Source of the DNA: Chloroflexota bacterium
GTDB lineage: Bacteria; Chloroflexota; Anaerolineae; Anaerolineales; Villigracilaceae
DNA: 64,000 nucleotides
Assembly: GCA_019873655.1 (NCBI GenBank)
Contig: JAIOAU010000001.1
Span: 1 to 64,000, forward strand
Direction: 5' to 3'
Shown here piece after piece: positions 1 to 64,000 of the stretch. Every line of letters starts with the position of its first letter. The stretch's first letter is position 1. The notes under the pieces are model-generated. The model made no database searches. It was not told the DNA's origin and worked only from the letters and a program-made list of their open reading frames with translations. Position numbers and translations under genes: made by a program.

Positions 1-971
1 GGCTCATCTTGAGAAAGAGTGATGGTACACTATAGGCATGGAATTTCCGATCACCGACCTCCTGAGCGCAGAAGAAAGTGAACGCTGGATTTTGGAACAC
101 TTTCATCCTGAAGGGCTGAAGTGTCCGTGGTGTCAGTCGCCGGTAGAACAGGCCAATCTGTTTCGGGTGACGCGCAAGAGCAAGCTGAAAGTGTACCGTT
201 GTCGGAAGTGCAAGCACATTTACAATCTCTACACGGGGACAGTCTTTCAGCAGCACCATTTGACGCCTCAGCAAGTTGTCCTGCTGCTACGTGGCGTTTT
301 GAAAGGCGAAACGTCCACCGAGCTGGCCGCCGAACTGGGCGTTGATTACAATACGGTGCTGCACTTGCGACGACGCCTCCAAGAGAATGCGGAACGTTTA
401 CAACCGGAGACGCCCCTGCCCGATTTGGAAGCCGAGAGCGACGAATTCTTCCAAAATGCGGGGGAAAAAAGGTCAGGAATGTGTGAGCCCGCACCGCCCT
501 CCCCGGCGGAGAGCCAACAAACGTCGCGGCCGAGGCACGTACTTCAATGATCGACCGCCCGTATTGGGCACGATTGGACGCACCAGCGGGTTGGTGCGCT
601 TGCGGGTCGTGCATACCACACAAGCGAAAACCTTGATCCGACACGTTCACCGCTTTACCTTACCCGATTGCCACGTCTTCACCGACGATTACGAAGCCTA
701 TCAGGGTATTCAACGCCCACACTCAACCGTGGCGCACAGTTGCAAAGAATGGGCGCGAGACGCTGACCAAGACGATGTGTACGAAGTCCATACCAACTCC
801 GTCGAAGGGATGTGGACAGGCTTGCGCAACTTCCTCAGGCCATTTCGCGGCGTCAGCAAGCATTTCTTGAGCGGTTATGTGGCTATCCACGAGTTTCGCG
901 TCAACCTGAAGCGCATTTCGCCAGAATTCATTTCTGCTCTCGTCGCTGTTCACTCCTTCTACAGATGAGCC
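1..971 (+). mobile_element. IS1595-family insertion sequence, near-complete
   Basis: The terminal inverted repeats are visible: bases 1-21 read inward match the reverse complement of bases 951-971 at 18 of 21 positions, ending in GGCTCATCTTGAGA on the left and its partner on the right. They enclose one transposase locus whose TGA stop (966-968) lies inside the right repeat. The size of about 0.97 kb fits single-gene IS1595 elements. The left terminus coincides with base 1, so the left target duplication is outside the window. The right flank (ttctttttta) continues directly into the 71-bp tandem repeat array, so the element inserted at or in that array. Family assignment rests on recalled transposase motifs. 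Confidence 0.85.
38..968 (+). pseudogene. IS1595-type transposase, split by a frameshift in an A-run
   Basis: The 5' part (38 to about 469) encodes an N-terminal zinc-ribbon (CPWC near residue 30, CRKC near residue 56), a helix-turn-helix-like segment and the start of the DDE domain (DEFFQNAGEK). The rest of the catalytic domain (PPRRRANKRRGRGTY, DNDRPP-like, TDDYEAY, VNSVEG-like, FLRPFRGVSKHFLSGYVA) continues to 968 in a different frame. The switch falls at GGGGG-AAAAAA (460-470). Removing one A joins the halves into a normal IS1595 transposase, so a one-base insertion is the simplest reading. The shift needed is +1 (or -2), which does not fit classical -1 slippage. It may be an inactivated copy, a sequencing error in a homopolymer, or, less likely, a recoded gene. 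Confidence 0.85.
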
Positions 972-1335
972 TTCTTTTTTACTGGATTGGATAGAACCCC
1001 CGTTGGGGGGCGTTGTGCGGCTTACAGGCCAGCCTGAGGCGATTCTTTTTTACTGGATTGGACAGAACCCCCGTTGGGGGGCGTTGTATGTCTGACAGGC
1101 CAGCCTGAGGCGATTCTTTTTTACTGGATTGGACAGAACCCCCGTTGGGGGGCGTTGTGCGGCTTACAGGCCAGCCTGAGGCGATTCTTTTTTACTGGAT
1201 TGGACAGAACCCCCGTTGGGGGGCGTTGTGTGTCTGACAGGCCAGCCTGAGGCGATTCTTTTTTACTGGATTGGACAGAACCCCCGTTGGGGGGCGTTGT
1301 GCGGCTGACGGGCCAGCCCGGGGCGGTGCTTTTTT
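972..1335. repeat. Tandem array of five 71-bp repeats
   Basis: The core actggattgg recurs at 981, 1052, 1123, 1194 and 1265, a constant 71-bp period. Each unit holds a C5-GTT-G5 mini-hairpin followed by a variable segment and gccagcctgaggcgattc. Copies 1 and 3 share gtgcggcttacagg, copies 2 and 4 share tgtctgacagg, and copy 5 is a hybrid with a degraded end. This A-B-A-B pattern suggests that a 142-bp dimer was duplicated. No convincing gene is present: reading frames through the array just repeat the unit. The array could extend to the left of the insertion sequence, outside the window. Confidence 0.9.
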
Positions 1336-1348
1336 GGCTGGAGCGGTA

Positions 1349-1374
1349 TGGGGCAAGTCTCTCGACTTGCCCCA
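1349..1374. repeat. Palindromic element downstream of lipoprotein 1
   Basis: TGGGGCAAGTC and GACTTGCCCCA form perfect 11-bp arms around TCTC, a few bases beyond the stop codon of the minus-strand lipoprotein gene. An almost identical palindrome sits at the same place behind the paralogue (2748-2775), so the pair was copied with the gene or inserted into equivalent sites. There is no T-tract, so intrinsic termination is uncertain. Confidence 0.85.
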
Positions 1375-1380
1375 CCGTGT

Positions 1381-2556
1381 TCACTCTCCGAACACCAGCG
1401 CCAGGAAGTCGAGAATCAACTGCATGGGCAGGGGGTCGAGGTTGGGCTGGAGCAGTTCCGTGCCGTGCCCGCCGCCGGGAATCTCGATGGCGCGGTAGGC
1501 CGGCTGGTTGGCCAATTCTGGCATCTCACATCCTGCAATTTCGTTTTCGTCAGCCAGACACCAGACATGCGCTTGGGAATGGCGGTTGAATATCTCTTGT
1601 ACATCGTCCGGATAAGCGCCTGGCGAAAGCGTCAGCGCCCCGCTGCAATTTGCGACCTGGCCGCAACTGATGATGGCTGCATTCGAGCCAATGCTCGAAC
1701 CAATCGCCACGATACGATGGGGATCAACGCCCGGCAGTGTTGCAGCATAATTCATGGCCGAGATTCCGTCAGACTGCCACATCTCCGGCGTCAAACTTCG
1801 AGGACATCCGCCTGGCTGACAGCCGCTGAAGGAGAAGACAAACACGGCATAGGAACGTCCCTCGGGCACAGGCGGGAACCAGGACGGGTCCCACCAGGGG
1901 TCTGTCCCCGGGTTGGGATAGGGGTTCTTTAACCCGCGGTTTTGCAGCCAGGGGGCAATCTCGTTCCAGTCGTTCATATCGCCGCCTATCCAGTGCATCA
2001 GCACCACCAGCGGGGCTGGTTCGGTGGCTGCTCGATAGTATCGACCTTGCAAGTCGCCAAATTCTCCGCGGAAAACGACCTCTTCCGGTTCAAGCGGCGG
2101 AGGAGCCGGCGTGGGCGTTGTAGTCGGGGCGGCAGCGGTTTTCGACACGAAACCGGCGTCCCAGTCAGCGGCGGCCTGGCCGCCGGCCAGGGAAACAGCC
2201 GCCGTCCGTCCGGTGGCTGGGTCCGGGTCGCTGTCGCGGGCATCGTCCCCGCCCTGGTCGGGTTGTGTCAGGGTATAGCCGCTGGCAACGAACTCCAGGG
2301 TGTAGTCGCTTGGTTGGAGGTCCGTGAAGATGTAGCGGCCGTTGGAATCGCTGCGGGTTTCGGCAATCTTTGCGCCGCTTGCATCGTACAGCCGCACGGT
2401 GACATTTGCCAGCCCTTCCTCGCCGGCGTCCTGGATTCCGTTGGCGTTGGCGTCAAGCCAGGTCAGGTCGCCTATGGAGGCTGAGCCCGCGCTTGTTGGC
2501 TGGCAAGCGGACAGAAGGACCAACAGCACAGACGAGAAGAGGAAAAATTTATTCAT
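1381..2556 (-). CDS. Lipoprotein with SdrD/Cna-B-like domain and alpha/beta-hydrolase domain
   Basis: Predicted 391-residue exported lipoprotein. It starts at the ATG preceded by AAGGAG (2563-2568); an in-frame extension upstream lacks signal features. Residues 1-18 form a lipoprotein signal ending in the lipobox LLSAC. Residues about 25-135 (IGDLTWLDANANGIQDAGEEG, DSNGRYIFTDLQPSDYTL) are a prealbumin-like SdrD/Cna-B repeat. A Pro/Thr linker follows, then a hydrolase domain to the end with the nucleophile elbow GSSIGS and a late GGGHG that may supply the catalytic His. The substrate is unknown; a carboxylesterase or polysaccharide esterase is plausible next to the glycoside hydrolases. It is the last of three co-directional genes (TetR, paralogue, this gene). 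The paralogue lacks the SdrD-like domain. Confidence 0.85.
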   Translation of the reverse strand: MNKFFLFSSVLLVLLSACQPTSAGSASIGDLTWLDANANGIQDAGEEGLANVTVRLYDASGAKIAETRSDSNGRYIFTDLQPSDYTLEFVASGYTLTQPDQGGDDARDSDPDPATGRTAAVSLAGGQAAADWDAGFVSKTAAAPTTTPTPAPPPLEPEEVVFRGEFGDLQGRYYRAATEPAPLVVLMHWIGGDMNDWNEIAPWLQNRGLKNPYPNPGTDPWWDPSWFPPVPEGRSYAVFVFSFSGCQPGGCPRSLTPEMWQSDGISAMNYAATLPGVDPHRIVAIGSSIGSNAAIISCGQVANCSGALTLSPGAYPDDVQEIFNRHSQAHVWCLADENEIAGCEMPELANQPAYRAIEIPGGGHGTELLQPNLDPLPMQLILDFLALVFGE

Positions 2557-2667
2557 AGTGTTCTCCTTGAAGGGTATCTCGTCGGCTCCAGCCCGCCGAC
2601 GGTGGACCATAGGGCCGCTTTCACGCTCTCTTGCAGACTGGTTCGGAGGACGGAGGAGCCATTGGCT

Positions 2668-2742
2668 CTATGGATTTACCGGTTGTTTGGGAACGGCCAG
2701 GCCATCGAAGAGCAAGTCGAAAGACTGGCGCAAAACACGTTA
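2668..2742 (-). pseudogene. Remnant of the 3' end of a second TetR gene
   Basis: Read on the minus strand this segment encodes RVLRQSFDLLFDGLA followed by a short divergent tail and TAG. That matches the last residues of the intact TetR gene whose 3' end lies at 3834-3895. It sits at the same position relative to lipoprotein 1 as the intact TetR does to lipoprotein 2. This shows that a unit containing TetR and lipoprotein was duplicated in tandem and most of the second TetR was later deleted. The palindrome at 2748-2775 lies at the break. The rest of 2557-2747 shows no gene. Confidence 0.8.
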
Positions 2743-2747
2743 GCGGT

Positions 2748-2775
2748 GTGGGGCAAGTCTACAGACTTGCCCCAC
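2748..2775. repeat. Palindromic element downstream of lipoprotein 2
   Basis: GTGGGGCAAGTCT and AGACTTGCCCCAC form 13-bp perfect arms separated by AC. It is the counterpart of the palindrome at 1349-1374 and belongs to a family with the general pattern GTaGGGCAAGTCnnnGACTTGCCCtAC seen elsewhere in the window. It lies just after the stop of the minus-strand lipoprotein gene. No U-tract follows. Confidence 0.85.
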
Positions 2776-2780
2776 CATCT

Positions 2781-3713
2781 TCACTCTCCAAACACCCGCG
2801 CCAGGAAGTCGAGAATCAACTGCATGGGCAGGGGGGCAAGGCCCGGCCGTAGCATGTCATTGCCATGCCCCCCATCGGGAATGAAAATGGAGCGGTAAGT
2901 GGGGATCCCGGCCGAATCGAGGTTTTGATAGGCGGTGTCGCCGCCGTGCAGGCGCCAGGCCACGGCATTCGGATTATGCTCTACGAGCGATAGGACTGCG
3001 TCTGAGTATTCCACGTTCAGGTAACCGCCCGGCGAAAGCGAGAGCGCTCCGAGACAGGTCGCCTGTCCCTGGGCCGTCTGATTGAGCGCGTCGCAGGCGT
3101 CTATGGCCCCGTCGGCGCCGATGCTCGAACCGATGGCGGCCATGCGGTGGGGGTCCACATCGGGCAGTTCCGCTGCTTTTTGCATGGCCGCAATCGCATC
3201 CGCCAGCCAGACATCCGGTATCCAGTTTTGACAACCCTCAGGGGCGGGTTGACAACCGGTGAACGAGAAGATGAAGACGGCGTAGGAGCGGCCGGGCGGC
3301 ACAGGCGGGAACCAGGTCGAGTCCCACCAGGGATCGGTCCCCGGGTTGGGGTAGGGGTTCTGCTGCCCGCGGTTTTGCAGCCAGACGGCAATCTCGTTCC
3401 AGTCGGTCATGTCGCCCCCCACCCAGTGCATGAGCACCACCAGCGGCGCGGAGGCGGTGGCGGCAGGATAATAGCGGCCGCGAAGTTCCCCTTGCCCCCC
3501 TGTAAACACGATTTCCTGCGGTTCAGGCGGCGGACCGGGAGGGAGAGTAGGCGCAGGCGTCTGCGTGGGGGGTAACGTGGCCGCTTGACCCGACTCAGTC
3601 TCTGAGATGGGGGCGCTGGTCGGGAGGTCGCTCCCTGACCCTTGTCGAGAGCAAGCCAGAGAAACGACCAATAGGAGCGCAAAAAAGAGGAAGAAGGGAC
3701 GTGCGGTTTTCAT
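2781..3713 (-). CDS. Lipoprotein alpha/beta hydrolase (paralogue of the preceding gene)
   Basis: Predicted 310-residue lipoprotein. The start is an ATG behind AGGAGAGACTT. The signal peptide ends in the lipobox VSLAC (Cys at about residue 21), then a short Pro/Thr-rich linker and one hydrolase domain. The hydrolase shares long blocks with the gene at 1381-2556 (VVLMHWVGGDMTDWNEI, GTDPWWDSTWFPPVP, SLSPGGY) and keeps GSSIGA and DGGHGND as likely nucleophile elbow and catalytic His. It has no SdrD-like domain. It lies downstream of the TetR gene and may be controlled by it. The substrate is not evident. Confidence 0.85.
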   Translation of the reverse strand: MKTARPFFLFFALLLVVSLACSRQGSGSDLPTSAPISETESGQAATLPPTQTPAPTLPPGPPPEPQEIVFTGGQGELRGRYYPAATASAPLVVLMHWVGGDMTDWNEIAVWLQNRGQQNPYPNPGTDPWWDSTWFPPVPPGRSYAVFIFSFTGCQPAPEGCQNWIPDVWLADAIAAMQKAAELPDVDPHRMAAIGSSIGADGAIDACDALNQTAQGQATCLGALSLSPGGYLNVEYSDAVLSLVEHNPNAVAWRLHGGDTAYQNLDSAGIPTYRSIFIPDGGHGNDMLRPGLAPLPMQLILDFLARVFGE

Positions 3714-3833
3714 AAGTCTCTCCTGTTTTCAACAAAAGGACTTCATCCATTCAGCCAGCGCATTCCGGCAGGCCTTTCTTTGGTTTTCCCCTCTGTTTCC
3801 TCCGAAAGGGCGGTCAGAGATGCGCCGGGTGAA

Positions 3834-4433
3834 TCAACCCGGATGAGCCAGACCGTCGAAGAGGAGGTCGAAAGACTGGCGCAGAACACGTTGCCAGGTT
3901 GCATCCTCGCGAGGAGAGAAGGCGCGCGGCAGATTTTCTAACATGCCGTCGTACCAGGATAAGAGCGTCAGGGCAACCACCTGCGGGTCGGCCGGGCGCA
4001 GTTCGCCGCTGGTCATGGCCATCGCAACCATCTCTGTCAAAATTTCCAGATAGCGCCGCTCATAGTCCTGCAGTTGCGCATGGATGATGGGATAACGCTC
4101 GGACAATGTGCGCAATTCGAGACTGAGAGGAGCCAGGTCGGCTTCCGCAAACCAATCCGCTGCAACGTACTGCCACAACCGTTCGCGCGCGCTCCCCTGA
4201 CCCTGGGAAAGTTGCTCCAGGCGGGTTAGGTCGGGGAGGAAGAATTCTTCCAGCAGAGCCCCAACCAGAGCCTCTTTGTTCTCAAAGTAGTGATACAGGA
4301 TGCCCACGCTCAGGTCTGCTTCGGCGGCGATGTCTTGCATGCGCGTGGCGACAAAGCCTTTGCGGGCAAAGACGCGCAGGGCGGCTTGCAGAATCTGAGG
4401 AATACGTTCGGCGCTGACATCGGGACGGGGCAT
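3834..4433 (-). CDS. TetR/AcrR-family transcriptional regulator
   Basis: A 199-residue repressor-type protein. The N-terminal helix-turn-helix spans about residues 10-55 (AALRVFARKGFVATRMQDIAA, SVGILYHYFENKEALV), the typical TetR tetrahelical DNA-binding signature. The rest is a helical ligand-binding and dimerisation domain with no recognisable ligand class. The ATG overlaps the edge of a perfect 10-bp-arm palindrome at 4433-4454, so autorepression is likely. The downstream co-directional genes are the two hydrolase lipoproteins, its probable targets. Confidence 0.9.
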   Translation of the reverse strand: MPRPDVSAERIPQILQAALRVFARKGFVATRMQDIAAEADLSVGILYHYFENKEALVGALLEEFFLPDLTRLEQLSQGQGSARERLWQYVAADWFAEADLAPLSLELRTLSERYPIIHAQLQDYERRYLEILTEMVAMAMTSGELRPADPQVVALTLLSWYDGMLENLPRAFSPREDATWQRVLRQSFDLLFDGLAHPG

Positions 4434-4454
4434 AATTGAATTTTAATTCAATTA
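4433..4454. promoter_or_regulatory. Probable TetR operator overlapping its start codon
   Basis: TAATTGAATT and AATTCAATTA form perfect inverted 10-bp arms with a TT centre. The first base is the last base of the TetR start codon complement, so a bound dimer would cover the initiation region of the TetR transcript. The AT-rich TATATAAT just beyond (4452-4459) could be part of the promoter. The remaining 70 bp to the next gene show nothing else. Confidence 0.7.
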
Positions 4455-4526
4455 TATAATCGTCGCTGCGCTCTAGACCTTAAAAAATGCAACGCCCCCT
4501 GCAACCTTTTCACCGAAATATTGCCG

Positions 4527-6668
4527 TCACGGGACCTCGGGCGAAAAAGGGGTAAGCCTGTCGTACACCGGCCCCTCGCTCGTCCCGCCGACGCGCCGCT
4601 CGCCGTGAGACGGGCCGCCGGGGGCATTCGAGGAATCCAGAATGACCGTCCCTTCGCCCTCGTCGAAGTGGTACAGCGCGGCGGTGTATTCGTCCGGCGC
4701 AAAGGGTGAATCCGGCGGGGGGAAGTTCTCCGTGTAGCGGACAATGGTCGAAATGCGCGCCTCGTCTATCCAGCCGCGAAACGAGGGGTAGGTTCCGGGG
4801 TCGTAGTCATGCTTTTCGGCGCCGATGACCAGAAACGGCTCATTGCGCCAGGCGACGCCGCGCCCGGGACGGTAAGACAGATTGCCCGGCGGCCCCTGCA
4901 CGCGCTTGTCCAGGTTGCCATTGATGAACAGGCTCATCTCGCCGTCCATGCGCCGCGTCACGGCAACGTGATACCAGGTATCGGCCTCCAGCCGCGTGGA
5001 ACTGCACAAGGTGTATCCCCAACTGCCGTTATGCACGCCAAAGGCAATCCGTTCGCCGTAGAGAGAAATGCCGTAGTCGCCATAACTGGGGACGCCGAAA
5101 ATATCGCGGTCGAAGAGGATGTTGCCGTAAATCCAGGTATCTTCGCCCTGGGCGCACGTGGAACGGCGGTTTTCCCCGGCGGCGAAGCGCAGCCAGAACT
5201 CGATGGTGAAATCGGTCTCCCCCACGTTGACCGGCAGGGAGCGACCGTTTTCATCCAGGAGCGGAATCTTGACGCGGTCCACGTCGCCGCGGCCTGTCCC
5301 GAAAAAGCGCAGGGAATAGGACGGCGCAGGAACGGGCGAAGGCGTGGGGGACGGCGCGGCAGTGGGCTGGGGAGCGGGCGTGTTCGGCGCGCCGCTCGTC
5401 CCGCCGGGGGGACGAATCGTGTTACGCGCCCACGAGTCCCGAATCACCTGCCACAGGTCGCTTTCGACTTCGGTGAAGTTGGCCGGGTCGGGGCCGAAGG
5501 GGTAGTACATCGCCCGGTCGCCGAGGGTGTACCAGGGTTCGTAGGTCGGCTCCCAGACCCAGATGGCGTGGTTGAGACCGTGCGCCTCGAACCAGGCGAT
5601 TTCATCGCGCAGGAAGTCCGCCGCGCCCGGCGCCCAGCGCACCACGCCGAACTCGTTGACCGTCACCGGCGCGCCCGTCTGCTGACGGTATTCCTCCAGC
5701 GGGGCGAGATACGCTTCCAGCCAGGCGCGGTCAAACTGGTCGGGGAGGCCGTCCCAGTTGATGTCGAACTCGCCGGGGTAGGGTTTGTCCTCGTCGGGCT
5801 GCTGGTGGGTGTAGAGGAACGGCCCGTACTGGTGCGCGGCATAGACGATGCGCTCCGCATCCACCGGTTCGAGGTACGGCAGCCAGGGGACGCTGCCCCA
5901 GCCCATCGGCTCGACCAGGATGGGGGTCTCGGCGTCCACTTCACGGATGGCGGCCACGAGGCGCGGGTAGAACTGGTTCCAGTCGTAGAGTGTGCCGGCG
6001 TAGCGCGGGTAGAACTCCTCCGGAGTGTAGATTTGGAGCATCACATCGTCGGCGTTTGGCTCCACCATCAGGTCGTAGCCGGCCACAATCGGGTTGTCGC
6101 GGTAGCGTTCGGCGGTGTAACGCCACATCTCGACCCAGGCGTCCTGCGCGGCCTGCTCGCTCCAGAGGGTTTCGACGAGCAGGGACGGGTCGTACCAGAC
6201 GCCGGCCCCGTCGCGGTAGAAGGTGAAGTCGCTGCGTCCCGGCCCGGCGCGGAAGGCGATGACGGCGTACAGACCGGCGTTCTGCGCCTTTTCCAGCAGG
6301 GAATCCAGGTTGGCCTGCGCGCCCTCATCGAGGACGTAGGGCGGGCGTTCGGTGAACAGACCGGGGATGGACAGGTTGACGTAATTCGCGCCCGCCGCCG
6401 CCAGCCGGTCGAAATCGGATTGCTCGTAGGGCGGGCCGATGTGGCCCTCGCCGAGCGCGTCGTAGTCCAGGTCGGGGATGCGGATGCGCTGCCAGATGTT
6501 GGCCCCGCGCAGTTGCGTCCCGTTCGTCCAGAGCGACCATTTGTCTCTCTCGCCTCCTTCTTCCACAGGAGATGTGGGAGATGCGCTTGTTTGAGATGGC
6601 GGTAAAACGGGCAAACAGGCAGTCAGGAAGAGACAAAGAGCAAAGAGAACGGCGACCGATTTGGACAT
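4527..6668 (-). CDS. Lipoprotein GH5-like glycoside hydrolase with C-terminal LamG domain
   Basis: A 713-residue secreted lipoprotein. The ATG has AAGGAG upstream; residues 1-18 end in the lipobox FLTAC. Residues about 40-425 resemble a clan-A (GH5-type) TIM barrel: GANIWQR near the start, [14 protein letters not shown] carrying the probable acid/base Glu, VEPMGWG, and VTVNEFGV carrying the probable nucleophile Glu. The usual NEP signature reads VEP here. A Pro/Thr/Ser linker (about 435-465) leads to a concanavalin-like LamG domain (about 475-700; [28 protein letters not shown]). The likely role is extracellular beta-glucan or mannan hydrolysis. The neighbouring GH9-like lipoprotein supports a polysaccharide-degradation pair. 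Confidence 0.85.
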
Positions 6669-6715
6669 GTCATGCTCCTTAATAGACGATAAACGGCGCG
6701 GATACGTCTGAGGCC

Positions 6716-9199
6716 TCACTTCTCCAGCGCCAGCATTGCAAACAGGAAGGAGGCGGCGTCATAAATGCAGGCTTCGCTGTTGCGGTACATGCCCGGTTCG
6801 TCGAGATAGTAGAGCAGGCCGGCGTCCACATACGTGGCAATCCCCGGAACGACCGCGCCGGGGACGCTGGCGGGCGAGCTCCCAAAACGGGACTGCAGGA
6901 TGGCGTGGTAGTGATAGCGCGGTTCGGGGAAGCCGCTGCCGAAGACGAGCGTGTAGTCATTGACCGGGTGCAGGCCGTATATCCAGTAGGCGGCGGGGAG
7001 CAAATCGGCAACTCGAATATGTTCCGGGACGACTTTTTCCAGCCAGTAGGCGTCATGGATGGCGTTGAGATAGAGGCCGCTCATCCCCCAATCGGAATAG
7101 GGCCATTCGCCGATGAACGGGAACGGTTCGGGAGCCGAGCGTTCGCGAAGCGAGTCGGCGGCGCGCTGGAGAGCGGTGAGAGTCGAAGCCTTGAGCGGCC
7201 CGTCTGGCAGGTACGGATAGAGCCGCGCCAGGAACGGCGGCGCATACCAGAAGCCGGAATGATGGGTCACGGTGGGGGCCGGCCATTCGGTGGGGAAGTT
7301 TTCAAAGTAAGGCCGGAACTGTTCCAGCGTTTGCAGATAGGCCGGGTCGGCCTGGGTCAGGTAGAGTTCGGCGGCGGCCGCGGCAATCATCTGTTCGCGG
7401 CCTTCCTCCCAGCCGCTGAAATAGACCGTCGGGCGGTACATCTCCGGGCGGCTCTGGAAGTAATCCCAGGCGCGCCGGGCGGCCTGCCAGGCCTGCCCGG
7501 CCAGTTGCGGGTTTGTCTGGCGCAGGACGCGCGAGGCGGCAGACAGGGCCGTCACGAATTGCAGGTTCACGTCGCTGTGGTAGTCGTGGAAAAGAAGACG
7601 CTCGTCGCCGGTGTTGGGAATCCCGTCTGTCATTGCCTCGGGGAGAACCGGGTCGCCGTATTTTTCGGGCGGCTCGACCACGCCCACAAAGACGCGCCCA
7701 TCGGGGGCTTGCATGGAAAGCAGCCAGCGCGTCCCCCATTCGATTTGCTCCAGCAGGTCGGGGACGCCGTTCGGTTGGTTGACCTGCAAGCGGCGGTTGG
7801 GGACGTCCAGGCTGTGCAGGTCGCGGGAGGGGGCAAATTCCTCCCAGGCCAGCGCCAGCTGGTGGACAACGAATGCCTGGGAATAGACGTTCAGGTCGTA
7901 ATCCCCGGCGTCGAACCAGCCGCCCACATCGAGCGGGACGTAACCGGTTGCGCCGTCGGCTTCGTAGGAGACGAATCCATCCGGGCCGGTAAAGTTTGGC
8001 GGGGCGGCGATGGCGTCGTCCAGCGTGGATGCGCCGTGCGAGAGGCCGCCGCCCAAATCCACGGCGGCGTGGCTCATCTGGAAGGGGAGGAAGTAATCCA
8101 GGGTGTTTTGCCAGCGGTTGCGGAAAATATCGGGCGCAACCGGGAACCAGTCGGTCGCCCCGCCGGCCCAGACGAGGCGGTACTCGCCGATTTCTTCCAC
8201 CGCGCTGAAGTCGAAGACGGCGAACTGTCTCCAGAAATCCTGCAAGTCAGGCTGGAATGCGCCGGTCAGGACGGTTTCCGCGCCGCCGGGGACCTTACGC
8301 TCCAGGCGGACGGTCAGGTCGGGCAGGGGCGCGCGGTAGTCCGCCTCCAGAACGGCGCGCTTGACGCTCTGGGGCAGGTACCCAACGCGGCTGTAACGCA
8401 CGGCAGGCGGGAGGGGGCCGGGGTCGGCGGGCGGCGGCGTGAGCGTGAAATGAAGTGTCTCGCCGTTGACGGGCATCGAAATTTCCACCATATAGTTTTG
8501 TCCGCCCCATTGACGCCCGTCCCACAGGCTGATGGCGCGGTCGGCGCGCAGGGTCAGGTTGCGGGTCGGGTCATCGGCCAGAAGTTGCAACTCGCTCAGA
8601 TGTTCGACGAGCGGTCCTTCCCCGCCCGGCTCGGTCGGATAGACGCCCTCGCCCTGGTCGGTCAGGTAACGCTGTCCGCGAAATGCCTCGAGGGGCAGAT
8701 AGAAGGCGTAACTGGCCCAGCCAACCTGCTCGCTTTCTTCTTCTGCGTCCAGGCGCGCTTCAAAGTGAACTTCCCGCCCGACCGGATAGATTTTCTGCCG
8801 GTAAACGCTTTGCCCGCCGGGCAGACGCCCCTCGAAATAACGCGCGCCGTCTTCCACCCAGGTCTCCTGGTCTTCCAGGTCGGCGTACCAGGTCCACTCG
8901 TTCAAGCCGTTCTGCATCCCGGAATCGAGGATGAAAGTCTGGTAATTCAGCAGAATGACCGAGCCGCCGCTCTCGTAAGGGACCAGCATGAACGAATCGG
9001 CGTACAGGACGCCGTCATCGTTGATGGCGAGGGGGGAAACGGCGGGAACCGCCGCGGCCGGGTCGGGGACGGAAGAGGAAACGGGGAGCGGCGCAGGCGG
9101 CGTCTCCGGCGCAGGAGACGGATTCGCCGGCGCAGGCAGGCAGGAGGCCAGGAGAAGAGAGGAGCAGAGGAGGATAAGTAATGAGGAGGATGGTTTCAT
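6716..9199 (-). CDS. Lipoprotein GH9-like glycoside hydrolase
   Basis: An 827-residue lipoprotein. The chosen ATG gives a signal peptide ending in LLASC. Upstream in-frame codons fall within an 8-nt periodic repeat, and no Shine-Dalgarno sequence is present. A variable N-terminal beta region is followed by a cellulase Ig-like segment (about 270-360; [18 protein letters not shown]) and a GH9-type (alpha/alpha)6 barrel containing [15 protein letters not shown] with the conserved DAGD catalytic Asp motif, [13 protein letters not shown], a long helical region, and [13 protein letters not shown] near the C-terminus. The likely function is endo-beta-glucanase or related glucan hydrolysis at the cell surface. 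It forms a likely transcription unit with the GH5-like gene 47 bp downstream. Confidence 0.85.
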
Positions 9200-9252
9200 G
9201 GTCGGGTAGTTTGATAGTCTGGTAGTCTGGTAGTCGGATGGTCTGATGGTCA
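9200..9252 (-). repeat. 8-nt periodic leader before the GH9-like gene
   Basis: On the coding strand the unit is roughly nGACTAyC/nGACCATC, repeated about six times and ending directly before the ATG, where a Shine-Dalgarno sequence would normally be. The same kind of leader in the same orientation precedes plus-strand genes at 40838 and 43096. Confidence 0.75.
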
Positions 9253-9259
9253 AACAGAA

Positions 9260-9787
9260 TCACGCGCGGCGCAGAGCGCGCCAGAGGATGCCGAGCATCA
9301 ACCCCAGGTAGCCCAGGATGACGGCGTAGATGTGAAAGGCAAAACGCCAGTCTGCGTTGCGGATGAGCGCCTGCCCGAGCAAAACCAGCGCCGTATAGGC
9401 CAGCCCGTAGCGGAGGATGAACGTCTGCGCGGCGCGCCGCTGGAGCCAGAAGGTGAGCGGGACGAGCGCCATGCAGGCCCAGTAGGCGAACATCCCCATC
9501 TGGCTGGCGTCGGGGTTGCCCCAGGGCGAGTTGCCAATCAGGAGCCATTCTATCATCAGGCCGGCGAGGCCGAAGAGGAGGGTATAGAGCAGGAGGAACG
9601 CCGGGCGTTTGCGGAGCAGGCCCAGCATCGGCCGCGTGAGCAGATAGACGCCCGTCAGGTAGATGGCGTTGAAGGCCAGCGAGCCGAGGAAGTTGCCCGC
9701 ATCCCCGCGCAGGAAGACCGAGAACTGCCACTCGCCGACGGCGGCGGTGAGGAGGCCGAGGAAGAGGAAGCGCAAGAACGCTTGCAT
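9260..9787 (-). CDS. Hypothetical integral membrane protein
   Basis: A 175-residue protein with about five hydrophobic segments (LFLGLLTAAVG, FNAIYLTGVYLL, FLLLYTLLFGLAGLMI, ACMALVPLTFWL, AVILGYLGLMLGILW). It ends in a basic tail. I do not recognise the family. It follows the small membrane protein at 10018 and the CPBP protease group on the same strand, separated by about 230 bp with two hairpins. Confidence 0.7.
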   Translation of the reverse strand: MQAFLRFLFLGLLTAAVGEWQFSVFLRGDAGNFLGSLAFNAIYLTGVYLLTRPMLGLLRKRPAFLLLYTLLFGLAGLMIEWLLIGNSPWGNPDASQMGMFAYWACMALVPLTFWLQRRAAQTFILRYGLAYTALVLLGQALIRNADWRFAFHIYAVILGYLGLMLGILWRALRRA

Positions 9788-9805
9788 CGTTTATTGGGTT
9801 TCTCC

Positions 9806-9860
9806 GAAGAAAAATTCGACAATTGAACGGGCAGCGTCCAGGTGCGGCTTTGCGCGCCGG
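9806..9860. repeat. Dispersed ~55-bp repeat, copy 1
   Basis: The segment from gaagaaaaattcgac to tgcgcgccgg is strongly similar, with one small indel, to 14410-14465. Read on the minus strand both copies encode similar peptides (LDAARSIVEFFF here, LDAARLTVEFVF there), so they may be fragments of one coding sequence or a mobile short element. No complete gene surrounds either copy. Confidence 0.65.
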
Positions 9861-9869
9861 CGTTTTTTC

Positions 9870-9988
9870 ATCGCCCGAAAGAGCCTTGCGCAAAGTATCG
9901 CTCTTCCGGGCGATTTGGTAAAGAGGAGAAGCGGATGCTCAAACCGGTCAACAAATGCAACGTGTGGCGAAAGAGAATTTCGCCACAC
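9870..9988. repeat. Two intergenic hairpins
   Basis: ATCGCCCGAAAGAGC (9870-9884) pairs with GCTCTTCCGGGCGAT (9900-9914) with one mismatch. GTGTGGCGAAA (9962-9972) pairs perfectly with TTTCGCCACAC (9978-9988) around GAGAA. They occupy the 230-bp gap between two minus-strand genes. Neither is followed by a T-run on either strand, so they look like palindromic repeats rather than clear terminators. No other feature is visible in the gap. Confidence 0.75.
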
Positions 9989-10017
9989 ACATCTCTTGCC
10001 CTATTGGTCAGCAGACT

Positions 10018-10203
10018 TCAATTCTTCTTCTTGCGCCGATACCACACCTCAGCAATGGCAATCACCACCAGGGCGGGAATCAACCCCTTCCACCCCTCTG
10101 CCAGCATCAGCCCTGTGCCGCCCTCGGTGTACAGGTAATACATCCACAGGCCGAACACGAAGCCGGCGGACAATAAAATTACGTTGCGCGTGCCTTCGCT
10201 CAT
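10018..10203 (-). CDS. Small membrane protein, unknown function
   Basis: A 61-residue protein with two transmembrane helices (NVILLSAGFVFGLWMYYLY and GLIPALVVIAIAEVW) and a basic C-terminus YRRKKKN. A good AAGGAG lies 8 nt before the ATG. Thirty-one bp separate it from the upstream CPBP protease gene, so they are probably co-transcribed. I do not recognise the family. Confidence 0.75.
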   Translation of the reverse strand: MSEGTRNVILLSAGFVFGLWMYYLYTEGGTGLMLAEGWKGLIPALVVIAIAEVWYRRKKKN

Positions 10204-10234
10204 AAGTCTATCTCCTTGTGTTTACTCATTAAGT

Positions 10235-11104
10235 TCATTCCAGTTCCAACAGGTTCTTCATCCAGCCGGTCGAAAGCAGGGCGAGGAAGACGGCAATCAC
10301 CACCGAGAGCGAAACCAGCCCGTAGACCGGGTCGAGTGTCTGGATGAAGAAGAACGACTCCGTCTGGAGCGCGCTCGTGGTGTAGTTGGCGAAAACGCCC
10401 GTGAAGAAATTGTTGGCGGCGTGAATGCCCAGCGCCAGTTCGAGCGTTTGGGTGCGCAGGGTGACGTAGGCGAAGAAGAAGCCCATCAGCGCGTAGAACA
10501 AGACCGAGAGCAAGAGGCCCATTGCCCCCACTTCCGGGTTGGCTAAATGCGGCAGGGCGAACAGCAGGCCGTTCAGCACGGCCAGCAGCACCGGCTGGCG
10601 CAGCAACTGCCCCGTGGCCTGGAGCAGGTAGGCTCGGAAGAAATACTCCGCCGCGCTGGTTTGAATGGGGATGAAGACCAGCGCAACCAGCAAGTAGGGC
10701 AGGACGCCCGCCGGGTTCGGGTTGACCGTGTAGCGGCCCGGGTAGAGCAGGGCTTCGATGACCGAGACAATCGTCATGGCGGCCAGCCACAGCCCGGCCC
10801 CCAGCCAGACCCGTTTCCAGTTCACCCGCTCGAAGGGCGTGGTCAGGCTCTTGACCGAACGCCCGTGCATCCGCTGATTGATGAACCACGTGCCGAACAG
10901 CAGGAACGCGAAACTGGCAAGCATCAGCGCAAAGAGAACGGGAGAAGCCTGCCCGGACGGATTGCCGCCGGTGATGATTGCCATCATGGCGCCGGCGATG
11001 GCCCCGCCCACCTGCCAGACAATGAAAATCAGCAGGACGCCGAGCAGATAGCGCCACCATTCGTTTTTACCCGTCTGGGTTTGAGAGAGAAAGAGATTTT
11101 CCAT
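10235..11104 (-). CDS. CPBP-family intramembrane metalloprotease (CAAX-protease-like)
   Basis: A 289-residue polytopic membrane protein with about eight hydrophobic segments. The CPBP/Abi signatures are present: the first motif reads SAAEYFFRAYL (an EExxxR variant with Ala replacing the first Glu), the second LFALPHL (FxxxH), the third HAANNFF (HxxxN). The missing first Glu may reduce or alter activity. The start has AGGAGG eight bases upstream. It is the first of four CPBP proteins in this 6-kb island. Family members cleave membrane substrates or act in bacteriocin immunity; no substrate can be inferred here. Confidence 0.88.
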   Translation of the reverse strand: MENLFLSQTQTGKNEWWRYLLGVLLIFIVWQVGGAIAGAMMAIITGGNPSGQASPVLFALMLASFAFLLFGTWFINQRMHGRSVKSLTTPFERVNWKRVWLGAGLWLAAMTIVSVIEALLYPGRYTVNPNPAGVLPYLLVALVFIPIQTSAAEYFFRAYLLQATGQLLRQPVLLAVLNGLLFALPHLANPEVGAMGLLLSVLFYALMGFFFAYVTLRTQTLELALGIHAANNFFTGVFANYTTSALQTESFFFIQTLDPVYGLVSLSVVIAVFLALLSTGWMKNLLELE

Positions 11105-11136
11105 AAGTTGTTACCTCCTTTGGCAAAAGAATATTG

Positions 11137-11994
11137 TTATTCCTGCGGCAGCGGTTGTTCGAGCGCAATCGGATTTTTCTTGAACGCCATCATCAGCACT
11201 GCCGCCGATGAACCGAGCAGAATCAACAGCCAGACCGCGCCGCCCGCTTCGCCGAACAGGGCGTTCATGCCGTCGCCGAGCGTGTAGAGCAAATTGGTCA
11301 GCGTGTGCGCCAGCACGGCGTACCAGAAGCCCAGCCGGATGCGGGCATAACCGAACAGGAAGCCACCTATCAGTTGCGGCAGGATGAGAATCGGCGCGAA
11401 CCACCAGGCGCTCACGCTGCTGTAGTTGGTCAGGTGAACGAAGCCGAAAACCACCGCCGAAATATAGTAGTACGCGGCCACATGGCGGCGGAAGAAATCG
11501 GCGTAACGATGCCCCTGCCGGTCGCGCACCCAGAAGAAGAGCGTGATGAGCGCGCCCAGCGCGAGATAGAACCCGAGTTTGACCGCCGGCGCGGCCTCCG
11601 TCAGCCCGGAAGCGGTCAGCAGACCGGCGAACGGCGCCGGCGCGAATTGAATCGTCACCAGGCTGAAGGAGATGAAGAGGAAGAACGGGTTGGGCGCCAG
11701 CCACAGCCGGAAGCCGAGTTCCTCCAGGAAGGGGATGACGAGAACCCCCATGGTTTGCATGAAGCGTATCATTTCCTCGTCTTCGCCCCTCACATGCTCG
11801 TTTTCCATCGGAATCAGCGTCTCGATGGAAGTGCCAATCAGGTTCGCCCCAAAGCCGAGCAGGATGTCCAGCGCCAGGATGACGGCCAGGATGAGCATCT
11901 TGTTCTTCAACGAGGCGGAAATCCCGCTGGCGTCAGGCCGCCGCACGAAGGCAAAGAAATCGCGCGCCGGGTTGAAAGACGTGACCATGTTCAT
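11137..11994 (-). CDS. CPBP-family intramembrane metalloprotease
   Basis: A 285-residue membrane protein. Motifs: EELGFRLWL (EExxxR), FGFVHLTNY (FxxxH), HTLTNLLY (HxxxN), all intact, so probably catalytically competent. A second ATG six bases inside (11988) has the better spacing from GGAGG and could be the true start. The gene is 12 bp from the AIM24-family gene upstream and 32 bp from the CPBP gene downstream, so it is likely part of one operon. Confidence 0.88.
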   Translation of the reverse strand: MNMVTSFNPARDFFAFVRRPDASGISASLKNKMLILAVILALDILLGFGANLIGTSIETLIPMENEHVRGEDEEMIRFMQTMGVLVIPFLEELGFRLWLAPNPFFLFISFSLVTIQFAPAPFAGLLTASGLTEAAPAVKLGFYLALGALITLFFWVRDRQGHRYADFFRRHVAAYYYISAVVFGFVHLTNYSSVSAWWFAPILILPQLIGGFLFGYARIRLGFWYAVLAHTLTNLLYTLGDGMNALFGEAGGAVWLLILLGSSAAVLMMAFKKNPIALEQPLPQE

Positions 11995-12006
11995 CCTGCC
12001 TCCGCA

Positions 12007-12690
12007 TCAACCTTGAGACGAATTGGGTTTGGGCAGTTGTGGAATCAGCCAGTCCAGGAACGCCCTGGGCGAACGGGTCTGCATCAGAATCCGGCCCGGG
12101 CCGCTCAACTGCACCACAAAGCCCTCCCCGCTGAACAGCGCGGATTTCAGCCCGCCGACCGATTGGGGCGTGACGGGCATCTCCGCATCGAACGCCACCA
12201 GGTGCGTGGAGTCCACGATGTAGTTTTCGCCCGCCGCCAGCACCTTCTCGTGGATGGCGCCATACGAGGAGAGCAGCAGTTTGCCGCTGCCGGAGACTTC
12301 CAGAATCGAGAAGCCTTCCATCGCCGTAAACGCCTTCAGGCTGACTTTCGCATTGACCTCGATGCCCATCTCCGAAGCCAGGTACGAACCGGCCTGTACC
12401 AGCATGCGCGCGTTCTGGAGCGTCAGCACGAAGACATCGCCCGGCAGGTCGGGGGCAAAGGTCACCTCGCCGCCCTGCGGCGGAGCTTTGAAGACGTTCT
12501 GGAAGAAACTCTCGCCGCCCAACAGGGCGCGGCCCAGCGATTTGAGCAGGCCGCCCTCCGCTTTGGTCTCCAGGGCGATTCCTTCCGACATGCTGACCAT
12601 CGCGCCCGCTTCGGCGCGAATCTGCTCGTTGGGGCCGAGTTTCACCACCCCAAGCGAGTAGGAGGGACGATAAAGAATTTCGACTTCCAT
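12007..12690 (-). CDS. AIM24-family (TIGR00266-like) protein
   Basis: A 227-residue soluble beta-rich protein with the family pattern: an N-terminal GPNEQIRAEAGAMVSMS, Gly-rich GGLLKSLGRALLGGESFF, and a C-terminal VQLSGPGRILMQTRSP. AIM24-like proteins share a TRAP-like beta fold. Their bacterial function is not established. A clear AAAGGAG precedes the ATG. It lies between CPBP protease genes on the same strand, suggesting a membrane-linked role. Confidence 0.9.
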   Translation of the reverse strand: MEVEILYRPSYSLGVVKLGPNEQIRAEAGAMVSMSEGIALETKAEGGLLKSLGRALLGGESFFQNVFKAPPQGGEVTFAPDLPGDVFVLTLQNARMLVQAGSYLASEMGIEVNAKVSLKAFTAMEGFSILEVSGSGKLLLSSYGAIHEKVLAAGENYIVDSTHLVAFDAEMPVTPQSVGGLKSALFSGEGFVVQLSGPGRILMQTRSPRAFLDWLIPQLPKPNSSQG

Positions 12691-12723
12691 GAGTTTTTCT
12701 CCTTTGACAGAAATATGAAAACG

Positions 12724-13656
12724 TTAAGTGGTTTTATTGGATTTGGGCCAGAAAAGGATCAACGCGCTTGAAATCACCAGCACCAGGGTCACCGCCAGGC
12801 CGCCCTCCGGCCCAAAGGCGCCGCCGGTGAACCAATCGGGGCCGGTTTCCATCAGGTCGAACAGCGTGCCAACGCCCGTATCCTGCCCGCTGACGGCCAG
12901 GCCGAACAGGTTGCCCTGCGCCCAGTTCCAGACCGAGTGAAAGCCGCAAATGCCCCACAGCGATTCTTCCCGCAAGGCGTAGAGCGCGGCGAACAGGCCG
13001 TACAGCGTCAGGTTGACCAGCGCCAGCGCGCTCAAATTGGGGTTCAGGCCGTGCATCACGGCAAAGAAGAGCGAAGAGAGCAGGATTCCCACCCAGGGGC
13101 GGTAGCGCACGCCCAGCACGGGGAGCATCCAGCCGCGCGTCAGCACTTCTTCTGCTGCGCCCTGAATCAGCCAGCCGGGGAGGAAGATGAGCAGCACCCC
13201 GCCCAGCGCGGCCAGCCCGACCCGCATCGGGTCGCCGGCTTCGGGGGCGACGTAGCCGAAGAGCGCCATCAGCCCCACCGACCCGCCAAAGGCCAGAACG
13301 CCGAAGAGCAGGCCGCGCCCATACTGCATCAACGCGTCGCGCCGCTCGAAGCCCAGCGTGAAAAACGGTCGTTTTTCGTACAGCCGCACCCACAGCCAGA
13401 CCAGCGCAATCAGCGCGCCGAACGAAACGGCCAGCAGCAAGCCCATCAACAGCCCGGCCAGCAGGGGCGGCTGGGCGGCCAGCCCTTCTTCGGAAAAGCC
13501 GGCCAGCGCCAGTTGCACCAGTTGAATCGGCAGGCCAAACAACGACGAGACGAACAGCATGACAGCCCCCAGGAGCAGGACGCCCCACCACGGCGTGAGC
13601 CGCCGGCCCTCACGGGCCAGAGAATAGAGTCGGTTGTTTGTTATCCAGTCGAACAT
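12724..13656 (-). CDS. CPBP-family intramembrane metalloprotease
   Basis: A 310-residue polytopic protein with about eight membrane segments. Motifs: AAEEVLTRGWML (EExxxR), FFAVMHGLNP (FxxxH), HSVWNW (HxxxN). GGAGG lies just upstream of the ATG. It precedes the AIM24-like gene by 33 bp and follows the ArsR-like regulator by 32 bp, so the regulator is probably the first gene of this operon. Confidence 0.9.
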   Translation of the reverse strand: MFDWITNNRLYSLAREGRRLTPWWGVLLLGAVMLFVSSLFGLPIQLVQLALAGFSEEGLAAQPPLLAGLLMGLLLAVSFGALIALVWLWVRLYEKRPFFTLGFERRDALMQYGRGLLFGVLAFGGSVGLMALFGYVAPEAGDPMRVGLAALGGVLLIFLPGWLIQGAAEEVLTRGWMLPVLGVRYRPWVGILLSSLFFAVMHGLNPNLSALALVNLTLYGLFAALYALREESLWGICGFHSVWNWAQGNLFGLAVSGQDTGVGTLFDLMETGPDWFTGGAFGPEGGLAVTLVLVISSALILFWPKSNKTT

Positions 13657-13688
13657 TCATCCTCCGGGCAACGAACAATGTCGGAGAC

Positions 13689-14228
13689 TTACTCTCCTTC
13701 TTTTGACTCGCACAATAGGTGACCCATGATAAACATGCGGAATTTTTGCCGCCCTGCGGACGGGGGATTTTGTTCCAGGTCTTTCAAAATCCTATAAATC
13801 GTCTCGCGTGCCCGGACGAATTCCTCTTCGGTGGCGTAGAATATATGGTCGCGGGCGGCAATCTTTTCATCGTACGGATTGCCGCATTCCAGGATGTAAC
13901 GGGTCAGCGCCTGTACCACGCCATTCCCGTACAACTGTACGTGGTCAGCAAACTGTTCCAGGCCGCCGGGCTGGTCAATATCTGCAGAGTCGATCAAAGC
14001 ATTAACCGCGGCATAGAAACGCTCCTCGATGCCGTTGACCAGGCGTGTACGCCTGACCTCGATGACGCCCGCCTCTACCATTTGGTGAATGTGACGATAG
14101 AGCGAAGGCTTGGGGACATCTGCAAGCCGTTTCGACAACTGGTTGATGGACAGTTCTTCCGCGTGCAGCGCCTGGAAGATGCGCATCCGCACCGGGTGGT
14201 TGATGACAGCGAAATTCTTGAGGGACAT
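13689..14228 (-). CDS. ArsR-like winged-helix transcriptional regulator
   Basis: A 179-residue regulator. The N-terminal winged helix spans about residues 5-75 (INHPVRMRIFQALHAEELSINQLSKRL, PSLYRHIHQMVEAGVIEV). A C-terminal helical domain of unknown ligand follows. I use the ATG at 14228, since a longer reading would begin with TTG inside the palindromic operator. The gene heads the run of AIM24 and CPBP genes. A 17-bp-arm palindrome lies 22 bp upstream and is the probable autoregulatory site. Confidence 0.85.
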   Translation of the reverse strand: MSLKNFAVINHPVRMRIFQALHAEELSINQLSKRLADVPKPSLYRHIHQMVEAGVIEVRRTRLVNGIEERFYAAVNALIDSADIDQPGGLEQFADHVQLYGNGVVQALTRYILECGNPYDEKIAARDHIFYATEEEFVRARETIYRILKDLEQNPPSAGRQKFRMFIMGHLLCESKEGE

Positions 14229-14249
14229 AAGAATGGCCTGAAAGTAAAA

Positions 14250-14287
14250 AATCTCTATCGTTATCAAAAATGATAACGATAGAGATT
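14250..14287. promoter_or_regulatory. Long palindromic operator upstream of the ArsR-like gene
   Basis: AATCTCTATCGTTATCA and TGATAACGATAGAGATT are perfect 17-bp inverted arms around AAAA. The position just upstream of the regulator's start suggests a dimer-binding operator controlling the regulator and its operon. The half-site has some likeness to metal-regulator boxes such as those of the Fur family, but the adjacent regulator is of ArsR type, so I favour autoregulation. Confidence 0.75.
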
Positions 14288-14640
14288 GGCATTTGTCAAC
14301 CTGCGCTGCGTAAACAAATTGTTAAGATTTGTTTATCGCAACAGCAGCGGCGCAAATTGCCCCGTTCTCTATGCCTGCCAGGGGCGATACGGAAGCGTCG
14401 CCTTCACGGGAAGACAAACTCCACAGTCAGCCGGGCGGCGTCCAGATTGCGGTTTTGCGCGCCGGGGGCGGGCAGAGGTAGTAACAGCGAGAATCCTGAA
14501 ATCTGTTTGATGGCTCATCCTGACCAAGCGGTGTTTCGGCATCCTGCACGGAGGATACCTCGACTACACTGCGTCCCGTTCAGGAAGCAAGTAATCGTGT
14601 TTTGTTTAGTTGACATTGTCAAAATAGATACGTTCAAACG
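14288..14640. other. Intergenic region without a gene
   Basis: This 353-bp stretch shows no supportable gene. It contains the second copy of a dispersed 55-bp repeat (14410-14465) and the small palindrome TTGACATTGTCAA (about 14610-14622). Minus-strand translation of the repeat gives LDAARLTVEFVF, possibly a coding remnant. Confidence 0.6.
14410..14465. repeat. Dispersed ~55-bp repeat, copy 2
   Basis: Similar along its whole length to 9806-9860, ending in the shared ttttgcgcgccgg. It is 4.6 kb from the first copy, in the same orientation. Confidence 0.65.
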
Positions 14641-15105
14641 CTAGAGGCTTTTTGAATGCTCAAGTTCCCACTGTAGATATGCGGAGGGCAAAATTGCCAT
14701 CACCGAGTAAATGAGCCAGCAGAGAATACTCATGATAAAGAGCGCCAATCCACTGATTTGGTAAATCCGTCCTACAAATAGGAATTCGTTGATCCATCCT
14801 AAACCACCGAAAATGAGAGATGTAACAAAAAAAGAAACGCGAGTAAAACGCTGAAAAAGGAAAAGGAGAAAGAAGAAAAGGTAAAAGGCTGCCAAAATGG
14901 GGAGAATGCCCCAAAAATATGGGACTTCTATGGTGAGCGCTTCTTCAAGCAGGACAATGGGCGTCAAAATAAGATAATACTTGAAAATAAGCGGTAGTTT
15001 CCAGCGGGCGACATTTCGAGCAACCACATTTCGAGTTGCGAGGGAAAGCATCCCAAACCCCAATACCCAAACCACAAAAACAAATGTCAGCGAATGTCGC
15101 ATCAT
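14641..15105 (-). CDS. Hypothetical integral membrane protein, AT-rich
   Basis: A 154-residue protein with four to five hydrophobic helices (LTFVFVVWVLGFGML, YYLILTPIVLLEEALTI, FWGILPILAAFYLFFFLLFLF, ISGLALFIMSILCWLIY). The start is the first of two adjacent ATGs preceded by AAAAAAGG; a longer form would use TTG. Its base composition is markedly more AT-rich than the neighbouring genes, which suggests recent acquisition. I do not recognise the family. Confidence 0.7.
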   Translation of the reverse strand: MMRHSLTFVFVVWVLGFGMLSLATRNVVARNVARWKLPLIFKYYLILTPIVLLEEALTIEVPYFWGILPILAAFYLFFFLLFLFQRFTRVSFFVTSLIFGGLGWINEFLFVGRIYQISGLALFIMSILCWLIYSVMAILPSAYLQWELEHSKSL

Positions 15106-15183
15106 TTCAACCTTTTTTGACAACTTTGACGTGCATCCATTTTACCCCTTTGTAGATGGTTCTCTTTACCTGCCAGCAACCTT

Positions 15184-15972
15184 TCATAAGACCTGCTTCG
15201 GGCGCGGCGAGAGCGTCTCCGGCCCGTAGCGGCGGACAATCAGGATGAAGGCCAGGATGACCGCGCCGGTGATGGCCGCCGCCACTGCGCCCTCGCTGCC
15301 CGCCACGACCGCGTTGTACGTTCCGTGCCACAGGATGGTGGCGAATACGCTGCCGCCGGTGCTGTTGTAGAGCCAGGTCAGCACCATCGCCCCGGCCACG
15401 ATGCCGACCACGAAGGCCAGCACGGAAAACAGCGAGAGTTCGTAGTTGTAGAAAAAGGCCGGGGCGTGCCAGCCGGCCCAGAGCAGGCCCAAAATCAGCG
15501 AGGCGTCGCGCGCGCTGTAGCGCGCCTGTAAACGCGGCAGGGCAAAGCCGCGCCAGCCGGTCTCTTCGCCCAGTCCGGAGATGAGAATCCAGGCCAGCCA
15601 GCCAGCGACCGGGTTCAGTTCCGGCCATTCAGCCACCCGGCCAAAGCCGCCCGCCGCCTGCCAGTTCCCGGTCGCCAGGCGCAGACCCAGCACGACGACC
15701 GCGAATACGGCCAGCGGACTGAAGGCCGCCGCCAGCCAGCCCCAGCCGATGCGCCAGCGCGTCAGACGGCTCAACAACTCGCGCGCGCCCGCCGCGCCGC
15801 CCGTCCAGGCAGTGACGAGGAACGCCGCCAGCAGGGGCCCATAGCCCGCTGCCAGGTGCAGCCACTTCGGGACGCCGCTTATCAGGCCCTGTCCCTGCAA
15901 CGCCAGCGGGACATAAGCGCACCAGCTGAGGAAGTAGGCGAGGACAAAGTACACGACAGTTTTTTTGCTCAT
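15184..15972 (-). CDS. CPBP-family intramembrane metalloprotease
   Basis: A 262-residue polytopic protein. Motifs: GLGEETGWRGFALPRLQ (EExxxR), LLWAGWHAPAFF (motif 2 with the conserved His), HGTYNAVV (HxxxN). The ATG is placed at MSKKTVVY. The in-frame sequence upstream is derived from a palindromic repeat (16011-16027). It is the fourth CPBP gene of the island and belongs to the EETGWRG-type subgroup, different from the other three. Confidence 0.9.
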   Translation of the reverse strand: MSKKTVVYFVLAYFLSWCAYVPLALQGQGLISGVPKWLHLAAGYGPLLAAFLVTAWTGGAAGARELLSRLTRWRIGWGWLAAAFSPLAVFAVVVLGLRLATGNWQAAGGFGRVAEWPELNPVAGWLAWILISGLGEETGWRGFALPRLQARYSARDASLILGLLWAGWHAPAFFYNYELSLFSVLAFVVGIVAGAMVLTWLYNSTGGSVFATILWHGTYNAVVAGSEGAVAAAITGAVILAFILIVRRYGPETLSPRPKQVL

Positions 15973-16010
15973 CGTTTCCGCGCTCCAGAGTTTGGGAATT
16001 GCCCCTGCGC

Positions 16011-16027
16011 GCAAATCGGAGATTTGC
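16011..16027. repeat. Small palindromic element
   Basis: GCAAATC-GGA-GATTTGC, a perfect 7-bp-arm hairpin lying between the polyferredoxin stop and the CPBP start. It belongs to the family also seen at 18685-18724, 21894-21910 and 36046-36066. Confidence 0.75.
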
Positions 16028-16095
16028 ACTACAGGCTTACCGATACGGCACGGACAATGGCGGCGGAGCCGTCTAGAATGGTGATTTTCACGGCG

Positions 16096-16872
16096 TTATC
16101 CTTTGCTGAACGAATAGTGAATGGCGTGTTTGGCGCACGAGTCCACGCACTTGCCGCACAGGATACAATCGCTGTTTTCCATGTCGCCGCGCTGGACCAT
16201 GGCGGGAACGTCCAGACTCATCGGACAGTCCCGCCCGCAGACCTGGCAGTCGGAGCATTGTTCGGGGGCGGCCACCAGGCGCAGGGACGGCCACTTGAAG
16301 ACGTTGCGGAGTTTTCGCCCCAAAATCATGAACGGCGCCATCCAGCAGATGGTGTGGCAGCCAGCGCGGCGTCCGAAAAGGACCGCCAGCCCGGCAAAGA
16401 GGGCGATGACGATGTAGTAAGCAATGAACCAGGGTTCGCTGCCGCTTGCGCCGCTGTTCAGGAACGTGACCCCGTGTGTGATTTCGTAGAGCGGTTCGAC
16501 GCGCTGATAGCCGCCGGCCCGAATGACGAAGACGGCAATTGCAATCATCCAGGGCGTCCAGATGAACCACTTGACCCAGTTGAACTTGCCGCCAGGAGTG
16601 GGCCGACTGTTGATGGGCAGGGCAAAATCCTGCAAGCCCGCGCCGGGGCAGGCCCATCCGCACCACAGCCGCCCCACAAACAGGGAGGAAATGAACATCA
16701 GGGCAAAAGCAATGAAACTGCCGTTGATGACCCCTTCCGCGCTGCTTTTGACAATCAGGATGGGCGAAAAGTAGTAGAGCGTGGCCGGGAAGAGCAGGAA
16801 GGAAAGATAGAGCAGGCCGACGCGAATGCGCTGGCGCAGGGGCAATTGTTTGGGCTGGAGTGGTTTACTCAT
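16096..16872 (-). CDS. Membrane polyferredoxin (NapH/CcoG-like 4Fe-4S protein)
   Basis: A 258-residue protein with about four membrane helices and iron-sulfur motifs. FVGRLWCGWACPGAGLQ is the Fer4_5-type membrane cluster loop. C-terminal CSDCQVCGRDCP and CILCGKCVDSCAKHA would ligate two 4Fe-4S clusters. Such proteins pass electrons at the membrane to periplasmic or cytoplasmic partners. No partner oxidoreductase is adjacent. The start at MSKPLQPK is chosen over an unlikely upstream extension; the ribosome site is weak. Confidence 0.85.
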   Translation of the reverse strand: MSKPLQPKQLPLRQRIRVGLLYLSFLLFPATLYYFSPILIVKSSAEGVINGSFIAFALMFISSLFVGRLWCGWACPGAGLQDFALPINSRPTPGGKFNWVKWFIWTPWMIAIAVFVIRAGGYQRVEPLYEITHGVTFLNSGASGSEPWFIAYYIVIALFAGLAVLFGRRAGCHTICWMAPFMILGRKLRNVFKWPSLRLVAAPEQCSDCQVCGRDCPMSLDVPAMVQRGDMENSDCILCGKCVDSCAKHAIHYSFSKG

Positions 16873-16900
16873 TGGGGTTTTCCATAATCTGCAAAGCAAC

Positions 16901-17692
16901 TCATGGATATTTTTGTAGAAATTGGTTCAACACGCGGTTGAACTCTCCCGGATTGTCCATGTTGGCGCAGTGACCGGCGGCAGGGATGACGCGCAGTTCG
17001 GTCTGCGGCTGACGGGCGTGCCACGCGTGCGCGTTGCGGAAGATGATGGGGAGTTCGTGTTCGCCGACCACGATGAGCAGCGGCTGGGGCAGGGCGCGGT
17101 CGCTCTTCTCCAGCACTTTTTGCATCCCCGGCATGACCCGAAACGAGCGGCGGGTGAAATGCTGCGCGGCGCGGTAGAACACTTCCCGTTCGGCTTCGAC
17201 TACGTTGGTGCTGGCGGCCACATAGCGGCGGAAACGCTCCATCGAGAACACCATCAGGAACAGCCATTTGAGCATTTCGCCGCTTTGGGCGCGCGTAATC
17301 GCAGTGGTATCGCCGAAGATGCTGTAGCCGCCGGTGACGGTGACCGTCTTTGCCATGTGCGGATGCCGGGCGGCGAAGTATTGCCCAATCAGCGCGCCCA
17401 GCGAGACGCCCACGATGTGCGCCGAATCGTGGCCTTCGCGTGCGAGGATCTCGGCCAGCAGGTCGGCGGTTTGTTCGACGGTCACGTCGCCGCGCTGCAC
17501 CTGCGATTGTCCGTGTCCCAGCATGTCCAGCGCGATGACGTGGTAGTCCGCCGCGAACGGCTCCATCTGGTGGTGGAAACAGGTATGGTCGCCAAAGGCC
17601 GGGTGCAGCAAGACCAGCGCCGGGTTGGCCGGGCTGCCCTCGGTGTAATACCACAGGGTGAATCCATCTTTGGGGAGTTGTCTGGTTTTCAT
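16901..17692 (-). CDS. Alpha/beta hydrolase
   Basis: A 263-residue soluble hydrolase. An oxyanion-hole region (LLHPAFGDHTCF) precedes the nucleophile elbow GVSLGALIG (Ser in GxSxG). The catalytic Asp/Glu lies around VVGEHELP and the His in AAGHCANMD. It begins five bases after the TetR stop codon, so the two are almost certainly co-transcribed and the hydrolase is probably the TetR target. The substrate is unknown. Confidence 0.88.
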   Translation of the reverse strand: MKTRQLPKDGFTLWYYTEGSPANPALVLLHPAFGDHTCFHHQMEPFAADYHVIALDMLGHGQSQVQRGDVTVEQTADLLAEILAREGHDSAHIVGVSLGALIGQYFAARHPHMAKTVTVTGGYSIFGDTTAITRAQSGEMLKWLFLMVFSMERFRRYVAASTNVVEAEREVFYRAAQHFTRRSFRVMPGMQKVLEKSDRALPQPLLIVVGEHELPIIFRNAHAWHARQPQTELRVIPAAGHCANMDNPGEFNRVLNQFLQKYP

Positions 17693-17697
17693 GGCAG

Positions 17698-18393
17698 TTA
17701 CCTGGCTGGCTGAACGAACAGTTGGGAGAGCAGGCGCATTTCGTACTCGTACAACCCGGCGCCATCCGGCCCGAAGGCGGGAATTTGCCGGCTGATTTCG
17801 AGCGAGACGATGCCGTGGACGTGCGTCCAGATGAGGATGGCCACCGACAGGCTGAGGGGATGGTATTCGCCGCCGAACTGTTTCCACATCTCGAAAGCGG
17901 GGAGAAAATCGGGATGCGGGGGCGGGAAATCGGGCGCGTTCAGCTGTCCGGCCTGGCGCAGCGCGTCCACCACGCTGACCAGGGCGCTGAGCGAGCGCGC
18001 CGCAACCGGAAAGACTTTCTCCATAGGCATCACATACCCTGGAATGGGCGCGCCGAAGATGAGTTGATAGCGCTCCGGGTAATCGAGCGCCCATCGGCGG
18101 TAGGCTGCGCCGATGGCGTTCATGCGTCCATCCAGGTCGTCCGGCGGGACGGAATCGCGGGCGGCCAGTTGGGCGTCGCCGAAGGAGGTGTAGGCCTCGA
18201 GGATGAGCGCCGTCACCAGCGCGTCGCGGTCGGGGTAGTAGTTGTAGATGGCCGGGGCGGTGATGCCCAGTTCGCGGGCGATGCCGCGCAGGCTGAGGGC
18301 CGGCGCGCCCAGTTGGGCAATCTGCCGCCAGGCGGCGTCCAGGATGGCGCGCTGCAGGTCTTGATGGGCTTGCTTGCGAGGGCGAGGGGACAT
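17698..18393 (-). CDS. TetR/AcrR-family transcriptional regulator
   Basis: A 231-residue regulator with an N-terminal helix-turn-helix (ILDAAWRQIAQLGAPALSLRGIARELG, APAIYNYYPDRDALV). The C-terminal domain resembles the WHG/TetR_C_33 type by its YPERYQLIFGAPIPGY segment, but I cannot be sure. GGAG lies five bases before the ATG. Directly upstream is an array of three half-sites (18410-18446), the probable autoregulatory operator. Confidence 0.9.
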   Translation of the reverse strand: MSPRPRKQAHQDLQRAILDAAWRQIAQLGAPALSLRGIARELGITAPAIYNYYPDRDALVTALILEAYTSFGDAQLAARDSVPPDDLDGRMNAIGAAYRRWALDYPERYQLIFGAPIPGYVMPMEKVFPVAARSLSALVSVVDALRQAGQLNAPDFPPPHPDFLPAFEMWKQFGGEYHPLSLSVAILIWTHVHGIVSLEISRQIPAFGPDGAGLYEYEMRLLSQLFVQPAR

Positions 18394-18409
18394 GTTGACT
18401 CCGTAAAAT

Positions 18410-18446
18410 AAACACTGTATATATACAGTGTAAATATACAGTGTTT
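18410..18446. promoter_or_regulatory. Triple half-site TetR operator
   Basis: ACACTGTATATATACAGTGT (18412-18431) is a perfect 20-bp palindrome. A third half-site ATATACAGTGTTT follows (18434-18446), and pairs with AAACACTGTATAT (18410-18422) as a wider inverted repeat. A TetR dimer could therefore bind in two registers. The embedded TATA sequences could also serve as the -10 element. Confidence 0.8.
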
Positions 18447-18684
18447 ATTTAGGTTTGTCAAGAGGCAAATGGGCAAACTGACCCGTCCCTACCTGGTTTA
18501 CGGGCATGCGGGACCGGCGACATGCTGCCTTCCCGTTTCATTCTGCGACTGGGCGCGTTTGGCGCAGTGCTTTCACTCTGTTCTGACTCGTCATGTCCTT
18601 TATCAGCCTGCCGGCCGGAATTTCCACTCTCATTGAGAACCAACCTGTCGCCTTTTTGAGTATTGACATTCGTCATTTACTGTG

Positions 18685-18724
18685 GCGCAAATCTCCGACT
18701 TGCGCGGCAGGTCAGAGACCTGCC
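18685..18724. repeat. Two adjacent palindromic elements
   Basis: GCGCAAATCTCCGACTTGCGC (imperfect) is followed immediately by the perfect GGCAGGTC-AGA-GACCTGCC, and the unit ends at the DUF418 stop codon. Both match the dispersed palindrome family. The rest of 18447-18684 has no supportable gene. Confidence 0.8.
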
Positions 18725-20052
18725 CTACGTCTGGCGGCGCATCGGCTGCGGGTGGAGATAGGTCAGCGAGCGCCACAGCCATTCGGCGGGGCCGTAGTAG
18801 AAGCGTTTCATCCACCAGTGGCTGATGGGGATTTGCAGGAGATAGATGACGATAGTCAGGCCGATGCCTGCCGCCGCGCCCATCTGGCCGAACAGCCCCA
18901 GCCCGTAGCCGTAGAAAATCAGCGTGCAGACGATGGATTGGGTCAGGTAATTGGTCAGCGCCATCTGGCCGACCGGGGCCAGGACGCTGATGCGCTTGCC
19001 CCAGGCCGGGTTCAGCGCCAGCAGGCAGAACGCCGAGACGTAAGCCAGCATGAGCAGGGGCGCGCCGATGGCCTGCCCGGCCGTTGCCAGGAAAAGTGGC
19101 CAGGTCTGGTACACGAGCGAGATGGGCATGATGAGCGTAGCATAGAGCAGGTTGCCGGCGAGGCCCAGCGTCAGGCCGATGACCAGCAGGCGGACGAACA
19201 GGCCGCGGTGGGCTTCCAGGTTCTTGAAAATCTCGCGCTTGCCGAAGTACAGGCCGAGCAGGAACATAGACGTGATGTTGAAGCCCCTTGTGCCTAACCC
19301 GGCCAGTCTCATGCTGAAGTAGTCGCTCACGCGCTGGGCGGTGATTTCGGCAAAGTTGCCGGTGGCGTACACCCGGGCGGCGCGCTCCAGGTCGGCGGCG
19401 AAGCCGGCTTTGGCCTGCGCAAACGACTGTTCGATTTGCGGCGCGGCTTCGGGAATGGTGCTGCCCCACTTCACCAGCGCAGTGGCGACGGCATTGAACA
19501 GGATTGGAATGGCTACCAGGACGAAGACCCAAACGAGCAGGGTGCGCGGTTTGGCCTTGCGGAAGAGCAGCAAGAGGAAGCCGAGCAGGGCGTAGATGAT
19601 CAGAATGTCGCCTGCCCAAATTAGGAAAGCGTGGATGATGCCGATGCCGAGCAGGACGAGCAGGCGGCGGACGTAGAGCGGCACGAACTTGCCGCCGCGC
19701 CCTTCGATGCGTTCCATCTGTAGAAAAAGTCCCAGCCCGAAGAGCAGGGAAAAGAGGGCGTAGAACTTGCCCTCCCCCAGGGCGTGAATCAGCCAGAGGG
19801 CGGCGTGGTCGTACCAGGTTCGCTTGCGATGGGACTTCACCCGCCACAAGTCCCAGCGTGAATCAGCCAGAGGGCGGCGTGGTCGTACCAGGGCATCGAG
19901 GGGTCCACCGGCAGGGCGATGGCCTGCATGGGGCGGCTGAAAACCATCATGTTGACGAACAGGATGCCGAACAAGGCGAACCCGCGCAGGATGTCCACGA
20001 TCTGGATGCGCTCGGTGGGCTGGACGGGGGTGAGAGGAACGGAAGTTGTCAT
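18725..20052 (-). pseudogene. DUF418-family membrane protein, broken by a 74-bp insertion
   Basis: The N-terminal part (20052 to about 19856; ERIQIVDILRGFALFGILFVNM, WYDHAALWLIHA) and the C-terminal part (from about 19818; WYDHAALWLIHALGEGKFYALFSLLFGLGLFLQ and about nine more membrane helices) are in different frames. Between them is a 37-bp direct repeat (19782-19818 and 19856-19892) flanking 37 bp of other sequence (19819-19855). Deleting 74 bp restores one continuous DUF418 protein. The start ATG has GGGAG upstream. A TTG could restart translation of the C-terminal part. DUF418 proteins are predicted membrane proteins of unknown function, often transporter-like. Confidence 0.85.
19782..19892. 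repeat. 37-bp direct repeat flanking a 37-bp hairpin insert
   Basis: Copies at 19782-19818 and 19856-19892 are identical. The intervening 37 bp contain TGGGACTT (19830-19837) and AAGTCCCA (19848-19855), a hairpin with 8-bp arms. The structure resembles insertion of a small palindromic element with a long target duplication, or template-switch replication. Confidence 0.85.
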
Positions 20053-20108
20053 GGATTCGATCTCCCTTTCTTTTCGAAGAATCGGATAGGATTCACGAGA
20101 CGGTTCCG

Positions 20109-21800
20109 TCACCCGGCCCCGCTCGCGCCGCCGCCGGAAGCGCCCCCGCCGCCGCCGTCGCCGCCAAAGGAGGCCGAGGTGTCTGCCGCGCTCATGACGG
20201 CCACCATTGCGCCGAAGTCATCCTCGCCCGACAGTGAGTGGAACCAGGCTGGCAGCGGCGCGCCGCTCAGTTTCTGGAAGGCGCGGGCCCAGGTCTCGCC
20301 CAGGCCGAAGGCGGCCGCAAAGGCCAGGTAACGCTCGAACAGGTCCGGGCAGACGGCCGCTTCGCGTCCGCGGCCGACCCCTTCGAGGTAGGCGCGGAAA
20401 CTCTTCCAGCGGACTTTCTGCTCTTCGCCCGCCGGGGTGAGCGGGGAGTACAGACCGGAGTAGATGATGAGGGCGAGCGAGAGCACGAACCCCGCCCCGC
20501 CGAGTCCCGTCAGAACGGCCATGAGGTTGGCAAGGGCCTGGTTGGCGGCCAGGAGCGCCCCGGTCGCCGTTGCACCGCCGATGCACAATCCCGTTCCGAG
20601 GAATAGGCCCAGCAATCCGAGGAGAGTCATCATCCTTCGCCTGTATTTGCGCTCCGGGTCGAGCCAGCCGCGGTCGACCAGTTCCTGTTCCAGCGGGTCA
20701 TAGAAGTAATTTTTGTGGGAAGCCAGGCGGGTGAGAATCTTGTTCATGTCCACCTGCGTTTCGCCCGGCTTGAACAGCGCCTGCAACATGCCCTGTTCGT
20801 GCGGAGGGAGCGAAGCGCTTGTGTTTTGCAGTTCGACCATGAATTTTTTCGACCCCAACAAGCCCCGCTCTTCGCGGATGTGTACAACGCCGCGCTGCGC
20901 CAGGTCGAACAGCGCCCCGGTCGGGCTGTAGATTTCCTGGCCGATCAACTTTCCGGCCACGGCGGGAGGGACGCGGTCGTCGGGCGGGGCAGGGAGGAGG
21001 CCCGCTTCGGGCAGGTTCAACTCGCGCCGGTCGGCGCGGGCGTAAGCGAACAGCCCCAGTCCGCCCAGCAGCAGGGCCGCCAGGCTGCTGAGCAGGCCGA
21101 GCGGGACGGCGCGCCGGGCGGCGGCCGAGGCCGCTTGTTCGCGCGCCTGCCAGGCGGGGACGGCGTCCGCCAGGCTGCCGGCCGGGAAGCGGACGGTCAG
21201 GATGACACTTTCGTCATCGGAAATGTCGGTCGTGGTGAGGACGAAGCCGCTGGTTGTGGACGCCGCCTCGAACGCCCGATCGAGCGAAGGCGGTTCGAGA
21301 GGCTGGACGCCGGCCGGAGGGTTCAGCCGAACGGTTGACTGCCCGATCCAGTAGTCATGTTCGGGCGGGATGACGTACCAGCGCAGGGTATCGGCCTCGC
21401 CCGTGCTGACCACGCCGGTCACGCGGTAACGGAGGACGAAGGTGTGGGTGGAATCGCTGACGGGGGCAAAATGCCAGGTGACTTTGAGCGGGTCGCCGGC
21501 CTGGACTTCGACCTGCCCCGGCCCCGTCCCTGGCGGCAGGGGGACGCCGTCCATGCTGGCTTCCAGGAAGGTCAGGCCGTCGGTGCGGTTCGCCGAGACG
21601 TTGCGGAAGACGTAGGTGAAGGGGCCGCCCTCGAAGCGGAAGACGACCGTCTCGGTGACGAGCATGTCGCCGCCCGGCAGCAGGTCGAGCTGGACGTCGA
21701 AGCGGTCGGCGCGGTAGGCTTTGTCGGCCAGCGCGGGGGAGACGAAAAGGGCCGCCAGCAGGAGGGCAATCAGCAAGGGGAAAATCAGTTTTCGGGTCAT
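20109..21800 (-). CDS. DUF2207-domain membrane protein
   Basis: A 563-residue predicted secreted/membrane protein. A signal peptide (LIFPLLIALLLAALFVSPALA) precedes an extracellular DUF2207 beta domain (YRADRFDVQLDLLPGGDMLVTETV, FTYVFRNV, about residues 25-220). Transmembrane helices lie near 230-255 and 400-460. The cytoplasmic tail ends in a Gly/Ser/Ala-rich stretch (GGGGGASGGG) typical of the family. AGGAG precedes the ATG. The function of the family is unknown. It lies upstream of the broken DUF418 gene. Confidence 0.88.
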   Translation of the reverse strand: MTRKLIFPLLIALLLAALFVSPALADKAYRADRFDVQLDLLPGGDMLVTETVVFRFEGGPFTYVFRNVSANRTDGLTFLEASMDGVPLPPGTGPGQVEVQAGDPLKVTWHFAPVSDSTHTFVLRYRVTGVVSTGEADTLRWYVIPPEHDYWIGQSTVRLNPPAGVQPLEPPSLDRAFEAASTTSGFVLTTTDISDDESVILTVRFPAGSLADAVPAWQAREQAASAAARRAVPLGLLSSLAALLLGGLGLFAYARADRRELNLPEAGLLPAPPDDRVPPAVAGKLIGQEIYSPTGALFDLAQRGVVHIREERGLLGSKKFMVELQNTSASLPPHEQGMLQALFKPGETQVDMNKILTRLASHKNYFYDPLEQELVDRGWLDPERKYRRRMMTLLGLLGLFLGTGLCIGGATATGALLAANQALANLMAVLTGLGGAGFVLSLALIIYSGLYSPLTPAGEEQKVRWKSFRAYLEGVGRGREAAVCPDLFERYLAFAAAFGLGETWARAFQKLSGAPLPAWFHSLSGEDDFGAMVAVMSAADTSASFGGDGGGGGASGGGASGAG

Positions 21801-21893
21801 GGCTTCTCCTCTCATACGATATACGGCTGACGGTTCTTGATTATTCGCAGGCAAACGGAATGTTTACCAGACCTTAACATTGCAGAACAAGCG

Positions 21894-21910
21894 GCAGGTC
21901 GGAGACTTGC
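21894..21910. repeat. Small palindromic element
   Basis: GCAGGTC-GGA-GACTTGC with one imperfect pair, located just after the stop of the nitroreductase-like gene. It belongs to the same family as 16011-16027 and 18685-18724. Confidence 0.65.
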
Positions 21911-21911
21911 T

Positions 21912-22469
21912 CTACAACATCCATATGAGAAAAAGACAAACGGGCAGCAAAATCGCCCAGACCCAGACCAGGTCCGCCTTCAGTGGCGGGGGCGTGGGCT
22001 GGTCGGTCGGCTCGAAGGCGACGAGGGTGAAGCGCTCCTTCTCGGCGAGGAACTGTTCGGGAGTCATCTCGAACCCGGCCAGTTTCATCATCCGTTTCAT
22101 GGTCGGGTTGGATTGCGCCCAATCGAAGGCGCGGCGCAATTCGTCTTCGGAGTCAATCCGCCGCGCGCGGACGGATTGCGCCCCGCGCCAGGTCTGGACG
22201 GTGGCGAACGGGTTTGCTTCCAGATTGCGGTACCAGTCGGTTTTCGTTCCCCAGCCACTCATCACGGTCGGCCTGCCCTCGAACTCGTGGAACTCGATGG
22301 CCGTGCGGCGCGGCTGGCCGCTCTTGCGCCCGGTGGTGGTCAGCACCATGAACAGCCGCCCAACGAAAACGCCCAATCCCAGCCGGTAGAGCAGGATGGG
22401 CGTTTTGAACAGGAGTTTGAGGAGACCTTTGGGGTAGGGGATGGTCTCGACCCAGGTTTTCTTGTTCAT
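21912..22469 (-). CDS. Deazaflavin (F420)-type nitroreductase family protein with C-terminal membrane anchor
   Basis: A 185-residue protein whose core (LTTTGRKSGQPRRTAIEFHEFEGRPTVMSGWGTKTDWYRNLEANP) matches the split-barrel Ddn-like family that uses F420H2. A hydrophobic C-terminal helix (DLVWVWAILLPVCLFLIW) could anchor it to the membrane, which is unusual for the family. The ATG overlaps the stop of the upstream acyltransferase by 4 bp, indicating translational coupling. Cofactor use is inferred from the family. Confidence 0.82.
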   Translation of the reverse strand: MNKKTWVETIPYPKGLLKLLFKTPILLYRLGLGVFVGRLFMVLTTTGRKSGQPRRTAIEFHEFEGRPTVMSGWGTKTDWYRNLEANPFATVQTWRGAQSVRARRIDSEDELRRAFDWAQSNPTMKRMMKLAGFEMTPEQFLAEKERFTLVAFEPTDQPTPPPLKADLVWVWAILLPVCLFLIWML

Positions 22470-23329
22470 GTCTCGGCCGCGCCTGACGATAGAAAATGCT
22501 CTCTGGCCGCCGCGATCAAGGCGGGCAAGACGGGCGTTTCGCGGCTGGGGGCGAACTGAAGCGGCCGGGCAAAGCAGACCGAGGGGCTGACGAGCAACCG
22601 GCCGGGAAAGAGCATTTGTTGAATGATCTGGAAGAACTCGGCCACGCGCTGCTGGTTGCGCCGTCCGCGCCGCAGACGGGTGACCGGGCTGCGCGCCCAG
22701 GTCGGGTGCAAGACGCCGCTGACGAAGGCGATCAGGACGCGGGTCGAGGGGACGCGCCGCAGGATGACCTCCAGACTCGGCGACCAGGTCTCCAATTCCT
22801 CCAACGCCCCGGGCATCGCCGCCGGGTCCGGGTCGAGGCCGCCGCTCGGAAAGAGCAGCACCGCCCCGCCGTCCTTCAGGTGGCGGATGGTCGAAAGGAC
22901 GACTTTCATCCGCTCGTAGGTGTCCAGGCTGGAATAAATCAGGTGGTTGGCCGTGGCGCGCAGGCGGCGGATGAACGGCACGCCCGAGACGACGATTTTC
23001 AGGTCGGGGCGCGGCAGGTGGGCGGCGATCGCCAGCCCGTCCACCGTGCCGGGATGGTTGGAGACGACCAGCAGCGGCCCTTCGGCGGGAATGCGTTCGG
23101 CGCCGCGCACGGTCACCTCGCGGACGAAATGCGGCAGCAGTCGCCGCGCCGCCTCGCGGAAGCCGTGTTCGGCCACCTCCCGGTCGAAGCGGGCGGCGAT
23201 TTCGGCAAAACGGCGGGAAGCCGCGGAGAAGAGCGGAGTCAGAGGGACGCGCAATGGATGACCCGGCCCCCATCCCAGGGCTTTGAACACTTCTTCGAGC
23301 AGTTTCTGGTTCAGTTCGTGCTCGTTCAC
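22466..23329 (-). CDS. PlsC-like lysophospholipid acyltransferase
   Basis: About 287 residues from a GTG start (NEHELNQ...); a longer ATG form from 23512 would add an unconvincing basic segment. Acyltransferase motifs: VVSNHPGTVDGLAI (variant of NHxxxxD), SGVPFIRRL, VLLFPSGGLDPD. The protein probably transfers acyl groups in phospholipid or glycolipid synthesis at the membrane. It is coupled by a 4-bp overlap to the F420-type gene. The start is the least certain part of the call. Confidence 0.78.
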   Translation of the reverse strand: MNEHELNQKLLEEVFKALGWGPGHPLRVPLTPLFSAASRRFAEIAARFDREVAEHGFREAARRLLPHFVREVTVRGAERIPAEGPLLVVSNHPGTVDGLAIAAHLPRPDLKIVVSGVPFIRRLRATANHLIYSSLDTYERMKVVLSTIRHLKDGGAVLLFPSGGLDPDPAAMPGALEELETWSPSLEVILRRVPSTRVLIAFVSGVLHPTWARSPVTRLRRGRRNQQRVAEFFQIIQQMLFPGRLLVSPSVCFARPLQFAPSRETPVLPALIAAAREHFLSSGAAET

Positions 23330-23563
23330 AGGGTTTGCCTGTCGAAAAGTCTTCCTCGTTAATTGTACTTGCTGGCGCAATGGAAACAAGCCGGGGGATG
23401 TTAATGTCTTGTAAACGCAACCTGGCAGAAAATGGGCGAAAAGACGGGGCGGAAGAACGGTTTCGCCTCCCTGACGTCGAACGCGAACATAACTTAAACC
23501 TGCGCTTAACATGCCCTTAAAAGCCGCCTGATATAGTAGGCCATGAAGGAGTTTTGGTCCACT
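23330..23563. promoter_or_regulatory. Divergent intergenic region with a possible promoter
   Basis: Between the acyltransferase (minus) and PHP gene (plus). TATAGT at 23532-23537 is a possible -10 for the PHP gene. A transcript starting about seven bases later would carry AAGGAG and then the ATG at 23564. No good -35 was found. No gene is seen here. Confidence 0.4.
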
Positions 23564-24310
23564 ATGGGTTTTGCTGATTTACACGTTCATTCGGTTTACA
23601 GTTGGGATGGGACGGCCACGATTTCCGCCATCCTGAATTACGCCGTTACCAAGACGCGGTTGAATGTGATCGCCATCACCGATCACGATGAGATTACCGG
23701 CGCGTTGCACGCCGAGAAAATCGCCCCCCGCTATGGAATCGAGGTCATTCCCGGCAGCGAGGTCTCGACCGCCGAGGGGCATCTTCTGGCGCTTTTCATT
23801 CGAGAGAAAGTCCCGGCCGGTCTGTCGCTGATCGAGACTGTGCGCTATGTCGAACAACTCGGCGGTCTGTGCATCGCCGCGCACCCGATGGCGAACGGTT
23901 CCTCCAGCCTTTCGGGCGAAGCCATCCGCCAGGCCTTGAAATACCCTGACGTGGCCAGGACGCTGGTGGGAATCGAGGCCATCAACGCCGGCCTGTTCCA
24001 TCAGGACAGCAATTTCCTGGCCACGGCGCTGGCTCGCTCCCTGCCGGTGGCCCAGGTCGCCAACAGCGACTCCCACATCCTGGAGACCATCGGTTTCGGC
24101 ATGACCGAGTTCGAGGGGACGACCGCCGCCGACTTGCGCCGGGCGCTGGAATCCCGCCAGACGAGAACCGTCGTCCATCACCGCGCCACGCCGTCCCTGG
24201 TCGTGCCGGCCTGGCTGCGCTCTTTCCTGCTGAAGAAGGCCGGCTGGGTGCAGTGGACTCCGCACCCCCGGCAGCCGATGCGCCTGGGGCGCGCCGGCCT
24301 CGTCATTTAG
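23564..24310 (+). CDS. PHP-domain phosphoesterase
   Basis: A 248-residue metal-dependent phosphoesterase. PHP metal motifs: ADLHVHSVYSWDG, ITDHDEITGA, PGSEVSTAEGHLLAL, IAAHP, and NSDSHILETIG. I use MGFADLHVHS because the usual PHP start is here and AAGGAG (23546-23551) lies upstream; an ATG at 23543 would add seven residues. Related stand-alone PHP proteins hydrolyse phosphomonoesters or nucleotides. The next gene, 21 bp on, is a glycosyltransferase-like protein, so a common role in envelope glycan metabolism is possible. Confidence 0.85.
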   Translation: MGFADLHVHSVYSWDGTATISAILNYAVTKTRLNVIAITDHDEITGALHAEKIAPRYGIEVIPGSEVSTAEGHLLALFIREKVPAGLSLIETVRYVEQLGGLCIAAHPMANGSSSLSGEAIRQALKYPDVARTLVGIEAINAGLFHQDSNFLATALARSLPVAQVANSDSHILETIGFGMTEFEGTTAADLRRALESRQTRTVVHHRATPSLVVPAWLRSFLLKKAGWVQWTPHPRQPMRLGRAGLVI

Positions 24311-24331
24311 ACCTGGAGAGAGGAAGGCATC

Positions 24332-25366
24332 ATGAGTCGCAACGTTCTCTTCATCGGCGGTTCGCTCAATCAAACGACCATGATGCACCAGATTGCCCAA
24401 CGGCTGGAGGGGTGCAACGCCTATTTCACGCCCTTCTTCGCCGACGGCTTTCTCGGCCTTCTTGCCAGAGCCGGCCTGCTCGACTTTACCATTTTGGGCG
24501 GCCGCCATCGCCGCCAGACCCTGCGCTACCTGCGCGAACACAACTTGCCGATCGATGAAGGGGGCAAGAGCCGGCGCTACGATCTCATCGTCACCTGCAC
24601 CGACCTGATTACTCAAAAGGTTCTGCGCGATACGCCGGTCGTCCTGGTCCAGGAAGGTATCATGGAACCCGAGGACTGGACCTTCGCGCTGGTGAAATAC
24701 TTCAAGTTCCCGCGTTACCTGGCCAACACGGCCGCGACCGGCCTCTCGGACCAGTATGAGATCTTTTGCGTCGCTTCGGAAGGGTATCGAGACCTGTTCA
24801 TCCGCAAGGGGGTCAAGCCGCACAAGATCGCGGTCACGGGCGTGCCGAACCTCGACAACCTCGAGGCATTCCGTCAGAACGATTTTCCGCTCAGGGGGTA
24901 TGTACTGGTTGCCACCTCCAACGCCCGCGAAACGTTCAAGCGCGATGCCCGCCTCGTTTTTCTCCAACAGGTGAAGCGGATCGCCGCCGGGCGGCCCATC
25001 CTGGTCAAACTGCATCCCAACGAGAACCGGCGGCGGGCCATCCGCGAGATCGAGCGTTTCCTCCCCGAAGCGCAGATTTTCACCGACGGCGACATCTACC
25101 CGATGATCGCCAACTGCGACGTGTTGATCACCCAATACTCGACTGTGACCTTCGCCGGTCTCCTGCTCGGCAAAGAGACCTATTCTTATTTGAATCTTGA
25201 TGAATTGAAGAAACTGCTTCCGCTCCAGAACGGCGGCAAGTCGGCGCAGCGCATCGCGGCGATTTGTCAGGATTTGCTGAACCGGCCGCGCCTGGAGAGG
25301 AAGAAATCCCCCTTTATTTTGCAGCCCAAGCCGCAATTTCTCTTTTCGCGCGATCTGGGAAAATGA
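24332..25366 (+). CDS. GT-B-like glycosyltransferase or UDP-sugar epimerase-type protein
   Basis: A 344-residue protein with a Rossmann-like N-terminus (VLFIGGSLNQTTMMHQIAQRL). The C-terminal half has the layout of GT-B enzymes: VTGVPNLDNLEAF, ILVKLHPNENRR, YPMIANCDVLITQYSTVTFAGLLLGKET. This pattern is shared by CDP-glycerol glycerophosphotransferase-like and UDP-GlcNAc 2-epimerase-like families. I cannot choose between them. A GGAAGG precedes the ATG. It probably forms an operon with the PHP gene. Confidence 0.65.
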   Translation: MSRNVLFIGGSLNQTTMMHQIAQRLEGCNAYFTPFFADGFLGLLARAGLLDFTILGGRHRRQTLRYLREHNLPIDEGGKSRRYDLIVTCTDLITQKVLRDTPVVLVQEGIMEPEDWTFALVKYFKFPRYLANTAATGLSDQYEIFCVASEGYRDLFIRKGVKPHKIAVTGVPNLDNLEAFRQNDFPLRGYVLVATSNARETFKRDARLVFLQQVKRIAAGRPILVKLHPNENRRRAIREIERFLPEAQIFTDGDIYPMIANCDVLITQYSTVTFAGLLLGKETYSYLNLDELKKLLPLQNGGKSAQRIAAICQDLLNRPRLERKKSPFILQPKPQFLFSRDLGK

Positions 25367-25391
25367 CGGCCGGCATGGGTTGACGCGTCTT

Positions 25392-26327
25392 TCAACCCTC
25401 TTCGCGCAGGAAAATCTCCAGGCGCGACATGCCTTCCTGGATGCTATCTCCCAGATAAAGGCCCGGGACCGACTGCGTCAACTCCGGCTGGAGGACGAAC
25501 GCCCGTCCGCCAAACGTGACCAGCGGCTTGCCGTTGACCGTCCGAATCCAGCGCGGCCACTCGGCCAGCGCCTGGGCGGTCTCCTCGCGCATGGCGATCA
25601 ACACCACCAACGGCGGCTGGATTTGCTCCACAAATTCGGCCAAATCAGGGAAGGGGACATTCTGGCCGAGATAGGCCACCGGCCAGCCCTTGCGCCGTAA
25701 CAGGACGCCCAACATCAACAGACTGCCCTCATGCCACTCGCCCGGCGCGCAGGCCAGCACAATCGGATTGACCGGCCTGGGCGGCGGCCCGCTGACCATC
25801 CACATCAGCAGGCGGTGGCGCAGATAGTTCGAGGCCAGATGTTCGGTGGCGATGGTGATGCGCCCCTCTTCCCACAGGCGGCCAATCTCGCTCAGCGCCG
25901 GCCCGATGACCTCGGTGGTCAGCGCTTCGGGGGAGTGAAAGGCCAGCATGTCGCCCATCAACCGGTCGGCGCGGAGCAAATCGTGACTGATCAAGGCGTC
26001 CACCAGCGTATTGCGCAGGGAGACGGGGGCGGCGGAATCCGGCGCGGGACGCGGCCCGCCCTCCGGCGCGGCGGGCAGGAACAGGCGTCCCTCCGATTCG
26101 AGGACGCGCGCCGCGGCAATCGCCCGGCTGACGGTCATCCCCGCGTCCACTTGGGCCTTCACCCAGCGCAGACGGGCGATGTCCTTCTCCGAGTAGAGCC
26201 GATGCCCGCCGGCCGTGCGCGCCGCGGACGGGAATCCGTAGCGCCGCTCCCAGGCGTGCAGGGTGGCGGCCGGCACGCCGGTCAGGCGGGTCACGACGCC
26301 GATGTTGTAGAGGGGTTCTTCGGTCAT
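25392..26327 (-). CDS. CarH/LitR-type MerR regulator with B12-binding photoreceptor domain
   Basis: A 311-residue regulator divergent from crtI. The N-terminal MerR helix-turn-helix covers residues 8-75 (YNIGVVTRLTGVPAATLHAWERRYGFP, GGHRLYSEKDIARL). The C-terminal part has a four-helix and a Rossmann B12-binding domain. The light-sensing signature Wx9EH is exact (W152, E162, H163). H199 in GEWHEGS is positioned as the lower cobalt ligand, although the family ExHxxG motif is off by one at the Gly. The likely role is adenosylcobalamin-dependent repression of carotenoid and photoprotection genes in the dark, released by light. The ATG gives this start; an upstream TTG reading is less likely. Confidence 0.9.
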   Translation of the reverse strand: MTEEPLYNIGVVTRLTGVPAATLHAWERRYGFPSAARTAGGHRLYSEKDIARLRWVKAQVDAGMTVSRAIAAARVLESEGRLFLPAAPEGGPRPAPDSAAPVSLRNTLVDALISHDLLRADRLMGDMLAFHSPEALTTEVIGPALSEIGRLWEEGRITIATEHLASNYLRHRLLMWMVSGPPPRPVNPIVLACAPGEWHEGSLLMLGVLLRRKGWPVAYLGQNVPFPDLAEFVEQIQPPLVVLIAMREETAQALAEWPRWIRTVNGKPLVTFGGRAFVLQPELTQSVPGLYLGDSIQEGMSRLEIFLREEG

Positions 26328-26342
26328 GGTCACCAAGTCATC

Positions 26343-26369
26343 AGGCCTTATTGCCCGTGGATAAGGCCT
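26343..26369. promoter_or_regulatory. Inverted repeat in the leader of the CarH-like gene
   Basis: AGGCCTTAT and ATAAGGCCT are perfect 9-bp arms with a 9-nt loop, lying between the likely start of the minus-strand transcript and the regulator's start codon. It could be a second operator or a leader hairpin that limits translation. Confidence 0.55.
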
Positions 26370-26371
26370 AT

Positions 26372-26458
26372 AGTGTACACGGCTGTTAATATTTTGTCAA
26401 GGTTTTGAAGTATAAATCAATACAAAACCTTGACAAAATCACTACACAAACCTATAAT
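26372..26458. promoter_or_regulatory. Divergent carH/crtI promoters within repeats
   Basis: Rightward: TTGACA (26430-26435), exactly 17 bp, then TATAAT (26453-26458), a perfect consensus promoter, about 42 nt before the crtI start. Leftward: TTGACA complement (26395-26400), 17 bp, then TACACT (26372-26377 on the opposite strand). Both -35 elements lie in 17-bp perfect inverted arms, ATTTTGTCAAGGTTTTG (26391-26407) and CAAAACCTTGACAAAAT (26423-26439). Rightward, three near-tandem 11-12-bp units can be read (from 26420, 26431 and 26442), reminiscent of the tandem repeats bound by CarH proteins over the -35. Confidence 0.85.
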
Positions 26459-26506
26459 GCGCTCATACCATCCAATCATCGAACGACCAATCTGGAGAAT
26501 AAGACT

Positions 26507-27982
26507 ATGAACATTGCAATTATCGGCGCCGGAATCGGCGGCATCGCAACGGCGGGACGGCTGGCCAGGGCCGGCCACCGCGTGACCGTTTTCGAGAAGA
26601 GCGGCAAACCGGGCGGGCGCGCCGCCGTCATCGAGCGCGACGGCTTCCGCTTCGACACCGGCCCCACCCTCTTCCTCATGCCGGAGGTCTTTGCCGAGAC
26701 CTACGCCGCCCTCGGCGAGCGCATGGAAGACCACCTCGAACTGGTCCACCTCGACCCGACCTACCGCGTCCACTTCCACGATGGGACGCGCCTCGACCTG
26801 AGTTACCGCCTGCCCTTCATGCGCGAGCAGCTCGACGCCATCGAACCCGGCTCCTTCGAGCGCTTCCTGAACTTCATGGCCGAGGGCTACAAGCACTACC
26901 AACTCTCGCTCGAAAAATTCGTCGGGCGCAACTTCTACTCTCTGCTCGATTACTTCGCCCTGCAAAACCTGCCGCTCCTCTTCCAACTCAAGGCGCTGAC
27001 CAAACACGCCGCCAACACCCGCCGCTACTTCCGCGACCCGCGTCTCTTGGCGGCCTTTTCGTTCCAGAACATGTACCTCGGCCTCAGCCCCTACGACGCC
27101 CCGGCCACCTTCTCCCTGCTCCAGTACACCGAACTCGGCGACGGCGTCTGGTTCCCGAAGGGCGGCCTCTACCGTCCCATCGAGACTCTGGCGGCGATTG
27201 CCGAGGGGCTGGGCGTGCGCTTCGAGTACGGGACGCCGGTGCGCAGCATCCAGGTGAATGGCCGCCGCGCCGAAGGCGTCGTCCTCGAGGACGGGACCTT
27301 CGTCCCCGCCGACGTGGTCGTCGCCAACGCCGACCTGCCCTACGTTTACGCCAATCTCCTGCCCGACGACGGCAGCGCCGCCAGACTGGCGCGCAAGAAA
27401 TACACCTCCTCGGCGCTGATGTTCTACTGGGGCGTGAAGGGCGAAAAGTCGCCCGAAATTCTCCACCACAACGTCTTCCTCGCCGACGACCAGTACAAGC
27501 CCTCCTTCGACAAGATTTTCGAGGAACTGACCCTGCCGGAGACGCCCTCGTTCTACGTCAACGCTCCCTCGCGCACCGACCCGTCCTTTGCCCCCGCCGA
27601 CGGCGACGGGCTGATGATTCTCGTGCCGGTCGGCCATCTGGACGAACGCAAGCCCCAGGACTGGGCCGCCCTGCGCGAGCGCGCCCGCGGCTTTGTCATC
27701 GAGCGGCTGGAAAGCATCGGCGTCAAAGACCTCGGCCGCCGCATCCTCTTCGAGGAGACCATCGGGCCGCCCGAATATCTCAAGGCCCTCAACCTGGCGA
27801 AAGGTTCGGCCTTCGGCCTCAGCCACAACTTCCTGCAGGTCGGCTATCTGCGCCCGCACAACCGTCACGCCCGCTACGGCAACCTGTACTTTGCCGGGGC
27901 CAGCACCCATCCCGGCACCGGCCTGCCGATTGTCCTCCTCTCGGCCAAACTGACCACCGAGCGAATCTTAAAGGAACAGTAA
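26507..27982 (+). CDS. crtI: Phytoene desaturase (CrtI-type)
   Basis: A 491-residue FAD-dependent desaturase that introduces double bonds into phytoene towards lycopene. The N-terminal dinucleotide-binding motif AIIGAGIGGIATAGRLARAGHRVTVFEK, GRAAVIERDGFRFDTGPTL and the C-terminal GNLYFAGASTHPGTGLPIVLLSAKL are CrtI signatures. GGAG precedes the ATG at proper distance and the promoter at 26430-26458 drives it. crtB follows 120 bp downstream. The degree of desaturation and exact product cannot be judged from sequence. Confidence 0.93.
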   Translation: MNIAIIGAGIGGIATAGRLARAGHRVTVFEKSGKPGGRAAVIERDGFRFDTGPTLFLMPEVFAETYAALGERMEDHLELVHLDPTYRVHFHDGTRLDLSYRLPFMREQLDAIEPGSFERFLNFMAEGYKHYQLSLEKFVGRNFYSLLDYFALQNLPLLFQLKALTKHAANTRRYFRDPRLLAAFSFQNMYLGLSPYDAPATFSLLQYTELGDGVWFPKGGLYRPIETLAAIAEGLGVRFEYGTPVRSIQVNGRRAEGVVLEDGTFVPADVVVANADLPYVYANLLPDDGSAARLARKKYTSSALMFYWGVKGEKSPEILHHNVFLADDQYKPSFDKIFEELTLPETPSFYVNAPSRTDPSFAPADGDGLMILVPVGHLDERKPQDWAALRERARGFVIERLESIGVKDLGRRILFEETIGPPEYLKALNLAKGSAFGLSHNFLQVGYLRPHNRHARYGNLYFAGASTHPGTGLPIVLLSAKLTTERILKEQ

Positions 27983-28102
27983 GACAACCGCTGGCAGTTC
28001 TACAAACCTGGAAGCATGAAGCCGCGCCGCGTTTTCCGCCGTCTGCTCATCACCTCTCTCGCAGCCTTTCTCTTACCGTTAGACCGTTTCTGGAGGTATC
28101 CG

Positions 28103-29071
28103 ATGACGTTGCAAACCACCCTGCCCTGGGAATCGCGCCTGCTGACTCTGGCGCACGAAGCCCTCGAACATCTGACCACTCCTCCGGTGGCCACGCTGGA
28201 CTCGAATTTGCTGAAGCGCGCCTATGAAACCTGCGAAGCCGTCACCCGTCAGCACAGCCGGACCTTTTACCTGGCTTCCGGCCTCCTGCCGAAGGACAAG
28301 CGTCAGGCGGCGCGCGCCCTCTACGCCTTCTGCCGCGTCAGCGACGACATCGTGGACCGCAGTCTGCACGACGGGCGGCTGGACGAACTCAACGCCTGGC
28401 GCACCCGTTCCCTCTCGGCGCATCCCTCGGACGCCGACCTGGTGGCCGTCGCCTGGGCCGACTCCCGCGCCCGCTTCGGCATCCCGACCCGCTACGCCGA
28501 ACAACTCCTGGACGGCGTCGCCTCCGACCTGACCAAATCCCGCTATCAGACCTTCGACGAACTGGCGGCCTACGCCTACGGCGTCGCCTCGACCGTCGGC
28601 CTGATGGCAATGCACATCATCGGCTTTCGCGGCCCCGAGGCCGTGCCGTATGCCATCAAACTGGGCGTCGCCCTGCAACTGACCAACATCCTGCGCGACG
28701 TGGGCGAGGACTGGCGCAACGGCCGCCTCTACCTGCCGCAGGAAGACCTGGAACGTTTCGGCCTCACCGAAGCCGACATCGCCGCCGGGAAAGTGACCCC
28801 GACCTGGCGCAAGTTCATGCGCTTCCAAATCGAGCGCGTCCGCCGCCTGTACGCCGAGTCCTGGCCGGGGATTGCCATGCTGGACGCCGACGGCCGCTTT
28901 GCCATTGCCGCCGCCGACCTCTACGAGGCCATCCTCGAAGACATCGAGGCGCACGATTACGATGTCTTCACCCGCCGCGCTCATCTCGGCGCGTGGGGCA
29001 AACTCCGCCGCCTGCCCGCCATCTGGCTCAAAACCCAGGCGCTGGAAGACGTCACCGTGTGGTATGAATAA
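28103..29071 (+). CDS. crtB: Phytoene synthase
   Basis: A 322-residue squalene/phytoene synthase that condenses two geranylgeranyl diphosphates. Asp-rich motifs: [12 protein letters not shown] (first) and [18 protein letters not shown] (second). [11 protein letters not shown] and [12 protein letters not shown] are further family blocks. GGAGG lies six bases before the ATG; in-frame codons upstream from 28016 are probably leader. It follows crtI in the same direction and completes the lycopene pathway. Confidence 0.94.
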
Positions 29072-29080
29072 TATCCATGC

Positions 29081-29107
29081 TATCTGTGTAATCTGTGTAA
29101 TCTGTGG
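29081..29107 (+). repeat. 9-nt periodic leader repeat
   Basis: Three units of atctgtgta lie immediately before the MFS transporter gene, which lacks a Shine-Dalgarno sequence. The element is gene-oriented like the other periodic leaders in the window. Confidence 0.7.
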
Positions 29108-29115
29108 CCAAATTC

Positions 29116-30378
29116 ATGAAAAACTCCAAACTCTTCACCATCTTCATCATCGTCTTCGTTGACCTGCTCGGCTTCGGCCTCATCCTCCCCCTCCTGCCCT
29201 ACTACGCCGAGGAATACGGCGCGACGCCCTTCGTCACCGGCCTGCTGGTGGCCTCCTATGCGGCCGCCTCGTTCATCGGCGCGCCCATCCTCGGCCGCCT
29301 GTCCGACCGATTCGGACGCCGCCCGATTCTCCTGCTGAGCGTCTTCGGGACTCTGCTCGGCTTCCTCCTGCTCGGCTTTGCCGCCCCGCTCGGCGAGGGA
29401 CTGGCGCGTCTCATCGCCCCCGCCGCCGCGAATGCCTTCGTGCTGGGCGTCCTGTTCCTCGCCCGCATCCTGGACGGGGTGACGGCGGGCAACATCACCG
29501 TCGCCCAGGCCTACATCTCGGACGTGACCGACGAGACCAACCGCGCCCGCGGTCTGGGTCTCATCGGCGCGGCCTTCGGGTTGGGATTCATCATCGGCCC
29601 CGCCGCCGGCGGTCTGCTCAGCAAAGCCGGTTACGGCGTCCCGGCCTTCGTCGCCGCGGGCGTGGCGGCGCTCAATCTGCTGATGATTGCCTTCCTTTTG
29701 CCGGAGTCGCTCACGCTGGCGCGGCGCGAGGCGATGGCGCAGGTTCAGCGTCCGCCCTTCACGCTGGGAGCGCTGCTCACGGCGCTGCGCCGTCCGGTTG
29801 TTGGCCCCCTCCTGCACCTGCGCTTCTTCTACGGGCTGGCGTTTTCCATCTTCCAGAGCATCTTCTCGCTGTGGGCGCAGGGCATCCGTCTCAGCGCCGA
29901 CACGACCGGCTACGTGCTGGCCTACGTCGGCCTGCTGTCGGTCATCGTCCAGGGCGGGCTGATTGGCCTGCTGACCAAACGTTTCCGCGAAAGGACGCTC
30001 ATCGTCACCGGCTTATGGGTGATGGGGCTGTCCTTCATCGGCTGGGCGCTGACCCGCGACCTGGTCACCCTGCTCATCGTCCTCCTGCCGCTGGCCGTTT
30101 CGGGCGGCGTGCTGAACACCGTCATCCAGTCGGCGCTGACCAAGTCGGTCTCGCGCGACGAACTGGGCGGCACGCTCGGTCTGGCCGGGGCGCTCGAATC
30201 CATCACCCGCGTCATCGCCCCGACGGTGGGCGGCTTTCTGCTCGGCTCGCTGGGCGCCTGGTCGCCGGGCGTCTTGTCGGCGCTGCTGCTTGGCTGGTCG
30301 GTCTGGTTTGCCTACCGGCGGATTGTACGGGTCAACACGCCGGGTATTCCTCCGGCGGCAGAGGTGGTGAATGGCTAA
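29116..30378 (+). CDS. MFS transporter, TetA-like drug/H+ antiporter subgroup
   Basis: A 420-residue, 12-helix major facilitator. Motif A between helices 2 and 3 is GRLSDRFGRRPILLLS. Motif C-like glycines (GLIGAAFGLGFIIGPAAGG) in helix 5 mark the antiporter group. It is likely a proton-coupled exporter with unknown substrate. I use the ATG (MKNSKLF); GTG twelve bases upstream is possible. It overlaps the next gene by 8 bp. Confidence 0.88.
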   Translation: MKNSKLFTIFIIVFVDLLGFGLILPLLPYYAEEYGATPFVTGLLVASYAAASFIGAPILGRLSDRFGRRPILLLSVFGTLLGFLLLGFAAPLGEGLARLIAPAAANAFVLGVLFLARILDGVTAGNITVAQAYISDVTDETNRARGLGLIGAAFGLGFIIGPAAGGLLSKAGYGVPAFVAAGVAALNLLMIAFLLPESLTLARREAMAQVQRPPFTLGALLTALRRPVVGPLLHLRFFYGLAFSIFQSIFSLWAQGIRLSADTTGYVLAYVGLLSVIVQGGLIGLLTKRFRERTLIVTGLWVMGLSFIGWALTRDLVTLLIVLLPLAVSGGVLNTVIQSALTKSVSRDELGGTLGLAGALESITRVIAPTVGGFLLGSLGAWSPGVLSALLLGWSVWFAYRRIVRVNTPGIPPAAEVVNG

Positions 30379-31120
30379 AAAACGGCTTTCCTTCTGGGCG
30401 CGTCTCTCGCTAGGGCTGACCGCGACTCTCGGTCTGCTTGTCCTCGCCTTTGTCATCTGGGGGTCCACCCCCGCCCGGCCGATGCCGGAGGTCTTCGAGC
30501 GCGTGCCGGGACTGAACGACCTCGGCGCGGGCGAACGCTGGCTGACCTTCGTCCCGGACGGGGGCGCGCCGACTGTCGGCCTGATTCTCTACCCCGGCGG
30601 GCGCGTCGACTTCCGCGCCTACGCGCCGACCGCGCAGGCGATTGCTGACCAGGGCTACTTCGTTGCTCTGGTGCGCATGCCGCTCAGCCTGGCCGTCTTC
30701 GACCCGGACGCGGCGGCGGAGGTCATTGCCGCCCATCCCGAAATCGAACGCTGGGCGGTGGGCGGACACTCCCTCGGCGGGGCGATGGCGGCCAATTTTG
30801 CCGCGGCCCATCCCGGGTCCGTGCAGGGACTCGTCCTGTGGGCCGCCTACCCGGCCTCGTCCGATGACCTGAGTCAGTCGGGCCTGCGCGTCGTCTCGAT
30901 TTCGGCCTCGCTCGACGGTCTGGCCACGCCCGAAAAGATTGCTGCTTCCCGTCCGCTCCTGCCGCCCGATACCGTCTGGGTCGTCATCGAGGGCGGCAAC
31001 CACGCCCAGTTCGGCTGGTACGGCGACCAGAACGGCGACAACCCGGCGGCCATTTCCAGAGAAGAACAGCAGGCGCGAATCATCGCAGCGACCGCGGCCC
31101 TGCTTGCATCCTTGCGATAG
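30371..31120 (+). CDS. Membrane-anchored alpha/beta hydrolase
   Basis: A 249-residue protein. An N-terminal membrane helix (LTATLGLLVLAFVIWG) is followed by a hydrolase of the alpha/beta_hydrolase_5 type with VGLILYPGGRVDFRAY, nucleophile elbow VGGHSLGGAMA, and catalytic His in EGGNHAQFGWYG. The active site would be extracytoplasmic. It overlaps the MFS gene by 8 bp and is therefore translationally coupled. The substrate is not evident. Confidence 0.85.
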   Translation: MAKKRLSFWARLSLGLTATLGLLVLAFVIWGSTPARPMPEVFERVPGLNDLGAGERWLTFVPDGGAPTVGLILYPGGRVDFRAYAPTAQAIADQGYFVALVRMPLSLAVFDPDAAAEVIAAHPEIERWAVGGHSLGGAMAANFAAAHPGSVQGLVLWAAYPASSDDLSQSGLRVVSISASLDGLATPEKIAASRPLLPPDTVWVVIEGGNHAQFGWYGDQNGDNPAAISREEQQARIIAATAALLASLR

Positions 31121-31149
31121 TTCCATTTCACCTTGCTCTTGACCTTTCC

Positions 31150-31229
31150 ACTGTTTACCTGCTACCTGTTTACCTGCTTACCTGCTTACCTGCTACCTGA
31201 TTACCTAATACCTGTTTACCTGATACCTA
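31150..31229 (+). repeat. 7-8-nt periodic leader (TTTACCTG type)
   Basis: About ten tandem, slightly varied units of tttacctg/cttacctg end at AAAGGAG of the Rieske gene. It is G-poor and pyrimidine-rich, predicted to be unstructured. It is the same class as 35504-35580, 41212-41270 and 42928-43095. Confidence 0.8.
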
Positions 31230-31242
31230 AAAGGAGCCCCCC

Positions 31243-31611
31243 ATGTCCAACCGCATCTTCCTCACCAACCTTTCCGATTTCCCCGCCAAAGACCGCGCCG
31301 TCTTCAACGTCGAGGGGACGTCCGTCCTGGTCGTCAAAGTCGGCGAGGGATTCCGCGCCGTCGCCAACAAATGCCCGCACCTCGGCCTGCCGCTGGCGGG
31401 CGGCAAAGTGGACGGCGAGACCATCGCCTGCCCCTTCCACGGCAGCAAATTCGACCTGAACAGCGGCGAAAACCTCGACTGGGTGACCGGTTTCGCCGGC
31501 CTGAAAGTCCCCGAATGGTCGCGCCGCCTGCTGGAGATGGGCAAACAACCCGCTCCCCTGCACACCTTCCCTGTCGTGGTCGAAGACGGTAAACTGTACG
31601 TAGAAATCTGA
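31243..31611 (+). CDS. Rieske [2Fe-2S] domain protein
   Basis: A 122-residue single-domain ferredoxin. Cluster-binding motifs CPHLGLPL (CxH) and CPFHGSKFD (CxxH) are about 18 residues apart, as in NirD- or dioxygenase-type Rieske ferredoxins. There is no signal peptide, so it is cytoplasmic. AAAAGGAG precedes the ATG. The redox partner is not evident from the adjacent genes. Confidence 0.92.
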   Translation: MSNRIFLTNLSDFPAKDRAVFNVEGTSVLVVKVGEGFRAVANKCPHLGLPLAGGKVDGETIACPFHGSKFDLNSGENLDWVTGFAGLKVPEWSRRLLEMGKQPAPLHTFPVVVEDGKLYVEI

Positions 31612-31623
31612 TTCGCAGATTTC
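31603..31623. repeat. Palindrome overlapping the Rieske stop codon
   Basis: GAAATCTG-ATTCG-CAGATTTC, 8-bp arms. The stop codon TGA lies inside the hairpin. It could be a palindromic repeat or a weak transcription attenuator before the ATPase gene. Confidence 0.6.
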
Positions 31624-31643
31624 CCGTTCACCGGGGAGGCAGT

Positions 31644-34310
31644 ATGCAAACCATTCTGGGCAAACACTGGCATCATCTTCCGGCCGAAGAGGCGCTTCAA
31701 ATCCTGGAAACCCATCCGCAGAAGGGGCTGGACATCTTCGAAGTGCGCCGCCGCCAGCAACACTTCGGCCCCAACGCGCTGACGCCGCGCAAGGGCAAGA
31801 GTCCGCTGGTCAAGTTCCTGCTGCAATTCAAGAATCCGCTGATTCTGATTCTCGTCGCCGCTGCGGCCGTGACCGCCGTCCTGAAAGACCCGCTCGACGC
31901 GGCCGTCATCTTTGGCGTGGTGCTGATTAACGCCGTCATCGGCTTCATCCAGGAAGCGCGCGCCGAACAGGCCATCGCTGCCCTCGCCCAGACGATGACC
32001 GCCGAGGCGGTGGTCATCCGCGCCGGGGAGACTCTGCGCCTGCCCGCCACCGAACTCGTCCCCGGCGACCTGGTGCAACTGGCGGCCGGGGCGCGCGTCC
32101 CGGCGGATTTGCGTCTCATCGCCTCGCGCGACCTGCAGATTGCCGAGGCCGCCCTGACCGGCGAATCCGTGCCGGTGCAGAAGGACGCCTCCGCCCTCCT
32201 GCCGCCCGAAACCGTCCTCGCCGAGCGCAAGAACATGGCTTACGCTTCCACCCTCGTCACCTACGGCACGGGGCTGGGCGTGGTCACCGCCACCGGAGAC
32301 GGCACCGAAATCGGACGCATCTCGCAACTCATCGCCGAGGCCGTCGAACTCGAAACGCCCCTCACCCGCAAGATTGCCCAGTTTAGCAAAATCTTGCTGG
32401 TCATCATCCTTACCCTCGCCGCGCTGACCTTCGTCATCGGCCTGCTGCGCGGCCAGGATTTTGTTGAGACTCTCTTCGCCGCCATCGCTCTGGCGGTGGG
32501 CGCCATCCCGGAGGGCCTGCCCGCCGCCGTGACCGTCACTCTGGCCATCGGCGTCAGCCGCATGGCGCGCCGCCGCGCCGTCATCCGCAAACTGCCCGCC
32601 GTCGAGACGCTCGGCTCCACCACCGTCATCTGCTCCGACAAGACCGGCACCCTGACCCAGAACCAGATGACCGTCGCCGAAGTGTGGACGCTCGCCGGAA
32701 CCTACCCCGTCAGCGGGACGGGCTACGCCCCGGTCGGCGAAATCGGCGGCAACTGGCGCGCCGACCAGGCCGCCCTCGAAACGCTCAAAGCCGGTCTGTG
32801 GTGCAACGACAGCCGCCTGACCGAAAAGGACGGCCGCTGGGAAGTGACCGGCGACCCGACCGAGGGCGCGCTGCTGGCCGTCGCGGGCAAGGCGGGGCTG
32901 GACCTCGCGCCGGCTCCCCGGCTAGACGCCATCCCCTTCGACTCCCAGCATCAGTACATGGCCACCCTGCATGAGGGCGGGCTGGTGTACGTCAAGGGCG
33001 CGGCGGAAGTGCTGCTCGACAAATGCTCCGGCGGTTTGGACGCCTCCGGCCGGCCGGTCGCCTGCGCCGCCGACCGCTTCCGCGCCGCCCTCGAGGAGAT
33101 GGCCCGGCGCGGTCTGCGCGTCCTGGCCTTCGCCCGTCTCGAAAAGCCCGGCGCGGTTTCCATTGACTTCGACGACATTCACGACCTGACCCTGCTGGGC
33201 CTGCAGGGCATGATTGACCCGCCACGACCGGAGGTCATCCCGGCCGTCCGCGCCGCGCAGGAGGCGGGCATCGCCGTCAAGATGATTACCGGCGACCACG
33301 CCCTGACCGCCGCCGCCATCGGCCAGCAGATTGGCCTGTGCCGCGACGGCTGCGCCTCCGTCCTAACCGGCGCCGACCTGGCCCAACTGAGCGACGCCGA
33401 ACTCATCGAGAAGGCCGGGCAGGTCAACGTCTTCGCCCGCGTCGCCCCGGAGCAGAAACTGCGCCTGGTCGAGGCCCTGCAGGCGGCGGGTCACGTGGTG
33501 GCGATGACCGGCGACGGCGTCAACGACGCCCCGGCGCTCAAGCAGGCCGACATCGGTGTGGCGATGGGCATCACCGGCACAGATGTCTCGAAGGAAGCCG
33601 CCGACATGGTGCTGACCGACGACAATTTCGCCACCATCGAGGCCGCCGTCGAGGAAGGCCGCGGCGTCTTCGACAACCTGACCAAGTTCATCGCCTGGAC
33701 CCTGCCCACCAACCTGGGCGAGGGACTCGTCCTGCTGGCGGCCATTCTGGTCGGCGCGACTCTGCCCATCCTGCCCATCCAGTTGCTGTGGATTAACATG
33801 GTCACGGCGGGCATCCTGGGCATCACCCTGGCGCTCGAACCGAAGGAAGCCGACATCATGCGCCGTCCGCCGCGCGACCCGAACGCGCCGATTCTGACCG
33901 GCACGCTCCTGCTGCGCATTGTCATCGTCGGCCTCATCATCCTGGCCGGGGCGTTCGGTCTCTTTGAGTACGAACTGGGGCGCGGCGCTTCGGTGGACGA
34001 AGCCCGCACGGTGGCCGTCAACGTGGTCATCTTCGTCGAGATTTTCTATCTCTTCAACGCCCGCTCGCTGACCAAGTCGCCGTTTGCCATCGGCCTCTTT
34101 TCCAACCCCTGGGCCTGGGGCGGCGTGGCGCTGATGGTGCTGATTCAGATGCTCTTCACCTACGCGCCGTTCATGAACCGTCTGTTCGGCTCGGCCCCCA
34201 TGAGCCTGGCGCTCTGGCTGGACGTGCTGGGCGTCAGCGTGGCGGCTTTCATCGTCATCGAAATCGAAAAATGGCTGCGCCGGACGCTGGCGAAGCGGAA
34301 AACCGCTTGA
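31644..34310 (+). CDS. Cation-transporting P-type ATPase (P2A, Ca2+-type)
   Basis: An 888-residue P-type pump. Domains in order: N-terminal cation-ATPase domain, helix pair, actuator domain with LTGESVPVQ, membrane helices with IPEGLPAAVTV (ion-site Glu in PEGLP), phosphorylation site CSDKTGTLTQ, nucleotide domain, hinge MTGDGVNDAPALKQADIGVAMG, and a C-terminal helix bundle. Length and motifs fit PMR1/SERCA-like Ca2+ or Mn2+ exporters. The exact ion is not proven. GGGGAGG precedes the ATG. Confidence 0.92.
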   Translation: MQTILGKHWHHLPAEEALQILETHPQKGLDIFEVRRRQQHFGPNALTPRKGKSPLVKFLLQFKNPLILILVAAAAVTAVLKDPLDAAVIFGVVLINAVIGFIQEARAEQAIAALAQTMTAEAVVIRAGETLRLPATELVPGDLVQLAAGARVPADLRLIASRDLQIAEAALTGESVPVQKDASALLPPETVLAERKNMAYASTLVTYGTGLGVVTATGDGTEIGRISQLIAEAVELETPLTRKIAQFSKILLVIILTLAALTFVIGLLRGQDFVETLFAAIALAVGAIPEGLPAAVTVTLAIGVSRMARRRAVIRKLPAVETLGSTTVICSDKTGTLTQNQMTVAEVWTLAGTYPVSGTGYAPVGEIGGNWRADQAALETLKAGLWCNDSRLTEKDGRWEVTGDPTEGALLAVAGKAGLDLAPAPRLDAIPFDSQHQYMATLHEGGLVYVKGAAEVLLDKCSGGLDASGRPVACAADRFRAALEEMARRGLRVLAFARLEKPGAVSIDFDDIHDLTLLGLQGMIDPPRPEVIPAVRAAQEAGIAVKMITGDHALTAAAIGQQIGLCRDGCASVLTGADLAQLSDAELIEKAGQVNVFARVAPEQKLRLVEALQAAGHVVAMTGDGVNDAPALKQADIGVAMGITGTDVSKEAADMVLTDDNFATIEAAVEEGRGVFDNLTKFIAWTLPTNLGEGLVLLAAILVGATLPILPIQLLWINMVTAGILGITLALEPKEADIMRRPPRDPNAPILTGTLLLRIVIVGLIILAGAFGLFEYELGRGASVDEARTVAVNVVIFVEIFYLFNARSLTKSPFAIGLFSNPWAWGGVALMVLIQMLFTYAPFMNRLFGSAPMSLALWLDVLGVSVAAFIVIEIEKWLRRTLAKRKTA

Positions 34311-34368
34311 TTTTTATGCGCTTCTGACGCCTCTCTGAAACAACGTTAATACTTGCCGCTTAAAATCT

Positions 34369-34379
34369 ATACAAAACCT
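34369..34379 (+). promoter_or_regulatory. Motif shared with the crtI operator
   Basis: ATACAAAACCT is identical to 26420-26430 in the crtI promoter region and sits 35 bp upstream of the site-2 protease gene in the same orientation. It may be an isolated CarH-type half-site. The following bases (atccaatacg) only loosely resemble a second unit. Confidence 0.4.
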
Positions 34380-34413
34380 ATCCAATACGTGTGCTTATTT
34401 TTGGAGGTATGAG

Positions 34414-35502
34414 ATGAAATGGTCCTGGAAAATCGGCCGCTTCGCCGGCATTGACGTCTACATTCACACCACCTTCCTGCTCCTGATTGCCTTCTTCGGC
34501 TTCAGTTACTGGGTGCAGACCCGCACCCTGACCGGCGTGCTGGAAGGCGTTGGCTTCCTGCTCCTGCTCTTCCTCTCGGTTGTCCTGCACGAGTACGGCC
34601 ACGCCCTCACCGCCCGCCGCTACGGCATCAAGACGCGCGACATCACCCTGCTGCCCATCGGCGGCGTCGCCCGCCTGGAGCGCATGCCCGACAAGCCCAT
34701 CCAGGAACTGTGGGTGGCGCTGGCCGGCCCGGCCGTCAACGTGGTCATTGCCGCCGTCCTGTTCGCCTACCTCGTCCTGACCCGCACCCTGGTCCCGCTC
34801 CCCGGCCTGCCGCTGACCGGCGGCCCGTTCCTCGAGCGGCTGATGACCGTCAACCTGTTCCTGGTCGGCTTCAACCTGCTGCCGGCCTTCCCGATGGACG
34901 GCGGGCGCGTCCTGCGGGCGCTGCTTGCGTTGCGCCTCGAATACGTCCAGGCGACCCAAATCGCCGCCAGCATCGGGCAGGGTATGGCCTTCCTGTTCGG
35001 AATCATCGGCCTGTTCAGCAACCCCTTCCTGCTCTTCATCGCCCTGTTCGTCTGGATTGGCGCCCAGCAGGAGGCCAGCATGGTGCAGATGAAATCCGGC
35101 CTGAGCGGCATCCCCGTCCGGCGGGCGATGATGACCGAGTTCAAGACCCTCGCCCCGTCCGACCGTCTCAGCCAGGCCGTGGACTACCTGCTCGCCACCC
35201 CGCAGCACGACTTCCCCGTGGTGGATGGCGGGCGCGTTGTCGGCGTCCTGACCCGCGCCGACCTGATGAAAGCCCTGGCCCAGCACGATGAAGCCCTGCG
35301 CGTCGACGCCGTCATGCGCCGCGACTTCGAGACCGTCCACCCCGGCGACATGCTCGAAGCCGCCCTCGGCCGCCTGCAGGCCTGCGACTGCCATCTCTTC
35401 CCGGTCGTGCAGGATGGCGCCCTGGTCGGTCTGCTCAACTCCGAGAACGTCGGCGAATTCATCATGATTCACTCGGCGCTCGAACGCCGCCCCGCCCGCT
35501 GA
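34414..35502 (+). CDS. Site-2-protease family zinc metalloprotease with CBS domains
   Basis: A 362-residue M50 membrane protease. Zinc motif VVLHEYGHALTA (HExxH), third ligand region NLLPAFPMDGGRVLRAL. Residues about 225-355 hold two CBS domains (RRAMMTEFKTL, DAVMRRDFETV) that usually sense adenosine nucleotides. GGAGG lies a few bases upstream of the ATG. Related proteins release membrane-tethered regulators. The shared motif at 34369-34379 hints at light control. Confidence 0.92.
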   Translation: MKWSWKIGRFAGIDVYIHTTFLLLIAFFGFSYWVQTRTLTGVLEGVGFLLLLFLSVVLHEYGHALTARRYGIKTRDITLLPIGGVARLERMPDKPIQELWVALAGPAVNVVIAAVLFAYLVLTRTLVPLPGLPLTGGPFLERLMTVNLFLVGFNLLPAFPMDGGRVLRALLALRLEYVQATQIAASIGQGMAFLFGIIGLFSNPFLLFIALFVWIGAQQEASMVQMKSGLSGIPVRRAMMTEFKTLAPSDRLSQAVDYLLATPQHDFPVVDGGRVVGVLTRADLMKALAQHDEALRVDAVMRRDFETVHPGDMLEAALGRLQACDCHLFPVVQDGALVGLLNSENVGEFIMIHSALERRPAR

Positions 35503-35503
35503 C

Positions 35504-35580
35504 CACCTGCCTACCTGCCTACCTGTTTACCTGCTTACCTGTTTACCTATTTACCTATTTACCTTTTACCCGCCTACCTC
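35504..35580 (+). repeat. 8-nt periodic leader (TTTACCTG type)
   Basis: Nine to ten units of the form cctgcctacctgtttac end just before the ATG of the SRPBCC gene, which has no Shine-Dalgarno sequence. Confidence 0.8.
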
Positions 35581-35585
35581 CTCCC

Positions 35586-36125
35586 ATGCTCCACCGCCTC
35601 ACCCGCCGCCAATTCCTTCCCGCCCCCATCGAGCGCGTCTGGCCCTACTTTGCAACCCCGGCCAACCTGAACGAGATGACCCCGCCCGACCTGGACTTTC
35701 AAATCGTCTCCGGCGGCGAACCGCCCATGTACGCCGGTCAACTCATCGAGTACCGCGTCCGCTTTCTGCCTTTCGTCCGCTCGCTCTGGCTGACCGAAAT
35801 CGCCCACGTGGTCGAAGGCCGCTATTTCGTGGACGAACAGCGCCTCGGCCCGTACCGCTTCTGGGTTCACGAACACCTCTTCGAGCCGGCCGAGGGCGGC
35901 GTCTGGATGACCGACCGCGTGACCTACGCCCTGCCCTTCGGCCCGCTCGGAGACCTGGTTCACGCCCTCTGGGTGCACCGCAAACTGGAGCATATCTTCG
36001 ACTTCCGCCGCCAAAAGATGATTGAAATCTTTGGCCCTGAGCGTGGCGCAAATCAGAAATTTGCGCAGACCAATCAAAGCCTTGCCTCATTTCTGGAGAC
36101 CGACCATGACCACTCTCGACCGTGA
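35586..36125 (+). CDS. SRPBCC-family protein
   Basis: A 179-residue START-like protein: RRQFLPAPIERVWPYFATPANLNEMTP at the N-terminus and a helix-grip core to about residue 152 (HRKLEHIFDFRRQKMIEIFG). Related proteins are common in LitR-controlled light-response clusters beside photolyase genes. The last 25 or so residues come from a palindromic repeat (36046-36066) and the sequence up to a new stop. The native protein probably ended near GPE. It overlaps the next gene by 20 bp. No Shine-Dalgarno sequence is seen. Confidence 0.85.
   Translation: MLHRLTRRQFLPAPIERVWPYFATPANLNEMTPPDLDFQIVSGGEPPMYAGQLIEYRVRFLPFVRSLWLTEIAHVVEGRYFVDEQRLGPYRFWVHEHLFEPAEGGVWMTDRVTYALPFGPLGDLVHALWVHRKLEHIFDFRRQKMIEIFGPERGANQKFAQTNQSLASFLETDHDHSRP
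36046..36066. repeat. Palindromic element inside the SRPBCC 3' end
   Basis: GCGCAAAT-CAGAA-ATTTGCGC has perfect 8-bp arms and belongs to the same family as 18685-18705. It is translated as GANQKFAQ in the SRPBCC frame. Confidence 0.8.
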
Positions 36126-36687
36126 CATCCTGACCCAATTCTTTGGCAAACTTCTGCCGCTCTTCCCGCCCCGCGCCGAGGCCTTCCTCAAAAGCGCCCA
36201 CGTCGAAGACCTCCAGCGGGTCAACTTCCGCTACATTTTCACCGTCCAGGGGATGGTCGAAATCAGCCATCTCATCGAGGATTTCGTCCTCTCCAACCCC
36301 GGCGCGGCGGATATGCACGTCTCCTTCCAGGCCTTCTCGCGCTTCGCCGACCAGGGGGAGCGCTACGCCCGCCTGGCCGAGTCCGTGCAGGGCCTGTGGC
36401 TCTACGGCGTCCCCGACGTCCCCCCGCCGCAACTGCCCCGCACGACCATCGTGGACACCGGCGGCACGCCCCTCGAGCAATACTGGTTCGTCATCGCCTA
36501 CGGCCCCGGCGTCCACATGACCCTGCTGGCCGAGGAAGTCAACCCCGCCGACCGCCTGCCCGACGAGCCGCGCATGTACGAGGGCTTCTACACCTTCGAC
36601 CCCAACTTCGCCTACAAAGTCCTCAACGTCCTGCACACCCTCTTCCCGGAGAAGGTCTCCCAGCCCGTCCCGCCGGAATTGCTGTAG
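36106..36687 (+). CDS. DICT-like sensory domain protein
   Basis: A 193-residue protein resembling the DICT sensory domain: FQAFSRFADQGERYARLAESVQGLWLYGVPD, a central YWFVIAYGPGVHMTLLAEE, and EGFYTFDPNFAYKVL. GGAG precedes the ATG, which lies within the 3' end of the SRPBCC gene. DICT domains occur with diguanylate cyclases, histidine kinases and MerR regulators and are thought to be light- or ligand-associated. Here it stands alone. The family assignment is from memory of the motif layout. Confidence 0.6.
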   Translation: MTTLDRDILTQFFGKLLPLFPPRAEAFLKSAHVEDLQRVNFRYIFTVQGMVEISHLIEDFVLSNPGAADMHVSFQAFSRFADQGERYARLAESVQGLWLYGVPDVPPPQLPRTTIVDTGGTPLEQYWFVIAYGPGVHMTLLAEEVNPADRLPDEPRMYEGFYTFDPNFAYKVLNVLHTLFPEKVSQPVPPELL

Positions 36688-36717
36688 TCTGACCCATCGA
36701 GCCGGAAAAGGAATTGC

Positions 36718-37620
36718 ATGTCCTCTCCCATCCATTTTTCCTTCTGGAAAGCGGCGCTTGCTTCTCTGCTGGCGCTTGCGGCCGTGTTTGTCGCCGCCGT
36801 GACTCTGGCCTGGGCGGGCAGTCAGGGCGGCGCAACCCTGGGCAGAATCCCGCTCTTTGCCCTGGCGGTCGGGCTGGCCTTCTTGCTCAATGCGCTGGCC
36901 TTCCTGCCGGCCTATCTTTTGCAGACGGAAAAATTCTTCGACCTGACCGGCAGTTTGACCTTCCTGAGCATGACCGGCCTGGCGCTCTCTGCCGCCTCCC
37001 TGCAGTTTTCCCTGGATGGGCGCGCCGTTCTCGTGGGCTTGCTGGTTGCGGTCTGGGCGGCGCGCCTGGGCGCGTTTCTGTTCCATCGCGTCCAAAAGAC
37101 CGGCGGGGATGACCGCTTCGATGCCCTCAAACCGTCGCCGCTGCGCTTTTTGACGGTCTGGATGTTGCAGGCGCTCTGGGCCTCCGTCACGCTGGGCCCG
37201 GCTCTGGTCGTCATGACGAGTCTCCATCGCAAGCCGCTGGATGGATTCGCCCTGGCCGGCGCTTTGCTCTGGCTGGCCAGCTTCCTCATCGAGGTCGTCG
37301 CCGACGCCCAGAAGAGCCGCTTTCGCGCCGACCCGGCCAATCGCGGCCGATTCATTCAGAGCGGCCTGTGGGCGCGCTCGCGTCACCCCAACTATTTCGG
37401 CGAAATTCTCCTGTGGACAGGCGTCACCGTCATGGCCTTGCCGGTGTTGCAGGGCTGGCAGTGGCTGACGGTCCTCTCGCCGTTCTTCGTCGCCCTGCTC
37501 CTGACCCGCATCAGCGGCATCCCTTTGCTGGAGCGCCGCGCCGAGGAACGCTGGGGAACGCTGCCCGAATACCAGGAATACAAGCGGCGCACGCCGCTTC
37601 TCCTCCCTCGTTTGTGGTAA
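36718..37620 (+). CDS. DUF1295 / steroid 5-alpha-reductase-like membrane protein
   Basis: A 300-residue protein with about seven membrane helices. The C-terminal signature SRHPNYFGEILLWTG, followed by GIPLLERRAEERWG and YQEYKRRTP, defines DUF1295, related to steroid reductases and isoprenylcysteine methyltransferases. AAAAGGA precedes the ATG. The reaction is unknown; membrane lipid or isoprenoid reduction is conceivable next to carotenoid genes. Confidence 0.88.
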   Translation: MSSPIHFSFWKAALASLLALAAVFVAAVTLAWAGSQGGATLGRIPLFALAVGLAFLLNALAFLPAYLLQTEKFFDLTGSLTFLSMTGLALSAASLQFSLDGRAVLVGLLVAVWAARLGAFLFHRVQKTGGDDRFDALKPSPLRFLTVWMLQALWASVTLGPALVVMTSLHRKPLDGFALAGALLWLASFLIEVVADAQKSRFRADPANRGRFIQSGLWARSRHPNYFGEILLWTGVTVMALPVLQGWQWLTVLSPFFVALLLTRISGIPLLERRAEERWGTLPEYQEYKRRTPLLLPRLW

Positions 37621-37636
37621 GAAAAGGGCAGACCGT

Positions 37637-38551
37637 ATGCGTCTTGGATACCCCTGCGTCTCTCTCCTGCTCGACCGCACCACCAACCATGACTGCACCC
37701 TGCGCACGGCTGGACCGGAACGCCTGCGCGCCCTGATTGCCCAAAATCTGGCCGACCTGCGCGCCATTCTGGAACACAATCTTGCGCACGGATGGCTGAT
37801 GTTTCGCATCGGTTCCAGCGTCATTCCGTTTGCCTCGCATCCGGTCAACACGCTCGACTGGCAGAACGAATTCGGAGCGGAACTGGCCGCCATCGGCGCG
37901 TTCGCCCGTCAGCACGGGATGCGGCTCTCCTTCCATCCGGGGCAGTACACCGTCCTCAACGCCCCCGACCCGGCCATTGTCGAGCGGGCGAAAGCCGAAA
38001 TTGCCTACTCTGCCGCCTTCCTCGACGCCCTGAGCATGGATGCCTCCTGCAAAATTGTCATCCATCTCGGCGGCGCATACGGCGACCGGGACGCGGCGCG
38101 GGCGCGTTTTGTGGACACGGTAAACCGCCTGGACGAATCGTCCCGCCGCAGGCTGGTCATCGAGAACGACGAGCGTCTCTGGACGCCCGCCGACGCCCTC
38201 TGGGTCTCGGAGCGCACAGCGCTGCCGGTTGTGTTCGACAGCCTGCATTACCAGGCCAATCCCGGCCCCGGCGAACTCGATGAACTGCTCGCCCGCATTT
38301 TTGCGACCTGGGGCCCCGCAGATGGCCCGCCGAAAGTGCATTTCTCCTCCCAGGCCGCCGGCGGACGCTCCGGTCATCACGCCGACTACGCCGACCCTGC
38401 CGAATTCCAGGCCTGGGTCGAACGCTGGTCCCGCTTCGGCGACTTTGACCTGATGCTCGAAGCCAAAGCCAAAGACCGCGCCTTGCAGGCGCTTTCTGAA
38501 TTTACCTCTAGAGAAATTTCTGCATCCTCTCTGCACAAGGAGTACGTATGA
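37637..38551 (+). CDS. uvsE: UV damage endonuclease (UvsE/UvdE)
   Basis: A 304-residue TIM-barrel endonuclease that nicks 5' to UV photoproducts. Family blocks are MRLGYPCVSLLL, WLMFRIGSSVIPFASHP, RLSFHPGQYTVLN, KIVIHLGGAYGDR, RLVIENDERLWTP and VVFDSLHYQ, with metal-binding His, Asp and Glu residues in place. It starts 16 bp after the DUF1295 gene and overlaps the SDR gene by 4 bp. Together with the photolyase it gives light-independent and light-dependent repair. Confidence 0.92.
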   Translation: MRLGYPCVSLLLDRTTNHDCTLRTAGPERLRALIAQNLADLRAILEHNLAHGWLMFRIGSSVIPFASHPVNTLDWQNEFGAELAAIGAFARQHGMRLSFHPGQYTVLNAPDPAIVERAKAEIAYSAAFLDALSMDASCKIVIHLGGAYGDRDAARARFVDTVNRLDESSRRRLVIENDERLWTPADALWVSERTALPVVFDSLHYQANPGPGELDELLARIFATWGPADGPPKVHFSSQAAGGRSGHHADYADPAEFQAWVERWSRFGDFDLMLEAKAKDRALQALSEFTSREISASSLHKEYV

Positions 38552-39177
38552 GCGCTGTCATCCTGTGGGGCGCGGCCGGCGGCATCGGCCAGGCCCTGAC
38601 CCGTAAATTGGTTGCCGCCGGCGAAACGGTGGTAGCCGTCTCGCGCCGTCCGGCCGAGATAAAGGCCCTCACCCCGCACGTGGTCGCCGCCGACCTGTCA
38701 CAGCCTGCCCAGGTGACAGCCGCGGCGCGTATGGCGGCCGGGATGGGCGCTCCCTTTCGCCTTTTCCTCTACACCGCCGGCGACATCGCCTCGCTCAAAA
38801 TCGAGCAGATGCCTCCTGCCGACTGGAACCGTCTGCTTGCGGCCAACCTGAGCGGCGCGTTCCTGGCGGCCCAGGCCAGCCTGCCGCACCTGACGCCGGA
38901 GGCGCCTTTCGTCTTCCTCGGCGCAGTGCATGAACGCCTGCGTCTGCCCGGTCTCGCCGCCTATGCCGCCGCCAAAGCCGGGCTGGAGGCCTTTGCGGAA
39001 GTTCTGCGCAAGGAAACTCGTCATCCGGTGCTGGTCGTCCGTCCCGGCGCTGTGGACACGCCCTTCTGGCAAAAAGTCCCCTTCTCCATGCCGAAGAACG
39101 CCCTCAGCCCCGACGCCCTGGCCGAAGCCATCCTCTCCGCCCTCCAGGAAGGCAAAACCGGCCTCCTCGACCTCTAA
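38548..39177 (+). CDS. Short-chain dehydrogenase/reductase
   Basis: A 209-residue SDR. Cofactor motif GAAGGIGQALT, NAG-equivalent YTAGDI, and catalytic YAAAKAG (YxxxK). A Ser/Thr is not obvious before the Tyr (FLGAVHERL occupies the place of the catalytic Ser strand), so activity may deviate. AAGGAG lies at the end of uvsE and the start overlaps its stop. SDR genes accompany photolyases in many light-response clusters. Confidence 0.85.
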   Translation: MSAVILWGAAGGIGQALTRKLVAAGETVVAVSRRPAEIKALTPHVVAADLSQPAQVTAAARMAAGMGAPFRLFLYTAGDIASLKIEQMPPADWNRLLAANLSGAFLAAQASLPHLTPEAPFVFLGAVHERLRLPGLAAYAAAKAGLEAFAEVLRKETRHPVLVVRPGAVDTPFWQKVPFSMPKNALSPDALAEAILSALQEGKTGLLDL

Positions 39178-39201
39178 CCTTTGACTTTCGACCTTCGACC
39201 T
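39174..39201 (+). repeat. 7-nt periodic leader before photolyase
   Basis: Units of the type tttgacc/ttcgacc run up to the photolyase ATG without a Shine-Dalgarno sequence. The same unit is longer after the photolyase gene (40741-40795). Confidence 0.7.
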
Positions 39202-40740
39202 ATGACCTCCCTCTGGTGGATTCGCCGCGACCTTCGCCTCGCCGACAACCCGGCGCTTCACGCCGCGCTCCGGGCCGGTTCGGTGGTCCCGGTCTTCGTC
39301 CTCGACCCGAAGTTCGACACCGCCTCCCCCCGGCGGCGTGACTTCCTTTACGGCGGCCTGCGCGCCCTAGATGACTCCCTGCGCGCCCGCGGCTCGTACC
39401 TCGTCCTGCGCCGCGGCGACCCGCTTGATGTCCTCCGTCAACTCCTGGCCGAGACCGGCGCGTCCGCCATTTACGCCGAGGAGGACTACACCCCCTATGC
39501 CCGCGCCCGCGACGAGCGCATCGCCCGCGACCTGCTGCTGGCCCTCGTCCAGGGGCAGACCGTCCATCATCCCCTGGCCGTCCTCAAGCCCGACGGCTCG
39601 CCCTACACCGTCTTCACCCCCTTCAGCCGCGCCTGGAAAGCCGCCCTCCCCGCCGACCTGACGCCGCTCCCGGCTCCGGAACGCATCCCCACCCCTCCCG
39701 GCCTCCGCTCTGACCCGCTCCCATCCGCTTCCGTCCGTTTGTCCGCTTCCGAGTCCGCTGACCCCTCCGCTTCCGTCCGTTTGTCCGCTTCCAAGTCCGC
39801 TGACCCCTCCGCTTCCGTCCGTTTGTCCGCTTCCAAGTCCGCTGACCCCTCCGCTTCCGTCCGTTTGTCCGCTTCCGACTCCGCTGACACATCCGTTTCT
39901 ATCCGTTTGTCCGTTTCCAAGTCCGTTGACCACTTTCCTGCCGGCGAGCAAAAAGCCATTCATCGTCTCGAACAATTCATCCATTCACCAATCACCAATT
40001 ACCATGATTCTCGCAACCGCCTCGACCTGGACGGCACCTCCCGCCTCTCCCCCTATATCCGCTTTGGCATGATTTCGATGCGTCAGGCTGTCCACGCCGT
40101 CCGACGTTTGACCTCCGACCTTCGGCCCGCCGAAGGCGCACAAACCTGGCTCAACGAACTCATCTGGCGCGAATTCTACATCTCCATCCTCTACCACTTC
40201 CCCCATGTCCTGCGTACTGCCTTCAACCCGGCCCTGGCAGACATCCCCTGGCGCAACGACGAGGCCGACTTCGCCGCCTGGAAGGAAGGCTGCACCGGCT
40301 ATCCGGTCGTGGATGCGGCCATGCGTCAACTCCTGGCGACCGGCTGGATGCACAACCGCGCCCGCATGATTGTCGCCTCGTTTCTGGTCAAAGACCTGCT
40401 GATTGACTGGCGCTGGGGCGAAGCCTGGTTCATGGAAAACCTGCTCGACGGCGACCCGGCGGCCAACAACGGCGGCTGGCAGTGGACCGCCGGTGTCGGC
40501 ACCGACGCCGCCCCCTACTTCCGCGTCTTCAACCCCGTCCTGCAATCCCGCAAATTTGACCCCGAAGGGGATTACATCCGCCGCTGGGTTCCCGAACTCG
40601 CCCACCTGCCCGCCGAGGTCATCCACGCCCCCTGGGAGAAGGGAATCCGCGTCCCCGGCTACCCGCCGCCCATCGTGGACCATGCCGCCGTCAGGGAGCG
40701 CACCCTCGCCGCCTACGCCGCCGCCAAAACCAACCGCTGA
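39202..40740 (+). CDS. phr: Deoxyribodipyrimidine photolyase with an in-frame repeat insertion
   Basis: A 512-residue CPD-photolyase-like flavoprotein. The N-terminal antenna domain ([29 protein letters not shown]) leads to a FAD domain with [53 protein letters not shown] and [16 protein letters not shown]. Between the two, residues about 175-244 consist of five 14-residue repeats ([14 protein letters not shown] type) encoded by 42-bp units. They replace part of the interdomain linker before [15 protein letters not shown]. The enzyme uses light to reverse pyrimidine dimers. It starts at the ATG behind a 7-nt repeat leader. Confidence 0.93.
39724..39933 (+). repeat. Five 42-bp tandem repeats inside the photolyase gene
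   Basis: Units start at 39724, 39766, 39808, 39850 and 39892. Each contains tccgcttccgtccgtttg and tccgcttcc. The first four are nearly identical and the fifth has diverged. The total of 210 bp keeps the frame. The style (short C/T-rich sub-units such as gtccgttt) resembles the intergenic periodic leaders. Confidence 0.92.
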
Positions 40741-40837
40741 CCTTCGACCTTTGACCCTCAACCTTTGACCTTCGCCCCTCGACCTTTGACCTTCGACTTT
40801 CGACTATCAAACTATCCGACTATTAGACTATCAAACC
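40741..40837 (+). repeat. 7-8-nt periodic leader
   Basis: Begins with about eight ttcgacc/tttgacc units (7-nt) and changes to 8-nt units of the form actatccg/actatcaa that end directly at the ATG of the next gene. There is no Shine-Dalgarno sequence. Confidence 0.8.
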
Positions 40838-41200
40838 ATGGACTCCTTCACCCGCCGCAACTACCTCAACCTCGAAACCTACCGCAAAGACGGGACGCCC
40901 GTCCGAACGCCGGTTTGGTTCGCCCGCGACGGCGAGACGCTCTGCGTCTGGACGCAGTACGACTCCGGCAAGGCCAAGCGCATCCGCCGCGAAGGGCGCG
41001 TCCGCATTGCCCCGTGCAAGGCTGACGGAACGCTCCTCGGCGACTGGCTCGAAGCCCGCGCCGAAGCCGACGCCTCGCCCGAAGCCATCGAGCATGTCCA
41101 GCGTCTCATGCGCCGCAAATACGGCCTAGCCTTCCTCTTCTTCCGTTTCCTCGGCCGCGGCCGCCGCTACACCGCCCTCCGCATCCGCCCCGCCGCCTGA
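40838..41200 (+). CDS. PPOX-class F420-dependent oxidoreductase-like protein
   Basis: A 120-residue split beta-barrel protein: YLNLETYRKDGTPVRTPVWFARDGETLCVWT, GKAKRIRREGRVRIAPC. This pattern fits the pyridoxamine-phosphate-oxidase-like family that uses F420. Its neighbour at 41277 is a paralogue. The start follows the periodic leader. Confidence 0.82.
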   Translation: MDSFTRRNYLNLETYRKDGTPVRTPVWFARDGETLCVWTQYDSGKAKRIRREGRVRIAPCKADGTLLGDWLEARAEADASPEAIEHVQRLMRRKYGLAFLFFRFLGRGRRYTALRIRPAA

Positions 41201-41211
41201 TACCCTCCCAT

Positions 41212-41270
41212 CTTACCTGTTTACCTTCTACCTGTTTACCTTCTACCTGTCTACCTTCTACCTGTCTCCC
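41212..41270 (+). repeat. 7-8-nt periodic leader (TTTACCTTCTACCTG type)
   Basis: About seven units of ttacctgt/ctaccttc lie before the second PPOX gene, ending in a C-rich stretch at its ATG. There is no Shine-Dalgarno sequence. Confidence 0.78.
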
Positions 41271-41276
41271 CCACCC

Positions 41277-41645
41277 ATGGACTTCACCACCCAACCCTAC
41301 CTCTCCCTCGAGACCTGCCGCAAGAACGGCGAACCGATGCGCACCCCGGTTTGGTTCGTGCGCGACGGCGACCGGCTCTACATCCGCACGGTGGCCGGGT
41401 CGGGCAAGGTCAAGCGCCTGCGCGCCAACCCGCGCGTGCGCGTCGCCCTCTGCGACCGCGTCGGGAACGTGACCGGCCCCTGGGTCGCGGCGACCGGGCG
41501 CGAGGTCCGCGACGACCCGGCCCTCTACGAGCGCGTCGACCGCCTGCTGGACGAGAAGTACGGCGAAATCAAACGTCAACTGGCCGCCCAGGCCGCCGCC
41601 GAAGGGCGCGTCTATACCATCCTGGAGATTCGTTTCGATGAATGA
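41277..41645 (+). CDS. PPOX-class F420-dependent oxidoreductase-like protein (paralogue)
   Basis: A 122-residue split-barrel protein similar to its upstream neighbour: YLSLETCRKNGEPMRTPVWFVRDGDRLYIRT, GKVKRLRANPRVRVALCDRVGN. The tandem pair probably arose by duplication. It overlaps the next gene by 8 bp, so the two are translationally coupled. Substrate unknown. Confidence 0.82.
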   Translation: MDFTTQPYLSLETCRKNGEPMRTPVWFVRDGDRLYIRTVAGSGKVKRLRANPRVRVALCDRVGNVTGPWVAATGREVRDDPALYERVDRLLDEKYGEIKRQLAAQAAAEGRVYTILEIRFDE

Positions 41646-42078
41646 CATCTGGCAATTTCAGCAAACCCTCACCCGCCGCCTGTCCATCGGCGCGGGAATC
41701 AGCATCCTGCTTGGGCTGGGGATGTTCCTCTTCCGCACGCCGCTCTGGAACGGGATCGCCTTCCAGTTCATCGGCTGGGGGCTGATTGACCTGCTCATCG
41801 CCTGGGGCGGCGCGGCCGGGACGCGCAAACGCCGCGCCCGCCTGACCGGGGAACAGGCCGCGGCCGCCGCCCCGCAGGAGGCCCGCAACCTGGCGCGCAT
41901 CCTGTGGATTAACACCGGCCTGGACGTCCTCTACATGCTCGGCGGCGCGCTGGTGGCCGTCTTCCCCGGCGCGTCCAATCCGCTCTGGCTGGGGACCGGC
42001 ATCGGCATCTTCTTCCAGGGCGCGTTCCTGTTCGTCTTCGACTGGGTTCACGCCATCCAAGCGCGCCGTTACCGCTAA
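41638..42078 (+). CDS. Conserved small membrane protein
   Basis: A 146-residue protein with four hydrophobic segments (IGAGISILLGLGMFLF, FQFIGWGLIDLLIAWGG, WINTGLDVLYMLGGALVAVF, TGIGIFFQGAFLFVFDWVHA) and a charged loop rich in Arg, Ala and Gln. GGAG precedes the ATG inside the preceding gene. The family name is not certain to me. Confidence 0.75.
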   Translation: MNDIWQFQQTLTRRLSIGAGISILLGLGMFLFRTPLWNGIAFQFIGWGLIDLLIAWGGAAGTRKRRARLTGEQAAAAAPQEARNLARILWINTGLDVLYMLGGALVAVFPGASNPLWLGTGIGIFFQGAFLFVFDWVHAIQARRYR

Positions 42079-42108
42079 CCTGTACCTGATACCTGTCTAC
42101 CAACCTGG
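42079..42108 (+). repeat. Short periodic leader
   Basis: Three to four units of the type acctgtacctgatacctgtctacc follow the stop of the membrane protein gene. It is the same class as the other leaders but shorter. Confidence 0.6.
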
Positions 42109-42143
42109 TGACTCTTCAACTCGTCCTCAAGGAACACAAATTC

Positions 42144-42914
42144 ATGAACAAACCTATCTTTCGTCAACTCCTCGTCATCCTGACCGTCCTGGCGACCATC
42201 ATCGCCAACATCCTCGCCAACGCCCTGCCCCTCAACGGTCTGAACACCGGCGAAATCTCCGACCGCTTTCGGGTCTATTTCGTCCCGGCCGGATACGTCT
42301 TCTCCATCTGGGGCGTCATCTACCTCGGCCTGATTGCCTACGCTGTCTTTCAGGCGCTGCCCTCCCAGCGGGAGAACCCGCGCCTGCAGGCCATCGCCGG
42401 CTGGGCCATTCTCGGCAACCTGGCCAACATCGCCTGGATTTTCCTCTGGCACTATGAACAGTTCGTCGGCACGCTGGGTGCCATGCTCATCCTGCTGGCT
42501 ACGCTCATCGCTGTTTACCTGCGCCTCGGCGCCGGTCTGACAAGAGTCTCGCCTGCCGAGACCTGGGCTGTCCGCCTGCCATTCAGCATCTACCTGGGCT
42601 GGATTACCGTCGCCACGGTTGCCAACGTCACCAGCCTGCTGGATTATCTGAACTGGAATGGCTTCGGCATCGCCCCGGAAATCTGGATGGTCATCGTCCT
42701 GGCGGCGGTGCTGGTCATTGCGGCCCTGATGAACTTCACCCGCCGCGATGTCGCCTACGCCGCCGTCCTCCTGTGGGCGCTGGCCGGGATTGCCGTCAAG
42801 TTCCCCAACGCCGGCATCGTGACCATCGCCACCTGGGTCACCTTCGCGTTGGTTGCCCTGACCCTCACCGCGGCCCTTCTCCTCCGGTCAAGGCCTTCCA
42901 TCCGCCCTCGCTAG
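42144..42914 (+). CDS. TspO/MBR-related tryptophan-rich membrane protein
   Basis: A 256-residue protein with seven predicted helices. The segment FVPAGYVFSIWGVIYLGLIAYAVFQ and a second WIFLWHYEQF resemble the TspO-like family of extended length. AAGGA lies ten bases before the ATG. TspO proteins bind porphyrins and affect photooxidative responses and pigment genes in some bacteria, which would suit this locus. The link is inference. Confidence 0.72.
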   Translation: MNKPIFRQLLVILTVLATIIANILANALPLNGLNTGEISDRFRVYFVPAGYVFSIWGVIYLGLIAYAVFQALPSQRENPRLQAIAGWAILGNLANIAWIFLWHYEQFVGTLGAMLILLATLIAVYLRLGAGLTRVSPAETWAVRLPFSIYLGWITVATVANVTSLLDYLNWNGFGIAPEIWMVIVLAAVLVIAALMNFTRRDVAYAAVLLWALAGIAVKFPNAGIVTIATWVTFALVALTLTAALLLRSRPSIRPR

Positions 42915-42927
42915 CCCGCCGCATCCG

Positions 42928-43095
42928 TCCACCTGTTTACCTGCTTCCCTGTTTACCTTTTTACCTGTTTACCTTTTTACCTACTTACCTGCTCACCTGT
43001 TTACCTACTTCCCTGTTCCTCTCACCCGCCATCCGTCCAACTGCGATTCTTTGCCCATCCGACTATAAGACTATCCGACCATTAGACTCCCGACT
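42928..43095 (+). repeat. Long 8-nt periodic leader
   Basis: About twelve units of tttacctg/cttacctg type are followed by a second class (ccgactataagactatccgacc) that ends exactly at the ATG of the hydrolase gene. There is no Shine-Dalgarno sequence. Nothing else is visible in this 180-bp gap. Confidence 0.8.
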
Positions 43096-44055
43096 ATGAA
43101 ACTCAAACGCACCCTCCTCATCCTCCTTGCCTCTCTCCTCCTGCTCCTCCTCGTCGGCCCCTTCCTCATCCCCGTGCCGCCGCTCGAAGGGACGGTTCCG
43201 CCCGAGCAACTCGCCGACCCCGATAGTTTGTTCGTCGAAATCAACGGCCTGAGCGTCCACTACAAGACGCGCGGCGCGGGTGAGCCGGTCTTTGTCCTGC
43301 TGCATGGCTTCGGGGCCAGCCTCTACTCGTGGAACGCCGTCCTCGAGCCGTTCGGCGAACTCGGCACAGTCATCGCCTACGACCGCCCGGCCTTCGGCCT
43401 CACCGAGCGCCCGCTGACCTGGGAGGGCGAAAGCCCCTACAGCCCCCAGGCGCAGGTGGACATCCTGCTCGGCCTGCTCGACCGCTTCGGCGTGGAACGC
43501 GCTATCCTGGTCGGCAACTCGGCCGGCGGGACGACAGCGATGAATTTCTATCTCCAGCACCCCGATCGCGTGGAGGCGCTGATTCTCGTAGACCCGGCCG
43601 TCTATGCCGGGGGCGGCGCGCCCGCCGGGACCCGCTGGCTGCTGCGCACCCCGCAGATGCGTCATCTCGGTCCGCTGATTGCCCGTCAAATCCAGGCCCG
43701 CGGCCCCGAACTCATCGAAACGGCCTGGTACGACCCCTCCCGCATCACCGAGGAGACCCTCGCCCTCTACAAGAAGCCGCTCCAGGTCGAGAACTGGGAC
43801 CGGGCGCTCTGGGAACTGACCGTCGCCAGCCAGGAGTCCGGCCTGGCCGGGCGGCTGTCCGAGTTCACCCTGCCCGTCCTGGTCATCACCGGCGATACCG
43901 ACCGCATCGTCCCGACCGAGCAGTCCGTCCGTCTGGCCGGGGAACTGCCGCAGGCGACCCTGGTCGTCATCCCGCAGGCCGGGCATGTCCCGCACGAAGA
44001 ACAACCCGCCGCTTTCATGGAAGCGGTCGCGGCGTTCGTACAATCCATCCCTTAA
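43096..44055 (+). CDS. Membrane-anchored alpha/beta hydrolase
   Basis: A 319-residue protein with an N-terminal hydrophobic anchor (LLILLASLLLLLLVGPFLI) and a classic alpha/beta-hydrolase fold: LLHGFGASLYSWN (oxyanion loop), LVGNSAGGTTAM (nucleophile Ser), VITGDTDRIVP (Asp), QAGHVPHEE (His). It lies 27 bp before the heliorhodopsin gene on the same strand. The substrate is unknown. Confidence 0.88.
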   Translation: MKLKRTLLILLASLLLLLLVGPFLIPVPPLEGTVPPEQLADPDSLFVEINGLSVHYKTRGAGEPVFVLLHGFGASLYSWNAVLEPFGELGTVIAYDRPAFGLTERPLTWEGESPYSPQAQVDILLGLLDRFGVERAILVGNSAGGTTAMNFYLQHPDRVEALILVDPAVYAGGGAPAGTRWLLRTPQMRHLGPLIARQIQARGPELIETAWYDPSRITEETLALYKKPLQVENWDRALWELTVASQESGLAGRLSEFTLPVLVITGDTDRIVPTEQSVRLAGELPQATLVVIPQAGHVPHEEQPAAFMEAVAAFVQSIP

Positions 44056-44082
44056 CCGTATCTTTTCAAGAAAGGAAAAAAC

Positions 44083-44886
44083 ATGTCGTCTCAACCTCTC
44101 TCCCCCGCCCAGGCTCCCGAAAAGACCTTTCGCGGCCTGCGCACCTTCAACCTGGTGATGGGCTTCCTGCACCTGATTCAGGGCATCCTGATGATTGTCC
44201 TGAGCAACGATACCCGTTACCCAATCTATACCAACTACCTGAAGTTCGACCTGAGCACCTTCTCGCTCACCCCCGACCCGCAACTGGCCTACCGGCTGCT
44301 CTTTGGCCCGGCGGTGGCGGTCTTCCTGCTCCTCTCGGCGGTGGCGCACTTCAGCCTGTCCACCTTTGGGTACAAGTGGTATGTGGAGAACCTCAAGAAG
44401 GGCATGAACCCGGCCCGCTTCTATGAGTATGCCCTCTCCTCCTCGCTGATGATTGTCCTGATTGGCATGCTGGTCGGCCTGTGGGACCTGGGCGCGCTCA
44501 TCCTCATCTTCGGCCTGAACGCCACGATGAACCTGTTCGGCATCATGATGGAACTGCACAACCAGTACACCAAGAAGACCGACTGGACGGCGTTCATCTA
44601 CGGCTGCATCGCCGGCATCATCCCCTGGGTGGTGATCGTGATGTACTTCCTGGGCGCGATTGCTTCCGGCGGCGAGGCCAAACCCCCGGCCTTCGTGTAC
44701 GCCATCATCCCGACCATCTTCGTGTTCTTCAACATCTTCGCTGTCAACATGTTCCTGCAGTACAAGAAGGTCGGCCCCTGGAAGGATTACCTGTTCGGCG
44801 AGCGCGTCTATATCATCCTCAGCCTGGCCGCCAAGACCGCCCTGGCCTGGATGATTTTCGCCGGCACCCTGGCCCCCATCAACTGA
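44083..44886 (+). CDS. Heliorhodopsin (retinal photoreceptor)
   Basis: A 267-residue, seven-helix protein. Retinal Schiff-base Lys is K251 in helix 7 (SLAAKTALAWMIFAGTL). E115 (FYEYALSSSLMIVLI) is the counter-ion. H30 (GFLHLIQG) and H89 (SAVAHFS) match the conserved active-site histidines. All lie at a near-constant offset (+7 to +10) from the reference heliorhodopsin numbering H23, H80, E107 and K241. Other family blocks: GLNATMNLFGIMMELHN, PPAFVYAIIP, DYLFGERVYIIL. Heliorhodopsins have their N-terminus inside and slow photocycles and are thought to signal rather than pump. AAAGGA precedes the ATG. Confidence 0.96.
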   Translation: MSSQPLSPAQAPEKTFRGLRTFNLVMGFLHLIQGILMIVLSNDTRYPIYTNYLKFDLSTFSLTPDPQLAYRLLFGPAVAVFLLLSAVAHFSLSTFGYKWYVENLKKGMNPARFYEYALSSSLMIVLIGMLVGLWDLGALILIFGLNATMNLFGIMMELHNQYTKKTDWTAFIYGCIAGIIPWVVIVMYFLGAIASGGEAKPPAFVYAIIPTIFVFFNIFAVNMFLQYKKVGPWKDYLFGERVYIILSLAAKTALAWMIFAGTLAPIN

Positions 44887-44907
44887 GTCCGTTTCGTCTC
44901 AAACAAC

Positions 44908-44960
44908 GGCCGCGGATGGTCGCCCTTTTGGCATCCGCGAAATCGGCGAAATCCGCGGCC
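44908..44960 (+). repeat. Hairpin and 9-nt periodic repeat after the heliorhodopsin gene
   Basis: GGCCGCGGAT (44908-44917) is complementary to ATCCGCGGCC (44951-44960). Inside, atccgcgaa/atcggcgaa/atccgcgg is a 9-nt period repeat. The unit lies between heliorhodopsin and the peroxiredoxin gene and may reduce read-through, though no T-run follows. Confidence 0.65.
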
Positions 44961-45005
44961 GCCTCTTGCGCATCCTGTTCTGTCATCAGAAGGAGAGTCA
45001 GAAAC

Positions 45006-45467
45006 ATGCCCAAAGTCTCCCTCGACGCCCCCGCCCCGGACTTCGAACTTGCTGACTACACCGGCCGCCCCTTCCGCCTTTCCGAACAGCGCGGCCGGAA
45101 CGTCCTGCTGGTCTTCAACCGCGGCTTTGTCTGACCGTTCTGCCAGCGGCACATGGCGCAGTTGCGCCAGGACTTTTCGGAATTCGAGAAGCGGAACACC
45201 CTCATCGTGGTCGTCGGCCCCGAAAACGCCGCCGCCTTCGCCCGCTACTTCGGCGAGAACAGCCTGCCCTTCACCGGTCTGCCTGACCCGTCCCACAGTG
45301 TCCTGAAACTGTACGGGCAGGAGGTCAACCTGTTCAAACTCGGCCGCATGCCCGCTCAGGTCATCATTGACCGCGCCGGCGTTGTGCGTTATGCTCACTA
45401 CGGCCACTCGATGGCCGACATTCCGGCGAACGCAGAACTCTTCGAGTTGCTCGATGCGCTCGCCTGA
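45006..45467 (+). CDS. Peroxiredoxin-like protein, candidate selenoprotein (UGA at codon 43)
   Basis: A 153-residue redoxin of the AhpC/TSA-like type if UGA at 45132-45134 is read through. Before it: APDFELADYTGRPFRLSEQ and VLLVFNRGFV; after it: PFCQRHMAQLRQDF, GQEVNLFKLGRMPAQVIID. The UGA replaces the first Cys of the CPFC motif, giving UPFC. The sequence stays well conserved on both sides, and a SECIS-like hairpin lies 19 nt downstream. GGAG precedes the ATG. Function: probably thiol/selenol peroxide reduction. A recent nonsense mutation is the alternative. Confidence 0.8.
45154..45169 (+). promoter_or_regulatory. SECIS-like stem-loop in the peroxiredoxin coding sequence
   Basis: TGGCGC and GCGCCA form a perfect 6-bp stem with an AGTT loop. 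The G at loop position two lies 29 nt after the U of the UGA codon. Bacterial SECIS elements need a short stem in this distance range with a G in the first two loop positions. A shorter stem at 45142-45157 is an alternative fold. Confidence 0.6.
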
Positions 45468-45477
45468 CTCGATTGCG

Positions 45478-46101
45478 ATGATGAACTTGCCCCTCCAGCC
45501 GCTTCCTTTCCCTCCCTGGCTGACGGCGGTGTTGTTCAGCCTGCTGGGATTCTGCCTGGGGGCCATCCCCTTTTCGCTCTACCTGGCGCGCTGGGCGGCG
45601 GGCCGGGATATCCGTCAAATCGCCGACGGCAATCCCGGGGCGACCAACGCCTGGCGCGCCGCCGGCTGGCCGGTCGGCCTGCTGGCCTATTTCCTGGACA
45701 TCAGCAAGGCCGTCGTGCCGGTTCTGCTGGCGGTTCACCATTTCGGCGTCCAGGGCTGGAACGTCGTCCCGGTCGCCCTCGCGCCGACCCTCGGTCACGT
45801 CTTTTCGCCGCTCCTGAGGGGGCGCGGCGGCAAGGGTCTGGCGAGCGTTCTCGGCGCGTGGATCGGCGTCAGCATCATCGAGGTTCCGCTGGTCATCCTG
45901 CTCCTGCTGACGCCGCTCTTTCTCTGGCTGCGCAAATCGGCGCTCTCGGTCCTCCTGACCGCCTCGCTGACTCTGTGCTACCTGCTCCTCTTCCACCGCG
46001 ATCCGGCCTGGATCGTCCTCCTGCTCCTGCAAACGCTCCTCATCGCCTGGACGCATCGCAGCGAACTGCCCGCCCTGCGGCGTCTCCTGCATCTGCCATG
46101 A
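45478..46101 (+). CDS. plsY: Glycerol-3-phosphate acyltransferase PlsY-like
   Basis: A 207-residue, five- to six-helix protein. Conserved PlsY blocks: LGAIPFSLYLARW, DGNPGATNAWR, and APTLGHVFSPLLRGRGGKGLA. PlsY transfers acyl from acyl-phosphate to glycerol-3-phosphate, the first step of phospholipid synthesis. Two adjacent ATGs are possible starts and the ribosome site is poor. The stop overlaps the next gene's start by 4 bp. Next to carotenoid genes it might equally serve membrane or glycolipid remodelling. Confidence 0.85.
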   Translation: MMNLPLQPLPFPPWLTAVLFSLLGFCLGAIPFSLYLARWAAGRDIRQIADGNPGATNAWRAAGWPVGLLAYFLDISKAVVPVLLAVHHFGVQGWNVVPVALAPTLGHVFSPLLRGRGGKGLASVLGAWIGVSIIEVPLVILLLLTPLFLWLRKSALSVLLTASLTLCYLLLFHRDPAWIVLLLLQTLLIAWTHRSELPALRRLLHLP

Positions 46102-47273
46102 ACCTTTTCCCTGCCGGCGCGCCAGGAACTTTCCTCTACAACCAGCAGGTGGGCGTCCTCGTCTTCTGCGCCGCGCTGACGCTCATCCTGCTGGGCAATC
46201 TGCTCGGCATGCGCCGCCTGGGGCGGCTGACTCCCGCCCGCGAACGGCCGCTCGTCTCCGTGCTGATTCCCGCCCGCAACGAGCAGGCCAACATCGAGGC
46301 CTGCGTCCGCTCCCTTCTGGCCCAGACGTACGCGCCTTTCGAACTGCTCGTCCTGGACGACGCCTCGACCGACGGCACCGCCGAGGCGCTGGCCCGCCTG
46401 GCGGCCGAAGCGCCCCGCTTGCAGGTCCTGCAGGGCGCGCCGCTGCCGGAGGGCTGGCTGGGCAAGAACTGGGCCTGCCATCAACTGGCGCAGGCCGCCC
46501 GCGGCGACTTCCTGCTCTTTCTGGACGCCGACACGCGCGCCGACCCGCGCTTCCTGGAGGATGTCGTCGCCCTGGCCTGCCGCGCCCGCCTCGACTACTT
46601 CTCCGGCGTGCCGCGCCAGGACGCCCCGACGCTGGCCGAGCGGCTGATCGTCCCCATGCTGCCTTGGATCGCCCACAGCCTGACGCCCGTCCCGCTCATC
46701 CGCTGGCTGCCGCTCGCCTTCCTGGCTCCGGCGGTCGGTCAGTGCATGTTCTTCCGCCGGGCCGCCTACGAACGAATCGGCGGACACGCCGCTGTGCGGT
46801 CTGTCATCGTCGAGGACTTTGCCCTCGCCCGGCGCGCCAAACGCTTCGGCCTGCGCTGGGACCTGGTGGACGCCTCCCCGCGCCTGACGACCCGCATGTA
46901 CCGCACCCTCGCCCAGGCCTGGGACGGCTTCAGCAAGAGCCTCTTTGGAGCCTTCGGCTACAATTTGCCGGTCTTTGCGTTCGTCTGGGCCTGGATGCTG
47001 CTGGTCTTCTGGCAGCCCTGGATCGGGCTGGCCCTCGGCCTGCTCGGCCGCCCGCCGGCCGGTTTCTCGCCGCTCCTGGCTCTGGCCGCCATCGTTCTGC
47101 AGGCGGGCCTGTGGGCGGCGACCGCCCTGCGCTTCCGCTCGCCGCTCCTGCAAATTCCCCTCTACCCCCTGACGATCGCCTTCTTCGCGGCCGCCGCGGT
47201 CCGCTCGGCCTGGCGGCATTACCGCCGCCGGCCGCTGACCTGGAAGGGACGCCAACTGCCCGTGAAAAAATGA
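46098..47273 (+). CDS. Family-2 glycosyltransferase, carotenoid-associated (CrtQ-like)
   Basis: A 391-residue membrane GT2. An N-terminal helix precedes the catalytic domain with VLIPARNEQANIEACVRSLL, LDDASTDGTA, DAD at FLDADTRADPRF, and a C-terminal EDFALARRAKRFG, followed by three membrane helices. The layout resembles carotenoid glycosyltransferases (CrtQ/CruC type) and hopanoid-associated GT2 enzymes. Its position directly before lycopene cyclase, with a 4-bp overlap, favours a carotenoid glycosylation role. Confidence 0.82.
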   Translation: MNLFPAGAPGTFLYNQQVGVLVFCAALTLILLGNLLGMRRLGRLTPARERPLVSVLIPARNEQANIEACVRSLLAQTYAPFELLVLDDASTDGTAEALARLAAEAPRLQVLQGAPLPEGWLGKNWACHQLAQAARGDFLLFLDADTRADPRFLEDVVALACRARLDYFSGVPRQDAPTLAERLIVPMLPWIAHSLTPVPLIRWLPLAFLAPAVGQCMFFRRAAYERIGGHAAVRSVIVEDFALARRAKRFGLRWDLVDASPRLTTRMYRTLAQAWDGFSKSLFGAFGYNLPVFAFVWAWMLLVFWQPWIGLALGLLGRPPAGFSPLLALAAIVLQAGLWAATALRFRSPLLQIPLYPLTIAFFAAAAVRSAWRHYRRRPLTWKGRQLPVKK

Positions 47274-48415
47274 CCGCTTACGACTACGTCCTCCTCGGCG
47301 GCGGCGCGGCCGGCCTCAGCCTGGCGCTCGCCCTCGCCCGCAGTCCCCTGCGGGACAAATCCATCCTCATCGTCGAGAAAGACGAGAAGAAGACCAACGA
47401 CCGCACCTGGTGCTTCTGGACCGACGCGCCCACTCCCTTCGACGGAATTGCGCGCCGCGTCTGGACCCGCCTGCGCTTCCTCGCTCCCGCCGCCGACCGG
47501 ACCTGGGACCTGCTCCCGTTTCGATACCTCATGCTGCGCGGCCTCGACTTCTACGAGCATGCCCGCCGCGAACTGACCAGACACAACGTCACCTTCCTGC
47601 GCGGCGCGGGGGAAGTGGAAGACGGCGCGGACTTCGCCCGCGTGACCGTCGCCCTGCCGGACGGCGGCGTGCAGACCTTCACAGCCGACTATGTTTTCGA
47701 CAGCCGCCCGCCTGTAGATCGGATTGCCAATCCGACCTACAATTTCCTCAAACAACACTTTCTCGGCTGGGAGGTGGAAACCGAGCGCCCGGTCTTCGAC
47801 CCCGAAACGGTCACGATGTTCGACCTGCGCACGCCCCAGCGCGGCGGAATCACCTTCTTCTACGTCCTGCCTTTCGCTCCGACCCGCGCCCTGGTCGAGT
47901 ACACGCTCTTCTCGCCCGACCTGCTCCCGCCCGAAGACTACGAGGCGGCCCTGCGCGGCTACCTGGCCGACCTGGGCGCCGGCTCGTACCGCATCCTGGA
48001 GACCGAGCGCGGCGTCATCCCGATGACCGACCAACCCTTCCCGCGCCGCCTCGGACGCCGCGTCATCGCCATCGGGACGCGCGGCGGGCGCGTCAAACCC
48101 TCCACCGGCTACGCCTTTGCCCGCATCCAGCGCGATTCGGCGCGCATCGTCGCCTCGCTCCTGCGCCGCGGCCATCCCTTCGCCATCCCGCCCGACAAAC
48201 TGCGCTTCCGCCTGCACGACTCGGTCTTGCTGGAAGTCCTTGCCAGAGAGCCAGACCTGGGACGCCCGATTTTCACTGCCATCTTCACCAAAAATCCCAT
48301 CCAGCGCGTGCTCAAGTTCCTCGACGACCGCACCGCCTGGTGGGAGGACTTGCCCATCATGGTCGCCCACGACCCGCGCCCGTTCCTGCGCGCCGTCTGG
48401 AGGCGGTTCTTTTGA
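47270..48415 (+). CDS. Lycopene cyclase (CrtY-like)
   Basis: A 381-residue FAD-type cyclase converting lycopene to cyclic carotenes. The dinucleotide motif is YVLLGGGAAGLSLALALAR; NDRTWCFW, HFLGWEVETERPVFDPETVTMFD and TRGGRVKPSTGYAFARIQ are cyclase signatures. Residues 149-157 (VDRIANPTY) are encoded by a palindrome (47713-47741) and look like an insert after VFDSRPP. It overlaps the glycosyltransferase by 4 bp. The ring type formed is unclear. Confidence 0.88.
   Translation: MTAYDYVLLGGGAAGLSLALALARSPLRDKSILIVEKDEKKTNDRTWCFWTDAPTPFDGIARRVWTRLRFLAPAADRTWDLLPFRYLMLRGLDFYEHARRELTRHNVTFLRGAGEVEDGADFARVTVALPDGGVQTFTADYVFDSRPPVDRIANPTYNFLKQHFLGWEVETERPVFDPETVTMFDLRTPQRGGITFFYVLPFAPTRALVEYTLFSPDLLPPEDYEAALRGYLADLGAGSYRILETERGVIPMTDQPFPRRLGRRVIAIGTRGGRVKPSTGYAFARIQRDSARIVASLLRRGHPFAIPPDKLRFRLHDSVLLEVLAREPDLGRPIFTAIFTKNPIQRVLKFLDDRTAWWEDLPIMVAHDPRPFLRAVWRRFF
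47713..47741. repeat. Palindromic element inside the lycopene cyclase gene
   Basis: TGTAGATCGGATT and AATCCGACCTACA pair with one mismatch around GCC. It is in frame and adds about nine residues. It is a typical intergenic palindrome type, so location within a coding sequence is notable. Confidence 0.85.
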
Positions 48416-48439
48416 GCCTGGAACGCGCCGGAGCGGGGG

Positions 48440-48445
48440 TATAAT
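48440..48445 (+). promoter_or_regulatory. Possible -10 element of the B3/B4-domain gene
   Basis: TATAAT lies 28 bp upstream of the ATG at 48474 in a GC-rich context. No convincing -35 hexamer was found at 17 bp (a TTGAGC lies at 22 bp). Confidence 0.4.
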
Positions 48446-48473
48446 TCGCCGAAATTTCTCTGCGAGGCGTCCG

Positions 48474-49190
48474 ATGACCGAACACTTCTACTCCATCTCC
48501 CCCGAAATCTTCCGCATGTTCCCCGGCTACGTGCGCGGCGTGGTGATTGCCCAGAAGGTGCGCAACGGCCCTTCGCCCGAGGAGTTGATCGGACTGCTGC
48601 GCCAGGCCGAGGCGTCGGTGCGCGAACGCCTGCGCCTCGAAACCATCGCCGAGGAGCCGCGCATCGCCGCCTGGCGGGAGGCCTACCGCAAGTTCGGAGC
48701 CAAGCCGTCCGAGTTCCGCTGCTCGATCGAGGCGCTGGCCCGCCGGGCGCTGCGGGGCGAGCCTCTGCCGTCCATCAACGCCCTGGTGGACATCGGCAAC
48801 GTCATCTCTTTGCGTCATCTCCTGCCGGCCGGCGGTCATGCCATCGACGTCCTCACCGGCGACATCGAACTGCGTCTGGCCAGCGGCGCAGAGACCTTCG
48901 TTGCCTTCGGGACGACCGAGGTGGAGCATCCGCTGCCGGGCGAGGTGGTCTTCGTCGAGGGGAATACTGTCCTGACCCGCCGCTGGACCTGGCGGCAGGC
49001 GAATCACACCCTGACGCTGCCCGAGACGACCGCGATCGAATTCAACATAGACGGCCTGCCGCCGGTCGCCGCGGCCGAGGTCGAGCAGGCCTGCGCCGAG
49101 ACCGTGGACTTGATCGGGCGCTTCTGCGGGGGAGAGGCGCGGGTCGAAATGCTGACCGAACAGAACCCGCGCATCCGGCTGATGGGATGA
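48474..49190 (+). CDS. B3/B4-domain protein (phenylalanyl-tRNA synthetase beta-like editing domain)
   Basis: A 238-residue stand-alone B3/B4 domain: AWREAYRKFGAKPSEFRCSIEALARR, INALVDIGNVISLRHLLPAGGHAID, and VFVEGNTVLTRRWTWRQ. In the synthetase this fold edits mischarged tRNA; stand-alone members are poorly characterised. The gene is the last on the plus strand before the convergent ftsZ. A palindrome separates them. Confidence 0.85.
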   Translation: MTEHFYSISPEIFRMFPGYVRGVVIAQKVRNGPSPEELIGLLRQAEASVRERLRLETIAEEPRIAAWREAYRKFGAKPSEFRCSIEALARRALRGEPLPSINALVDIGNVISLRHLLPAGGHAIDVLTGDIELRLASGAETFVAFGTTEVEHPLPGEVVFVEGNTVLTRRWTWRQANHTLTLPETTAIEFNIDGLPPVAAAEVEQACAETVDLIGRFCGGEARVEMLTEQNPRIRLMG

Positions 49191-49221
49191 TGTGACAGTC
49201 ACCTCGCCGGTGACTGTCACA
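49191..49221. terminator. Palindrome between convergent genes, possible bidirectional terminator
   Basis: TGTGACAGTCACC and GGTGACTGTCACA are perfect 13-bp arms around TCGCC. It starts immediately after the stop codon of the plus-strand gene, with tctgtttt following. It lies 29 bp from the ftsZ stop on the other strand. It may terminate both transcripts or be another member of the dispersed palindrome class. Confidence 0.65.
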
Positions 49222-49250
49222 TCTGTTTTCAGGGGATCAGGGAGAAATTC

Positions 49251-50399
49251 CTAGCGGCGGTTGCGCAGGAAGGTCGGGATATCCAGGTTTTCGGTGTCGA
49301 AGGTTTGCGGCTGGAATTCGCCGCTCTGAGGGGCTTCGGGACGCGCCTCCACGCTGACCATCTCCTCCGGGCGGCGGACGACGGCCGGCCGCGGCTCGAT
49401 GGCGCGGACGCTGGCCGGACGCTGCATCACCCGGCGCGGCAGGCCGGAACGTTCGAAGCCGGTGGCGATGACCGTCACCCGAATCTCGTCGCCCATCTCC
49501 GGGTCGATGACCGCCCCGAAGATCATGTTGACGTCCGGGTGGGCGGTCTCGCGGATGATGGCCGCGGCCTGGTTGACCTCGAACAGGGTCAGGCTCGGCC
49601 CGCCGGTCACGTTGAACAGGACGCCGCGCGCCCCGTCGATGGTGATGTCGAGCAGTTGGCTGGAGATGGCCTGCTCGGCGGCGACGCGGGCGCGGTCCTC
49701 GCCCGAAGCGCGGCCGACGGCCATCAGCGCCGCGCCGCCCTCGCCCATGATCGTCTTGACGTCGGCGAAGTCGAGGTTGATCAGGCCGGGGACGGTGATC
49801 AGTTCGGAGATGCCGGCGATGCCCTGGCGCAGGACTTCGTCGGCCACCTTGAAGGCATCCTGCAAACTGGCGCGCTTGTCCACGATTTGGAGCAGGCGGT
49901 CGTTGGGGATGACGATCAGGGTGTCGGCGTGTTCCTTGAGGCGGGCCATGCCGGCCTCGCAGGACTGCATGCGCTTGTTGCCCTCGAAGGTGAAGGGACG
50001 GGTGACCACGCCGATGGTCAGCGCGCCGCACTCGCGGGCGATCTGGGCCACGACCGGGGCCGCGCCGGTGCCGGTCCCGCCGCCCAGGCCGGCGGTGACG
50101 AAGACCATGTCCGAGCCTTTCAGCACGGCGTACAGGTCCTCGGCCGACTCTTCGGCCGACTTCTGGCCGATCTCCGGGTTGCCGCCGGCGCCCAGGCCGC
50201 GGGTCAGTTTCTCGCCGATGCGGACGCGGGTGGGCGCTTTCGAGAGCATCAGCGCCTGGGCGTCGGTGTTGACGGCGACGAATTCGACTCCCTGGATGCC
50301 TTCCTCGATCATCCGGTTGACGGCGTTACAGCCGCCGCCGCCGACGCCGACGACTTTGATGCGGGCAAAACTTTCGGCTTGCATTTTCTTGGTCTCCAT
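49251..50399 (-). CDS. ftsZ: Cell division protein FtsZ
   Basis: A 382-residue tubulin-like GTPase forming the Z-ring. Features: [24 protein letters not shown], tubulin signature [11 protein letters not shown]7 loop NLDFADV. The C-terminal tail is short and ends in the conserved peptide [10 protein letters not shown], which binds FtsA and other partners. GGAGG lies six bases before the ATG at METKKMQ; an upstream in-frame extension is unlikely. It is the last gene of the division cluster. Confidence 0.97.
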
Positions 50400-50459
50400 G
50401 GTGATCCTCCTGAAAGAAAACGGTTTCGTGTCCACCGCCGGGGCGGCAGAAAATGAAAA

Positions 50460-51689
50460 TTAGGGAAGCAACCGCTTGAGCCATTCCTTGAGCGTAGAGA
50501 AATCCATCTGACGTTCTTCTCGCGAAGACCGGCGCGGTCGGCGCAGTTTTGGCTCGCCGGTCAGGGCGGCGGCCCAGTGCAACAGGCCGATGCTGGTCGA
50601 AAAGGCGGGCGAATGCAGTTGATCCACCAGACCGACCAGGTTCTCCGGCTGAGCGGTGCGGACGGGCATGCCCAACACCTGGGCGGCGAGTTGGCGGATG
50701 CCGGGCAGGGCGCTGGTGCCGCCGGTCAGCACCATGCCGGCCGGCAGGAGACTGTCGTAGCCGGAGCGTTTGATTTCCTGCAGGATGAGGGCAAAGATCT
50801 CTTCCACGCGGGCTTCGATGATGTGGGCCATGTCGTAGCGGCTGATTTCGGCCAGGCCCTCCTCGCCGAACACCTGCACCTTGAAGGTCTCCTCCGCCCC
50901 GACGCCCGCCTTGAGCGCGTAACCGTGCTGTTTTTTGATTTCCTCGGCCTGCGAGATGGGCAGGCGCAGACCGTGGGCGATGTCGTTGGTGATGTGGTTG
51001 CCGCCCACCGCCAGCACCATCGTGTGCCAGACGTTGCCGTCCACGTAGAGGGCCAGGTCGGTCGTCCCGCCGCCGATGTCGCAGACGGCCGCGCCCATCT
51101 CGCGCTCGGCCTGGGTCAGGACGACGTCGCCCGAGGCCAGGGGGTTCAGGACGAATTGCAGGACATCCACGCCGGCCGCGGCGACCGCCTGGCGCAGATT
51201 CTCGACCGTCGCCTGGGCGGCGGTGATGATGTGCGCTTCCACCTCGAGGCGGTACCCGTGCATGCCGATCGGCTGATGAATGCCGTCCTGGCCGTCGACG
51301 CGGAAGCCGCGCTGAATGACGTGAATGATCTCGCGGTTGTGCGGGATGGCGACGGCCTGGGCGGCCTCCAGGGCGCGGGCCACGTCCATCTCGTCGATGG
51401 TCTCGCCCGAGACGGCCGCCACCCCGCGGCTGTTGATGGAGGCGACGTGTCCTCCGGCCAGGCTGACCACCGCGCCGGTGATTTCCACGCCCGAGGTGTA
51501 CTCGGCCTTTTCCACCGAACGCGTGATGGCCTGCGAAGCGGCGTTCAAATCCACGATCACGCCCTTCTTGATGCCGTCGGAGGGTTCGATGCCCACGCCC
51601 AGGATGCGGATGCGGTCTGTCTCCACACGCCCGACGAGGGTGCAGATTTTGGTCGTTCCGACGTCAATTCCGACAACGATATCGTCCAT
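50460..51689 (-). CDS. ftsA: Cell division protein FtsA
   Basis: A 409-residue actin-like protein that ties FtsZ to the membrane. Phosphate motifs: GIDVGTTKICTLVG and CDIGGGTTDLALY; adenosine motif GMVLTGGTSALPGI. The C-terminal amphipathic helix STLKEWLKRLLP is the membrane anchor. It starts five bases after the ftsQ stop. ftsZ follows after 60 bp. Confidence 0.96.
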   Translation of the reverse strand: MDDIVVGIDVGTTKICTLVGRVETDRIRILGVGIEPSDGIKKGVIVDLNAASQAITRSVEKAEYTSGVEITGAVVSLAGGHVASINSRGVAAVSGETIDEMDVARALEAAQAVAIPHNREIIHVIQRGFRVDGQDGIHQPIGMHGYRLEVEAHIITAAQATVENLRQAVAAAGVDVLQFVLNPLASGDVVLTQAEREMGAAVCDIGGGTTDLALYVDGNVWHTMVLAVGGNHITNDIAHGLRLPISQAEEIKKQHGYALKAGVGAEETFKVQVFGEEGLAEISRYDMAHIIEARVEEIFALILQEIKRSGYDSLLPAGMVLTGGTSALPGIRQLAAQVLGMPVRTAQPENLVGLVDQLHSPAFSTSIGLLHWAAALTGEPKLRRPRRSSREERQMDFSTLKEWLKRLLP

Positions 51690-51694
51690 GGCTG

Positions 51695-52768
51695 CTACTT
51701 GTAGTAGGGGGCGTGCAGGTATTCCAGACTGATGAGTGAAGGCCGAATGCCCTGCGCGCCGAGAGTCTCCACGATAGCCTGGTAAATCTGGAGTTTCGCG
51801 GCAATGTCTTGCGTGTTTGGACCAAAATAGACTGTCCAGCCGTGCGCGTCCTGCCAGCCGATGCCGTAGCGCGGGTCGTAGGTCATCGGCGTGTTGGGGG
51901 GCAGGTACGGAGCCAGAGTCAGCATGGCCTGCACCATTTCCGGCGCCAGGTAGGGGCGTTCATAGGGCGGTGTGTCCATGTCGACGGGGACGGGCGGCGG
52001 ACTGCCGGTCGCCGTGACCATCAGCAGCCCCTCTACGCCGCCGCGCGGCGGGAAGGCGACCCCGTTCCGGTCCAGCCAGGCCACCGCCTCGCCCTGGTAC
52101 CAGGCGATGACCGGGGTGCGTTCGGTCACCTCGATCACGACTCGATTGGGAAGGCCGACGTGCACGTCCACCGCCTCCAGGTCGAGGTACGTAGCCCGCA
52201 GAATGGTTTCGATGCGTTCCGGCACGGCCAGGAAGATCGGCTGGCCGGTCAGGCGGACGGCGGCCTCGATTTCGGCCGCGCCCAGGCGCTGGTTGCCGCG
52301 AATCTGCAAGCCGTTGACGGTGAACATGGCCGAAGTCCACAGGGTGTAGAGCAGGAAGACCAGGCCGATGGTCAGCAGGCCAGAGATCCAGCGCGGGCCG
52401 AACTTCGGCAGGCTGAGGGCCGGGGCGCGCACCTCGGCGCGGCCCAGGCTGAGGGTCAGGTCGTACTGTTGACGCCGCCTCCGCCGGGGCTCTGGTTTGG
52501 GCCGCGGGACGCGTTCGCGGGGCGGTCTCTTGTATACCGGCTCGAGAGTCCGCCGCTCTTCCGGTTCGACCGGCAGGAGGAGCGTCTGGGGGCGGTAAGC
52601 GGGACGCGGCGGTTGCTGCTCGCGGCGCGGCCTCTCCCGCCGCCGGGACGGCCGTACGGTTTCCTTCTCCACGCGGATGGTCTCCGCCGGCAGACGACGT
52701 TTCGGCCTCTTCCCATCCGGGAGGCGGACAAACGGCGAGGAGGACGAGGGCTTGGGCTTGGGACTCAT
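51695..52768 (-). CDS. ftsQ: Cell division protein FtsQ/DivIB with long basic N-terminal tail
   Basis: A 357-residue single-pass protein. A cytoplasmic tail of about 125 residues is rich in Arg, Pro and Lys and probably disordered. The membrane helix is WISGLLTIGLVFLLYTLW. The POTRA domain begins at VNGLQIRGNQRLGAAEIEAAVRLTGQPIF and the FtsQ domain includes PNRVVIEVTERTPVIAW. The start ATG has GGAGG upstream and overlaps the ddl stop by 4 bp. Confidence 0.92.
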   Translation of the reverse strand: MSPKPKPSSSSPFVRLPDGKRPKRRLPAETIRVEKETVRPSRRRERPRREQQPPRPAYRPQTLLLPVEPEERRTLEPVYKRPPRERVPRPKPEPRRRRRQQYDLTLSLGRAEVRAPALSLPKFGPRWISGLLTIGLVFLLYTLWTSAMFTVNGLQIRGNQRLGAAEIEAAVRLTGQPIFLAVPERIETILRATYLDLEAVDVHVGLPNRVVIEVTERTPVIAWYQGEAVAWLDRNGVAFPPRGGVEGLLMVTATGSPPPVPVDMDTPPYERPYLAPEMVQAMLTLAPYLPPNTPMTYDPRYGIGWQDAHGWTVYFGPNTQDIAAKLQIYQAIVETLGAQGIRPSLISLEYLHAPYYK

Positions 52769-53868
52769 GCGGCCCTCCGGAAGCGGCGTTCGGTGCGGTC
52801 GCGCTCGGCCTTGCGTTCGAGCGCCAGTTCGATCAGGCGGTCCACCAGTTGCGGATAGGGCAGGCCGGAGGCCTCCCACAGTTTGGGGTACATGCTGATG
52901 GCGGTGAAGCCGGGAATGGTGTTGATCTCGTTCAGGTAAATGCGGCCGGTGTTCTTCTCCAGGAAGAAATCCACCCGCGCCATGCCGGCGCAGTCAATGG
53001 CCTTGTAGGCGGCGACGGCCAGACGGCGAATCTCCTCCGCCGTCTCTGGCGGGAGCGGGGCCGGGATGAGCAGGCCGGAGGTCCCGTCGAGGTATTTTGA
53101 TTCGTACGAATAGAATTCGCGGCTGGGCAGGATTTCGCCCGGCACGGAGGCCTGCGGGGCGTCGTTGCCCAGCACCGAGACCTCGATTTCGCGCGCCTCC
53201 ACGCCGCGCTCGACCAGGACGCGCCGGTCGTAGGCGGCCGCTTCGAGCAGGCCCTCGCCCAGGTCGGCCCGGCTGCGGCACTTGGTGATGCCGACCGAGG
53301 ACCCCAGGTTGGCCGGTTTGACGAACAACGGGTAGGGGCCGACCGATTCGGCCTGCGCCAGGGCGGCGGACATGTCTTTCTCGATCTGCGAGCGCAGGAG
53401 GAGGGTCGATTCGACGACCGGCACGCCGATGGCGCGCATGACCTCCTTGAAGATGGCTTTGTCCATGCCGACCGCCGAGCCGGTCACGCCAGCGCCGACG
53501 TAGGCCAGGTCGGCCATTTCGAGCAGGCCCTGCAGGGTGCCGTCCTCGCCGTAGGTGCCGTGCAGGACGGGGAAGACGACGTCCAGCGGGGTAATTCGTT
53601 CCAGGCCGCCCGGATGCAGGGCGTACAGGCCGGGACGCGACGGATCGGGCAGGATGGTGCAGGGAGTCAGACCGGCCGTCTCGCCGCTTTCCAGGGCTTG
53701 ACGGGCGTTCGGGCCGGTGAACCAGGCCCCGGCGTGGGTGATTCCGACCTGATGGACCTCGTAACGGGCGGGGTCGAGCACGTCCAACACCGAGCGCGCC
53801 GATTGCAGCGAGACCTCGTGTTCGCCCGATCTTCCACCAAACAGGACGGCGATGCGCATCTTGGTCAT
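52765..53868 (-). CDS. ddl: D-alanine--D-alanine ligase
   Basis: A 367-residue ATP-grasp enzyme joining two D-alanines for peptidoglycan. Signatures: VLFGGRSGEHEVSLQSARSVL, HGTYGEDGTLQG, LFVKPANLGSSVGITK, ARVDFFLEKNTGRIYLNEINTIPGFT. It overlaps murB (4 bp) and ftsQ (4 bp). The ATG at MTKMRIAV fits the coupling. Confidence 0.96.
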   Translation of the reverse strand: MTKMRIAVLFGGRSGEHEVSLQSARSVLDVLDPARYEVHQVGITHAGAWFTGPNARQALESGETAGLTPCTILPDPSRPGLYALHPGGLERITPLDVVFPVLHGTYGEDGTLQGLLEMADLAYVGAGVTGSAVGMDKAIFKEVMRAIGVPVVESTLLLRSQIEKDMSAALAQAESVGPYPLFVKPANLGSSVGITKCRSRADLGEGLLEAAAYDRRVLVERGVEAREIEVSVLGNDAPQASVPGEILPSREFYSYESKYLDGTSGLLIPAPLPPETAEEIRRLAVAAYKAIDCAGMARVDFFLEKNTGRIYLNEINTIPGFTAISMYPKLWEASGLPYPQLVDRLIELALERKAERDRTERRFRRAA

Positions 53869-54794
53869 GGTTCGTGATCCCATTCACCGAGGAGTTCGAT
53901 TTCGAGTTCGAGTTCGACGCCGAATTTTTGTCGGACGGTCTGACGGGCCAGGTCAATCAGCGCCTTGACGTCGGCGGCGCGGGTCTGGCCGTGGTTGACG
54001 AAGAAGTTGGCGTGCACCGGGCTGATTTCGGCGTTGCCGACGCGCTGGCCCTTGAGGCCGGCGGCCTCGATCAGCCGGCCGGCATAATCGCCGGGCGGGT
54101 TCTTGAACATCGAACCCATGCTCGCCCCGGGCGGCTGGGTGCTGCGCCGCCGGGCGGAGAATTCGGCCATTTGGCTCCGAATCGCCTCCGGGTCGCCGCG
54201 CTGGAGGGTCAGATGGGCTTTCAGAATCACGGCCGGCAGGCGCTCGCGCTTGAGGCGGCTGACGCGGTAGCCGTATTCCATCCGTTCGACCGGCCAGGTC
54301 TGGCGGCCTGCGCCGCGCAGCAGGAGTTCGACCGAGTGCAGGTTGCCGGCCATGTCGCCGCCGAAGGCCCCGGCGTTGCCGTAGACCGCGCCGCCCACCG
54401 TGCCGGGGACGGTCGCCGCCCATTCCAGGCCGCTCAGCCCCAGGCGCGCCGCCCGCTGGGCGAGGTCGTTGAGGGTGACGCCCGACTCGGCGGTCACGGT
54501 CGGCGGTTCGGCCTGGGTGTGGAATTGAATCAGGCGGGCGCGGTTGACGACGACCACGCCGCGCACGCCGCGGTCGCTGACCAGCACGTTCGAGCCGCCG
54601 CCCAGCAGGACGAAGGGCAGGTCCAGCCCCCAGAGCGTCTCGGCGGCCTGGGCCAGTTCGTCCGCCGAACGCACGAAGAGCAGGGCGTCGGCCGGACCGC
54701 CGATGCGCGCCGACGTGTAACTGGCCAGCGGGACGTTTTCCTGCAGGCGGTCGCCGAAGACGGCGCGGAGGTGGGCGCGGAGCGATTCTTCCAT
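53865..54794 (-). CDS. murB: UDP-N-acetylenolpyruvoylglucosamine reductase MurB
   Basis: A 309-residue FAD enzyme reducing the enolpyruvyl group to form UDP-MurNAc. Motifs: SYTSARIGGPADAL, LGGGSNVLVSDRG, GLEWAATVPGTVGGAVYGNAGAFGG, PPGASMGSMFKNPPGDYAGRLIEAAGLKG, and HANFFVNHG. The SxFKNP-type motif indicates the shorter (type II) class. Confidence 0.96.
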   Translation of the reverse strand: MEESLRAHLRAVFGDRLQENVPLASYTSARIGGPADALLFVRSADELAQAAETLWGLDLPFVLLGGGSNVLVSDRGVRGVVVVNRARLIQFHTQAEPPTVTAESGVTLNDLAQRAARLGLSGLEWAATVPGTVGGAVYGNAGAFGGDMAGNLHSVELLLRGAGRQTWPVERMEYGYRVSRLKRERLPAVILKAHLTLQRGDPEAIRSQMAEFSARRRSTQPPGASMGSMFKNPPGDYAGRLIEAAGLKGQRVGNAEISPVHANFFVNHGQTRAADVKALIDLARQTVRQKFGVELELEIELLGEWDHEP

Positions 54795-54817
54795 AACGGC
54801 GCGGCGGAATGAGCGGG

Positions 54818-55012
54818 CTAGAAGTAACCTCCGTGGCCTTCCTGGCTCTTGAGATAGCCGATCAGTTTGTGGACGGCTTTGCGCATCTCCTCGGACGGCT
54901 GTTCGCCGGGTTTGCGGCGGAGCGGGTCGGGGGAGGGGATGTCGCCCAGCACCATTTTGATCGGCGGCAGGGCCAGGGTGTCGGACTTGAAGACGCGGGT
55001 TTTCTTAGTCAT
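54818..55012 (-). CDS. Small conserved-looking protein in the dcw cluster
   Basis: A 64-residue protein: mostly polar, with a C-terminal helix (SEEMRKAVHKLIGYLKSQEG). No membrane segment. Its start overlaps the murC stop by 8 bp, with GAGG upstream, and murB starts 23 bp after its stop, so it is embedded in the operon. I do not recognise it; a division or wall accessory role is conceivable. Confidence 0.7.
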   Translation of the reverse strand: MTKKTRVFKSDTLALPPIKMVLGDIPSPDPLRRKPGEQPSEEMRKAVHKLIGYLKSQEGHGGYF

Positions 55013-56402
55013 GCGGAACCTCGCTTTCTGTAAGACGCGCCAGCACCTGGGCGCTGATTTGATCGGCGTCGCCGGCGGACAGGACGAGCAGGACGTCGCC
55101 GGGACGGAGGTGGTCGAGCAGATACGCGCTGACCTCGCCGAGGTCGGCGATGAAGCGCGCGGCGGGGTGTTTCATGGCTGCCACGAGTTGCCCGGCCGAA
55201 AACTCTTGCTTGGGTTCGCGGGCGGCGTAGACTTCGGTGACGATGACCTGGTCGGCGTCCTCGAAGGCCTGGACGAAGTCGTCGAAGAGGGCGAGCGTCC
55301 GCGAATAGGTGTGCGGCTGCCAGACGGCCCACAGGCGCCGGCCCGGATAGCGGGCGCGGGCGGCCGAGAGCGTGGCGCGGATTTCGGTCGGATGGTGCGC
55401 ATAGTCATCCACGATGGTCACGCCGCCCCGGTCGCCGCGCACCTCGAAGCGGCGGCCGGTGCCGCTGAACGCGCCCAGCGCCTCGGCGGCCTGGTCGAGC
55501 GGGACGCCCACCATCTGGCTGACAGTCAGCGCCGCCAGCGCGTTGCGAACGTTGTGCAGGCCGGGCACTTGCAGATCGACGATGGCCGACTTGCCGATGA
55601 TCGAGGCGCTGAAAGTGAAACCGCCGCGCTCGTTGGCGACCAGCATGGTGGCGAAGGAATCCGGCTTGCGGGAGCAATCGGGCGCTTTGGGGCGCAAACC
55701 GTAGGCGAGCACGTTCTGGCCGTGTTTCTCGATTTCGGCTATCAGGCGGCAGGCGCCGGGGTCTTCGACGCAGGCCACCAGGACGCCGTCGGGCGGGAGC
55801 AGGCGGGCGAAGTCCAGGAAGGCCTGCTGGAAGTCCTCGGGCGTGGGGTAACAATCGGGGTGGTCGTGTTCGATGTTGGTGATGACTTCGATGACCGGTT
55901 TGAGGCCGAGGAACATGTGGTCGTACTCATCGGCTTCGACGACGAAGAAATCGCCTTCGCCGGCGCGGGCGTTGACGCCCAGGTTGTTGAGCACGCCGCC
56001 GACGATGAAGGTCGGGTCGGTCTTGGCGGCGCTCAGAATCCAGGCGATCATGGCGGTGGTGGTGGTCTTGCCGTGCGTACCGGCGACTGCGATGCCGGTG
56101 CGGCCGGTCATCAATTCGCCCAGGAAGTCGGCCCGCTTCAACACCGGGATTCCGGCGGCGCGGGCGGCGACGACCTCGGGGTTGTCATCGGGCACTGCTG
56201 AGGAGCGCACCACCACATCGGCGGCGGCGACGTTCTCGGGGCGGTGGCCGATCATGATGGTCGCGCCCGCCGCCTCGAGGTCGCGCAGGATGGGCGCGGC
56301 CAGGCGATCCGAGCCGCTCACCCGGTATCCCATCTCCAACAGGACGCGGGCGATGGCCGAGAGGCCGCTTCCACCGATGCCGATGAGGTGAACGTGCTTC
56401 AT
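55005..56402 (-). CDS. murC: UDP-N-acetylmuramate--L-alanine ligase
   Basis: A 465-residue Mur ligase adding L-Ala to UDP-MurNAc. Motifs: HLIGIGGSGLSAIARVLLEMGYRVSGSD, VAGTHGKTTTTAMIAWIL, VEADEYDHMFL, NIEHDHPDCY, HNVRNALAAL, DDYAHHPTEIRATL and WQPHTYSRTLALFDDF. GGAG precedes the ATG. It lies between the CvpA-like gene and the small ORF. Confidence 0.97.
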   Translation of the reverse strand: MKHVHLIGIGGSGLSAIARVLLEMGYRVSGSDRLAAPILRDLEAAGATIMIGHRPENVAAADVVVRSSAVPDDNPEVVAARAAGIPVLKRADFLGELMTGRTGIAVAGTHGKTTTTAMIAWILSAAKTDPTFIVGGVLNNLGVNARAGEGDFFVVEADEYDHMFLGLKPVIEVITNIEHDHPDCYPTPEDFQQAFLDFARLLPPDGVLVACVEDPGACRLIAEIEKHGQNVLAYGLRPKAPDCSRKPDSFATMLVANERGGFTFSASIIGKSAIVDLQVPGLHNVRNALAALTVSQMVGVPLDQAAEALGAFSGTGRRFEVRGDRGGVTIVDDYAHHPTEIRATLSAARARYPGRRLWAVWQPHTYSRTLALFDDFVQAFEDADQVIVTEVYAAREPKQEFSAGQLVAAMKHPAARFIADLGEVSAYLLDHLRPGDVLLVLSAGDADQISAQVLARLTESEVPHD

Positions 56403-56409
56403 CCTGCTC

Positions 56410-56940
56410 CTAGATGAACACCACAATGACGAAGATAAACGCCAGCACGACGGCGAAGTAAATCGTCGGTTCGCCCATCACGCGCGGCGGCAGGTATTCG
56501 ATGAGTTTCAGGGCGGCCTCGCCCATAGGGGTGTCGGGGATGGGCGGGGTGATGGCGGCGACGGGGTATTGGGCGTTGTGCATGAAGTACCAGATCGAAC
56601 CGACAATCAGGTAGCCGTTCAGAGCGCCCAGGAAGATGCCCAGCAGCGTGTCTTGCAGTTTCTCGCGCGTCATCTTGGCGGCGAAGCGCGGGATGTTGGG
56701 CGTCTGGTAGCCGAAGAAGACCAGGACGATGACGATGATGGCGCGCAGCCAGAACGAAAATTTGAGGTCGTTGGCCATCAAGTTCGAAATGAACAAGACG
56801 TACCTTTGGAGGAGGGCGACGAAGGTCAGGGCCAGGATGACGCTGAAGGAGACCAGCAGTTCGCGCGCCCAGCCGCGCATCGCGCCGATGACGCCGAAGA
56901 GCACCACGTACATCCAGAAAATGAAGGTCAGGCTAACCAC
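56410..56940 (-). CDS. CvpA-like membrane protein
   Basis: A 176-residue protein with about four helices (LTFIFWMYVVLFGVIGAMRGWARELLVSFSVILALT, AIIVIVLVFFGYQ, LLGIFLGALNGYLIVGSIWY, IYFAVVLAFIFVIVVFI). The first helix with GAMRGWARELL is the CvpA (colicin V production) pattern. The GTG start overlaps the murG stop by 8 bp. Function in the division cluster is not established. Confidence 0.75.
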   Translation of the reverse strand: MVSLTFIFWMYVVLFGVIGAMRGWARELLVSFSVILALTFVALLQRYVLFISNLMANDLKFSFWLRAIIVIVLVFFGYQTPNIPRFAAKMTREKLQDTLLGIFLGALNGYLIVGSIWYFMHNAQYPVAAITPPIPDTPMGEAALKLIEYLPPRVMGEPTIYFAVVLAFIFVIVVFI

Positions 56941-58033
56941 GGTTTCCTCTCCTCTTCTCGGCCAGGGCCAGGAGTTCACCGGCAATCTCTTTCGCCGCTC
57001 GCGGATGGGCTAACTTTCGCATGCAGGCCCGCATCGATTCCAGCCGCTCCGGCGTTTGCAGCAGGGCGCGCACGGTGGGCAGGAGGGTCTCGCTCAGGCG
57101 GCTGTCTTCCAGGGTCACCGCCGCGCCTTTGTGGGTCAGATAGGCGGCGTTGACTTTTTGGTAGCGCCAGGCGTGGGGGTAGGGGACCAGAATGGCCGGC
57201 AGGCCAAAGAGCGGGTACTCGCCGAGGACTGAGGCCCCGCCGCGCGAGAGCGCCAGGTCGGCGGCGGCCAGGACGGCGCCCATTTCCTCGTGCAGGTAAG
57301 GATAGACGTGATACCGCGCCTGTTGGGCCTCGCTCAGGTCGCGGGTGCGCGCCTCGACCTCCGGCCAGTCGAGTTCGCCGGTGATGTGCACCACCTGGGT
57401 CAGTTCGAGCAGTTCCGGCAGGGCGTTCAGCAGGGCCTGGTTGATGGAACGCGCCCCCTTCGAGCCGCCGGCGACGAGCAGGACCGGCTCCGTCTCGCTC
57501 AGCCCCAGGGTCTGGCGGCCGGTCTGACGCGTCCAGCCGGTCAATTCGCGGCGGACGGGGTAGCCGGTCACCCGCAGACGATGGGGGCCGCGGAAGAAGC
57601 GCGTCGACTCCTCGACGGTGAGGCAGATGCGGCGGGCAAAGCGCCCCAGGGTGCGCAGCGCCAGGCCGGGTTCGATATCCGGCACGTAGAGCAGGCTGGG
57701 GATTCGCCAGCCGGCCAGCGCCATCGGCACGGCCACATAACCGCCGGTGAAGAACAGCACGTCCGGGCGGTACTCGTCCAGGATGCGGCGGGCGGCGAAG
57801 TAACCGCGCGTCAGCCGCCAGAGGTTGCGCGGCAGGGCGCGCAGGCCCACGCCGTGGATTCCGGCGGCCGGAATGGCTTTGAAAGGCACGCCGGCCCGCG
57901 CGACCAGCCCGGCCTCCATGCCGCCTTCTCCGCCTACCCACAGCGTCTCGGCGCGATCATTCAGGGCTTGCAGGACGGCGAGGGCGGGATAGACGCCGCC
58001 GCCGGTCCCGCCGGCGCAAATCAACAGCCGCAC
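56933..58033 (-). CDS. murG: MurG glycosyltransferase (lipid II synthesis)
   Basis: A 366-residue GT-B enzyme adding GlcNAc to lipid I. N-terminal GGTGGGVYPALAVLQAL (glycine-loop), TGGYVAVPMALAGW, VAGGSKGARSINQALL, and C-terminal SRGGASVLGEYPLFGLPAILVPYPHAWRYQKVNAAYL. It begins with GTG behind GGAGG. The upstream FtsW frame runs 77 bp into it. Confidence 0.95.
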   Translation of the reverse strand: MRLLICAGGTGGGVYPALAVLQALNDRAETLWVGGEGGMEAGLVARAGVPFKAIPAAGIHGVGLRALPRNLWRLTRGYFAARRILDEYRPDVLFFTGGYVAVPMALAGWRIPSLLYVPDIEPGLALRTLGRFARRICLTVEESTRFFRGPHRLRVTGYPVRRELTGWTRQTGRQTLGLSETEPVLLVAGGSKGARSINQALLNALPELLELTQVVHITGELDWPEVEARTRDLSEAQQARYHVYPYLHEEMGAVLAAADLALSRGGASVLGEYPLFGLPAILVPYPHAWRYQKVNAAYLTHKGAAVTLEDSRLSETLLPTVRALLQTPERLESMRACMRKLAHPRAAKEIAGELLALAEKRRGNRG

Positions 58034-59219
58034 GGTACGACCTCCAAGTAGTATCCGCCGGGACGAGGCCCAGGGCGGTGGAACGCGAAACGCTCAACAG
58101 GATTCCGATCGCGGCCAGCGAGGAAATCAGGCTCGAGCCGCCGGCGCTGATAAAGGGCAGGGCGTTGCCGGCGAAAGGCAGCAGTCCGACCATGACGGCC
58201 ATGTTGATGCCCGCTTCGATGACGATCCAGACCGTCGCGCCGCCGGCCAGCAGGGCGCCGAGCATGTCGGGAGCCTGAGCGGCGATCTTCAGGCCGCGCC
58301 ACAAGATGATTCCGTACAGCAGGAACAATCCCAGCGCGCCCGCCAGGCCGAGTTCTTCGACCACGACGGCGAAGATGCTGTCGGTGGGAGGCACCGGCAG
58401 GCCGGTCAACTTGGTGCTGGCCCGCCCGATTCCGACCCCGAACCAGCCGCCGCGGATGATCGCGCCCAGCGAACGCCGTACCTGGTAGTCGGATTGGATC
58501 GGGTCGCGCAGACCGGCCAGGTAAGAGGCCAGGCGCGCCCGGCCGGTGGCGCTGAATTGCACTACCAGCCAGCCGACCGCCAGGGCGACCAGCATGAACA
58601 GGACCATCTGACGCAATTCCCCGCCAGCCAGGAAGAAGAGGATGCCGCCCAGCATGAAGATGGTGATGGTGGCGCTCAAGTCGGGCTGGATGTAGATCAG
58701 GCCGCCGACGATGCCCAGGATGACGGCCAGGGGGATCAAGCCCAGTTGGGCGTCGTGCAGATGCTCGCGCTTGCTGTATAACCAGACGGAGAGGTAGATG
58801 ATGGTCACCAGTTTGGCCAATTCGGAGGGCTGCACCGAGCCGCCGAAGAAGGAACGCACCGCCCCGAAGCGCACCTCGTTGTTGATGAGCACGCCGATGA
58901 GCAGCAGGATGGTGACTCCCATGACCGGGACGGCCAGTTTGCGCCAGATGCGGTAATCGCTGCGCGCCAGAACTGCGCAGATGACCGCCCCGATCACCAT
59001 CCACAGCACCTGCTTCTTGAACATGTAACCGGGGTCTTCGTACACCAGCAGCGAGAAGTCGGCGCTGGCCGAATAGAGCATCAGCAGGCCGAAGAGGCCC
59101 AGGGCAATCACCGCCAGCAGGAGGGGGATATCCAGGCCGATGGGAGCGGGACGGCGGACGGCTGCGGCCGCCTTGGGCGTCCCTGGAGTGGAGGGATTCA
59201 CGAAAGTTCCGATACCCAT
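57957..59219 (-). CDS. ftsW: FtsW-type lipid II polymerase / SEDS protein
   Basis: A 420-residue, ten-helix SEDS glycosyltransferase for septal peptidoglycan. Motifs: LYSASADFS, GSVQPSELAKLVTIIYLSVWL, QPDLSATITIFMLG, PVPPTDSIFAVVVEELG, GLLPFAGNALPFISAGGSSLISSLAAIG. The C-terminal tail is basic (DLRRRDRRRRLSRPRRP) and its coding sequence overlaps murG by 77 bp, more than usual. The ATG overlaps murD by 22 bp. Confidence 0.92.
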   Translation of the reverse strand: MGIGTFVNPSTPGTPKAAAAVRRPAPIGLDIPLLLAVIALGLFGLLMLYSASADFSLLVYEDPGYMFKKQVLWMVIGAVICAVLARSDYRIWRKLAVPVMGVTILLLIGVLINNEVRFGAVRSFFGGSVQPSELAKLVTIIYLSVWLYSKREHLHDAQLGLIPLAVILGIVGGLIYIQPDLSATITIFMLGGILFFLAGGELRQMVLFMLVALAVGWLVVQFSATGRARLASYLAGLRDPIQSDYQVRRSLGAIIRGGWFGVGIGRASTKLTGLPVPPTDSIFAVVVEELGLAGALGLFLLYGIILWRGLKIAAQAPDMLGALLAGGATVWIVIEAGINMAVMVGLLPFAGNALPFISAGGSSLISSLAAIGILLSVSRSTALGLVPADTTWRSYRAAVDLRRRDRRRRLSRPRRPASPE

Positions 59220-60583
59220 TTGCAAAACGCCTCTCCGCGTTCTTCGAAATCGCGGAATTCATCGAAGGAAGTGCCGCCCGGCGACAGGAGGACAACCCGG
59301 CCAGGTTGGGCGAGTTGGGCCGCCGTCTCGACCGCGGCGCGCAGATTGGGGCAGCGATGCAGGCCAAAGGTCCGCCCGCGGCGCGCCTGTTCGAGGACGG
59401 CTTCGATCTTGGCGGCCGCCTCGCCGAACAGAATGACCTGTTCCACGCGCTGGGCGACCAGTTCGGCCAGCGATTCCCAGGGCAGGTTTTTGTCGCGGCC
59501 GCCCAGCAGGAGGATGATCGGTTCTTCGAAAGAGCGGATGGCGGCCATCGTCCGCTCGGGGGCGGTGGCGATTGAGTCGTTGTACCAGGCCGCGCCGCGG
59601 TAGGTGCGCACGTATTGCAGGCGATGGGGCACGCCGCTGAAATCCTGCACGCCGGCCGGGATGGCGCGGCGGGGCAGGCCGGCGGCGCAGGCGATGGCGC
59701 AGGCGGCCATGACGTTCAGGCGGTTATGCTCGCCGCGCAGGCGGATGGTATCCTGCTTGAGCAGAGCCGATTCTTTCCCGGCGACGCGCAGGTAAATACG
59801 CCCTCTGCGTAAGAAGACCCCGTCGCCGTCTTCGGGCAGGGGAGTGAAGCCGAAGGACAGCAGCCGCCCGCGCGCCTGGCCGCGCAGCCCCCAGGCGCCG
59901 GGATCGTCGCGGCCGAGGATGGCAATGTCGTCGGCGCGCTGGAAGGTCAGGATGCGGGCCTTGGCGGCGGTGTAGGCTTCCATCGTGCCGTGACGGTCGA
60001 GGTGATTGGGGGTGATGTTCAAGACGGCGGCGATGTTGGGCGAGAGGGTCATCTGTTCGAGTTGAAAACTGGAGATTTCCAGGATGGCCAGGTCGTCGGG
60101 GCGCATTTCGTCCACGTAATTCAGCAGCGGGTCGCCGATGTTGCCGCCGACGTAGACGCGCCGCTGGCTGCCCTCGAAGGCGGCCCGGGCGATGCGTCCG
60201 ACCAGGCTGGTGGTGGTCGTCTTGCCGGCCGAGCCGGTGATGCCGATGGTCGGGCAGGGGACGGCCTCCATGAACACCTGGGTGTCATTGGTCAGCGGCA
60301 GGCCGCGCCGGAGCGCCTCCTGCACCAACGGCAGGGTGAGCGGAATGCCGCCCGAGATGCACAGCACGTCGGTCGCGTCGAGCAGGCTGAGCGGATGGTC
60401 GCCGAACACCCAGCGGATGGGCAGGTCGGCCAAAGCGGCCTGGGCGGAGACCATCTCCTCGGCGGCGCGGCGGTCGTTCAGGGTCACGAGCGCGCCGTGA
60501 CGCGCCAGGTAGCGCGCCGCCGCCTGTCCCTGACGGGCGCCTCCCAGGATGGTCACGCGTTTGCCGTTCCAGTCTGTCGTCAT
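59198..60583 (-). CDS. murD: UDP-N-acetylmuramoylalanine--D-glutamate ligase
   Basis: A 461-residue Mur ligase. Motifs: GITGSAGKTTTTSLVG, LEISSFQLE, NITPNHLDRHGTMEAYTAAKARI, RGEHNRLNVMAACAI, NDSIATAPERTMAAIRSF, LLLGGRDKNLPW and LLSPGGTSFDEFRDFEERGEAF. It follows mraY by one base. Confidence 0.96.
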   Translation of the reverse strand: MTTDWNGKRVTILGGARQGQAAARYLARHGALVTLNDRRAAEEMVSAQAALADLPIRWVFGDHPLSLLDATDVLCISGGIPLTLPLVQEALRRGLPLTNDTQVFMEAVPCPTIGITGSAGKTTTTSLVGRIARAAFEGSQRRVYVGGNIGDPLLNYVDEMRPDDLAILEISSFQLEQMTLSPNIAAVLNITPNHLDRHGTMEAYTAAKARILTFQRADDIAILGRDDPGAWGLRGQARGRLLSFGFTPLPEDGDGVFLRRGRIYLRVAGKESALLKQDTIRLRGEHNRLNVMAACAIACAAGLPRRAIPAGVQDFSGVPHRLQYVRTYRGAAWYNDSIATAPERTMAAIRSFEEPIILLLGGRDKNLPWESLAELVAQRVEQVILFGEAAAKIEAVLEQARRGRTFGLHRCPNLRAAVETAAQLAQPGRVVLLSPGGTSFDEFRDFEERGEAFCKWVSELS

Positions 60584-60584
60584 C

Positions 60585-61577
60585 TCACACCAGCGCCAGT
60601 CCTACGCCCAGCATGGCTCCCAAAAGGCCGATCAGCCAGAAACGCTGCACGATTTGCATCTCCGACCAACCCAAGAGTTCGAAGTGCAGATGGATGGGGG
60701 CCATTTTGAAGAAGCGGCGGCCTTTGGTCGCCTTGAAGTACAAAATCTGAATCACGTCGCTCAGCGCCTCGCTGAAGGGGATGACGGCGATGATGGGCAG
60801 CAGCGCCCACTGGCCGGTCATCAGGGCGATGACGGCGATCGAAGCGCCCAGCGAGAGCGAACCGGTGTCGCCCATGAACAATTGGGCGGGGTGCACATTG
60901 AACCATAGGAAGCCGAACAGCGCGCCGACCATGGTGAAACAGAAGCGGGCGATGAAGACCTGGCCTTGCATGATGGCAATTCCGCCGTAAGCGGCGAAGA
61001 TGGTGGCCGAGATGAGTCCGGCCAGACCGTCCAGCCCGTCGGTGAAATTGATGGCGTTGGTCATGCTGACGATGACGAAGGCGGCGATGGGGACGTACCA
61101 GACGCCCAGTTCGATTTCGCCCTGATGGCCCGGCAGGAACAAATCGGGTACATCGAGGATGTACTTGAGGGCAAAAGCCACGCCCAGCGCCAGCACGATT
61201 TGCGCCAGGAATTTGGTGCGGATGCGCAACCCACTGCCCTTGCGCCGGCCGCGAATGCCCTCCCAATCGTCCAGCGCGCCCAGCGCGGCGTAGACGAACA
61301 TGGCGGCCAGCGGCACCAGTACCGAGCGGCCGAGCACTTTCATGCCGATCAGACTGGCGGCGTTGAGCAAGATCGTCAGCATGGCCACCGGCAGGATGAT
61401 CATCACGCCGCCCATGGTGGGCGTGCCCATCTTGGTGAAATGCCGTCCCGGCTCCTCGACGCGGATGATTTTGCCGATCTTGAAGTGGCGCAGGATGCGC
61501 AAGAGCGGCCCGCCCCAGATGACGGTCATCATGAAGGCCAGGCTGGCCAGGCTCAGGACAAAGGGCGTTTCGCTCAT
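60585..61577 (-). CDS. mraY: Phospho-N-acetylmuramoyl-pentapeptide transferase
   Basis: A 330-residue, ten-helix enzyme making lipid I. Motifs: GTPTMGGVMIILP, DDWEGIRGRRKGSGLRIRTK (DD site), NAINFTDGLDGLAG, GDTGSLSLGASIA, and PIHLHFELLGWSEMQIVQRFW. GGAGG lies before the ATG, which overlaps the murF stop by 4 bp. Confidence 0.97.
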   Translation of the reverse strand: MSETPFVLSLASLAFMMTVIWGGPLLRILRHFKIGKIIRVEEPGRHFTKMGTPTMGGVMIILPVAMLTILLNAASLIGMKVLGRSVLVPLAAMFVYAALGALDDWEGIRGRRKGSGLRIRTKFLAQIVLALGVAFALKYILDVPDLFLPGHQGEIELGVWYVPIAAFVIVSMTNAINFTDGLDGLAGLISATIFAAYGGIAIMQGQVFIARFCFTMVGALFGFLWFNVHPAQLFMGDTGSLSLGASIAVIALMTGQWALLPIIAVIPFSEALSDVIQILYFKATKGRRFFKMAPIHLHFELLGWSEMQIVQRFWLIGLLGAMLGVGLALV

Positions 61578-62989
61578 TCGGCCGCCTCCAGGGCTATGAC
61601 GATGCGGTCCATGCGGATGCCGTGTGAACCCTTGACCAGCACGACGTCCGTATCGCGTAAAGTCTCCGACAGGTAAGCGACCGCCTGATCGGTGGTCTCG
61701 CATTCATGCACCGCCTTGGACCTCAGGCCGGCTTGCCGCGCCGCGGCGGCGATGATGCGGGCGCGCTCGCCGACGGTGATCAGCAAGTCGGCCACCTCGG
61801 CCGCCCGCACGCCGACCATCTCGTGGCCGGCGCGCTCGTAGGGGCCGAGTTCGAGCATGTCGCCCAGGACGGCCACTTTGCGGCCTTCCAGTTCGGCCAG
61901 CAGGTTCAGCGCCGCCAGCATCGACTCGGGCGAGGCGTTGTAGGTGTCGTCCAGGAGCAGCGCCCCGCTGCGGGCGCGGACGGCCACCAGCCGCAGTTGT
62001 GTATGTCCCTGGCGCAGGCCGGCCAGGATTTCCTGCCAGGTCAATCCCTCGGCCAGACCGACCGCCGCGGCCCGCAAGGCGGTGTGGACCGAATGCTGAC
62101 CGAGGAGCGGAACGCGCACGTGCAGGGTATCCTTGCCGTAGTGCATCCGAAAGCGGATGCCTTCCAGTCCCAGCCCTTCGACCTCGTCGGCCCACAGGTG
62201 GGCGTGCGAGTCCAGGCCGTAGAACAGGATGCGCGCCCGGGTCAGTTCGGCCATCGGCCGCACCCAGGGATCGTCGTAGTTCAGGACGGCCACGCCCTCC
62301 GGGGCGGAGGGCAGCGCCTGAATCAATTCGGATTTGCCGCGCGCAATCGCTTCCTGCGAACCGGCCCGCTCGGCGTGGACGGTGCCGATGTTGGTGATCA
62401 CGCCGACTTGCGGAAGGGCGATGTCGCACAGGAAGGCGATTTCGCCGGGGACGTAGAATCCCATTTCCAGCACCGCCCGTTCGTGGCCGGCGCCCAGATG
62501 CAGGATGGTCAGCGGCAGGCCGATCTCGTTGTTCAGATTGCCGGGGCTTTTCAGCGTGCGGTAGCGCATGCTCAATACTTCGGCGATCACTTCTTTCGTG
62601 GTGGATTTGCCCACCGAGCCGGTGATGCCGATGACGCGCAAGTTCAATTTGCGCCGCCAGAAGCGGGCGATTTGCTGCAGCGCCGTCAGGGTGTTTTCGA
62701 CCCGCAGGCAGAGGGGCAGCCGGTTCAATGCTTCGAAAGAGGTGAGCGGGGCGCGCAGGTCGAGGGTAGGGTACGGTTCTTTGAGGTCGCGCTGGATGAG
62801 GGCGAAGGAGGCCCCGCGCCGGAAGGCGTCGGCGACGAAGTCGTGGCCGTCGACGCGCTCGCCGGGCAGGGCGACGAACAGGCTGCCGGGGATGGCCTGA
62901 CGCGAGTCGATCGCCGCCTCGGTGATGACGGTCTCGGCGGAGGGACGGGTGTGGGTCAGGGCTTCGAGTACGTCGGCCAGGGTCAACAC
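61574..62989 (-). CDS. murF: UDP-N-acetylmuramoyl-tripeptide--D-alanyl-D-alanine ligase
   Basis: A 471-residue Mur ligase attaching D-Ala-D-Ala. Motifs: DSRQAIPGSLFVALPGERVDGHDFV, GITGSVGKSTTKEVIAEVL, NLNNEIGLPLTIL, NIGTVHAERAGS, LLDDTYNASPESMLAALNLL and LGDMLELGPY. GTG start. It begins 7 bp after the penicillin-binding protein gene, leaving no room for murE. Confidence 0.95.
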   Translation of the reverse strand: MLTLADVLEALTHTRPSAETVITEAAIDSRQAIPGSLFVALPGERVDGHDFVADAFRRGASFALIQRDLKEPYPTLDLRAPLTSFEALNRLPLCLRVENTLTALQQIARFWRRKLNLRVIGITGSVGKSTTKEVIAEVLSMRYRTLKSPGNLNNEIGLPLTILHLGAGHERAVLEMGFYVPGEIAFLCDIALPQVGVITNIGTVHAERAGSQEAIARGKSELIQALPSAPEGVAVLNYDDPWVRPMAELTRARILFYGLDSHAHLWADEVEGLGLEGIRFRMHYGKDTLHVRVPLLGQHSVHTALRAAAVGLAEGLTWQEILAGLRQGHTQLRLVAVRARSGALLLDDTYNASPESMLAALNLLAELEGRKVAVLGDMLELGPYERAGHEMVGVRAAEVADLLITVGERARIIAAAARQAGLRSKAVHECETTDQAVAYLSETLRDTDVVLVKGSHGIRMDRIVIALEAAE

Positions 62990-62996
62990 GTCGGCC

Positions 62997-64000
62997 TCAC
63001 TCTCCTCCCGCTGCCTGCAGGCGGATATCGTCGGGCGGGATGTTCATCAACACAACCAGTTGTTCGACCATCTGGCGGAAGACCGGCGCGGCCACTTGAG
63101 AAGCCCAGGGCGAGGCGGTCGGCCGTTCGAGCCAGACGTAGACGAGGAAACGGGGGTCGTCGGCCGGCCCCCAGCCGATGAAGGAGGCGTTGGTCTGGCG
63201 CGGATCGTAGCCGTAGGCGGTCGGGATTTGGGCGGTGCCGGTCTTGCCCGCCAGGGTGTAGCCGGGGACATTGGCCAGCGAGGTCTCGTTGCTGAGCGAT
63301 TCGACCAGCATCTGGTTGAGGGCGCGGGCCGTTTCGGGCGAGATCGGCCGCCCGACGATTTGGGTGGACATGGCGCGCTGTTGACCGTCCTGCACGATGG
63401 CGTGGAGGACGTGCGGATAGACCATGCGGCCCTCGTTGGCGATGGCCGAACCGGCCATGACCATCTGAATGGGGGTGACGGCCACGCCCTGGCCAAAGGC
63501 GTTGGTGCCCAGGTCGATCGGATACCAGTCGCCGTCGCCGGGCAGTTTCAGCCGGCCCGGGTGTTCGCCAGCCAGGTCGATGCCGGTGAGGCGGCCGAGG
63601 CCGAAACTCTGCATGTAGCCATAGAAAGTGTCCGCGCCCATCTCGACGGCCGTCCAGGCCAGGCAGACGTTGAGCGAATGCTCTAAACAGCCGGTCATGT
63701 CCTGATAGCCCCAAGCGCCGCCGTCCCAGTTGTGGATGTAGCCGCCGCCGACGATGATGGTGCCGGTGTCGAGGAAGACGGTATCGGGGGTCACGGTTCC
63801 GCTGTCGAGGGCGGCGGCCATGGTCAGGACTTTCAAGACCGAGCCGGGTTCGTAGGCCTGGCTGATGGCGCGATTGAAGGGCGTCTCGCCGACGAAAATG
63901 TTCTCATATTCCCAGTAGCGGTTGAGGTCCATGCGCGGGGTGACGGCCATGGCCAGGATTTCGCCGGTTTGCGGGTCCATGACGATGATGACGCCCGAGC
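62997..64000 (-). CDS. Penicillin-binding protein / FtsI-type transpeptidase, partial
   Basis: The C-terminal 334 codons or so of a class B penicillin-binding protein; the 5' end is beyond the right edge. Active-site motifs: YEPGSVLKVL (SxxK), LEHSLNV (SxN), and LAGKTGTAQIP (KTG). The preceding sequence IIVMDPQTGEILAMA is typical. Its place as first of the run before murF fits FtsI/PBP2-like septal transpeptidase. Confidence 0.93.
   Translation of the reverse strand, partial: SGVIIVMDPQTGEILAMAVTPRMDLNRYWEYENIFVGETPFNRAISQAYEPGSVLKVLTMAAALDSGTVTPDTVFLDTGTIIVGGGYIHNWDGGAWGYQDMTGCLEHSLNVCLAWTAVEMGADTFYGYMQSFGLGRLTGIDLAGEHPGRLKLPGDGDWYPIDLGTNAFGQGVAVTPIQMVMAGSAIANEGRMVYPHVLHAIVQDGQQRAMSTQIVGRPISPETARALNQMLVESLSNETSLANVPGYTLAGKTGTAQIPTAYGYDPRQTNASFIGWGPADDPRFLVYVWLERPTASPWASQVAAPVFRQMVEQLVVLMNIPPDDIRLQAAGGE

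Follow-up and report, generated by a model that had tools for sequence, protein, structure and literature searches.

Identification of the gene

The question raised by this locus is whether a small redoxin gene that looks interrupted by a stop codon is broken, or whether the stop is read as selenocysteine (Sec), and in the latter case what kind of enzyme is made and whether it has any connection with light. The gene lies on the forward strand of the window, that is, the whole stretch of 64,000 nucleotides of Chloroflexota DNA analyzed here, at positions 45006-45467. Its frame opens with an ATG at 45006, preceded by a ribosome-binding site (AAGGAG, forward strand, 44990-44995) located 10 nt 5' of the start, holds a single in-frame TGA at codon 43 (45132-45134) and is otherwise open to a terminal TGA at 45465-45467. 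When the internal TGA is read as Sec, the residues around it are V-U-P-F-C and the product of 153 amino acids matches the Pfam families AhpC-TSA (80 bits) and Redoxin (65 bits), both matches spanning the TGA. A first-pass annotation of the window had described a redoxin frame with this lone UGA, and both its coordinates and its frame check out. Our results show that the locus is a genuine selenoprotein gene, coding for a known kind of protein from a new, little-described Chloroflexota branch, and that what looks like an interrupted gene almost certainly encodes an intact small redox enzyme carrying selenocysteine.

Conservation of the in-frame TGA

As a homologue set we used the 121 closest matches (E <= 2e-35) in 200 related genomes, among which 117 hold exactly one in-frame TGA and four hold none. 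The TGA stands at the same codon in every homologue aligned, within a UPFC or UPYC motif or one of the close variants UPHC, URHC and UTHC, and the frames that carry it are otherwise intact at 42-77% identity. The first-pass annotation had placed the UGA where the first Cys of the motif belongs, and the alignment agrees, since L095-L098 carry Cys (TGC) at this site and the other homologues TGA. Of the 48 rows of an alignment, 44 have Sec at position 43 and the other four have Cys, while C46 and P116 are invariant throughout. The conservation claimed beyond the UGA is likewise borne out, as purifying selection goes on 3' of the TGA. In a wider spread of 301 Chloroflexota genomes the TGA form was found in 32 of the 34 with a match at E <= 1e-20, and TGA-bearing relatives also occur among records named Syntrophaceae, Syntrophomonadaceae and Alkalibacter. 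Nearly all members of the family in an order of Chloroflexota contain Sec, which points to a strong selenium dependence in that order.

The genome to which the window belongs (3.04 Mb in 45 contigs, 99.8% complete) encodes selA, selB, selD and a tRNA-Sec with anticodon TCA, so that the machinery on which the first-pass annotation had made its claim depend is present in full. Two genomes with the Cys form only (G134 and G147, 96-97% complete) were found without selA; G012 encodes selA and has both a Sec copy and a Cys paralogue. In two TGA carriers (G079 and G094) selA was not found, in assemblies that are only 85-88% complete.

These data bear on two readings in which codon 43 is not Sec. If the gene were a pseudogene, or the TGA a sequencing error, the stop would simply interrupt it, as TGA does act as an ordinary stop elsewhere in this genome, including at the Sec gene's own end; the recurrence of the same TGA in 117 matches in related genomes, with frames otherwise intact at such divergence, the selection that continues past it and the encoded Sec machinery all speak against this, and the comparative data refute it, leaving it a negligible probability. 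The genome could also read UGA as another amino acid, as in a Trp or Gly code. Such a reassignment has in its favor only a frame that stays open once TGA is taken as a sense codon, and it is contradicted by the Cys (TGC) of the homologues, by the genes of the window, the Sec gene among them, that end in TGA, and by the finding that the tRNA with the UCA anticodon is tRNA-Sec; we give it next to no weight. On these comparative grounds the Sec assignment of codon 43 appears near certain.

The SECIS element and selection at the RNA level

The first-pass annotation had also described a hairpin with a 6-bp stem and an AGUU loop whose G is 29 nt from the U of the UGA, a geometry that is exact. This element, with the sequence UGGCGC-AGUU-GCGCCA, lies 3' of the TGA on the forward strand at 45154-45169 (stem 45154-45159/45164-45169, loop 45160-45163) and is assigned as a bacterial SECIS hairpin by folding, conservation and published criteria. 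Numbered from the U of the UGA, its pairs run from U23-A38 through C28-G33, and the free energy of the 18-nt hairpin is -10.8 kcal/mol. It conforms to the bacterial SECIS model, in which the loop has 3-9 nt with a G in its first two positions, the stem 4-16 bp, the spacing is 16-37 nt and the MFE <= -7.5 (PMC13188914), and the SECIS check proposed in that annotation thus has a positive outcome. Nevertheless, a comparable hairpin follows 173 of the 1657 TGA triplets of this GC-rich window (~10%), and 5.5-7% of codon-preserving reshuffles of the Sec gene fold equally stably. Taken from a single sequence, the hairpin is modestly better than chance, suggestive but weak evidence alone, and given these background rates we rejected single-sequence folding as proof of a SECIS element. 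An Rfam scan of the window gave no match, a result without bearing on the SECIS. It is the comparative evidence, and not the lone hairpin, that makes Sec decoding certain, and it is for this reason that we accept it.

Part of that evidence comes from a codon-freeze test, in which the 66 Sec genes of the window's clade were compared with pooled codon usage. Leu+10 is TTG in 66 of 66 genes (pooled usage 19%), Gln+9 is CAG in all 66 (62%) and Ala+8 is GCG in 63 of 64 (20%). The freeze is not due to relatedness alone, because conserved residues outside the hairpin vary in codon in the same 66 genes. All five inner stem pairs form in 65 of the 66, with G-U and U-G variants, and in L074 one compensatory swap in the stem, from G-C to A-U, also changes Arg to Cys in the protein. 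Against codon shuffles, the hairpins of the clade's Sec genes have a mean z-score of -2.6.

A sister clade (L114-L134, 43-57% identity) lacks the hairpin of the window's clade, and most of its members have instead a GCGCGC-AGUUG-GCGCGC hairpin nine nt nearer the UGA. The encoded peptide follows the register of the hairpin, being MAQLR in the window's clade and AQLAR in the sister clade. Two hairpin registers in sister clades, with the peptide tracking the RNA, mean that the coding sequence has been shaped by the recoding signal. RNAalifold found no common fold in the mixed set of other TGA homologues, because this set mixes clades; the sister clade alone, in its own register, folds well. The four TGC homologues, which serve as natural controls, are without the stable hairpin of the clade, although L097 retains part of it. 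In the sister-clade register the hairpin is poor in L117 and, more weakly, in L115. L117 keeps the TGA, but neither register yields a clear hairpin in it; its SECIS could be at another place, or this may be a decaying gene.

Enzyme class and predicted mechanism

The first-pass annotation had called the product a peroxiredoxin (Prx), a name that stands for the fold and the broad family and fails for the active site. The AlphaFold model of the 153-residue product (pLDDT 92.6) has its best fold matches in PrxQ/BCP and AhpE, and ResA is also matched. The active site of a peroxiredoxin comprises the peroxidatic Cys, Thr and Pro of the PxxxTxxC motif and a catalytic Arg. In the sequence alignment, C46 occupies the position of the peroxidatic Cys, whereas Sec43 falls on the Thr and R39 on the Pro, so that neither Pro nor Thr/Ser is kept; P116, invariant in 48 sequences, aligns with the catalytic Arg, although R114, two residues before it, may still have an equivalent role. 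When aligned with the TlpA-type protein 3hdc, Sec43-P-F-C46 lies on C-P-Y-C and R114-M-P116 on R-L-P.

Prx-like thiol:disulfide oxidoreductases, or Prx-like UxxC selenoproteins (PF00578), have been reported previously, Syntrophus and Geobacter being among their hosts (PMC1088965, PMC1794560, PMC13188914). The product of the window has the AhpC/TSA domain with UxxC that defines them, and shares with them the thioredoxin-like UxxC in place of TxxU and the bacterial SECIS; as far as a comparison with published descriptions goes, the Chloroflexota branch differs in having its own SECIS-fixed AQL(R) peptide. Placed by those descriptions and by its sequence, the protein is of the Prx-like UxxC kind and falls outside the peroxiredoxins proper. 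Our literature search found no paper joining selenoprotein, peroxiredoxin and Anaerolineae. PrxU, the Sec peroxiredoxin with TxxU, has the same fold with its Sec at the peroxidatic position, whereas the Sec of the window protein is at the Thr position. ResA/TlpA thiol:disulfide oxidoreductases share the C-P-x-C and the RxP cis-Pro elements (aligned on 3hdc), but they are usually membrane-anchored or exported, whereas no leader is visible in the window protein, which over the whole domain matches PrxQ/BCP somewhat better. Among NCBIfam models none is matched above its cut-off; the best is the SelL-related NF040769, also a redoxin with a CxxC-type active site, which is matched by 48 of the 48 family members and which the window protein matches with 82 bits, short of the curated cut-off of 120. 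The motif of SelL is UxxU and that of the window protein UxxC. Since no NCBIfam model covers the protein above cut-off, annotation may mistake such genes for truncated ones or for pseudogenes.

On the best reading of the data, ribosomes decode the UGA as selenocysteine by means of SelB and tRNA-Sec(UCA), with the hairpin as the directing signal, giving a predicted cytosolic enzyme of AhpC/TSA fold with a thioredoxin-type U43-P-F-C46 and P116 at the cis-Pro position. In the mechanism that we infer from alignment and fold, Sec43 most likely makes the attack on the substrate, either a disulfide or a peroxide, C46 would resolve the intermediate through a selenenylsulfide with Sec43, and a thioredoxin-type donor would re-reduce the enzyme. 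Taken jointly, decoding of the UGA as Sec and membership of the UxxC redox class are very probable. For the substrate we lean slightly to peroxide over disulfide, that is, to clearance of peroxide or organic hydroperoxides, and only because of the photoprotective gene neighborhood.

Two candidate selenoproteins were seen elsewhere in this genome. The selD gene (L011; contig 19, 23371-24303) has one in-frame TGA, and SelD is itself probably a selenoprotein, judging by its sequence; on the minus strand of contig 17 (L141:1462-2271) lies a second predicted one, a canonical TPVU peroxiredoxin whose C-terminal part is a fused glutaredoxin-like domain (CPAC).

Gene neighborhood and a possible link with light

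The gene immediately upstream, at 44083-44886 (forward strand), is a genuine heliorhodopsin (PF18761, 340 bits), as the first-pass annotation had it. It is preceded on the same strand by an alpha/beta hydrolase (43096-44055) and by a TspO-like membrane protein (42144-42914), named by sequence resemblance and without a Pfam match. Downstream, also on the forward strand, a PlsY-type glycerol-3-phosphate acyltransferase (45478-46101) starts 10-13 nt past the Sec gene and is followed by a CrtY-type lycopene cyclase (47270-48415). Farther upstream are a DNA photolyase (39181-40740) and the UV-damage endonuclease UvdE (37637-38551), both forward, and a regulator with MerR and B12-binding domains, the architecture of LitR/CarH-type photoreceptors (25392-26336, reverse strand), divergent from a CrtI-like phytoene desaturase and a CrtB phytoene synthase (26501-29071, forward strand). 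The stretch 25392-48415 has the appearance of a light/UV-stress island, with the LitR/CarH-type regulator, crtI, crtB, UvdE, photolyase, heliorhodopsin and crtY; it also holds two PNPOx-like proteins and is largely common to G002 (L143), of the same genus.

The first-pass annotation had gone on to propose that heliorhodopsin links light and peroxide defence, a claim that we find weak. Heliorhodopsin is present in 24 of the 200 genomes and adjoins the Sec gene only in the window's genome and in G001, both of one genus, the G001 contig ending inside the Sec gene just past the TGA; G049 and G089 carry heliorhodopsin about 8-10 kb from the Sec gene, on one contig with it. The cluster of G002 has the LitR-type regulator, crtI, crtB, photolyase, DUF6992, TspO-like protein, alpha/beta hydrolase, Sec gene, plsY and crtY, and heliorhodopsin was not found in that genome. 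The 200-genome comparison rules out heliorhodopsin as a general partner of the Sec gene. The wider association is with the TspO-like protein, the alpha/beta hydrolase and the LitR/carotenoid/photolyase cluster: of the 20 relatives for which wide flanks were compared, 10 have the TspO-like gene close to the Sec gene, eight have the hydrolase adjacent to it and five have a LitR-type gene, counted at >= 55% identity, in its vicinity. Alpha/beta hydrolase, MerR regulator and photolyase are published neighbors of heliorhodopsins (PMC11109279), and LitR controls light-induced genes in other organisms (PMC9758184). The interval separating the LitR-type gene from crtI contains a TGTACA site, at 26374; this motif, a single published one from Pseudomonas, does not occur in 42900-45500, around the Sec gene, and no LitR/CarH promoter site could be assigned there by it. 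The LitR/carotenoid/photolyase neighborhood is circumstantially a better light link than heliorhodopsin, and a light link of the Sec gene wider than heliorhodopsin seems plausible from gene order.

What the enzyme does can be read in several ways. A true peroxiredoxin, with Sec43 as the peroxidatic residue and expressed together with heliorhodopsin for light-driven peroxide defence, would agree with the AhpC/TSA fold, with PrxQ/BCP as the closest structures and with the redox genes reported near heliorhodopsins (PMC8612252). We consider it improbable, given that the peroxidatic position is that of C46, with which the Sec of the genome's own TxxU peroxiredoxin also aligns, that Sec43, R39 and P116 stand for Thr, Pro and Arg, and that heliorhodopsin is adjacent in two genomes only and missing from the G002 cluster. 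A general thiol:disulfide oxidoreductase unconnected to light, in an incidental neighborhood, is a much stronger contender, somewhat short of an even chance; it concerns substrate and role only and leaves Sec decoding as it is. The UxxC and cis-Pro elements fit ResA/TlpA-type enzymes in the 3hdc alignment, and many relatives have Sec genes without LitR, photolyase or crt genes nearby, but the clustering with TspO-like, alpha/beta hydrolase, LitR-type and carotenoid genes recurs in several genera. More tentatively, and with a probability well below that of the light-independent oxidoreductase, the selenoprotein may be light-induced within a LitR/CarH-type (B12 photoreceptor) photo-oxidative response of Anaerolineales that are not phototrophic; its partners would be the TspO-like protein and the alpha/beta hydrolase, and in this genus it would be coupled to heliorhodopsin as well. 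If this is true, it would be a selenoenzyme under light control. Because the gene recurs next to LitR-type, carotenoid, photolyase and TspO-like genes, a connection between selenium and light stress can be tested directly.

Between heliorhodopsin and the Sec gene a scan for sigma-70 promoters and terminators gave no useful promoter, and the same interval contains nested inverted repeats at 44908-44964 (GGCCGCGGAT...ATCCGCGGCC).
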